A stretch of 32,508 nucleotides of DNA from Cephaloticoccus sp. (GTDB taxonomy: Bacteria > Verrucomicrobiota > Verrucomicrobiia > Opitutales > Opitutaceae): positions 1 to 32,508 of the forward strand of contig JAURHD010000023.1 in the NCBI GenBank assembly GCA_030833445.1, written 5' to 3'. Below the pieces are notes generated by a model. That model was not told the origin of the DNA. It searched no databases and was given only the letters and a program-made list of their open reading frames with translations. Every line of letters begins with the position of its first letter. Position 1 is the stretch's first letter. A program made the position numbers and the translations under genes. Below are positions 1-32,508 of this stretch, piece after piece.

Positions 1-41
1 ACCGCAATCCAGATACAACCCATAACAAGCTCCCAGACTAA

Positions 42-257
42 CACTCGGGGTGGCTCGAAAACTTGAGGCCGGTCACGCGTTTTGCCGTGGTGCTCGGGCA
101 GTATAAAATGATTATCGATCCGACCGACCGGCCGGAACTTTACGATCTCGCGACCGATCCGTTGGAAATGAAGAACCGCTCCGGCGATCCGTTATTCGCG
201 ACCATCGAAGCTGAGCTGACGCAGCGCCTGAATGCCTGGCTGACGGAAACCGCCTGA
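42..257 (+). pseudogene. Sulfatase C-terminal remnant
   Basis: The open frame of about 71 codons between a stop at 39-41 and the stop at 255-257 encodes what looks like the extreme C-terminus of an arylsulfatase-type (formylglycine) sulfatase. The visible signature is a strand ending in GQYKMI, then PELYDLATDPLEMKNR, which matches the family's conserved 'K-(L/M)-I ... ELYDL..DP.E..N' segment just before the C-terminal helix. The catalytic N-terminal domain with the C/S-x-P-x-R motif is absent. An in-frame stop sits directly upstream, so no larger protein can be read within the window. A TTG at 63 could serve as a start but gives only 64 residues without an active site. I read it as a decayed gene. 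A frameshifted upstream half beyond the window edge cannot be excluded. Confidence 0.6.
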
Positions 258-259
258 AA

Positions 260-1171
260 TCAGCTGAGCAAGTTATTGAGTGCGGTGAGGTATTTTTCAC
301 GGGTGCGCGCAATCACGTCGGCCGGGAGATGCGGTGCGGGTGGTTTTTGATCCCACTTGATGGCGAGCAGGTGATCCCGCACGAATTGCTTGTCGTAACT
401 CGGTGGCGAACAATCGGTGCGATACTCGGCGGCGGGCCAGTAACGCGATGAATCGGGCGTGAGCACTTCGTCGATCAGGTAAAGATTGCCGGCGGCATCG
501 GTGCCGAATTCGAACTTCGTGTCGGCAAGGATCATGCCCGCCTGTTTGGCGAGTTCATGGCCGAGCGTGTAGAGCTGGAGACTGAGTGTCTTCACCTTTT
601 CATAGAGCTTAGGGCCGATAATGGCCGCGCCTTGGGCATCGTTGATCGCCTCGTCGTGCTGGCCCTTGGGGGCCTTGGTAGTGGGCGTGAAGATGGGTTC
701 GGCCAGCTTGGCCGCCTGTTTGAGTCCGGTGGGCAGCTTGATCCCGCAGACTGCGCCAGACTCCTGATACGATTTCCAGCCGCTGCCGATCAGGTAACCG
801 CGGGCGACGCACTCTATGGCGAGTGGCTTGAGTTTGCGCACAATCATGCTGCGCAGTTGCAGGTCCCGGTCGTGGAGGCCGCGCTTGGCGAATTCAGCGG
901 CTTGGTCGGGCAGGAGGTGATTCTGGATCAAGCCGCGGGTCTGGGCGAACCACCACAGGCTCATCTGCGTGAGGATGATACCTTTGCCGGGAATGCCGTT
1001 CGCTAGAATGACATCGAAGGCGGAAAGCCGGTCGCTGGCGACCAGCAGGAGAGCGTCACCCAAGTCGAAGATTTCACGGACTTTGCCGGACGCGATCAGC
1101 GGGTGGGGCACGGCAGAAAAGTCGGTGCGGGCTTCGGCGGGCAGGGCGGCGGCGATCTCGGCGGACGTCAT
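260..1171 (-). CDS. purC: Phosphoribosylaminoimidazole-succinocarboxamide synthase (SAICAR synthetase)
   Basis: This 303-residue cytoplasmic enzyme performs the ATP-dependent joining of CAIR and aspartate to give SAICAR in de novo purine synthesis. The sequence shows the family landmarks in order: GKVREIFDLGD (nucleotide-binding hairpin) near residues 29-39, LLLVASDRLSAFD near 42-54, ECVARGYLIGSGWKSY near 114-129, a KAPKGQHDE segment, and FEFGTD followed by LIDEVLTPDSSRYWP near 222-250, where the conserved acidic and substrate-binding residues lie. The length matches the longer, yeast Ade1-like branch of the family rather than the ~240-residue type. The ATG at 1171 is preceded by CCCC and no Shine-Dalgarno sequence. 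The gene stands alone, divergent from tRNA-Glu, and its 3' end meets the sulfatase remnant tail to tail with 2 bp between them. Confidence 0.97.
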   Translation of the reverse strand: MTSAEIAAALPAEARTDFSAVPHPLIASGKVREIFDLGDALLLVASDRLSAFDVILANGIPGKGIILTQMSLWWFAQTRGLIQNHLLPDQAAEFAKRGLHDRDLQLRSMIVRKLKPLAIECVARGYLIGSGWKSYQESGAVCGIKLPTGLKQAAKLAEPIFTPTTKAPKGQHDEAINDAQGAAIIGPKLYEKVKTLSLQLYTLGHELAKQAGMILADTKFEFGTDAAGNLYLIDEVLTPDSSRYWPAAEYRTDCSPPSYDKQFVRDHLLAIKWDQKPPAPHLPADVIARTREKYLTALNNLLS

Positions 1172-1209
1172 GGGGATGATTTGGACGCAATCCGTCGACA
1201 GGGCGAAGC

Positions 1210-1290
1210 CAATTTTGCCCCAGCAGCCGGATAAAATATTTCCCTTGCGCAGCAGGGGTGGACACCTACATTCGCCCCTCTTTTGGTTCC
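1210..1290. promoter_or_regulatory. AT-rich patch between purC and tRNA-Glu
   Basis: The divergent spacer between purC and the tRNA contains an A/T run at 1231-1243 in otherwise GC-rich DNA, with TTTTGCCC about 15 bases before it. It is the only plausible promoter patch for the rightward tRNA gene. Spacing to a canonical -35 is poor, so assignment of individual boxes is not possible. Confidence 0.3.
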
Positions 1291-1368
1291 GTCCCTATCG
1301 TCTAGCCCGGCCTAGGACACTACCCTTTCACGGTAAGAACCGGGGTTCGAATCCCCGTGGGGACGCCA
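1291..1368 (+). tRNA. tRNA-Glu (anticodon TTC), CCA encoded
   Basis: A full cloverleaf can be folded. The acceptor arms are 1291-1297 and 1358-1364 (one G-U pair). The D arm starts at 1300 with a loop containing GG. The anticodon loop CTTTCAC is at 1325-1331 with anticodon TTC at 1327-1329. The T arm CGGGG/CCCCG surrounds the TTCGAAT loop at 1346-1352, followed by discriminator G and an encoded CCA at 1366-1368. The sequence closely follows bacterial tRNA-Glu. The outermost anticodon-stem pair (1320/1336) is a C-A mismatch and one further pair is A-U rich, so this stem is weaker than usual. The gene is followed at once by an intrinsic terminator and then by an accessory patch, a common arrangement because tRNA 3' ends are favoured integration sites. 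Confidence 0.96.
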
Positions 1369-1375
1369 AAGTTGA

Positions 1376-1413
1376 AAGGCCCGTGACTCGAATGAGTTGC
1401 GGGCCTTCTTTTT
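1376..1413 (+). terminator. Rho-independent terminator of tRNA-Glu
   Basis: An 8-bp stem AAGGCCCG (1376-1383) pairs with CGGGCCTT (1400-1407) across a 16-nt loop and is followed by CTTTTT. It begins 8 nt after the tRNA CCA and fits a classical intrinsic terminator. Confidence 0.85.
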
Positions 1414-1719
1414 GGCCGCTGCCCAAATTTCGGGCTATTTTGCTCACACTTTTGCGCACAGCCCACCAAAGTGCACGGATGTCCACGACGGGCGAGCCAT
1501 ATCCCGGGCTCTGTGTGGCACTCTTACCCCGCAAGCCCTCAAGGTGGCTGCTACGGCCGCAGGCAGGACGGGCTATTCAATTCCCCGCTTCAATCACTCC
1601 GCCAGCCGTCCAAGGCCATATTTATGGCTCCCTAACCCCAGTTTGGCCATGTTGGTCAGACGGCGGTGGGGTGGGTCGTGCGTCGCCTGCGCTTTTCTAG
1701 TCAGAAGACACGCCACCCA
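1414..1719. other. Gene-free stretch between tRNA-Glu terminator and accessory genes
   Basis: About 300 bases with no convincing gene on either strand. The frames that are open here lack family motifs, and one is only the antisense of the tRNA. I see no integrase, no second copy of the tRNA 3' end and no strong repeat. It is probably the left edge of the accessory patch. Confidence 0.5.
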
Positions 1720-1920
1720 TCACTTCGTGACCTTCTCCGCCACCATCAGCGCACTCTTGGTCAGAAACTCTGTGACCGTCAGGTGCAGCTTCGAGGAAGC
1801 AGAGACAATCGTCGCCTTGTCCTGCTTCGTCAGGCGCAGCAACACAGCCTCAGTCTTGGGCAATGCCTCAACCTCGGATTGGCGGAGCTTTGGCAGTGCC
1901 TTTGGGGTCTTCTTCCTCAT
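1720..1920 (-). CDS. Small ribbon-helix-helix-like protein
   Basis: This 66-residue basic protein has a lysine/arginine-rich N-terminus (MRKKTPKALPKLRQ), then a short strand-like segment AVLLRLTKQDKATI and two predicted helices ending in LTVTEFLTKSALMVAEKV. That layout (R-L-x-x-x-D/E ... L-x-x-S/T-E-F-x-x-x-A) is what ribbon-helix-helix DNA-binding proteins of the DUF1778/MobC-like type look like. The start ATG overlaps the stop of the upstream recombinase remnant by the 4-base ATGA pattern, so the two were co-transcribed and translationally coupled. A role as accessory DNA-binding protein or regulator of the mobile element is inference. No toxin partner is visible next to it. Confidence 0.6.
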   Translation of the reverse strand: MRKKTPKALPKLRQSEVEALPKTEAVLLRLTKQDKATIVSASSKLHLTVTEFLTKSALMVAEKVTK

Positions 1921-2354
1921 GCCGCCAACAGTTGGCTACGATTGAGAATGGCCGCAACTGTAGAAGCGTGCCACATCCCGCCTGTCTTGGTCTGCACCCC
2001 ACCAGCTTCCATTGCTGCCGCAATTGAGGCCAATGAATCACCTTTCTGACGACGCTCCACGATTTGTTGGATGGTCGCTTGCTCGCTCTCCACAGGTTGA
2101 AGAGTCGCTCCATCTGAGTCCAAGACGTAGCCAAAGGGAATTTTGCCTGAAATTCTGCGGTTCAGACGGCGCATGTGGCCAAGAGCATTGCGGGTCCGCT
2201 CTGCCAGCACGTCCCGCTCAAACTCGTTCAGGGTGGAAAGCATCTTAAAGACCATGCGCCCCACTGCACTTGAGGTGTCAATGGACTCGCTCAGGCTGGC
2301 GAGGTGGGCATTGGCATGGTCAAGCTGTTCGGTCAGGTTGAGGGTATCCTTCAC
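1917..2354 (-). pseudogene. Serine recombinase (resolvase/invertase family), N-terminally truncated
   Basis: The 145-residue frame carries the distal part of a serine recombinase. The segment HLASLSESIDTSSAVGRM and the long E-helix region MLSTLNEFERDVLAERTRNA are hallmarks of the resolvase domain. They are followed by a recombinase-type linker (GKIPFGYVLD) and a helix-turn-helix-like C-terminus ending in WHASTVAAILNR. The usual first 60-70 residues, including the catalytic Ser near residue 10, are missing. The same frame read upstream of the GTG at 2354 still looks homologous (ISLSRFSRSVKD, about 2355-2390, matching the family's L-D-R-L-x-R-S-x-x-D). It then changes abruptly into unrelated sequence where the next gene begins. 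It is therefore a remnant that cannot catalyse recombination. It overlaps the downstream small protein by ATGA. Confidence 0.8.
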
Positions 2355-2402
2355 GCTTCGGCTGAACCGTGACAGCGAGATCGCGTATGGTCTGAGGCGA
2401 AG

Positions 2403-3122
2403 ATGAAGGTTGATACCGCCACAGACGACGAAGAGGAAAAATATTTCGACTACACCTTTGACTACATCATCGCGGGCTCATGTAGAAAAAAACTGTCGGA
2501 GGTAGCTGAGATTGTTGGCTTGGGCATAAAAAGAACGAAGCGGGAGGCCGAAGAGAACGGCTTCACGTTGGCACTTAGAGACGGCGAGCTATGGGTTGAT
2601 GATTTCCCTTCGGACCCTGTCGTCATCGTCGAAATTATGACCTCCAGCACTTCGGGAGGCAACAAGCGCAACAGGACGCAGATTGCCATGGCATTTGAGG
2701 ATGCAATCCTCTACGGGGAGCACTCGGGGCCGGGGATTAACTACCGCCAAGTGTGGGCGCGCATGGTCAGCCAACTCATCGTAAAGTCACAGGTCGCATT
2801 GGCGTGGGGTGGCAAGACTGTGTGGCTTATCCAAGATGTCCTCGCAGAATACATTTCTAGTAGCACGGCTCTGAATCTAAGAGACTACGTCAGCCAACAT
2901 CCCAATGAAGTTAATATTCTTTCTTTTGGGTATGGTGACTTGGCCCCGCCACAACCAATAACGCCACTTCAGAATTCGACCTTTTATGCTGGGCCTATCA
3001 CGAATGACGCCCACCAGTCAGGCTTTGTGGACATCGTGAAAATCGGTGCCCCGCCCCCCAAGGAGCATCTGTGGCGCGCTCTCTTCAAAAAGCCGCCTGT
3101 CTCTTCGCTGGTCGTCCCGTAA
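2403..3122 (+). CDS. NotI-like restriction endonuclease-fold protein (orphan)
   Basis: A 239-residue protein not tightly matched to a named family. Its middle resembles the core of the rare-cutting endonuclease NotI as I remember it: a strand VVIVEIMTSS near residues 73-82 aligns with NotI's E-x-Q catalytic strand, followed by a small-residue turn (TSGGNK). After a gap comes GPGINYRQVWARMVSQLIVK, which parallels NotI's 'GPNLSN..KRTFYQ' helix and leads to a tryptophan-containing strand (GGKTVWLIQDVL). The residue at the E-x-K/Q position is Met. NotI is longer (383 aa) and has a cysteine metal site absent here. GAGG five bases before the ATG is a clear Shine-Dalgarno sequence, unlike most genes in the window. 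GC content is visibly lower than neighbours, suggesting transfer. No cognate methyltransferase lies nearby, so function as an active restriction enzyme is doubtful. Confidence 0.5.
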   Translation: MKVDTATDDEEEKYFDYTFDYIIAGSCRKKLSEVAEIVGLGIKRTKREAEENGFTLALRDGELWVDDFPSDPVVIVEIMTSSTSGGNKRNRTQIAMAFEDAILYGEHSGPGINYRQVWARMVSQLIVKSQVALAWGGKTVWLIQDVLAEYISSSTALNLRDYVSQHPNEVNILSFGYGDLAPPQPITPLQNSTFYAGPITNDAHQSGFVDIVKIGAPPPKEHLWRALFKKPPVSSLVVP

Positions 3123-3140
3123 GCCCATCTCCGAAATAAG

Positions 3141-3185
3141 CCCCGGCTGGCCCTGAAGCACGCCTCTGCGTCGCCTCAGCCGGGG
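3141..3185. repeat. Inverted repeat downstream of the NotI-like gene
   Basis: The nine bases CCCCGGCTG (3141-3149) pair perfectly with CAGCCGGGG (3177-3185) over a 27-nt loop, 19 nt after the preceding stop codon. There is no T-tract, so it may be a mobile-element end or an RNA-stabilising hairpin rather than an intrinsic terminator. Confidence 0.5.
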
Positions 3186-3251
3186 AGCGCGCCTGACGGC
3201 CCGAACGTGCGCCAAGAATAGCGGGGGTGTGTCCCGACACTGTCCCGCAAA

Positions 3252-3269
3252 CCGCCTGATTTCAGGCGG
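3252..3269 (-). terminator. Hairpin at the 3' end of the lysine-rich small gene
   Basis: CCGCCTGA (3252-3259) and TCAGGCGG (3262-3269) form an 8-bp stem that includes the stop codon of the leftward gene. On the minus strand it is followed by TTTG. The short T-run makes it a weak terminator candidate. Confidence 0.45.
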
Positions 3270-3591
3270 CTAATTTCTTTCCGAGCGCCACCAGCCCGGC
3301 GCGGCCCCGCGCAAAAAGTTTCCCGCTTTGGTCTAGTGTCAGTCCGCTGAGTTCGCGTGATACGATGCGGCCGCGAGCGTCGTATATATTCACGTTTCCA
3401 TTCGCCAGCGTCTCCACGAAACCAAGCCAACGTCCCTTGCCATTGAGCAGGGCTACTCGTGAGCGAGTGGATTTCCCTTCATTGGTCGTCGGCCTGGAGG
3501 CCGACGGCTTGTGCTGATTTGCTTTCTCCAATTCTTTCTTCCTCTTCGCGGCATTCTTCAGCTTCGCCAATTTCAATTTCTCGTCTGCCAT
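3262..3591 (-). CDS. Small lysine-rich protein of unknown function
   Basis: I do not recognise this 109-residue protein. Residues 1-30 are strongly charged and probably helical or coiled coil (KLKLAKLKNAAKRKKELEKA). Residues 31-45 are polar and probably disordered. The C-terminal half contains two short beta-type segments, GRWLGFVETLANGNVNIYD and ARGRIVSREL, then a similar turn LDQSGKLFARGRAGLVALG. The N-x-Y-D-A-x-G-R-I/V pattern recurs in small repeat proteins of phages and genomic islands, but this is only a resemblance. AAGGCGAGG immediately before the ATG can act as a ribosome site, unlike most host genes here. It is transcribed toward the NotI-like gene and away from the housekeeping block, and it probably belongs to the accessory patch. 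Confidence 0.5.
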   Translation of the reverse strand: MADEKLKLAKLKNAAKRKKELEKANQHKPSASRPTTNEGKSTRSRVALLNGKGRWLGFVETLANGNVNIYDARGRIVSRELSGLTLDQSGKLFARGRAGLVALGKKLAA

Positions 3592-3643
3592 CCTCGCCTT
3601 GAGCGTATCGAGCTTGAGCCTCTGGGACTCAACGCCTGACTCG

Positions 3644-3787
3644 ATGATCCGCCGGCACTATCACGCGCTGGGCAACGGGTGCATCATCGCGATCGCGGTG
3701 ATTTATGCGGCCTTTGCGCTGCGGCTCAATTTGATCGCGGACTGGATCGCCGGGAAATTTCAGCGCCACGAGGAGCCGGCGGAATAA
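3644..3787 (+). CDS. Short single-membrane-span protein or 3' gene remnant
   Basis: From the ATG at 3644 a 47-residue product can be read: a basic N-terminus (MIRRHYHALGNG), one hydrophobic stretch (CIIAIAVIYAAFALRLNLIA) and a charged tail ending in HEEPAE. No Shine-Dalgarno sequence is seen. The frame is also open upstream (to a TTG at 3599 and beyond) because it lies antisense to the lysine-rich gene's 5' region. It ends 5 bp from the CinA-family gene, to which it is convergent. It could be a genuine small membrane protein, or the last exported segment of a transporter whose 5' part was replaced by the accessory patch. I cannot decide between these. Confidence 0.35.
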   Translation: MIRRHYHALGNGCIIAIAVIYAAFALRLNLIADWIAGKFQRHEEPAE

Positions 3788-3792
3788 ACCGT

Positions 3793-5118
3793 TTACTGCA
3801 TCGCCGTGAGGCGACGGGCTGGGTTGGGCCGACCGACCGAAGAACGCACCAGCTCACGGCGCAACCAATCGAGGGCGAGATTCACCGTGCGGGTCTTCAC
3901 CGTCTTGCGTGGGCCGGGATAACTGAGCTTCTTGGACCAGCTGCCGTGCGGCGCATGCAGAGCCACGTAAATCGTGCCGACGGGATTCTCCTTGGTGCCG
4001 GCGCAAGGTCCGGAAAATCCGGTGATCGCAATGGCATAGTCAGCGCAAAGGGTCTCGGCCACGCCGGTCGACAACGCGACCGCGCACTCGGCACTGACCG
4101 CCCCATGTTGGGAAATCAGGCATTCGGGACAATCGAGCAGGGTCATCTTGGCCTCGTTCGAACTGCAGACCACACCGCCCATGAAAAATTTCGCCGCGCC
4201 ACAGATGTCGGTAAATGCACTGGCCAGCATACCCCCGGTGGCAGCCTCGGCCACCGCGAGGGTCTTTTCCTGCACGCGCAGCAGATCGGCGCAGACCTTG
4301 GCCATCGAGTCGTCGCCGTAGCACATGAAATCTTCGCCGAGCAACTGGGCGCATTCCGCCGCGATCGAATCAAGTTGTGCCTCGCTGAGTTGACCACTGG
4401 GGGAACTCAGCCGGCAATCAACCTGGCCCTGATGGGCGCAAAACGCGATGCTGAGCGCACTGCCGTGACGATCAAAGATCGGCTGCAGTTGGGTCTCGAG
4501 CGCGGATTCACCGATACCAGAGGTGCGGATTTGCACGTAGGCTTCACGCGCGAGCAACAGGCCGCGTTCCGCCAGGCGGGGGATCACCTGTTCGACGAAC
4601 ATCGGCTGCAATTCGTTGGGCGGGCCCGGCAGCATGCACAGCACCTTGCCATCCTGCTCCACCCAGAGTCCCGGCGCCGTGCCGTTGGCGTTGGGCAACA
4701 CTTCCCCGCGTTCAAACCGGTAGGCCTGTTTGAGATTGTTCAGCGTCATCTTGCGGCCGAGCCGGTTGAACCGTTCCGCCATCGCCGCCTCAATCGTGGG
4801 ATCAAACACCAGCTGTTGACCGAGCACTTCCGCAATGACCTCGCGAGTGCGGTCGTCACAAGTCGGTCCCAGCCCGCCCGTCGTGATGATCACATCCGCC
4901 GATTGCAGGCTTTCGCGAATTTGCCGGGCGATCACCACCGCCTCGTCACTGACGGTGACATTGCGGGCCAGCTGCACGCCGCGTTTGCCTAATTGCGCCC
5001 CGACAAAGGTCAGGTGACCGTTGGCGGTGAGGCCGAGCAGCAACTCATCGCCCAAGGTGAGCAGTTCAAAGCGTTTGGCGATAAGAGCCTCGGGGGTGGT
5101 GGAAGGACTGGAAGAAAC
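3793..5118 (-). CDS. cinA: CinA-family protein (nicotinamide-nucleotide amidohydrolase-like, catalytic residues missing)
   Basis: This 441-residue protein has the two CinA domains. The N-terminal molybdopterin-binding-like/COG1058 domain shows LTLGDELLLG, TTGGLGPTCDDRT and LPGPPNELQPMF, all intact. The C-terminal PncC-type domain normally deamidates NMN in NAD recycling. In that domain the canonical AESCTGG motif reads AEAATGG: residue 292 is Ala where the nucleophilic Ser is expected. The following V-V-T-Y-S-N motif reads VVCSSN, so the conserved Tyr is Ser (residue 319). The later Lys (NEAK) and the GFSGPCAG loop remain. Deamidase activity is therefore probably lost while the ADP-ribose-pyrophosphatase-like N-domain may work. 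I prefer the ATG at 5118 over the GTG at 5136. The gene is divergent from uvrC with about 40 bp between starts. Confidence 0.88.
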   Translation of the reverse strand, partial: VSSSPSTTPEALIAKRFELLTLGDELLLGLTANGHLTFVGAQLGKRGVQLARNVTVSDEAVVIARQIRESLQSADVIITTGGLGPTCDDRTREVIAEVLGQQLVFDPTIEAAMAERFNRLGRKMTLNNLKQAYRFERGEVLPNANGTAPGLWVEQDGKVLCMLPGPPNELQPMFVEQVIPRLAERGLLLAREAYVQIRTSGIGESALETQLQPIFDRHGSALSIAFCAHQGQVDCRLSSPSGQLSEAQLDSIAAECAQLLGEDFMCYGDDSMAKVCADLLRVQEKTLAVAEAATGGMLASAFTDICGAAKFFMGGVVCSSNEAKMTLLDCPECLISQHGAVSAECAVALSTGVAETLCADYAIAITGFSGPCAGTKENPVGTIYVALHAPHGSWSKKLSYPGPRKTVKTRTVNLALDWLRRELVRSSVGRPNPARRLTAMQ

Positions 5119-5157
5119 CATACTTGCGAGAAACACAATTAAGCCGATTTTAGCAAA

Positions 5158-6639
5158 ATGCCAGCCGACGCTTCATTAAACCTCAAGGAGAAGGTCCGGG
5201 CCCTGCCCGACCGGCCGGGGGTCTATCTGATGAAGGACCGGCTCGGGCGCATCATCTATGTCGGCAAGGCCAAGAGCCTGAAGAAACGCGTCTCATCGTA
5301 TTTTCAGCGCGGCCGGGCCCGCACCATCGCGCAGCCCAAAATCCGGGCGCTGATTGATGTCATCTACGATCTCGATACGATCGAGGTGAAATCCGAACCC
5401 GAGGCCCTCTTGCTGGAGGGCCGGTTGATCAAGCAGTGGAAGCCGCGCTACAACACGGATTTTACGGACGACAAACGCTTCCTGCTGGTGCGGGTGGACT
5501 TCGCCCAGGAAATGCCGCGCTTCGCCCTGACGCGAATTCGCAAGGATCCGCGTTCACGCTACTTCGGTCCCTTTGCCCACTCCGGTCTGTTGCGCAAGAC
5601 CCTCGCGCAGATACGGCGTCAATATGGCGTGCTGTTGGCCGACAGCACCCCACAAGCATTGCCGGACGGCCGCTGGCAACTCTACGACGATGTGCGCCAG
5701 GAAATCTACGGCCACGAAAACATCGTCGATGTCGCCACCTATCGGGCGCGGGTCGAGGCCGCCTGCGAATTCCTCGATGGCAAGTCCCGTGAATGGCTCG
5801 AGAGTCTGCGCACCGAAATGCAGGGCGCCGCGACCAAACTGCAGTTTGAAAAGGCCGCCGAGTTGCGTGACGTGATCTCCGCCCTCGAAGGCACGCTCAA
5901 ACGCACGCGCCGTTTCGAACGCGACCGCACGATGCTGCGCAGCGACACCGAGGCGCTCGTCACCTTGCAAACGGAGCTCAAGCTGCCCGTTCCGCCCGAG
6001 CACATGGAGTGCTTCGACATCTCGCACATCTCCGGCACCTTCGTCGTCGCCTCGATGGTGCACTTCAGTGATGGCAAACCCGACAAGGACCAATACCGCC
6101 GCTTTCACATCAAGAGTTTCATCGGCAATGATGACTTCCGTGCGATGGAAGAAGTCGTCGGGCGGCGCTACCGCCGGTTGGCCGAGGAAGGCAAACCGAT
6201 GCCCAATCTCGTGGTGATCGACGGTGGGCGCGGCCAGATCGCCGCCGCCTTGAAGGCCTTCATTGCGATCGGGGTTGAACCGCCCGCCCTGATCGGCCTC
6301 GCGAAAAAACACGAGACGATCATTTTTCCGGACGAACGCGCCCCACTCAACCTGAGCGTCAATCACCCGGGGCTGAATCTGCTGCAGCGCCTGCGCGACG
6401 AGGCCCACCGCTTCGCCAACACGTTCAACGCCGATCTGCGTTCGAAGAAAATCCGCGAATCCGTCCTCGACGATTTTCCCGGTCTCGGTCCCAAGCGCAA
6501 AGCCGCGCTCATCGCCCACTTTGGCACCATCGACAAACTGCGCGCGGCGAGCGCGGAGGAAATTGCCGGCGCGGAAGGCATCGGCCCCAAGCGTGCGGCC
6601 GAACTGCAGGCCTTCCTGAACCCGCCCACGGGAATCTGA
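5158..6639 (+). CDS. uvrC: Excinuclease ABC subunit C (UvrC), short form lacking the cysteine cluster
   Basis: UvrC makes the two incisions flanking a lesion in nucleotide-excision repair after recruitment by UvrB. Domains in the 493 residues are: GIY-YIG nuclease about 15-95 (PGVYLM, IIYVGKAKSLKKR, catalytic Glu in SEPEALLLE); a UVR/UvrB-contact helix near 220-250 (LQFEKAAELRDVI); an RNase H-like endonuclease about 280-420 with Asp in ECFDISH, Asp in VVIDGGRGQ and His in RDEAHRFAN; and tandem helix-hairpin-helix motifs at the C-terminus (FPGLGPKRKAALIAHFG and GIGPKRAAEL). It is shorter than the usual ~600 residues. The region that normally holds four Cys (C-x-x-x-x-x-x-R-C-x-x-P-C) has none. 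The ATG has no Shine-Dalgarno sequence. It heads a same-strand run continuing to the MuiA-family gene. Confidence 0.96.
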   Translation: MPADASLNLKEKVRALPDRPGVYLMKDRLGRIIYVGKAKSLKKRVSSYFQRGRARTIAQPKIRALIDVIYDLDTIEVKSEPEALLLEGRLIKQWKPRYNTDFTDDKRFLLVRVDFAQEMPRFALTRIRKDPRSRYFGPFAHSGLLRKTLAQIRRQYGVLLADSTPQALPDGRWQLYDDVRQEIYGHENIVDVATYRARVEAACEFLDGKSREWLESLRTEMQGAATKLQFEKAAELRDVISALEGTLKRTRRFERDRTMLRSDTEALVTLQTELKLPVPPEHMECFDISHISGTFVVASMVHFSDGKPDKDQYRRFHIKSFIGNDDFRAMEEVVGRRYRRLAEEGKPMPNLVVIDGGRGQIAAALKAFIAIGVEPPALIGLAKKHETIIFPDERAPLNLSVNHPGLNLLQRLRDEAHRFANTFNADLRSKKIRESVLDDFPGLGPKRKAALIAHFGTIDKLRAASAEEIAGAEGIGPKRAAELQAFLNPPTGI

Positions 6640-6641
6640 AC

Positions 6642-7046
6642 ATGGCCAAATCCTCGCCAAAAAAATTGGCCAAGCCGATCAACCGCCACCTGTGGTTGGT
6701 GGAACCCCTGGAGTCGGAACCGACCCTGATCGTGAAGAGCATGTTTGGGGGCAAGGCCGTCTACTTGCACGGGAGGTTTGTATTATTTCTCGCCGACAAG
6801 GAGGAACCGTGGCGCGGTTTGCTCATTCCGATGGAGCGGGAAAACCATGCCGCCTTGGTCAAAGAACGGCCGATTTTTTCACCGCATCCGGTGCTGCCCA
6901 AATGGCTTTATCTGCCCGAAGCAGAAGAATCCTTTGAAACCGATGCGCAATGGCTAGTAAAAAAGATCCGGGGACGTGACGAACGAATCGGCATCGTGCC
7001 CCCCGCCGCCAAACGCAAACGCGCTCGCCGCGATTTTAATCCCTGA
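6642..7046 (+). CDS. TfoX N-terminal-domain-like protein
   Basis: A 134-residue protein starting 2 bp after the uvrC stop, so probably co-transcribed. The segment SMFGGKAVYLHGRFVLFLAD near residues 33-52 matches the TfoX N-terminal-domain pattern (M-F-G-G-x-x-x-Y-x-x-G-x-F-x-x-x). It is followed by a later LPKWLYLPEAEESFETDAQWL stretch that resembles the domain's 'Y-x-x-P-E-x-x-x-D-x-x-x-L-x-x-W' end. The C-terminus is a basic tail (KRKRARR). There is no C-terminal TfoX domain, so competence control as in Haemophilus should not be assumed. Such stand-alone domains are widespread and uncharacterised. Role unknown. Confidence 0.6.
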   Translation: MAKSSPKKLAKPINRHLWLVEPLESEPTLIVKSMFGGKAVYLHGRFVLFLADKEEPWRGLLIPMERENHAALVKERPIFSPHPVLPKWLYLPEAEESFETDAQWLVKKIRGRDERIGIVPPAAKRKRARRDFNP

Positions 7047-7060
7047 TCCAAACTGCCATC

Positions 7061-7480
7061 ATGACCACGCCAATCCGTCCCGATTTTCCCACCGCCTCAC
7101 CCTATCTGGTTTTCAAGGACGCGGGTGCCGCCCTCGCTTTTTACGAAAAGGCCTTCGGAGCTGAGGTCATCACGCGTTACACCAATGATGCGGGTCAACT
7201 CGTGCATGGTGAAATGCGCATCGGCAATTCTACATTCATGCTGACCAGCGAGAATCCCAATTTTGCGTGGATGCGCGGGGTCGAATCAATCGGCGACTCA
7301 CCGGTGCAACTCTTTCTTTATGTTGATGAGGTCGACGAGCGTTTTCACCGTGCGCTGGCGGCCGGGGCTACCGAGGTCATGGCGCTCGCCGAGCAACCCT
7401 ACGGTCGCAGCGGCGGACTGAAGGATCCCTTCGGCCTCGTGTGGTGGCTCTCGACCTATCTGGAAATGCCCGCGCATTAG
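7061..7480 (+). CDS. VOC-superfamily (glyoxalase/PhnB-like) protein
   Basis: This 139-residue protein folds as a single vicinal-oxygen-chelate domain of the PhnB type. Visible are SPYLVFKDAGAALAFYEKAFGAEV at the start (the beta-alpha unit with A-x-x-F-Y-x-x-x-F-G), HGEMRIGNSTFMLTSE, a second half with VQLFLYVDEVDERFHRALAAGA, and the closing GRSGGLKDPFGLVWWLST. Family members include metal-dependent enzymes and antibiotic-binding proteins. The substrate cannot be inferred. It lies 14 bp after the TfoX-like gene on the same strand, probably in the uvrC transcription unit, and has no Shine-Dalgarno sequence. Confidence 0.9.
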   Translation: MTTPIRPDFPTASPYLVFKDAGAALAFYEKAFGAEVITRYTNDAGQLVHGEMRIGNSTFMLTSENPNFAWMRGVESIGDSPVQLFLYVDEVDERFHRALAAGATEVMALAEQPYGRSGGLKDPFGLVWWLSTYLEMPAH

Positions 7481-7562
7481 TCGCCAGTGCAAGCGTTTCG
7501 GCTCGGTATCCGGATTCACGTTGCGGGGCACAACCAGCCGAACAAACTGTCCCCTACTGTCG

Positions 7563-9071
7563 ATGCGCCGCGTCCCCCACATTGTCATTCTCCTCGGGCT
7601 GCCCTTTTTCTTATCCACCGCCATGGCTGATGTTACCCTTGCGCCGTTATTCCAGGATCATGCGATCCTCCAACGCAACCAGCCCCTGCCCATCTGGGGC
7701 CGCGCCGAACCCGGCGAGAAGATCGCCGTGAATTTCCGCGATCAAACCGTCGGCGCGACGACGGACGCCGATGGGCGCTGGCTCGTTTATCTCGAGCCTA
7801 TATCCGCCGCAATCGAACCCGCCGATCTGACCGTCACGGGAAAAACCACGGTCGTGATCCAAGACGTGCTGGTCGGCGAAGTCTGGCTGGCCTCGGGTCA
7901 GTCCAACATGAACCGGCAGATTTCATCGTTGCCCGATGCGGCAGAGGTAATCGCCAAGGTGAACAATCCCTTCATCCGTCAACTCACGGTGGCCCTGACC
8001 GCTGCCAAGGAACCGGCGGACAAAGTGGAAACATCCGGTTGGCAAACGGCCGATCCGACCACGGCGGGAAACTTCAGCGCGGTGGCATGGTTCTTCGCCA
8101 CGGACCTGCAACGCAAACTCGGCGTGCCGGTTGGCATCATCCACAGCTCATGGGGCGGCAGTAAAATTGAAGCGTGGATGGATTCGCGGACCTTGCAGAC
8201 GACCAAAGTCTGGCCGGCGATTGATGAACGCTGGCAATACCTGATCGCGAATTATCCGCGCATCGAGGCCGAGTATGCCGCCTGGGAGAAAACCGTGAAG
8301 GAGCTGGCGGCCAAGAAGCTACCCGCTCCCACCACCATGCCACTGCTGCCCCGCGGTTCCGGTTCACCGCATGCACTCAGTGAGTTGTTCAACGGCATGA
8401 TCGCTCCGTTGCAGCCCTATGCGATCCGAGGGGTGATCTGGTATCAGGGTGAATCCAATTGGGAACGCCCGACGGAATACGCCGAACTTTTCCCCACAAT
8501 GATCAACGCCTGGCGCGCGCAGTGGGGGTTGGGCGATATGCCATTCTATTTCGTGCAGCTGCCCAACTACGGCCAGACCTACGACCCGACTAATCAGAGC
8601 TGGGCTTATCTGCGCGAGGCTCAGACCGCGGCCCTCAAACTATCCGCCGTCAACATGGCGGTGACGATCGATTGCGGCGATCCCAAGGACATCCATCCAC
8701 AAAACAAACCCATTGTAGGCCGCCGCCTCGCGCAACTGGCCGAAGCCAAGGTCTACCGGATTCCCGGCGATTGGAGCGGCCCGCGTTTCGCCTCGGCCGT
8801 GCGGGAAGGAGCTACGATGCGCGTATCGTTTGACGAAGTCGCCACCGGACTCACTTCCGAAAACAAGCCGCCACAAGCCTTCGAACTCGCCGGAGCCGAC
8901 CGTAAATTTTATCCCGCCACCGCCACGATCGATCGCGACACGATCGTGGTCAAAGCCCCCCAAGTGCCGGCACCCGTCGCCGTGCGCTACGCGTGGTCCA
9001 ACGTTCCCGTTGCCAACCTCTACAATGGCGCCGGTCTCCCCGCCGCGCCGTTTCGCAGTGATGATTGGTGA
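7563..9071 (+). CDS. Sialate O-acetylesterase-family carbohydrate esterase, secreted
   Basis: A 502-residue esterase expected to remove acetyl groups from sugars (SASA/SGNH-type, as in sialate 9-O-acetylesterase), probably periplasmic. From the ATG at 7563 there is a clear signal peptide (MRRVPHIVILLGLPFFLSTAMA). An upstream TTG at 7521 would bury it and is rejected. A beta-sandwich N-domain (APLFQDHAILQRNQPLPIWG) is followed by the catalytic domain: Ser114 in GQSNM, SSWGGSKIEAWM, WYQGESNW near 293-300, and an Asp376-Ile-His378 motif (GDPKDIHP) as the Asp/His pair. The neighbouring glycan-degrading genes make plant or algal polysaccharide deacetylation as likely as sialic acid, since no sialic acid catabolic genes are visible. 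Confidence 0.9.
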   Translation: MRRVPHIVILLGLPFFLSTAMADVTLAPLFQDHAILQRNQPLPIWGRAEPGEKIAVNFRDQTVGATTDADGRWLVYLEPISAAIEPADLTVTGKTTVVIQDVLVGEVWLASGQSNMNRQISSLPDAAEVIAKVNNPFIRQLTVALTAAKEPADKVETSGWQTADPTTAGNFSAVAWFFATDLQRKLGVPVGIIHSSWGGSKIEAWMDSRTLQTTKVWPAIDERWQYLIANYPRIEAEYAAWEKTVKELAAKKLPAPTTMPLLPRGSGSPHALSELFNGMIAPLQPYAIRGVIWYQGESNWERPTEYAELFPTMINAWRAQWGLGDMPFYFVQLPNYGQTYDPTNQSWAYLREAQTAALKLSAVNMAVTIDCGDPKDIHPQNKPIVGRRLAQLAEAKVYRIPGDWSGPRFASAVREGATMRVSFDEVATGLTSENKPPQAFELAGADRKFYPATATIDRDTIVVKAPQVPAPVAVRYAWSNVPVANLYNGAGLPAAPFRSDDW

Positions 9072-9138
9072 TAACAAAAGATCCGTCTAAGAAACTCCCA
9101 CGAGGAACGTTTCCTCAAACAACCCGTCCCTTAAACAT

Positions 9139-10779
9139 ATGAAACGTCTCATCCTCGCCCTCACCGCATTGCTTGCAGTGCTACCCGGCCTGCGCGCCGC
9201 ATCCTTCGATTCAACCATCAGCGCCGTCACCGTCTACACCGACCGCGCCGTCGTCACCCGCACGGCTACCTCCCCCCTCACCGCCGGCATCAATGAACTG
9301 GTCTTCACCAACCTGCCCGCCGGTCTGCTGGATCAATCGCTGCAGGTCAGCGCCACCGGCAGCACCGCCGCCACGATCCTGGACGTCAGTGCAAAGCAAC
9401 TCTTTCAAGCCGCCACGCCCGATCCGCGCGCCAAGGGACTCGAGTCACAGATCGAGCAGCTGCAACAAAAAGACCGGACCTTGGTCGACCGTAGCAACGT
9501 GCTGCGCGGTCAGAGTGATTTGATCACGCGTCTCCAAGCCAGTGCCGTCGCCCTAGGCACCGGTGAAAAATCCGAACGTCCCAATCTTGATGAAGTGAAG
9601 AATGTGCTCACTTACGGGCAGGATCAGTTACTCGAAATCGCGGCCAGCATTCAGGATATTGAACAAAAACGCACGGAACTGTCGGAGCAGATCAACGCCT
9701 TGCAAAATCAACTCGGCAGCCTGCGTAACCCGGGCAACAAGAGCGTGAAAACCGTTGTCGTGCGGGTGCAGGCGGCCGATGCGGGCACGCTGACCCTCGC
9801 GCTGAACTACACCGTCGGCGGCGCCAGCTGGACCCCCGGCTACGACGCCCGCGTGCTCACCGGCGACAAGGCCCTGCAACTCGGCTACTTCGGCAACGTC
9901 CGCCAAAACACCGGCGAAGACTGGAACAACGTCGCCCTCACCCTCTCGACGGCCCAACCGTCACTCGGCGGCAGCGCACCCGACTTGGGCGTGTGGAATT
10001 TGGATGTGTGGCAACAACCGGTTCGTCCCGCTCCAATGGTATCCGCGATGGAGGCGAGCAGCGACAAAGACTACGGTTATCTGAAAGCCAATGCCGCTGC
10101 CCGCACGCGCATCGGCATGGAAATACAGAGCGGCGTCGCCCAAGCCACCGTCGATACCGCCGCGACCAGCGCTACCTTCAAGATCGCCGTGCCCACCAGC
10201 ATTCCGAGCGACAACTCGGTGCAAAAGGTGCCGGTCACCACCATCGACCTCAAGGCGGCCATGACCTATGCGACCACGCCGAAGCTGCGTGAAGCCGCTT
10301 TCCTCAGCGCCAAAGTATTCAATAACTCCGATTACCCGCTGCTCCGCGGTGCCATGAACGTGTTTCTCGACGGCACCTTCGTCGCCACCAGCCGCCTCGA
10401 TACCACCATGCCGGGCGAGAAGTTCGATCTCGCACTGGGAGCCGACGAAGGCATCAGCGTGAAGCACCAGCGGATCAAGAAATTCGCCGAGGAAACCGGC
10501 GTCTTCAGCAAGGACAACCGGATCACCTACGAATATCTCATCACGATCCAAAACAACAAGCGCACGACCGAGCGGGTCATCGTCACGGATCAGGTGCCGA
10601 TCTCCCGCAACGAGAAGATCGTGGTCAAGGTGTCGGCCCCGGCCGAGAAAGAGATGAAACCCAACGCCGAGGGCAAACTCAAGTGGACGCTCGATCTAAA
10701 GCCCGGTGAGAAGCGTGAACTGACCGTCAAGTTCACCGTCGATTATCCGACCGACATCAAGGTGGACGGTTTGGAATAA
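9139..10779 (+). CDS. MuiA-family (DUF4139) exported protein
   Basis: This 546-residue protein has a signal peptide (MKRLILALTALLAVLPGLRA) and then the DUF4140 N-domain with the diagnostic SAVTVYTDRAVVTR and ELVFTNLPAGL. A glutamine- and leucine-rich coiled coil follows, about residues 95-195 (ESQIEQLQQKDRTLV to INALQNQLGSL). The DUF4139 beta-rich C-domain begins near 215 (LALNYTVGGASWTPGYDAR) and runs to the final DYPTDIKVDGLE. Relatives are called mucoidy inhibitor A after the Salmonella/Escherichia name. A molecular activity has not been settled. Location is probably periplasmic or surface. It begins 67 bp after the esterase on the same strand and ends at a strong terminator. Confidence 0.9.
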   Translation: MKRLILALTALLAVLPGLRAASFDSTISAVTVYTDRAVVTRTATSPLTAGINELVFTNLPAGLLDQSLQVSATGSTAATILDVSAKQLFQAATPDPRAKGLESQIEQLQQKDRTLVDRSNVLRGQSDLITRLQASAVALGTGEKSERPNLDEVKNVLTYGQDQLLEIAASIQDIEQKRTELSEQINALQNQLGSLRNPGNKSVKTVVVRVQAADAGTLTLALNYTVGGASWTPGYDARVLTGDKALQLGYFGNVRQNTGEDWNNVALTLSTAQPSLGGSAPDLGVWNLDVWQQPVRPAPMVSAMEASSDKDYGYLKANAAARTRIGMEIQSGVAQATVDTAATSATFKIAVPTSIPSDNSVQKVPVTTIDLKAAMTYATTPKLREAAFLSAKVFNNSDYPLLRGAMNVFLDGTFVATSRLDTTMPGEKFDLALGADEGISVKHQRIKKFAEETGVFSKDNRITYEYLITIQNNKRTTERVIVTDQVPISRNEKIVVKVSAPAEKEMKPNAEGKLKWTLDLKPGEKRELTVKFTVDYPTDIKVDGLE

Positions 10780-10806
10780 GTTCGGATCAATCCGGATTGA
10801 ATGCAG

Positions 10807-10832
10807 GGCGGGGTTTCCAAACCCCGCCTTTT
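10807..10832 (+). terminator. Rho-independent terminator after the MuiA-family gene
   Basis: GGCGGGGTTT (10807-10816) and AAACCCCGCC (10819-10828) form a 10-bp palindromic stem with a tiny loop, followed by TTTT. It begins 27 nt after the stop codon. Its core GGGTTTCCAAACCC also occurs once inside the LacI-family gene at 23860-23873. Confidence 0.85.
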
Positions 10833-10872
10833 GCGACCGCCTAACTACCCGCGCCCAACCATTTGGGATGGC

Positions 10873-10888
10873 GGGGATCGGAATCCCC
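10873..10888. repeat. Intergenic hairpin before the PqiA-like gene
   Basis: GGGGAT and ATCCCC pair across a CGGA loop within GGCGGGGATCGGAATCCCC, followed by ACCCTAC. The hairpin lies 16 nt upstream of the next start codon. Form and flanks resemble the hairpins at 15393-15455 and 19695-19715. Confidence 0.5.
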
Positions 10889-10904
10889 ACCCTACATTCA
10901 ACCC

Positions 10905-11390
10905 ATGTCGTCGGAATCCAAATCCCACCTTGTCGCTATTCCGATCCTGCTGGTCTGCGCGCTGTTGCTGTTTCTGACCGGCGTTTTCTTTCCGTTCTTC
11001 AACGTCACCAAGCTGTGGGTCTTTCACGATGCGGTTTCGGTTTTCAGCGGAATCATCACTCTTTTTGATAACGGCGAATATTTTCTGTTCGGCGTGCTGA
11101 CTCTGTTCACCTTGGTGTTTCCGTTGGTGAAACTCGGGCTGCTCACCGTGATCTGGATCGAACGAAATCATGACCTCGCCCAAGTGCGCTCCCTGCACAA
11201 GTGGGTCGAAAATGTTGGCCGCTGGTCAATGCTCGATGTGTTTGTGGTCGCGATCCTGATCGTGGTGACGAAATCCGCGGCTCTCGCGGATATCAAAATC
11301 GGCATCGGTTTGTATCTGTTCACCTTTTCAGTGATCTTCACCCAGTTCGCCTCATCTTGGATCGACCGGCTGCTCAATAAACACGATTAA
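10905..11390 (+). CDS. PqiA-domain membrane protein (single domain)
   Basis: This 161-residue inner-membrane protein has four predicted membrane segments, approximately residues 8-28 (VAIPILLVCALLLFLTGVFF), 55-80 (YFLFGVLTLFTLVFPLVKLGLL), 105-125 (SMLDVFVVAILIVVTK) and 130-150 (IGIGLYLFTFSVIFTQFA). The FPLVKLGLL and WSMLDVFVVAILI stretches are typical of the paraquat-inducible protein A domain. Escherichia PqiA has two such domains and works with MCE proteins PqiB/PqiC in lipid trafficking across the envelope. Here only one domain and no MCE partner are present, so that role is only suggested. The ATG at 10905 is chosen because upstream in-frame codons pass through the hairpin. Confidence 0.85.
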   Translation: MSSESKSHLVAIPILLVCALLLFLTGVFFPFFNVTKLWVFHDAVSVFSGIITLFDNGEYFLFGVLTLFTLVFPLVKLGLLTVIWIERNHDLAQVRSLHKWVENVGRWSMLDVFVVAILIVVTKSAALADIKIGIGLYLFTFSVIFTQFASSWIDRLLNKHD

Positions 11391-11437
11391 GCCGAGCCGG
11401 CCGGGGTGGACCGGATCAATTCCGAACCACGGTCGTC

Positions 11438-12094
11438 TCAAACGCCCCGCGGCGCCGGCGCCACCGCGGCCGTCCGCCAGTTGAAGACGATCGTCAGCAT
11501 CCGGAAGATAAAGGTGATGCCGATCGCCACCATCGCAGCCCGAGTCGGGGCCACCCCAATTTGCGCGGTGAGAAATACAAACGTCACGGCGCCGGCGAGT
11601 GCCACGAGCACATAAAATTGTCCGGGGCGAAACGTCAGGGGTTCCTCGCGCGTAATCACATCCCGCAGCAAGCCGCCGCCCACAGCGTTGACCACCCCCA
11701 CCAACACCGCCGCAGTCGGCCCGAGACCGGCCAGCAGGGATTTTTGCACGCCGTAACACGCATAGGCGCCCAGGCCCAACGCATCCACCATTGCGATCAC
11801 GCGATTGAAATGATGCACCCGCTCGCCCAACACCATGCCGACGAGGGCGGCCCCGCCGATCACGTAGAGATAGTGCGGATTGGCCAGCAATGGCGTGATC
11901 CCTTGCTGCAGAAAAACTCCGTCTCGGATCAGACCGCCGCCAATGCCGGATACCAACGCGAGGGAGCATAAGCCCACGACATCGTAGCCGCGCTTCATCG
12001 CGGCCAAGGCGCCGGTCAGGGCAAAGGCGAAGGTCGCCCCCAGGTCGATCCAGACCGGCAGTTGAAAACTCGCCTGCATCACGGTTGCAGTCAT
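11438..12094 (-). CDS. TRIC-type cation channel (UPF0126/YicG family)
   Basis: This 218-residue, seven-span inner-membrane protein is built from two related halves, each with the conserved glycine motif: VSGIGGGLIRDGVF in the first and VNAVGGGLLRDVI in the second. The first helix carries the typical AFALTGALAAMKRGYDVVGL sequence. Bacterial TRIC homologues form trimeric cation (mainly K+) channels. The start ATG at 12094 overlaps the stop of the upstream gene as ATGA, which decides the start over an in-frame ATG at 12121 and implies translational coupling. It is the last gene of the asparaginase operon. Downstream it converges on the PqiA-like gene, 47 bp away. Confidence 0.93.
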   Translation of the reverse strand: MTATVMQASFQLPVWIDLGATFAFALTGALAAMKRGYDVVGLCSLALVSGIGGGLIRDGVFLQQGITPLLANPHYLYVIGGAALVGMVLGERVHHFNRVIAMVDALGLGAYACYGVQKSLLAGLGPTAAVLVGVVNAVGGGLLRDVITREEPLTFRPGQFYVLVALAGAVTFVFLTAQIGVAPTRAAMVAIGITFIFRMLTIVFNWRTAAVAPAPRGV

Positions 12095-13335
12095 GCGGGG
12101 ACTTCCGCCGCGGCAAACCATTCACTCCACATTGGAAAGATATAATCGGCCCCGCGTTCACGCATGATGGAAAAGTCCTCGAGGATTTCCTTGCCGTGCG
12201 CCCAGCCGCGGTAGCCCTCGCGGCCCTTGAACTGCAGATCGGATACCCCCACGGCCATGCACTGCTCAAGGTAGCGGCCGCTGGCGTCAGCCGGCCACAA
12301 TCCCAGCGCGCGCAAACACGCCGCCGTGCCAACAATAATCATGACGCCCTCGAACGCGTAGGTCAGGCAGCTGCGGATCCCATACCAGTCACTGCTTTCA
12401 AATTCCATGCACATGCCCATCTGCCCTTCCCACGGGGAAACCACCGCTTTCGTTTCGCGCTGCAACAGCCGCGTGACCTCACCCGGCTTCGCGTTCACCT
12501 CCGTGCGCACCGCCTTGCAAAACTGACGCGTGGCCTGCGTGCGAAAAATTTCCCACACCTCACTGAGTGCGTGGCCTTGAAAGAAATAGTCGCAGCGCAC
12601 GCCCTGACCATGACCCGTAATGCCCTCGGCCGGCACGGGACCTTTGCCACCGGGCATGAAATGCGGTCCGCCATGCATCAGCAGTTCGCGAATAAACGGC
12701 CGATTGGTCCAGCAACGCACGATGTTGCGCAGCCCCATCCGATCCGCCTCGGCGATAAACGTATCGAAATCAAACCCTCTGAAAAACGCGTTCAATTCAT
12801 CCGCGCCGAAATAAAGCCCCGCCGCCATCAGCGCGTCGATGTAACCCTCGGTGATATTGATGTTCCAACTTTTGTGGTGATTGGAGGTGCCATCGAGCAG
12901 CACGTGATAGGTGTTGGCATCACTCATCGTGAAGTGCCCGGCGACGGCGAGCGACTGCATGATCAAATCGGCCCGGTGAATTTCATCCGGTGACAATTGG
13001 GACCACACCATCGGCAGACGTTTTGCGATCAAGAGCACCCAGGCTGGGGCCGCATGGGTCCAACCGCCGATGCCACCCTGCGCCTCGGGCTCGCGGGTGT
13101 TGCCCTCCGTATCATCCGGCGGCAATCCGCCCAGCAGCAGGTGTAATTTTTCAATCAGGGCGGCGGACAACGTTACACCGTCGATAATCCGGTTTGGTTC
13201 AGCCATGGCCGCCACGGCCAGCAATTGCAGGGCAAAGGTCCGCGGCATTTCGCGGTAACGCGTGCCGGGGACAAATTTCCAGCGCGGGGATTCCTCCGCT
13301 CGCGCGGCCTTCAGTTGATCATCGGTAAACGGCAT
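12091..13335 (-). CDS. Conserved-looking 414-aa protein of unknown function
   Basis: I do not recognise a family. The protein has no signal peptide or membrane span and appears mostly helical, with many tryptophan, histidine and aromatic residues. Notable motifs are TYHVLLDGTSNHHKSWNINITEGY near 155-178, GGPHFMPGGKGP and GITGHGQGVRCDYFFQGH near 232-265, and SPWEGQMGMCMEFESSDWYG near 310-330. The G-H-G-Q-G...Y-F-F-Q-G-H segment is distantly reminiscent of (alpha/alpha)-toroid polysaccharide lyases, but I would not name it one. It starts 1 nt after the asparaginase stop and overlaps the TRIC gene by ATGA, so the three are a tight operon. An amide- or amino-acid-related job is the only hint from context. 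Confidence 0.75.
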   Translation of the reverse strand: MPFTDDQLKAARAEESPRWKFVPGTRYREMPRTFALQLLAVAAMAEPNRIIDGVTLSAALIEKLHLLLGGLPPDDTEGNTREPEAQGGIGGWTHAAPAWVLLIAKRLPMVWSQLSPDEIHRADLIMQSLAVAGHFTMSDANTYHVLLDGTSNHHKSWNINITEGYIDALMAAGLYFGADELNAFFRGFDFDTFIAEADRMGLRNIVRCWTNRPFIRELLMHGGPHFMPGGKGPVPAEGITGHGQGVRCDYFFQGHALSEVWEIFRTQATRQFCKAVRTEVNAKPGEVTRLLQRETKAVVSPWEGQMGMCMEFESSDWYGIRSCLTYAFEGVMIIVGTAACLRALGLWPADASGRYLEQCMAVGVSDLQFKGREGYRGWAHGKEILEDFSIMRERGADYIFPMWSEWFAAAEVPA

Positions 13336-13336
13336 C

Positions 13337-14335
13337 TCAATAAACGGTAAACAGGGCCTGGAGGGCGGCGGCGTCCAGCCCGCGTTGCAAACCGAGCATC
13401 AAAAGCACACGGGCCTTTTGCGGATTCAGTTCCTCGGCGACGACAAAGCCATATGCGTCATCGTCGAACTCGATGTTGCGCTCCACCACCCCGCCACCCG
13501 TGCGCGAGCTGCGCACCACCATCACGCCGGCTTTTACCGCCTCCGCACAGGCCGTGAGGGCACCGGTGGACAGGTTGCCGGCACCGACGCCGGCGAGCAC
13601 GATTCCTTTGGCGCCGATCCGCACCGCCGCGTCCAACAGGTCACGCTGCAGACCAGCGTGCGCGTAGATGATTTCCACCCGGGGCAATTCCCTCGCGGTG
13701 ATCGGGGCAAATTCACTCCCCGCCGTGTGGCGACGGACCACCGGCCCAAAGAAATGCAACCGCCCGCGATTCACGAGTCCGGCCAAACCGCGGTTGGGCG
13801 ATTTGAAGGTGCCGACCTGGGTTGTGTTGGTCTTGGCAATCTCACGCGCAAAATGGATTTCATCGTTACTCACCACCAGCACGCCGCGGTCGACCGCGGC
13901 GGCTGATGCCGCCACCGCGACTGCGTTGTAAAGATTCATCGGCCCGTCGGCGCTGATCGCCGTGGCCGGCCGCATCGCGCCCACCAAGACCACCGGTTTC
14001 GTTGATTTGAGCACCAGATTCAGAAAATACGCCGTCTCCTCCATCGTGTCGGTGCCGTGAGTAATCACGATTCCGGTGATGGCCGGTTCATCCAGCGCCG
14101 CCTGGGCCCGGGACGCGAGTTTTAGCCAAATCGCCTCGTCCATGTCCTGACTCCCGATCCGGGCCACTTGCTCGACCTCCATTGCAGCCAGATCGGTCAA
14201 TTCGGGCACCGCGCCCAGCAAGGCCTCGGCCGACATGGCCGCCGCCGCATACCCCCGCGCGCCAGTCTGCGCGCCCGCGATCGTGCCGCCAGTGGCGAGC
14301 AAGCGAATACGAGGAACAGTAGGAGATTCGGCCAT
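13337..14335 (-). CDS. L-asparaginase, type II-like, without signal peptide
   Basis: This 332-residue enzyme hydrolyses L-asparagine (possibly also glutamine) to aspartate and ammonia. The first catalytic motif LLATGGTIAG places the nucleophilic Thr at residue 18. The second motif VITHGTDTMEETAYFL supplies the Thr-Asp pair. VLVGAMRPATAISADGP and VLVVSNDEIHFAREI are further family blocks, with the conserved Lys in the last part. The 'S-x-D-G-P-x-N-L' loop and substrate-binding GSQDMDE are also present. The sequence resembles the high-affinity AnsB group, but the N-terminus MAESPTVPRIR is not a signal peptide, so the enzyme is probably cytoplasmic. It is the first gene of the minus-strand operon with the 414-aa protein and TRIC channel. 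Confidence 0.95.
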   Translation of the reverse strand: MAESPTVPRIRLLATGGTIAGAQTGARGYAAAAMSAEALLGAVPELTDLAAMEVEQVARIGSQDMDEAIWLKLASRAQAALDEPAITGIVITHGTDTMEETAYFLNLVLKSTKPVVLVGAMRPATAISADGPMNLYNAVAVAASAAAVDRGVLVVSNDEIHFAREIAKTNTTQVGTFKSPNRGLAGLVNRGRLHFFGPVVRRHTAGSEFAPITARELPRVEIIYAHAGLQRDLLDAAVRIGAKGIVLAGVGAGNLSTGALTACAEAVKAGVMVVRSSRTGGGVVERNIEFDDDAYGFVVAEELNPQKARVLLMLGLQRGLDAAALQALFTVY

Positions 14336-14463
14336 AAGCTAGCGCCCCAGCTTGCCGAAACTTGCATCGATGCAAATACCTAAAGAAAATTTCACTCCAG
14401 TCTGGAGCTATCCGCACGAAGCCTCCTAGATGCTCCGCGTTTCACGTTTAACCCCCTTTATCC
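14336..14463. promoter_or_regulatory. Divergent promoter region of the asparaginase operon and Gfo/Idh gene
   Basis: This 128-bp spacer separates two divergent starts and must hold both promoters. It contains an A/T-rich stretch around 14368-14398. I see no clear -35/-10 pairs and no strong operator palindrome. Confidence 0.4.
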
Positions 14464-15390
14464 ATGAGTAACTCCCCCGCCTCGGACCTAAAACTCGGCC
14501 TCATCGGCCTCGATACCTCCCACGTCATCATTTTCAGTGACGAGTTCAATAATCCGGAAGCCAAGCACCCGCTCAAGGGCGCCAAGGTTGTTGCCGCTTG
14601 GCCGGGTGGTTCACCGGATCTGCATTCCAGCATCAGTCGTGTGCCGGGTTACACCAAGGATCTCAGCGAGAAGTTCGGCGTCAAGATCATGGACAGCATT
14701 GAGGAAGTAGTCGCCGCCAGTGATGCGATTCTTCATACCTCTCTGGATGGGCGCGTTCACCTCGAGCAATTCAAGCGCATTGCCGCCGCGGGTCCGGGCA
14801 AGCCGGTTTTCGTCGACAAGCCATTCGCCCTTTCCACCGATGTCGCCAAGGAAATTTTTGCGATCGCGGCCCAGCACGGGAATCCCATTTTCACTTCATC
14901 GTCCCTGCGATTCAGCGGTGCTTTGACCCGCGTGCTGACGCCGGAGGTGAAGCCCACGGTGAAGGGTGCGCAATTCCAAGGCCCTGCCGCCCTGGAGCCG
15001 ACCAACCCCGGCTTCTACTGGTATGGCATCCACCCGATCGAAATGCTCTACACGACGATGGGCACCGGTTGTCGCGCCGTGCGTTGCGTCTCCAACGACA
15101 CGTTCGATGTGATCACGGGTTTCTGGGCCGACGATCGCATCGGCTCGATTCACTGCAACCGCACCGGTAATTACGAATACCACGGCGTCATCCACTTTGA
15201 GAAAACCTCCGTGCATGTGAATGTGCAGGCCGAGGACAAGGGATTCTTTACCTGCCTCGGTGAGGCCATCCTCGAGTTCTTCCAAACCGGCAAACCCCCG
15301 GTGCCGACCGCGGAGACGATCGAGTTGATTCGGTTCATCGAGGCCGCCAACGAAAGCCGTGCCAACGGTGGTCGCGAAGTGCTGATGTAA
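14464..15390 (+). CDS. Gfo/Idh/MocA-family oxidoreductase
   Basis: A 308-residue NAD(P)-dependent dehydrogenase-like protein. The N-terminal Rossmann strand is KLGLIGLDTSHVIIF, a divergent version of the family's G-x-G-x-x-(G/A). It is followed by VFVDKPFAL near residues 116-124, the D/E-K-P motif whose Lys serves catalysis in this family. The C-terminal domain includes GFYWYGIHPIEMLYTTMG, with the conserved His after the G-x-H motif. The glycine-loop variant (LDTSH) is seen in a subset of uncharacterised relatives in Planctomycetes and Verrucomicrobia. It precedes a GH36-like glycosidase by 84 bp, so oxidation of a sugar released by that enzyme is a reasonable guess. The start has no Shine-Dalgarno sequence. 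Confidence 0.88.
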   Translation: MSNSPASDLKLGLIGLDTSHVIIFSDEFNNPEAKHPLKGAKVVAAWPGGSPDLHSSISRVPGYTKDLSEKFGVKIMDSIEEVVAASDAILHTSLDGRVHLEQFKRIAAAGPGKPVFVDKPFALSTDVAKEIFAIAAQHGNPIFTSSSLRFSGALTRVLTPEVKPTVKGAQFQGPAALEPTNPGFYWYGIHPIEMLYTTMGTGCRAVRCVSNDTFDVITGFWADDRIGSIHCNRTGNYEYHGVIHFEKTSVHVNVQAEDKGFFTCLGEAILEFFQTGKPPVPTAETIELIRFIEAANESRANGGREVLM

Positions 15391-15392
15391 TT

Positions 15393-15455
15393 GGCAGGGC
15401 GTGACCGCCGGGCGCGCCGCAGTTTGCATGGACGGCCCGGCGGTCCGTCCCTACC
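15393..15455. repeat. Long imperfect intergenic palindrome
   Basis: Two 21-nt arms, 15393-15413 and 15435-15455, match in 17 of 21 positions as inverted repeats, including a perfect GACCGCCGGGC block. The outer ends read GGCAGGG and GTCCCTACC. It fills the spacer between the oxidoreductase and glycosidase genes. It could be a REP-like mobile repeat or an operon-internal mRNA hairpin. Confidence 0.65.
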
Positions 15456-15474
15456 CGCCAATCCACCCAACCCC

Positions 15475-17886
15475 ATGCACGTCAGCTACGAATCTGGAAA
15501 ACTTCACTTCGCCGCCGGCGTTTTTAAGCTCGGCCCGGGCCAGCCGTCGCTGAAAGTCGATGGCCAGGCGGTTACACTGCGTTGCACCGGCGGCAACGAT
15601 GAAGCCAAATGCACTGAACTGAACTGGCGGGGGCGTGGCGTGGAGTTGCAGCAACGGATTGAAAGTGAAACCAGCACCCGGCTGCGCATCACCAGCACAC
15701 TGACCAATACCGGAAAAAATCCCCTCTCCCTTACCGAGGTCACGCTCTTCGCGAGCCGCCGACTCGGCCTCGGCCCCAATCCGGCCGATACGCGCATCCT
15801 CGAACAAAACGCCTACTTCGGCCGCGTGCGCACACCGCGTCAGATGCTCACGGGCAGTGATCATCTGAAAGCCACCGATGGCACCACCGGTGGTTTCGTC
15901 AGCCAGACCCATACCGTCCTCTACAATCACACCGTCCGGGAGGCCCTGCTACTCGGCTTTGAAACCATCGACCGCTGGTTGCCCCAGTTCAGCGCCCGGA
16001 TGGTTGCCGGCACCGGTGGTGATTTTAGCGGGATGGACAACGTGGATGGCGGTGCCGCCAAGACTCGTGCAGCCGAAATCAATACCACCACCCGCGTGCC
16101 GGCATTCAAGGAATTCACCATCCGTTTCGATGGCGGAGATTATGTGATCAACCCCGGCGAGACGCTCGCCCTTGGCGACTTCGTGATCGAGGCCGGCACG
16201 GATCCACTTAGGTTGTTGGATGGCTACGGTCGCCGCATCAAAAAGCGCAACCGTCTCCCCGATCCGATCGGACCACTGGCCAATTGGTGCAGCTGGTATC
16301 CCTATCGCCTCGGCGTCACGGATGATCTGGTCGTCGCCACCGCCAAGGCAGCGCGCACGCGCAACCTCCACCAACTCGGCCTGCGCTTTCTCCAAGTCGA
16401 TCTCGGCTGGGAGAAGGACAACGTGCCGAGTTTCTTCGAGGAGAACGAACGGTTTGCCCGCGGTCTGGGTTGGTTAAACCAGCAACTGAAGAAGGAAAAG
16501 TTCGAGCTCGGCGTCTGGGTCGGCGTGCTCTGCATCGCGGAGAGTCATCCCATCGCGCAAGAGCATCCGGAGTGGTTGCTGCGCGGCCCCGATGGCAAAC
16601 CCCACAACAACTACAATTGGTTCTGGGAACCATTCTGCCCGATCTACGCCCTCGATGTCTCTCATCCCGGCGCGCAGGAATGGCTGCGGAAAAACTTTAC
16701 CGCCCTCGCCGAGAAGGGCGTGCGCTATGTGAAGTGGGATTTCGCCAGCGTCGTCACCGGGCAGGAGCTGCGCGGCCGGCACAATCCGCAGATGGTCAAC
16801 GCCCGTTCACGCGAAGCCGTCCGCACCGCTTTCCGCATCGCGCAGGACGCACTCGACTCGACCGGCGAGAAGGCGGTCATGCTCGATTGCTCGGGCACCG
16901 ACTACGCCGCCGCGGGCATCGCTGCGATCAACTACGTCAACATGGACACCGGCAACGCCGGGCTCGGTTGGCGGCACCTGCGCGAAGTTTACACGAGCTA
17001 CGCCTGTCATCTTTTCAAACATCACTGGGCGCTCTTGCAGCCGTCGTGCCTCGTCGTCGGCCTACCCGGCACTTTGGAAGAGGCCCGCATTCGCGCGACC
17101 GCGACTTTCATGGGCGCCGGTCATGTCGATCTCGGCGATGATCTCACGACATTACCCGAAGACCGTTGGTCCGTGCTGCTCGTGTCTCTGCCGCCCAATG
17201 ATACGCCGGCCACGCCAATCGATCTGTTTGAACCGGTGGCCACCGGCACCCTCCCCTATCTCTCTTTGATCAAGGCCCAGCCGACCAAGTTGCCCGAGGT
17301 CGAAACTGATCCACAGGGCGCGTGTGTGTGGACCCTGCCGATGAAAACCGATTGGGACGAGTGGACGCTGGTTGCGTTGTTCAACTGGACGGAACCCACC
17401 GTCGAGCCCGGCTCAAACGCCAATCTCGCCAAACGCTTCCGCGTCGAATTTTCCCGTCTGGGTTTGCCCAAGACCGCCCGGCTCTGGGCCTACGAATTCT
17501 GGTCCGGCCAATTTCTCGGCACCGTGCCGCGCGCCGAAAAACCTGCCGGCACCTATCACCATCCGGGGGAGTTCGGTCATCCCGTGATGCAATCGCCCAC
17601 CGGCACGCTCGATCTCGGTTTCCACGGACCGGCAGTCAAACTGCTCGTGTTGCGCAAACCGCGGACGCATCCCTGGCCGCTCGGCACCAGCTTTCACCAA
17701 AGCGGCGGACGCGAATTGAGCGCCGTGAAGTGGACGCCGAAAACCCGCATCCTTTCCGGCAAACTGCACCGGCCCAAAGGTGAAAGCGGTTACATCATGA
17801 TCGCAGATCCGGGCAGCGACTCCGGCACGCACAAACTCCCCATCATTGCGACCAGTGACGTGACAGCCTGGTCGGTCAAGTTTTGA
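15475..17886 (+). CDS. GH36-like alpha-galactosidase/melibiase-family glycoside hydrolase
   Basis: This 803-residue protein comprises an N-terminal beta-sandwich (about 1-260), a TIM barrel (about 265-590) and a C-terminal beta domain, as in GH36. In the barrel, WCSWYPYRLGV, LRFLQVDLGWEKDN and FELGVWVG precede VKWDF with Asp422, the position of the GH36 nucleophile. MLDCSG and VNMDTG (Asp491) follow where GH36 has C-x-S-G-G and S-D-D-T-D, so the acid/base motif is diverged. No signal peptide is seen from the ATG at 15475. The frame is open back to 15391, but those codons are the palindrome. Hydrolysis of alpha-galactosides is likely, though a related specificity is possible. The 3' end overlaps the convergent AraC gene by 11 bp. 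Confidence 0.85.
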   Translation: MHVSYESGKLHFAAGVFKLGPGQPSLKVDGQAVTLRCTGGNDEAKCTELNWRGRGVELQQRIESETSTRLRITSTLTNTGKNPLSLTEVTLFASRRLGLGPNPADTRILEQNAYFGRVRTPRQMLTGSDHLKATDGTTGGFVSQTHTVLYNHTVREALLLGFETIDRWLPQFSARMVAGTGGDFSGMDNVDGGAAKTRAAEINTTTRVPAFKEFTIRFDGGDYVINPGETLALGDFVIEAGTDPLRLLDGYGRRIKKRNRLPDPIGPLANWCSWYPYRLGVTDDLVVATAKAARTRNLHQLGLRFLQVDLGWEKDNVPSFFEENERFARGLGWLNQQLKKEKFELGVWVGVLCIAESHPIAQEHPEWLLRGPDGKPHNNYNWFWEPFCPIYALDVSHPGAQEWLRKNFTALAEKGVRYVKWDFASVVTGQELRGRHNPQMVNARSREAVRTAFRIAQDALDSTGEKAVMLDCSGTDYAAAGIAAINYVNMDTGNAGLGWRHLREVYTSYACHLFKHHWALLQPSCLVVGLPGTLEEARIRATATFMGAGHVDLGDDLTTLPEDRWSVLLVSLPPNDTPATPIDLFEPVATGTLPYLSLIKAQPTKLPEVETDPQGACVWTLPMKTDWDEWTLVALFNWTEPTVEPGSNANLAKRFRVEFSRLGLPKTARLWAYEFWSGQFLGTVPRAEKPAGTYHHPGEFGHPVMQSPTGTLDLGFHGPAVKLLVLRKPRTHPWPLGTSFHQSGGRELSAVKWTPKTRILSGKLHRPKGESGYIMIADPGSDSGTHKLPIIATSDVTAWSVKF

Positions 17887-18706
17887 CCGAGGCCCGCTGC
17901 AGACGCCACTGTCCCGGCGTGACACCTGCCACCGACTTGAACTGACGGTGGAAGAAATACACGTCGGTGTAGCCGAGCGATTCGGCAATCTGCTTCAGGC
18001 TCATGGAAGATTCCTCCATTAGCTGACGGGCCCGTTCGATCCGGGCGCGAATCACAAACGCGGATGGGCTCAGCCCGGTGAGCTCGTTAATGCGGCGGGC
18101 GGTTTGCGAAACCGACAAGCCGGCGCGCCGGGCCAGTTCAGTGACGGTCCAGCCACCACCGGGATTTTCACGCACGGCCAACAAGGCCGCGGCGAGACTC
18201 GTGCCTGCGGTGCGGGCGGGATGAAACTGCGCCGAATCGTGAATCTGCAGCAAGGCGAGCCGTAGGGCCAGGTCACGCTTCAGATTCCCCGCCTCCGTGT
18301 GCGCCGTGTGCCCCTCCACTATCTGCCGGGCCAGTGGCTCAAACGTCGCAAGGTCGTTCACGATCACCGGCACAGTCGGCAAAGTCAGCGAAGCCGGCGA
18401 CAAAAGTCGGCCGCGCCCATCGAGAAAATCCGCATGCATATGAAACACCCGCAAACGACGTTTCGGATCGTGCAAAGCCGTGAGCGCGGAACCCGGAGGC
18501 AACAACAGGCAGGTGCCTGGCCCGAGCGGGAATTCGCGACCTTCCACCCAAGCCTGGCCCACCCCATCCAGCACCCACCACAGCAGATAATCGCTGAGCA
18601 CATACGGCTTCAGTTCCCACACCGGCTCGCAGCGGACTATCCCGATAGGCATCCGCGGGGTGATCCCGCCTTTGGCCGCGACCGCCATCAGGTTTACTTG
18701 AGACAT
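17876..18706 (-). CDS. AraC-family transcriptional regulator
   Basis: A 276-residue regulator with an AraC-type cupin sensor domain (about residues 25-160; LLLPPGSALTALHDPKRRLRVFHMH is the metal-free sugar-pocket style) and a C-terminal double helix-turn-helix. The first HTH is WTVTELARRAGLSVSQTARRINELTG. The second contains SLKQIAESLGYTDVYFFHRQFKSVAGVTPGQWR, the classic AraC signature. The ATG at 18706 is preferred to a TTG at 18721. It is divergent from the dioxygenase gene with 59 bp between starts, so it probably controls that gene and itself. The convergent glycosidase overlaps its 3' end by 11 bp and may also belong to the regulon. The inducer is unknown, most likely a sugar. Confidence 0.95.
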   Translation of the reverse strand: MSQVNLMAVAAKGGITPRMPIGIVRCEPVWELKPYVLSDYLLWWVLDGVGQAWVEGREFPLGPGTCLLLPPGSALTALHDPKRRLRVFHMHADFLDGRGRLLSPASLTLPTVPVIVNDLATFEPLARQIVEGHTAHTEAGNLKRDLALRLALLQIHDSAQFHPARTAGTSLAAALLAVRENPGGGWTVTELARRAGLSVSQTARRINELTGLSPSAFVIRARIERARQLMEESSMSLKQIAESLGYTDVYFFHRQFKSVAGVTPGQWRLQRASVKT

Positions 18707-18765
18707 GCGCGATAAGTGCAAAATAATGCCCTATCCGTCTATATAAAACGTCCAGTGAATCTGGT
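18707..18765. promoter_or_regulatory. Divergent AraC/dioxygenase control region
   Basis: A 59-bp spacer holds TATAAA at 18742-18747 as a possible -10 box for the rightward gene. It also holds the small palindrome CCAG-TGAAT-CTGG at 18752-18764 directly before the ATG, a possible operator. No matching -35 box is apparent. Confidence 0.35.
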
Positions 18766-19689
18766 ATGGTATGCGTTGTGAGCACAAAGACCGCCAATAT
18801 CTACCCCACCCTGCCCGCTCAACCTGACGCCGAGATGATCGAGCGTTACCGCGAAGATGGTTACCTCGCCTTTCTCAACGTCCTGACCCCGGAAGAGGTC
18901 AAGGCGGCGTCGGATGGCATCAACGAGCTCGTGCACAAATACGCGTTCAACGACGAGTTGACCGAGCATGTGCAGACCAAGAGCATGAGTGGTTCCCAGA
19001 ACAGCGGCGGTCTGCTCTTCCGCAGCAAGACTTCCGACTTCCATTTCCAAGTTGAGAGCCAATACGTGGCACGGCCCGACCGGCTCGACGATTTGGCGGA
19101 CAACATTCGGAAATTTCAGTCCTACGACATGGAGTTGCCGATCTACGACTACATCTCGCACAAACACCCGAAGTTACGTGCCCTGCTCGGGGCGATTCTC
19201 GGCGAAGATTATGCGCCTTACTCCAGCATGGCGCTGTGCAAGCCGGCCGGCATTGGCGCGGCAAAACCCTGGCATCAGGATCTCGCTTATTTCTCGGTCA
19301 ACCGTTTCGACGGGGTCGCCGGTGTCTGGATTGCGCTCGACGAGGCCAAGGTCGACAACGGCTGCATGCACGTGATTCCCGGCGGCCATCGCACCGGACC
19401 ACGCGAACATTATTGGTCGAAGGTGGATTGCGAAATCACCACCGGTGATGTCAATGCGCAGCAAGGTCTGCCCATCGAGCTGCCTCCGGGTGGACTGATG
19501 ATTTTCGATGGCATGCTGCCGCACGAAACGCCGTCGAATCGCTCCAACCGCCGCCGCCGCGCCCTGCAGTTTCACTATCGCAGTGCCGCAACTCAGATCG
19601 TGCCGCGCGAGGAACACCGCGCAAAATTCACCGCTCCAGACGGCATGTTCATCGGTTGCGACTACTCGAAGTTCGAGGAAGCCAAGTGA
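18766..19689 (+). CDS. Phytanoyl-CoA dioxygenase-family (Fe(II)/2-oxoglutarate) enzyme
   Basis: This 307-residue protein belongs to the PhyH group of non-heme iron dioxygenases, which hydroxylate small substrates using O2 and 2-oxoglutarate. The iron ligands are visible as His170-x-Asp172 in PWHQDLAY and His253 in MLPHETPSN. The arginine cluster NRSNRRRRALQFHY a few residues later provides the 2-oxoglutarate-binding Arg. The opening segment YREDGYLAFLNVLTPEEV is the usual N-terminal signature. Bacterial members act on very varied substrates, so the substrate is open; an uptake or catabolic role linked to the adjacent AraC regulator is inferred. The start is either ATG 18766 or GTG 18778. Neither has a Shine-Dalgarno sequence. 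Confidence 0.9.
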   Translation: MVCVVSTKTANIYPTLPAQPDAEMIERYREDGYLAFLNVLTPEEVKAASDGINELVHKYAFNDELTEHVQTKSMSGSQNSGGLLFRSKTSDFHFQVESQYVARPDRLDDLADNIRKFQSYDMELPIYDYISHKHPKLRALLGAILGEDYAPYSSMALCKPAGIGAAKPWHQDLAYFSVNRFDGVAGVWIALDEAKVDNGCMHVIPGGHRTGPREHYWSKVDCEITTGDVNAQQGLPIELPPGGLMIFDGMLPHETPSNRSNRRRRALQFHYRSAATQIVPREEHRAKFTAPDGMFIGCDYSKFEEAK

Positions 19690-19694
19690 CGGTT

Positions 19695-19715
19695 GGCGGG
19701 ATCAGCGATCCCGCC
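19695..19715. terminator. Hairpin between convergent dioxygenase and GH99-like remnant
   Basis: GGCGGGATC (19695-19703) pairs perfectly with GATCCCGCC (19707-19715) over an AGC loop, 6 nt after the dioxygenase stop. There is no T-tract. It may act as a bidirectional terminator, and it resembles other intergenic hairpins in the window. Confidence 0.55.
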
Positions 19716-19726
19716 CCACAATCGAA

Positions 19727-20448
19727 TCAGCGCGGCGGAAATACTTCGCGCAGCTTCTCCAAACGCGCAAGTCCGTCCCGCGTGTCTGGCAACAGGTAGG
19801 CGCCCTCGGTCCACTCATTCCACGCGTTGAGTGTCAGGATGCGCGGCGCCGCCGGATGGGCCGCAAAGTATTCACGGGCTGCGACCAATGCCTCGGCAAA
19901 TTTATCCGGACCGTCGTCGACCAACACTGGCACCCAAGGATAGCCAAGGTTATCGAAGACCTCGGCGGGATTGCAGCGCGGCGTGGAATCAAAACCGGTG
20001 GTAACATTGATCACATAGGGCCGCGCACTGGGTTCGTGACGCTCGGTCCAAACCGCGATGTTCGCGGCCATCGCCTCGGTATACGGTGTCGCCGGAAAGG
20101 TCTTCTCGGTCAGGTTGAACCGATCGTGCCAGTTGTAATCGGTCACGCTGTCGATGCCGAGGGCGTCGCAGGAAACGCGCGGGTCCAACCCCTCGCCCAG
20201 CCGTTTCTGCATCGCGTTGAAATGGATTCCGGCATGACCGGCGGATGATCGGGTGTGAGTCGGGGGTTGCGGGCCTGCCGGGCGGCATTCGCGGCATGGT
20301 CCGTCGGGCGTTCGACGTGTCGGGTCAGATCAGGTCTGAAAAATTCCGCGGTAAGTCCGACCAGCCCGGTCAAGCCGAAGGCGGCAGCCAAAGTGCCGGC
20401 GGCAAATTTAAGGGCAAAACGGGCTTTGCGGAATTTTGGGCGGGGCAT
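19727..20448 (-). pseudogene. GH71/99-like (WbsX-type) protein, broken by frameshift and internal loss
   Basis: Two minus-strand frames make one damaged gene. From the ATG at 20448, codons give a membrane-anchored N-terminus (MPRPKFRKARFALKFAAGT followed by a hydrophobic run) and a linker up to about 20230. From there the +1-shifted frame continues as HFNAMQKRLGEGLD and DALGIDSVTDYNWHD. It ends with ILTLNAWNEWTEGAYLLPD, the diagnostic 'N-x-W-N-E-W-x-E-G' C-terminus of the GH99-like/WbsX glycan-active domain. A complete domain is about 350 residues; only about 170 C-terminal residues exist. The early barrel strands were therefore deleted, probably at the frameshift junction near 20220-20235. 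It starts 12 bp after the enolase-superfamily gene and was once in its operon. Confidence 0.72.
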
Positions 20449-20459
20449 TCAGGACAGCG

Positions 20460-21611
20460 TTACTTGAGTTCTTCAGCCACCACCCGCAAGGCCGCCACCG
20501 CACGGGCATCCGGCGTGCATCCCAATCCGGGTGCCGTCGGCAATTTGATCACATCGTCCGTGGGCTTGAGTAGATCCCCGAACAAACTGTCGGCGAGAAA
20601 TTGTGGGCCGTTGAGCGCACAAGGCCGGGCGATACCACTCCAGGCAAAAAGATGCAGGGCCCCGAGCAGGGAAAAATCCGGGTCGGTCAGACCCGAACCC
20701 AATACCGTGAGCCCTTTGGCACGCAATTGATTGACGATCTGCACGGAAGGCCAGAGTCCGGCATTGCGCGCTGGCTTCATCGCGATGCCATCCATCATGT
20801 CGAGGGCGATGAATTCCTCGGCCACTTCCGGACCGACAATCCCCTCGTCCATCAGCACCGGCAGCGCACCCTGTTTTTTCAAATCGCGATAACCGCGAAT
20901 CCGCGTCGGCGCGAGTGGCGACTCCAACACGTCCACGCCGACATCGCGCAGCTTGGGTGCGATTGCCAATGCCTCGACCGGCGTGTAACCGGTATTGGCA
21001 TCGGCCCAGAGAAATCCATCGGGCGCAAAAGCGCGCACTTTGCGGGCCAGTTCCAAATCATATTCGGCCGACTGTGGTGCACCCACCTTGATGTTGAAGT
21101 TGCGGTAGCCGCGGGCGCGGCCCTCCAGCATTTGCTGCTCCGCGTTCTCCAGCTTCGGCGAAGCGACGGTCCAGCTGAGGAGGATTTCTTCCCGGACGCT
21201 CGCAGGCTCACCAAAGAGTTGCCACGCCGGCACGCCGCGCTGTTTGCCGACGAGATCGTGACACGCGAGATCGATCGCCGCTTTGCACAAGGGCTGCCCG
21301 ACCGAGAAGGCGGGTCGAATGGCCGTGTTCATCGCCGCATGCAGCCCCGCAAAATCCGCCGGGTCACGACCGAGCACCACTTCGGCCAGATAAAACTCCA
21401 ACGTGGTCAGCACGCTCTCGACCGTTTCATAGGTCCAAGTCGGCACCGGCACGGACTGGCCCCAACCCGTCATCCCATTTTCATCGGTCAATCGCACCAA
21501 AACTGACGGCCGCCTAATCCGACCATCCGGGCCGGGTTTGAAAAATTTGAATTCGCCGGCAACCGCGTAATCGAAGCGACCTATCTCGACTCTTATGATG
21601 CGGCTCATGTT
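20460..21611 (-). CDS. Enolase-superfamily (mandelate racemase/muconate-lactonizing) enzyme
   Basis: This 383-residue enzyme abstracts a proton alpha to a carboxylate, as in sugar-acid dehydratases, racemases and cycloisomerases. Visible features are the capping domain with ENGMTGWGQS, Lys175 in FNIKVG (the first Lys of the K-x-K motif is Asn), metal ligands in WADANTGY, LESPL and LMDEG, and AMKPARNAG with the Lys on the opposite barrel face. This Lys/Lys arrangement matches the muconate-lactonizing/dipeptide-epimerase subgroup rather than the His-Asp mandelate-racemase subgroup. The ATG at 21611 fits the family N-terminus; an ATG 42 bp upstream would read through part of the intergenic repeat. 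The exact substrate is unknown. Confidence 0.9.
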   Translation of the reverse strand, partial: NMSRIIRVEIGRFDYAVAGEFKFFKPGPDGRIRRPSVLVRLTDENGMTGWGQSVPVPTWTYETVESVLTTLEFYLAEVVLGRDPADFAGLHAAMNTAIRPAFSVGQPLCKAAIDLACHDLVGKQRGVPAWQLFGEPASVREEILLSWTVASPKLENAEQQMLEGRARGYRNFNIKVGAPQSAEYDLELARKVRAFAPDGFLWADANTGYTPVEALAIAPKLRDVGVDVLESPLAPTRIRGYRDLKKQGALPVLMDEGIVGPEVAEEFIALDMMDGIAMKPARNAGLWPSVQIVNQLRAKGLTVLGSGLTDPDFSLLGALHLFAWSGIARPCALNGPQFLADSLFGDLLKPTDDVIKLPTAPGLGCTPDARAVAALRVVAEELK

Positions 21612-21621
21612 ATCCAAATTG

Positions 21622-21684
21622 GCCACGGAGACGCGAAGACACCGAGTTGCCAATCCCCACTCCGTGTCTTGGTGCCTCCGTGGC
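21622..21684. repeat. Intergenic hairpin of the CCACGGAG...CTCCGTGG type
   Basis: Arms 21622-21647 and 21659-21684 match in 22 of 26 positions as inverted repeats around an 11-nt loop. They contain GCCACGGAG and CTCCGTGGC ends. On the minus strand it lies 14 nt after the sugar-isomerase-like gene stop and ends 10 nt before the next start. It could terminate transcription, attenuate, or be an interspersed mobile repeat. Similar CACGGAG-rich spacers are widespread in bacteria. Confidence 0.7.
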
Positions 21685-21698
21685 TGATATTATTTTGA

Positions 21699-22595
21699 TC
21701 AAATCGAATGCGGATTGAGCGCAGGGTTGCGTTGGAAACGTTCGTGGATGGAGCGGAGATAATCGTAGGAGCGCTTGGCCGTCAGATAGGCATCGCCGCC
21801 GAGATCATAGGCTTGGGAAACGATCGGGCCGGTGTAACCCTGCTGCCAAAGCAAACCGAGGTTGGCCGCGATATCGATGTTGCCATCGTCGATCGGGCGC
21901 GAGCGGAACGGGGTGGCGGGTTCACGCCAGCCGCTGAGCACGGCGTAGTAGCCGAGGGCTTCCATGCCGGGCTGCGCCATGAGTTCGTGGAAATCAGGTT
22001 CGCCTTGGTGAAAGAACGCGTGGAAAGCCGCGATGCCGGGCTTGATCGTCTTGGCCTCCGCCTCTTTCAGTGCGCGCAATTGCGCCGCCGAGGTATCGAT
22101 CATGAACCAGATGTGGTTGTAGAGGTTGGCGCTGAGACCGAGCTGGGTCACGTGCGCGTCGATTTCGCGCAGCATGCGCACGGTGCGCTCCCAGTGCCGC
22201 GCCTCGGCCTTGGCGGAACCAGCCTCGCGATAGTCGGGCGTGCCGTTCTTTCCGGGATTGCTCGCGATGGTGTAATTGACGAAGGCCTTGGGACTCATCG
22301 CCGCGAGGCGGTCGATCATGCGTTTGGCGCGGGTGAGCTCAGCATCGAATTTGTCGTAGTCGTCATCGTTGATGCCCTTGGAAACGATATACATGCCGGT
22401 GGATTTGAGACCGCTGGCTTTGAATGCTGCCGTCGCCTCATCCCACGACTTGTCGTCATCCGGCTCCATCGGGTGGAACTCGTAGCCGTCGTAGCCGATG
22501 TCGGCGGCGATGGCCAAGCGCGTGCGGAACGGATAGTGCCGCCGGTGCATGGCGAAGTGGTTGTTAAACAGAATGAGCTGGTTGGGAATGGCCAT
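21699..22595 (-). CDS. Xylose-isomerase-like TIM-barrel (sugar phosphate isomerase/epimerase family)
   Basis: A 298-residue protein with the fold of xylose isomerase/AP-endonuclease-family-2 proteins. Seen are the N-terminal strand NQLILFNNHFAMH, RLAIAADIGYDGYEFHP (the Glu that usually binds metal), LKSTGMYIVS, the NLYNHIWFMIDTSAAQLRAL segment with a His/Asp metal site, and a final GPIVSQAYDLGG. Such proteins isomerise or epimerise keto sugars and cyclitols. The gene starts 9 bp after the Gfo/Idh/MocA gene (same strand), a pairing often seen in inositol- or sugar-catabolic clusters. The exact substrate is not deducible. Confidence 0.88.
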   Translation of the reverse strand: MAIPNQLILFNNHFAMHRRHYPFRTRLAIAADIGYDGYEFHPMEPDDDKSWDEATAAFKASGLKSTGMYIVSKGINDDDYDKFDAELTRAKRMIDRLAAMSPKAFVNYTIASNPGKNGTPDYREAGSAKAEARHWERTVRMLREIDAHVTQLGLSANLYNHIWFMIDTSAAQLRALKEAEAKTIKPGIAAFHAFFHQGEPDFHELMAQPGMEALGYYAVLSGWREPATPFRSRPIDDGNIDIAANLGLLWQQGYTGPIVSQAYDLGGDAYLTAKRSYDYLRSIHERFQRNPALNPHSI

Positions 22596-22604
22596 GACGA
22601 AAAA

Positions 22605-23672
22605 TTAAGCGGGAATGGTAACAGCCTGCTTCGTGCGGGCGGATTCAAGCAGAGCGTCAAAGATGCCGTGGATCTTCACGCTGTTCGCCATGGTGCCGGT
22701 GGTGGCGCGGTTTTCCTGGATGGCACCGGCGAGATCGAGCAGCGAGTGCATCAGTGTGTCATCCCAGCCCGGAGCGGCCTCGGGCAAGATCGTTTCTTTA
22801 ATCTCTTCCGCCCCGACATAGGCGTAGTGGTGGAGTTGCTGCTTGTCGCCCATCGGCAGAAAGCAGAGATCGAGGCCGGCCTTGCGACCGCGGACTTCCA
22901 CGTTGTGGCGGGCGGGTCCGTGTTCGGCGGCGCGGCGCTCCCAGTGAATCGTCAAGCCGTTGTCGCAAATGATCTCGGCCGCAAGTCGACCATCCACATC
23001 GAGGCAGGGCGGCACGCGCTCGGCGGTAAGCGGAAAGTAATTGCCCGTGGTGCCGAAGACCACGCGCGGTTGGAAAAGATCACCGAGGATAAAGGCCAGC
23101 CAATCGAGATCGTAGGGACCCCAGTCGAAGGAGATGCCGCCGCCGTTCTTGGCGGGCTCGTTGCGCCAGGCCGGAAACTTCGTGCCGACCTTGTAACCAC
23201 CGGTCACCTGTTCGAAGTGCACGCGGTAAACTTCGCCGAGGTCACCGCCGGCGATCAGATCGCGGGCTTTGCGGGCGGTGCCGGTATTGTGATAGCGTGA
23301 CGAACAGCAATTGACCTTGAGCTGCGGGAACTCGCGATTCACCGCCATGATATCGAGCACCTCCTGCCGGGTGAGGACGAAAGGCTTCTCGCAGCACACG
23401 TGTTTGCCGGCGCGCAGCGCATCGATCGTCATCGGCTTGTGCAGGAACGGCGGCGTGGCGATGTAAACCGCTTGGACCTCCGGGTCGGCCAGCAGCTGGT
23501 GGTAGTCGGCGTAGATGTTCGAGGTGCCGGCCGTTGCGGCCAGTTTCTGCGCCGCCTCCGGATTGACGTCGGCCACGGCCACGACTTTGGCCGGGCTGCC
23601 GGAATTGAGTTTTGATACGATCAGGTTGGCGATTACGCCCGCGCCGATGACGCCGAAACGAACTGGTTCCAT
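22605..23672 (-). CDS. Gfo/Idh/MocA-family oxidoreductase
   Basis: This 355-residue sugar or cyclitol dehydrogenase-like protein has a canonical Rossmann motif (FGVIGAGVIANLIV), the strand end AVADVNPEAAQ, AVYIATPPFLHKPM, and GKHVCCEKPFVLTRQE with the catalytic E-K-P Lys near residue 97. A C-terminal substrate domain contains GGGISFDWGPYDLDWLAFILGD, the G-x-x-x-D-x-G-x-x-x-x-D active-site segment. It is the first gene of the minus-strand unit isomerase-like/enolase-superfamily/GH99-like. Divergence from the other Gfo/Idh/MocA at 14.5 kb is extensive, so they are not recent duplicates. Confidence 0.93.
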   Translation of the reverse strand: MEPVRFGVIGAGVIANLIVSKLNSGSPAKVVAVADVNPEAAQKLAATAGTSNIYADYHQLLADPEVQAVYIATPPFLHKPMTIDALRAGKHVCCEKPFVLTRQEVLDIMAVNREFPQLKVNCCSSRYHNTGTARKARDLIAGGDLGEVYRVHFEQVTGGYKVGTKFPAWRNEPAKNGGGISFDWGPYDLDWLAFILGDLFQPRVVFGTTGNYFPLTAERVPPCLDVDGRLAAEIICDNGLTIHWERRAAEHGPARHNVEVRGRKAGLDLCFLPMGDKQQLHHYAYVGAEEIKETILPEAAPGWDDTLMHSLLDLAGAIQENRATTGTMANSVKIHGIFDALLESARTKQAVTIPA

Positions 23673-23820
23673 GGGAAAATGTAGAGGGTTAGGGGAATGC
23701 CACGGAGTGAGAGCACTTCGCAGCCAACTAGCCTCCTATCGCTAAACATCATCACCCATCCCACGAGCGAAAACTGAACAAATCATACCCGACGATTTTC
23801 TACCTGTATATTCACGCAGA
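23673..23820 (-). promoter_or_regulatory. Promoter region of the second Gfo/Idh operon
   Basis: A 148-bp gene-free spacer with a relatively A/T-rich part between about 23740 and 23815. It contains TTCTACCTGTATAT at 23799-23812, a partial match to the palindrome TTCTACGGGTAGAA upstream of the LacI-family gene. LacI control of this operon is therefore possible. Promoter boxes are not clear. Confidence 0.35.
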
Positions 23821-24864
23821 CTACGACCCGGCTGGAACGGCGGTCGGTAGCCGCAGCGTGGGTTTCCAAACCCAGCGACTTTCAACCAGCACGACCCGGG
23901 GATAGGTCGGCAGCCCATGCTGGTTGGTTTGCAGGAGGGAGACGGCAAAATCCACCGCACTGGCCCCGAGCAAGTCGGATTGCTCGTCGATCCCGGCGAC
24001 CGGACTCGCCTCTCCGTCGCGTGACAACACCGCAAACCCGATATCCTCGGGCACTTTCAGCCCAAGTTTTTTGAGGAGGGACAAGGGGCTGTCGGACGCC
24101 GCGAGGATGCAATCCGGCTGATACTGATCCAGCCACTGCGAAAAATTGGTCGGCGGGATCTCGGCGGTAAACAACGGCGGGATTCGCTCCGCCTCCGGCT
24201 GACGCATCTGATCCGCAAGATAAGCTCCGAGGGTATTCACATTCGTGCGGACATCCGCCTCGTGATACATCTGCAGCCCGATGCGCCGGTAACCGAGTTG
24301 GCGCAGTTCCCGCAGGGCCAGTTTCATCGAATAAGCCTGATTAAACGCCGCGCGATATGTTTTCGGAGTGATGATGGAATAACCGATCGCGACGGTAACG
24401 AACTGCTCCCAATCGAGCTCCATAAAATGATCGGGCAGCGGCATCAAGGGGGGCAGGACCAAACCGCGAATACCCCGGGCCTGCAAAAGGGCGGTCAGGC
24501 GTTTGCCCGACAATCCGCCGGCCCGCACATCAATCGGCTCCAGTTTAAAACCGAGATCCTTGGCCCGGGCCTCAGCTGCGAAGTGGGTCGCGCGTGATCG
24601 ATGATTGGTCACATAATCCTTCGGCAAATCATAAGTGTGCAGATAACCAATCAACCCGGCGAAGCGACTTTGCTTCGAATGTCGGTAGGACGACAGGGCC
24701 GAGAGCATGGCATCCTGAACATAGCCCAATTTCTGGGCGGCCAACCGGATGGCATTGGCCGTTTCTGGCAAGATGCGTGGATCACCCCGAATGGCCAAGC
24801 CCACGGTCGTAAAGTGGTAACCGGTGGCCTTGGCGATATCACGAAGCGTCGGGCGGGCTTGCAT
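23821..24864 (-). CDS. LacI-family transcriptional regulator
   Basis: A 347-residue regulator. The N-terminal helix-turn-helix is PTLRDIAKATGYHFTTVGLAIRGDPRI with the hinge helix ETANAIRLAAQKLGYVQDAML. The usual S-V-S/T-x-V-S-R-x-L is replaced by a Verrucomicrobia-style HFTTVGLAIRG. The ligand domain is periplasmic-binding-protein-like (LQARGIRGLVLPPLMP, YRRIGLQMYHEADVR, PDCILAASDSPLSLLKKLGLKVPEDIGFAVLSRDG). It would sense a sugar or sugar acid, and it lies downstream of the Gfo/Idh operon promoter on the same strand (148 bp gap). The palindrome 46 bp upstream of its start may allow autoregulation. Confidence 0.93.
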   Translation of the reverse strand: MQARPTLRDIAKATGYHFTTVGLAIRGDPRILPETANAIRLAAQKLGYVQDAMLSALSSYRHSKQSRFAGLIGYLHTYDLPKDYVTNHRSRATHFAAEARAKDLGFKLEPIDVRAGGLSGKRLTALLQARGIRGLVLPPLMPLPDHFMELDWEQFVTVAIGYSIITPKTYRAAFNQAYSMKLALRELRQLGYRRIGLQMYHEADVRTNVNTLGAYLADQMRQPEAERIPPLFTAEIPPTNFSQWLDQYQPDCILAASDSPLSLLKKLGLKVPEDIGFAVLSRDGEASPVAGIDEQSDLLGASAVDFAVSLLQTNQHGLPTYPRVVLVESRWVWKPTLRLPTAVPAGS

Positions 24865-24910
24865 GGTGGATGGCGAGACAGAGCAAAGCAGTCTGTGCGT
24901 GCAAGCCCGA

Positions 24911-24924
24911 TTCTACGGGTAGAA
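24911..24924. promoter_or_regulatory. Candidate LacI-type operator
   Basis: TTCTAC-GG-GTAGAA is a perfect 14-bp palindrome 46 bp upstream of the LacI-family start and 35 bp from the end of the next gene. Size and symmetry suit a LacI-family operator, and a degenerate version (10 of 14 matches) sits at 23799-23812. Confidence 0.35.
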
Positions 24925-24959
24925 AGAAGGCGGACGCGGATTTAGCCCCGGCAATTGGG

Positions 24960-27158
24960 TTATGGCTTGGGCCGGATGAGCAGCTGACCACTTCGGTTCA
25001 ACGCGGCCTGCGCGGCAGCTGGACCCAGCCTTTGCCGCAAACTATCCCGGTTCGCTACCGACTCGGTATCACCGGAGCGGGCGGCAAGTTCAAACCAAGC
25101 CAGTGCCTCAACCGCATCCGCAGGAACGCCCTGACCATTGGCATAATACACGCCCAGTTGATATTGCGCGGCCACGTTCCCCTGCTCTGCCGCCCGGCGA
25201 AACCATTGTGCAGATTCAGCCATGTTTGGCGGCACGCCGGCTCTTTGTGCATAGATCACCCCGAGGTTCAGCTGGGCATCCACCCAACCTTGCTCCGCCG
25301 CCAACCGGAACCAGTGGATCGCTTGCGACCAATCCGGAGACATCAGACGATCATCGGAATAAAGGGCGCCCAAGTTGAACTGAGCGCTGGCCAAGCCCTG
25401 ATCCGCCGCCTGTTGAAACCAGCCTCGGGCCGCGGTGAGATCCTGTGGCACGCCCCGACCGGTCAGGTAACAGGAACCCAGATAGTTCTGGGCGGAAGGG
25501 TTGCCGTAGTCTGCCTGCACCCGGGCTGCATCGACCGGCGTCGCCACTTGGCCGATCCGTCCTTCAGGATACACGACGGCCATGGGTCCATAATCGTCCA
25601 AATATTCCTTGTGCCAGTAATCACCCGTCGCCCGCCAAGTTTTCAGGTCGGTGAATTTGAGCTGATAACGGCGCATGCGAATCAGTTGGGCCGGGCGGTC
25701 CGGAAATGGATTCTCCTCAAAGAGCCCCGTAATCCGTGGATCCCGTTCGATGAGTTTAAGCGCGATCAAGGAGAAAGTGGAGGTGCGCTCCGGCAGGGAT
25801 GCGATCACCTGTGCGGTCGCCTCAAAGCGCAGAAAGCGTGGGGCGATGAAATCGCAGATCTCATCCGTGGCTTGAGGGAAATTGGGATAACGGTAGGCGC
25901 GCCACGTCACCCCGCCATCGTTGGAACCGACAAATTCCACCCCATAGCGGTTGGGGGTGAATCCGGCGTAGAGCGTGTAGGCGTTCGCACTACGAAAAAT
26001 CCGGAAGGACTGGCTCACTGGCCGATTCGTATCATCGGACAAATCGACGGTGCCGAGCGTGATGACGAGAAACACATCATAAATTGCCAAACCAAAATGC
26101 GCCCAGAGTGCACCGCGCAAAAGATAGGATTTCCAGCGCGCAATCGCCGGCCGCGTGGTGGCCCGAACCGCATTTGCCAGATAATCGCGCAATCGAGCCG
26201 GTCGCAGACGACCAGCCAGATTCTGCAACATCTGGTCATCCAGCAGCACCAAGCCCAGGCCCATGGCCGCAAAATTCAGCCAGCCGAAATTGGCCGTCAG
26301 TTGAATTCCCAGTTGAAAAATCGTCCAGACCACCAAGGCGAACCACCGGCCACGACGGCCGGCGAATATCATCAGCACGGGCGCGAGAATTTCGGCCGCA
26401 AACGTCAGCGCGATTTCCAACACATGGTAGGTATGCGACATCTGATGGTCGAAGTATCCGAGGATGGTCGGAAACGGCGCCGTCTCATACATGATGTCCA
26501 TCGCCGTGAGATTCTGCCAATGCACATCGCCGGAGATGATCTTGAAGAGCCCCGACTCAAACATCACGCGGAAGAGCAGCCACCGCACCATGAACAAGGC
26601 GATGGGGCGTGGTGGCGCGTGCTGGCCCAATCCGGGCCGCAGACCACCGGGCGCATAGGGAATGCAGAGCAGCGCCACCTCGAGGATCAACTGATCCATC
26701 TGCGTCGAGGAGAAGATCGTGAAGACCGTGACGAAGGAGAGAAAGATGATCCAGCAAGCGGTCAGGGCCCAACGCGGAGCGATATTCAGCACCACCGCCA
26801 CCGCCGCGGCCAGACCGGTCCAACTGAGCAGCGTGAACATCCCCGCCCCGCTGTTGATCCAGAGCAAACTCGGGGCCCGAAAAAACGCCGTGATCGCATC
26901 CGGAAATACCGCCCGCAAATGCTGCAGCAACGCGGAGGCGGGCACGATCCCATCGGGACCAATGAGTGCCTGCCCTTCCCGCACGATATTCCAAAAAGCG
27001 AAAACATAGACCAACCCGACGGCACGCAGCACCAACCAGCGCGGCCAGAGATGGGTGGCTTCACCACCCAATCCGGCGAACTCCCCCGCCTGCCGCCACA
27101 ATGCCTGAACAACTCGCCGGGGTGGATTCATAGCCGTTTCATTTGATGACCGGGACAT
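24960..27158 (-). CDS. Lipase-maturation-factor-like membrane protein fused to Sel1 repeats
   Basis: A 732-residue protein with about eight to ten membrane segments in its first ~380 residues (WPRWLVLRAVGLVYVFAFWNIV, LLSWTGLAAAVAVVLNIA, ALTACWIIFLSFVTVFTIF and later spans). The LFRVMFESGLFKIISGDVHW block resembles the 'R...SGv.KL..gd..W' core of lipase maturation factors. A soluble part (about 385-525) contains GGVTWRAYRYPNFPQ and FIAPRFLRFEATAQV, matching the family's C-terminal 'W..Y....P....fi.P...R..' motif with altered residues. Residues about 545-710 are four or more Sel1-type repeats (e.g. ASAQFNLGALYSDD, WFRLAAEQGWVDAQLNLGVIY). Sel1 repeats bind protein partners. The starts ATG 27158 and ATG 27131 are both possible. 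Function in bacteria is unknown. Confidence 0.83.
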   Translation of the reverse strand: MSRSSNETAMNPPRRVVQALWRQAGEFAGLGGEATHLWPRWLVLRAVGLVYVFAFWNIVREGQALIGPDGIVPASALLQHLRAVFPDAITAFFRAPSLLWINSGAGMFTLLSWTGLAAAVAVVLNIAPRWALTACWIIFLSFVTVFTIFSSTQMDQLILEVALLCIPYAPGGLRPGLGQHAPPRPIALFMVRWLLFRVMFESGLFKIISGDVHWQNLTAMDIMYETAPFPTILGYFDHQMSHTYHVLEIALTFAAEILAPVLMIFAGRRGRWFALVVWTIFQLGIQLTANFGWLNFAAMGLGLVLLDDQMLQNLAGRLRPARLRDYLANAVRATTRPAIARWKSYLLRGALWAHFGLAIYDVFLVITLGTVDLSDDTNRPVSQSFRIFRSANAYTLYAGFTPNRYGVEFVGSNDGGVTWRAYRYPNFPQATDEICDFIAPRFLRFEATAQVIASLPERTSTFSLIALKLIERDPRITGLFEENPFPDRPAQLIRMRRYQLKFTDLKTWRATGDYWHKEYLDDYGPMAVVYPEGRIGQVATPVDAARVQADYGNPSAQNYLGSCYLTGRGVPQDLTAARGWFQQAADQGLASAQFNLGALYSDDRLMSPDWSQAIHWFRLAAEQGWVDAQLNLGVIYAQRAGVPPNMAESAQWFRRAAEQGNVAAQYQLGVYYANGQGVPADAVEALAWFELAARSGDTESVANRDSLRQRLGPAAAQAALNRSGQLLIRPKP

Positions 27159-27164
27159 GGTGGG

Positions 27165-27863
27165 GTGAATCACGCGGGCGTGTTCAACCCCAGCCTAGAT
27201 AATCGCGAAACGGAAAGTCACGACTTTCGCCAACTGCCCGATGGGTTAATTTTGCAATTCCGGCTGCTCGCCCAAGGGACCATCACTTTCTATGAGCGAG
27301 GCAATGGGTTCCGCCGAAGCCACTGTGGCCACGACTTTGAACAAATCCCCGCGGCGGTCCAACCGCGGCGTTACGGTGCCGGCGGTCTGTATCGCTCCCG
27401 CGGTATCGATACCGACCTGACTTGGACCCCGAACAGCAACCTCCAGATGGTGTTCAACTACAAACACTCGCTGGAAGCCAACATTGTCTCGGATCCTTCG
27501 GTCAACCCGAACACTCCCGGCACGCTGGATTACCAGAAGAAGTTCCTCCGGCCGCTCTCCCAAGCTCCGGAGAATCGCTTCAACTTGGTAAGCAAATACA
27601 ACTTCGACTCCGGCTCGCTGAAGAATGTCAGCGTCGGTGCGGCGGTGCGTTATAATTCAACTTATTCCATCACCAATGCGGGCACCTATGATCTGTGGGC
27701 TCCGGCCGAAACGCTCTTCGATTTCTTTGTGAGCTACCGGACCAAACTCATGGGCATCCCCGCTGAGTTGAAGTTCAACATGAACAACGTCACCGATGAG
27801 CGAAACGACTACACGTGGGGTGATGGTCGCACCTACTTCGGCACGGTGAAGTTCAGCTTCTGA
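27165..27863 (+). pseudogene. TonB-dependent receptor, C-terminal remnant
   Basis: Only the last part of an outer-membrane TonB-dependent receptor is present. From about 27393 the frame reads SRGIDTDLTWTPN, NLQMVFNYKHSLEANIVSD, PENRFNLVSKYNFDSG, SVGAAVRYNSTYSI and ends in FNMNNVTDERNDYTWGD and YFGTVKFSF. These are the final beta strands with the terminal aromatic residue needed for barrel insertion. The first ~75 codons before this show no family resemblance, and no plug, TonB box or signal peptide precedes them. The gene has lost most of its 5' part. It is divergent from the lipase-maturation-factor gene, and the junction lies in the ~240 bp between 27165 and 27390. Confidence 0.75.
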
Positions 27864-27883
27864 TTTGGGGTTCTTGGTTTGTC

Positions 27884-27916
27884 AAAAACCCGGGTGGCTT
27901 TTCCACCCGGGTTTTT
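27884..27916. terminator. Strong bidirectional terminator
   Basis: AAAAACCCGGGTGG (27884-27897) and CCACCCGGGTTTTT (27903-27916) form a 14-bp perfect stem around CTTTT. The A-run/T-run flanks make it an intrinsic terminator in both directions. It separates the receptor remnant from the convergent mannosidase gene. Confidence 0.92.
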
Positions 27917-27946
27917 GTGTCCGGACCAAATGCGGTGCCTTCGCGA

Positions 27947-30900
27947 TCAGTCGCGCGACAAGCGCAGGCTGATAATTTCGTAAGGCTCGTAATTCAGAGT
28001 GCGGCCCCGCAGCGGCTGGCTCATCGATTCACCCAGCAGGTTGATTTTTTGGGCACGCCAGCCCGCGGCCAGTTTTAATTTCGTCGAACCGCGCTGGCCG
28101 CTCACTTCATGCAGGCGGAGAACCCAACTCTGCTGACCAGCAGAGCGGCCCTCGGGCTTGGCCCAGTGCGGGATGAGGGTTTCGCCCCCCTCCAGACCTT
28201 GGAACGCCGCCGCCATCGGTTTGCCGCGATAAGTGACGGGGTGAGTAAACAAGGTTTCCGTCAATACCGCCGGTTGCTCGGCCCGCAGGGCCGTCGCATC
28301 GTATGAGCCGATCGCGAGTTCGATCACATGCCGGCCCAGATCGGTGTAGATGGTGGACGGTTTCGGCAAACGGCTGAGATGCACCGGATACGCCTTGGCG
28401 TGTTCTTCAAAGCCAACGTGACGCGGTGTGCGCAAAAGCGTAACCCCCAGATTGCCGTCGCGGCAGCTAAGCCCGTATTTCGCCGCGGTGACGACAAACA
28501 AACCGGCGCGTTCTCCTTCGTCACTGACCGTGGCCCAACGACTCATCGGCCATTCCCACATTGCCTCGACTTCGCGAGAAGTGGCCAATTGCGGCCGCAA
28601 CACGCTGCCGAACGGGGTGCCACAACGCACTTCGCGGCCGCGATAGTTCGTGGGGAAATGCAGCTTCAACAACGCATCCGGCTCCTGCCAGTCCAGTTCC
28701 ACAGTCAAGCGCAGCACGCTGCCACCGGGTTCCAACCCATAACGAATCGACGCAGTGCTCGCCGCCCCTATTTTGCGTGTAACCGTGAGACCGGATTTGT
28801 CCGCCACGATCTGCGCCGGACCACGCGCCGGTTGGCCCAACGACAACGATGGCCGATCAATATCCCAGGGCCCGAAGTTGGCCGGCTGCTCGGGATACAC
28901 CACCAATTCACCAGCGCGCGGCGCCAGTTCCACCTTGGCCCCCGCCACGGTCAGCGCCGCCAAGTTGCCGCGCGCATCCAGTCGCGCCTCGACGATTCCA
29001 TTGCTCACGGTGCGGCCCTGGACGACTACCGCCGTAACCTCTTTCACCACCGCGTCGGCGATGCTTACTCCCGAAAGCGGTGGTAATTCCAACAACTTCC
29101 CGCCCACCACGGTGCGTCGTGTGACCGGCAGCGGATTAAAAACACAGCGTTCGCCCTTGGCCGTGGTCAGAGCCTGCGCTGCCTGCGCGCTTTGCTCACG
29201 AGTAAGCTTCGCCAATTCAGGCAGCCCTTCAGCGTAGACCTCGGGAATCGAACTGCCCGGAATGTAATCATGGAACTGCGCGAAGACCATGCGCCGCCAG
29301 GCGTGGTCGAGGCCGGCATCAGGTTTGCGACCCAAGACCACCAAGGCTGCCTCTCGCAATTGAAGGGCCTGCTCTAATTCGCGGAAGCGTGCCTTGACCG
29401 CGCTTTGGGTGGTGAAGGTGCCGCGGTGATATTCGAGATAAATTTCGCCGTCGAGTGCCGGCAGTTTGGCGCTTTTTTCCGCCAGCCGATCGAAGAACGC
29501 CTCGGGTTGATCCCACTCGAGTTCGGGCAGTCCGCGCAGGGCGGTGAGCCGCCGGGCGCGTTCGCACATCTCATCGCTGGGACCGCCGCCACCGTCACCC
29601 CAGCCGTTCGGCATCAGGGCCTCGTCGTGGATATCACCCTGCTGGTTTTGATTGGCCACGGCACGCAGTTGTTCAACGGACACCGTGTTGTTGAATTGCA
29701 CGCCTTGAGTCACATGACTGACCACCGCGTGACCGCCGGCGCCGCGCCAGACAAAGCTGGAATGCGGAAACCGATTGACCGTGTTCCAAGTGGTCTTGGT
29801 CGTGAAAAAATAATCCACCCCGCTCAGTTTCATCAACTGGGGCAGGCACGCGCTGAAACCGAACAGGTCCGGCAACCACAGGATACGCGAACGGCGACCC
29901 GAAAGTTTTTGAAACCCCTTCTGCCCGAGGATGAAGCTGCGGGCGAGCCCTTCGCCACAGGCCACATGCGAATCACTTTCCACATACATGCCACCGGTCG
30001 CTTCCCATTGGCCGGAACGCAACCGCGTCCGCACCGCCCGCATCAGTTCGGGTGAACGCCGCGCCACGGCCTCGTAGCTGGCGGGCTGCGAGTAGGCGAA
30101 ACGAAACTCCGGATAACGCGCCATCAAGCGGTTGGCATTCGCGAAAGTGTGCACCGCCTTGCCTTCGCCAGTTTGTTCGTTCCAGAGCCAGACCAGATCG
30201 AGATGCGAATGTCCGGTGAGCGCGGCCCGACTCAAGGGTGCAGCATCGCGGGCCGTTGCATAGACGTTAACCAGTGCCTGGCGCAATGCGCCCACTCCGT
30301 CGGTATCAAACGCATCGAGCGCGGTATCGAGCCCGCGCAGCAGTCGGCGGTAAAGCGGCGATACCTCCGTCAAGGGCGGTTGCACGGTCTGACTGAACAG
30401 TTCGCGCGGCACGCCGGGAAATTCACGCGCGCGCAGATCGAGCATGTAATCATACAGGCAGTTCAGATCGTGATAAGCGTGCCAAGCCTCGTCATCCCGC
30501 TGTAACAATTGCGCCCCACGGAAAACATTACCCTCAGCACCGAGGCCTTTCGCATCCGGATGCCAGATTGCGGCCTGCACACACAGGCTCTCCACCCAGA
30601 CTTCACGCGTGCCGACGGGCAGTTCACAATACCGATGCGCCACATCGAATCCGAAATACGGCACCCCATTGATATGCAGGGTCGCCTCGCCCTGCTCGTC
30701 CCAGTGTAGCCAGCGCGCAGACCCGGCGGGAATTTTTACGCGGCACCACCGTTGATCATACAACTGCCCCCAACTCTCGCCAGCCAGCACCGGTTTACGC
30801 GGCAGCTTTTTCGCGAGAGTCAAAGAGATGTGATCGGGTCGCGTGGCGGTGGCCTCCACCCGCACAGGTTGCGGGTTACCCCAAATTATTTCGGCCAGAC

Positions 30901-30961
30901 GGGCTACGCCGCGCTGGGTTCGTAACGGGGTGAGCTGAACCAGAGGGTTGATCGGCAACAT
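27947..30961 (-). CDS. GH38 alpha-mannosidase
   Basis: This 1004-residue zinc enzyme removes alpha-mannose from glycans. An N-terminal beta-sandwich of about 230 residues precedes the catalytic domain, with zinc ligands His251 and Asp255 in GHSHLDLVW, the nucleophile Asp365 in LWLPDLFGF, and His564 in FAQFHDYIPGSS. A GMYVESDSHVACGEGLARS block matches the family's E-x-D-x-x-x-x-x-G-E-S-x-x-R segment. Long C-terminal beta domains follow. Upstream codons (to 31069) are open but lack family character; ATG 30961 gives the usual N-terminus, so there is no signal peptide. The enzyme is probably cytoplasmic, acting on imported oligosaccharides. Downstream it shares the strong terminator with the receptor remnant. 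Confidence 0.95.
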   Translation of the reverse strand: MLPINPLVQLTPLRTQRGVARLAEIIWGNPQPVRVEATATRPDHISLTLAKKLPRKPVLAGESWGQLYDQRWCRVKIPAGSARWLHWDEQGEATLHINGVPYFGFDVAHRYCELPVGTREVWVESLCVQAAIWHPDAKGLGAEGNVFRGAQLLQRDDEAWHAYHDLNCLYDYMLDLRAREFPGVPRELFSQTVQPPLTEVSPLYRRLLRGLDTALDAFDTDGVGALRQALVNVYATARDAAPLSRAALTGHSHLDLVWLWNEQTGEGKAVHTFANANRLMARYPEFRFAYSQPASYEAVARRSPELMRAVRTRLRSGQWEATGGMYVESDSHVACGEGLARSFILGQKGFQKLSGRRSRILWLPDLFGFSACLPQLMKLSGVDYFFTTKTTWNTVNRFPHSSFVWRGAGGHAVVSHVTQGVQFNNTVSVEQLRAVANQNQQGDIHDEALMPNGWGDGGGGPSDEMCERARRLTALRGLPELEWDQPEAFFDRLAEKSAKLPALDGEIYLEYHRGTFTTQSAVKARFRELEQALQLREAALVVLGRKPDAGLDHAWRRMVFAQFHDYIPGSSIPEVYAEGLPELAKLTREQSAQAAQALTTAKGERCVFNPLPVTRRTVVGGKLLELPPLSGVSIADAVVKEVTAVVVQGRTVSNGIVEARLDARGNLAALTVAGAKVELAPRAGELVVYPEQPANFGPWDIDRPSLSLGQPARGPAQIVADKSGLTVTRKIGAASTASIRYGLEPGGSVLRLTVELDWQEPDALLKLHFPTNYRGREVRCGTPFGSVLRPQLATSREVEAMWEWPMSRWATVSDEGERAGLFVVTAAKYGLSCRDGNLGVTLLRTPRHVGFEEHAKAYPVHLSRLPKPSTIYTDLGRHVIELAIGSYDATALRAEQPAVLTETLFTHPVTYRGKPMAAAFQGLEGGETLIPHWAKPEGRSAGQQSWVLRLHEVSGQRGSTKLKLAAGWRAQKINLLGESMSQPLRGRTLNYEPYEIISLRLSRD

Positions 30962-31315
30962 GGGCGACGACTTTCGATTTACTTCATTGGTGCGGCAATC
31001 CCGATCTCCAAGACCAACGCGCTTCTCAGCCAACTTCGTGGGATAAAATAATCCCGGCGGATACAACACATACGATGACCCTTCATTAATTACTTATATG
31101 AACTGGGCCTGTTAGTCTGACGTAGCACGGGACGTTTTATCGGGTATTTTTAATTGATTTCGTTGTTTATAAATAACTTATACAATTCATTTTCAATCCA
31201 GTTTACTTGCACAATAGGACCCTCATTCCTCCGTCTAAATAAATATATGTAGTGCGTGTAACTGATCAGCGTCACTGCGACGTCTGTTACTCCGACCGAA
31301 ATTCTCATCTCACCC
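30962..31315. promoter_or_regulatory. Long AT-rich divergent spacer between mannosidase and LuxR-type gene
   Basis: Some 350 bases separate two divergent genes. The part 31080-31260 is markedly A/T-rich (ATAAATAACTTATACAAT and AAATAAATATATG stretches), unlike the GC-rich genes. It also holds the palindrome GGGAT-AAAATA-ATCCC at 31040-31055. I see no credible gene in it. It should carry both promoters and perhaps binding sites for regulators, but specific boxes cannot be assigned. CATATAAGTAATTAATG on the minus strand (about 31086-31102) is a possible -10 region for the mannosidase. Confidence 0.4.
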
Positions 31316-32086
31316 ATGTCCGCCATCAAGGCCCCCTCACCTACCGGTAGTGAAGTAAAACCACGTGATATCACGGCGCTTACCCGTGCATGGGTGCAAC
31401 AGATCGTGATTGCCCAGTGGGGTCGCACTTATGCCGAAGCCTTGAAAGGGGTCTGCACCCAGGCATTCCCCAAGAAGGAAATCGTGCTGTGCTGCACGAC
31501 CGGCGAGGCCGTGCTCGATACCCTGCGGCAACGGCCCACGGACGTCCTGCTGTTGGCCCTCACCTTTCCGGATATGGATGGGTTGGATCTGCTCCGTTAC
31601 ATCGCCGAGGAAAAACTGGCCACCCGGGTGCTGGTAGCCTCGCACCAAAGCCAGGAACACTCCCTGCAAGCCCTCCGTCAGTCCCGGTTCGATGGATTGA
31701 TCGACACCCAAGACGAAAGCGCGGATGCGCTGATTCGGGCACTGCACTTGGTGGCGGCGGGGGAGCCCTATATCAGCCCGACCCTCCGGTCCCAGATCAT
31801 CACTCGCACCCCCACGGGTATTTTGGCCCAGAAACTCACCCCGGCCGAAATCCACGTGCTGGCGGAAATCGGCGACGGTAGTAATAATCAGGAAGCCGCC
31901 CTCCGCTTGGGCCTGACCGATTCCACCGTGCAAACCCACCGGCGTAATATTATGCGCAAACTGGGCATCACCAGCAGTGCCAAGCTGGTTTTGGAGGCCG
32001 TCCGGCTGGGCATGGTGCGTGTGACCACCAACGGAAACATCATCCGGCCCGGTTTTCATAAATTTACCGCTAAAGTGCTGTCCTAG
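31316..32086 (+). CDS. LuxR/NarL-type regulator with degenerate receiver domain
   Basis: A 256-residue two-domain protein. The N-terminal domain has the response-regulator fold, but all key residues are changed. The acidic pair at the end of strand 1 is Ala33-Gln34 (IVIAQWGRTY). The phosphoacceptor Asp is Ala81 in LLLALTFPDMDG. The conserved Lys is Thr131 (GLIDTQDES). Ser109 keeps the Thr/Ser position. The C-terminal LuxR helix-turn-helix is intact: LTPAEIHVLAEIGDGSNNQEAALRLGLTDSTVQTHRRNIMRKLG near 174-217. It therefore cannot be phosphorylated in the standard way and probably binds a ligand, a protein, or DNA constitutively. No histidine kinase is nearby. It may control the downstream TonB-receptor-like gene. 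Confidence 0.92.
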   Translation: MSAIKAPSPTGSEVKPRDITALTRAWVQQIVIAQWGRTYAEALKGVCTQAFPKKEIVLCCTTGEAVLDTLRQRPTDVLLLALTFPDMDGLDLLRYIAEEKLATRVLVASHQSQEHSLQALRQSRFDGLIDTQDESADALIRALHLVAAGEPYISPTLRSQIITRTPTGILAQKLTPAEIHVLAEIGDGSNNQEAALRLGLTDSTVQTHRRNIMRKLGITSSAKLVLEAVRLGMVRVTTNGNIIRPGFHKFTAKVLS

Positions 32087-32114
32087 GGACCGTGGGTCGA
32101 TCGACCCATGGACC
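32087..32114 (+). terminator. Palindromic hairpin after the LuxR-type gene
   Basis: A near-perfect palindrome centred on GTGGGTCGATCGACCCAT, with GG and CC outer pairs and one A-A mismatch, lies directly after the stop codon (32084-32086). There is no long T-tract, only ACTTTAAATT some 9 bases on. It could end the transcript or be a regulator-binding site. Confidence 0.5.
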
Positions 32115-32416
32115 GGGCTACTTTAAATTGGGTAGCCGACGCTGTATCCCTCCAGGGGCAAAGCAGGCATTATGGTCCCGCTTTGCCACCCCCCCTCCAC
32201 TCTCAGTCTTTCTCTGTGTCCGCGTCGCTGCTCATTTCAGAACGCATCTGCTTGGTTATTGATTTCGCCAACGGATACCACCGGGGGGTGGTTTGTTCCC
32301 GGATTGGTCGGCAGCGGACACAGAGATCCCTTTCCCCCTTCAGCGCATAGCGCTGATCCCCCCTCAAACCCTTTGGGCCCGGCTCTCTGCCGGACCAAAC
32401 AAAAAACACCAAAACC
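32115..32416 (+). promoter_or_regulatory. Long structured leader/upstream region of the last gene
   Basis: About 300 bases without a credible gene. A perfect 13-bp inverted repeat TCTCTGTGTCCGC (32211-32223)/GCGGACACAGAGA (32314-32326) encloses ~90 bases. Smaller hairpins follow: ACCACC/GGTGGT near 32277-32292, CAGCGC-ATA-GCGCTG at 32341-32355 and CGGC-TCTCT-GCCG near 32380-32392. The segment right before the start is A/C-rich. It may be a 5' untranslated leader with regulatory folding. No promoter boxes or known riboswitch can be named. Confidence 0.4.
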
Positions 32417-32508
32417 ATGAACCAACAAACCAGCTACCTAGCTCCAGCGACCAAGCGATACTTGGCCGCTTGCTTGGCTGCATTGTTTGCCTTGTCCTCC
32501 GCCCCAGC
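32417..32508 (+). CDS. Exported protein, probably TonB-dependent receptor (5' end only)
   Basis: The first 30 codons lie in the window: MNQQTSYLAPATKRYLAACL followed by AALFALSSAPA. This has a polar start, basic KR, a hydrophobic core and a cleavage-like A-P-A, so it is a signal peptide. The pattern of a long polar N-region and LSSAPA end is what I recall for TonB-dependent receptors in Opitutaceae, but the receptor domains lie beyond the window edge. No Shine-Dalgarno sequence. The LuxR-type gene upstream is in the same direction, with the structured leader between them. Confidence 0.55.
   Translation, partial: MNQQTSYLAPATKRYLAACLAALFALSSAP

Follow-up and report, generated by a model that had tools for sequence, protein, structure and literature searches.

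What might a bacterium do with a membrane protein that resembles the lipase maturation factors (LMFs) of the animal endoplasmic reticulum (ER), and what is to be made of the array of Sel1 repeats with which that protein ends? The question is posed by a gene of Cephaloticoccus sp. that lies in the 32,508-nucleotide stretch of DNA analysed here (the window), which takes up contig C15 entirely; the genome measures 2.9 Mb and is 97.75% complete. The gene is one open frame on the minus strand, with no internal stop, encoding a protein of 732 amino acids (P0001); an ATG at 27158 is taken as its start (a GTG at 27173 is the alternative) and it ends at 24960. Its parts, with the evidence by which each was placed, are as follows.

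24960..27158, minus strand: LMF-Sel1 fusion gene, 732 aa (open reading frame and Pfam)
26055..27050, minus strand: membrane domain, residues 37-368, nine long membrane helices (AlphaFold2 helices and charge bias)
26223..26708, minus strand: LMF1 domain (PF06762), residues 151-312 (Pfam)
26541..26543, minus strand: codon of Lys206, aligned with the active base Lys218 of gamma-carboxylase (conservation and hhalign; weak alignments)
25584..25988, minus strand: LMF1_C domain (PF25179), residues 391-525, predicted periplasmic (Pfam and charge bias)
25398..25505, minus strand: Sel1 repeat 1, residues 552-587 (Pfam)
25290..25397, minus strand: Sel1 repeat 2, residues 588-623 (Pfam)
25182..25289, minus strand: Sel1 repeat 3, residues 624-659 (Pfam)
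25077..25181, minus strand: Sel1 repeat 4, residues 660-694 (Pfam)

An earlier note, made from the letters of the DNA, had likened the front of this protein to lipase maturation factors and counted at least four Sel1 repeats behind it, and Pfam profiles bear out both readings. The search that it proposed as a check detects the LMF1 domain at 141.7 bits against a curated cut-off of 27 (E 3e-41), and LMF1_C follows at 67.4 bits against 34.2 (E 1.7e-18), so the resemblance extends to both halves of a maturation factor. Sel1 (PF08238) scores 130.2 bits against 30.7 (E 1.6e-38), with four stretches over the cut-off from residue 554 onwards. The note knew of no description of such an architecture; in agreement, no title on a bacterial LMF-Sel1 protein was found among the matches listed in the open-licence literature, and the protein is a variant of the LMF family that is undescribed as far as searched.

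Is the fusion a property of this one contig or of a lineage? The census of architectures that had been suggested was made with PF06762 in overlapping samples at the level of the family, the order and the phylum, with matches in 60 of 200, 22 of 177 and 38 of 387 genomes, respectively. Eighty-five distinct LMF frames were compared, and a tree of 82 (three cut frames excluded) falls into two parts, split by a long branch (1.31, support 100/100): a canonical part of 21 frames, none of them with Sel1, and the clade of the window's protein, with 61 rows, of which 53 bear Sel1 and eight do not (L060, among the eight, is truncated at the end of its contig). When 60 members of this clade were scanned, LMF1 and LMF1_C were present in all 60 and Sel1 in 53, a share that is overstated because several in-family matches were left out of the comparison and some of these, at 530-560 aa (e.g. 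G015:C22 and G184:C94), are too short for the fusion. Sel1-bearing members occur in at least 35 numbered genomes of the family, the window's own included. Outside the family Sel1 is found in none of the 42 LMF frames examined (46 order- and phylum-level loci minus four in-family ones), a set that leaves out about ten listed matches and in which the frames of L103, L125 and L130 are cut or short; two of those four in-family loci carry four Sel1 repeats. A scan of genome contigs for exact peptide patterns, a method that detects close relatives only, gave four loci, two with Sel1. The window's genome itself has another LMF gene, on contig C11, which bears two Sel1 repeats. Because the same architecture recurs in 53 relatives (the overstated share of 60 given above), from many assemblies, and in the C11 gene, the possibility that a sequencing error had joined two genes, raised in the earlier note as one way to refute the reading, is ruled out, and the LMF-Sel1 architecture is real and conserved.

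Conservation of an architecture need not mean that its parts work together. Sel1 repeats are common in bacteria, so their joining to an LMF may mean little; on one account an LMF of this family acquired them a single time and they serve only to tether or stabilise it, without functional coupling. We consider this unlikely. The confinement of Sel1, in our sample, to one clade of one family speaks for it, as does a repeat number that drifts from 1 to 4, some members having no repeats, but the array is retained in many deeply split members, its presence and absence on the tree require no fewer than 3 changes, and it is kept by both of the paralogous groups into which the two genes of this genome fall. 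The window's LMF falls among 24 rows that form one group (support 98/91), and the C11 copy among 28 that form another (98/92). Furthermore, two LMF genes are neighbours at six loci, every pair drawing one member from each group. Four pairs lie on the same strand (L049, L053, L054 and L066), with gaps of 15-17 bp in three and, in L066, an overlap of the called frames in which one start is over-extended; the pairs of L057 and L069 are convergent (gaps of 1 and 27 bp); in L069 one gene of the pair, the second, is a cut frame assigned to its group by best match. Such pairings, one from each group, suggest that the two kinds of LMF may work together.

On which side of the membrane the repeats lie was computed by taking the membrane helices from the structural model and averaging loop charges over 60 sequences. 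Loops placed inside hold 13.3 lysines and arginines against 3.0 aspartates and glutamates over 95 positions, whereas those placed outside hold 4.8 against 8.1 over 102. This bias fits an N-terminus inside the cell, with LMF1_C and the Sel1 array likely on the periplasmic side, which is the answer that this modelling gives to the topology check put forward in the earlier note. The same computation reproduces a trait of the LMF family, a multi-pass membrane protein with its C-terminal domain outside.

What manner of membrane protein this is may be sought in its predicted fold. Modelled in full by AlphaFold2, the protein reaches a confident mean pLDDT of 90.1 and a pTM of 0.85; in Foldseek its matches are led by Sel1 proteins, with vitamin K-dependent gamma-carboxylase (GGCX) entering at rank 18 (E 8.5e-5), and VIA-align ranks GGCX first (Z 24.0). 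With the core modelled by itself (residues 1-544, 81 sequences, pLDDT 92.5), the first 15 Foldseek rows from the PDB are all GGCX, 14 of them at E ≤0.001 and the best at 1.9e-5, before E rises to 0.16 in row 16, and VIA-align gives 16 GGCX entries Z-scores of 15.7-23.4, the next chain reaching 7.9. The best GGCX match, 9wf3_A, has a Z of 23.4 over 400 residues at an rmsd of 6.6, and the fold match spans residues 18-540. The LMF core is accordingly modelled, and predicted, as a GGCX fold, which the earlier note had not noticed, albeit one with an rmsd of 6-7 Å in most rows and Foldseek TM-scores of 0.31-0.44; such values, with TM-scores below 0.5, imply that the domains have either shifted in their placement or diverged a long way. 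A sequence search of the PDB returned no LMF structure, matching only the Sel1 part, and no title on a fold shared by LMF and GGCX appears among the matches listed in the open-licence literature.

If the fold is that of GGCX, part of the chemistry might be as well. Passages of PMC12589487 describe Lys218 of GGCX as the base that takes a proton from vitamin K hydroquinone, and they place His160 in the glutamate pocket; they also make luminal, and the seat of the substrate-binding domain, the side that corresponds to the predicted periplasmic face of the LMF. Among 125 LMFs, Lys206 is kept in 124, Glu160 and Trp214 in all, and residue 155 is aspartate or glutamate in 124. A bacterial homologue of the vitamin K-dependent gamma-carboxylases (VKGC) from the same family (L143:1444-2856, plus strand; E 2.1e-34 to human GGCX) provides the register, its Lys182 standing at human Lys218 as counted on the printed alignment. 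Profiles of LMF and VKGC align weakly in hhalign: Prob is 25.3% with a single sequence and 1.4% with four, and the default runs span Prob 1.2-25% and E 0.0008-0.04. Settings were varied over 20 runs, of which 12 reach residue 206; each of these 12, weak as it is, sets Lys206 against that same VKGC lysine and Trp214 against a VKGC tryptophan, while the other eight, including five of the eight global runs, miss the residue.

From this arises the idea of a GGCX-like, quinone-using membrane enzyme or redox factor, whose Lys206 would act on menaquinone hydroquinone and which would change clients held by Sel1, for example in their disulfides, rather than carboxylate glutamate. Gamma-carboxylase function proper is rejected. 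No histidine is invariant or nearly so across 81 LMFs, while VKGC homologues keep His160, so carboxylation by an LMF appears unlikely; PF05090 (HTTM) has no match on P0001 at E up to 1, and VKOR occurs in only one of 12 genomes tested and is absent from the window's, an absence compatible with other quinone reactions. As for the wider idea of a quinone enzyme, we regard it as rather doubtful, though with a real chance of being right. The fold matches and the near-invariant lysine argue for it, and passages of PMC7197872 and PMC12781119 put LMF1 forward as a candidate carrier of reducing power into the ER. Partnership with redox domains also occurs in the family: of ten LMFs chosen for an N-terminal CxxC, in most cases, or for a long N-terminus, a selected set that gives no frequency, nine begin with a DCC1-like thiol-disulfide oxidoreductase domain, which is over the Pfam cut-off in eight of the nine and below it in L110 (the others are L005, L020, L100, L102, L104, L132, L139 and L141). 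Against it stand the weak profile alignments, the large rmsd and low TM-scores, the lack of a conserved histidine and of an HTTM match and the scarcity of VKOR, and a shared fold does not prove shared chemistry. A cysteine pair for a thiol relay was sought in the LMF core and none is conserved: in the clade of the window's protein, Cys135 is present in 59 of 60 and Cys165 in 41 of 60, only Cys135 reaches 90%, and canonical LMFs lack it.

The surroundings of the gene bear on what it might serve. In the window it is accompanied by the following genes.

27947..31069, minus strand: GH38 alpha-mannosidase, upstream gene in the same orientation (Pfam; 72.8% identical in L087)
27165..27863, plus strand: TonB-dependent receptor remnant (its residues 61-232 match just the C-terminal end of receptors ~1000 aa long)
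23821..24864, minus strand: LacI-type regulator (below Pfam cut-offs; absent here in L087)
22605..23672, minus strand: Gfo/Idh/MocA oxidoreductase (Pfam and comparison with L087)
21699..22595, minus strand: xylose isomerase-like TIM barrel (Pfam and comparison with L087)
20460..21653, minus strand: mandelate racemase/muconate lactonizing enzyme-like protein, MR/MLE (Pfam and comparison with L087)

Along the direction of the gene the order is thus GH38, receptor remnant (on the other strand), LMF-Sel1, LacI, Gfo/Idh, TIM barrel and MR/MLE. In L087, from the same genus, GH38, LMF-Sel1, Gfo/Idh, TIM barrel and MR/MLE follow in the same order, without the LacI gene and the remnant, at identities of 72.8% (GH38), 70.3% (Gfo/Idh), 70.6% (TIM barrel) and 82.1% (MR/MLE), with 59% in the LMF region. 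The window's LMF gene stands in a sugar-catabolism operon that includes a GH38 alpha-mannosidase and is kept in a second genome of the genus. One could take the protein for a local helper of that operon, for instance a membrane-borne sensor or transport scaffold for mannose-containing glycans, and the order shared with L087 is in keeping with this, but other members of the clade lie in different surroundings (GlyRS and GH2, CstA, a multihaem cytochrome, PhyH), and we find so local a role very improbable. The receptor remnant had zero matches in a Pfam scan and is 26-37% identical to full receptors that stand beside other LMF-Sel1 genes.

Neighbours across the clade were called with a simple gene caller, L045, L081 and L086 being dropped as their LMF gene had no match among the called genes. 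Of 100 immediate neighbours 11 are TonB-dependent receptors (cluster c1), as against 12 of 328 genes farther away (p 0.009, by a statistic that ignores relatedness among loci of which several are near-copies), and receptors are numerous in these genomes, from at least 8 to at least 65 matches each in 12 genomes. A small lipoprotein (c8) accounts for 6 of 100 immediate neighbours and 2 of 328 farther genes (p 0.003, relatedness again ignored). By Pfam, the 100 immediate neighbours include eight TonB-dependent receptor Plug domains, five GH2 and four Coa1, other families reaching at most three. The earlier note's proposal of a membrane-bound chaperone or maturation platform is plausible; its suggestion that the protein serves exported hydrolases fared poorly here. 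The GH38 enzyme has no obvious signal peptide at its N-terminus, inspected by eye; no lipase is among the nine window proteins scanned, and neither lipase nor esterase is among the best 25 of 139 matched Pfam families of the 100 neighbours, where Plug is the commonest and GH2 comes after it. Two further observations concern these neighbours. The c8 lipoprotein is encoded at L003:1574-2110, L049:6302-6808, L054:7699-8205, L057:11955-12443 and L079:6903-7409 and 9720-10211; a BamE-like identity, seen by eye only, was set aside, Pfam and NCBIfam being empty for the one or two members scanned. A Coa1-like membrane protein adjoins LMF genes with a single Sel1 repeat in L046, L047, L050 and L056.

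Set beside known systems, the protein shares with LMF1 both Pfam domains and, by computation, a multi-pass form with its C-terminal part on the side that resembles the ER lumen, but it is bacterial, adds a C-terminal Sel1 array and has no known lipase client. With SEL1L and other Sel1-repeat proteins it shares four canonical repeats (the predicted solenoid matches mouse SEL1L at Z 17.7), whereas here they are joined to a membrane maturation factor and there is no ubiquitin ligase system. It resembles GGCX (PF05090) in how the membrane domain and the beginning of the outer domain are predicted to fold, and perhaps in a lysine that weak alignments put at the place of Lys218; it differs in lacking an HTTM match and, among its conserved columns, a counterpart of His160, and in carrying Sel1 where GGCX has C-terminal domains of its own. 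Like the bacterial DCC1-like LMFs (PF04134 and PF06762) it fuses an LMF core to a partner, which there is an N-terminal oxidoreductase domain and here a C-terminal Sel1 array. Sha et al. reportedly showed in 2014 that SEL1L binds the LPL-LMF1 complex. Passages of PMC8319833 and PMC8966663 have lipoprotein lipase chaperoned in the ER by LMF1 and by SEL1L, and say that LMF1 associates with oxidoreductases and maintains the redox potential of the ER.

The reading that we prefer, tentatively and at a little under an even chance, is that of an LMF-family protein of the inner membrane which assists maturation (folding) and carries its own Sel1 docking array. A nine-helix core of predicted GGCX fold would sit in the membrane with its N-terminus inside, and LMF1_C and the Sel1 solenoid would hang in the periplasm. 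The solenoid may keep exported proteins, or a partner chaperone, close to the core, which would aid the held proteins to their active fold ahead of release, so that one chain would act as LMF1 and SEL1L do in the animal ER. Candidate clients are the secreted or outer-membrane proteins of carbohydrate-uptake loci; action on proteins, docking by Sel1 and the identity of the clients are all matters that we infer. We count in favour of this maturation factor the constancy of LMF1 and LMF1_C and the frequency of Sel1 in the clade, the charges that place the N-terminus in and the C-terminus out, and the neighbouring TonB-dependent receptors, as well as, by analogy, the luminal substrate-binding domain of GGCX and the fact that LMF1 and SEL1L are both said to chaperone lipoprotein lipase. 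We count against it that the enzymes of the window's operon (GH38, Gfo/Idh, TIM barrel, MR/MLE) look cytoplasmic, that the receptor next to the gene is a remnant, that the receptor enrichment ignores relatedness and that Sel1 repeats are widespread among bacteria. Seven of the 60 clade members have no Sel1, so the core works without it.

A bolder proposal would unite these strands: LMFs, animal LMF1 among them, would descend from the GGCX fold as quinone-using redox enzymes with the invariant lysine catalytic, and the Opitutaceae would have fused to theirs the docking partner Sel1, one chain doing the job of LMF1 and SEL1L. It is a speculation that we think improbable as a whole. The GGCX-like fold is the part likeliest to interest specialists, for together with a near-invariant lysine that weak alignments put at the place of the active base it offers a specific, testable idea of how LMF1 matures lipases. 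The natural fusion of LMF and Sel1 points the same way as the common role of LMF1 and SEL1L in lipase maturation, and, if Sel1 docks clients, the array would be a handle for finding the targets of bacterial LMFs.
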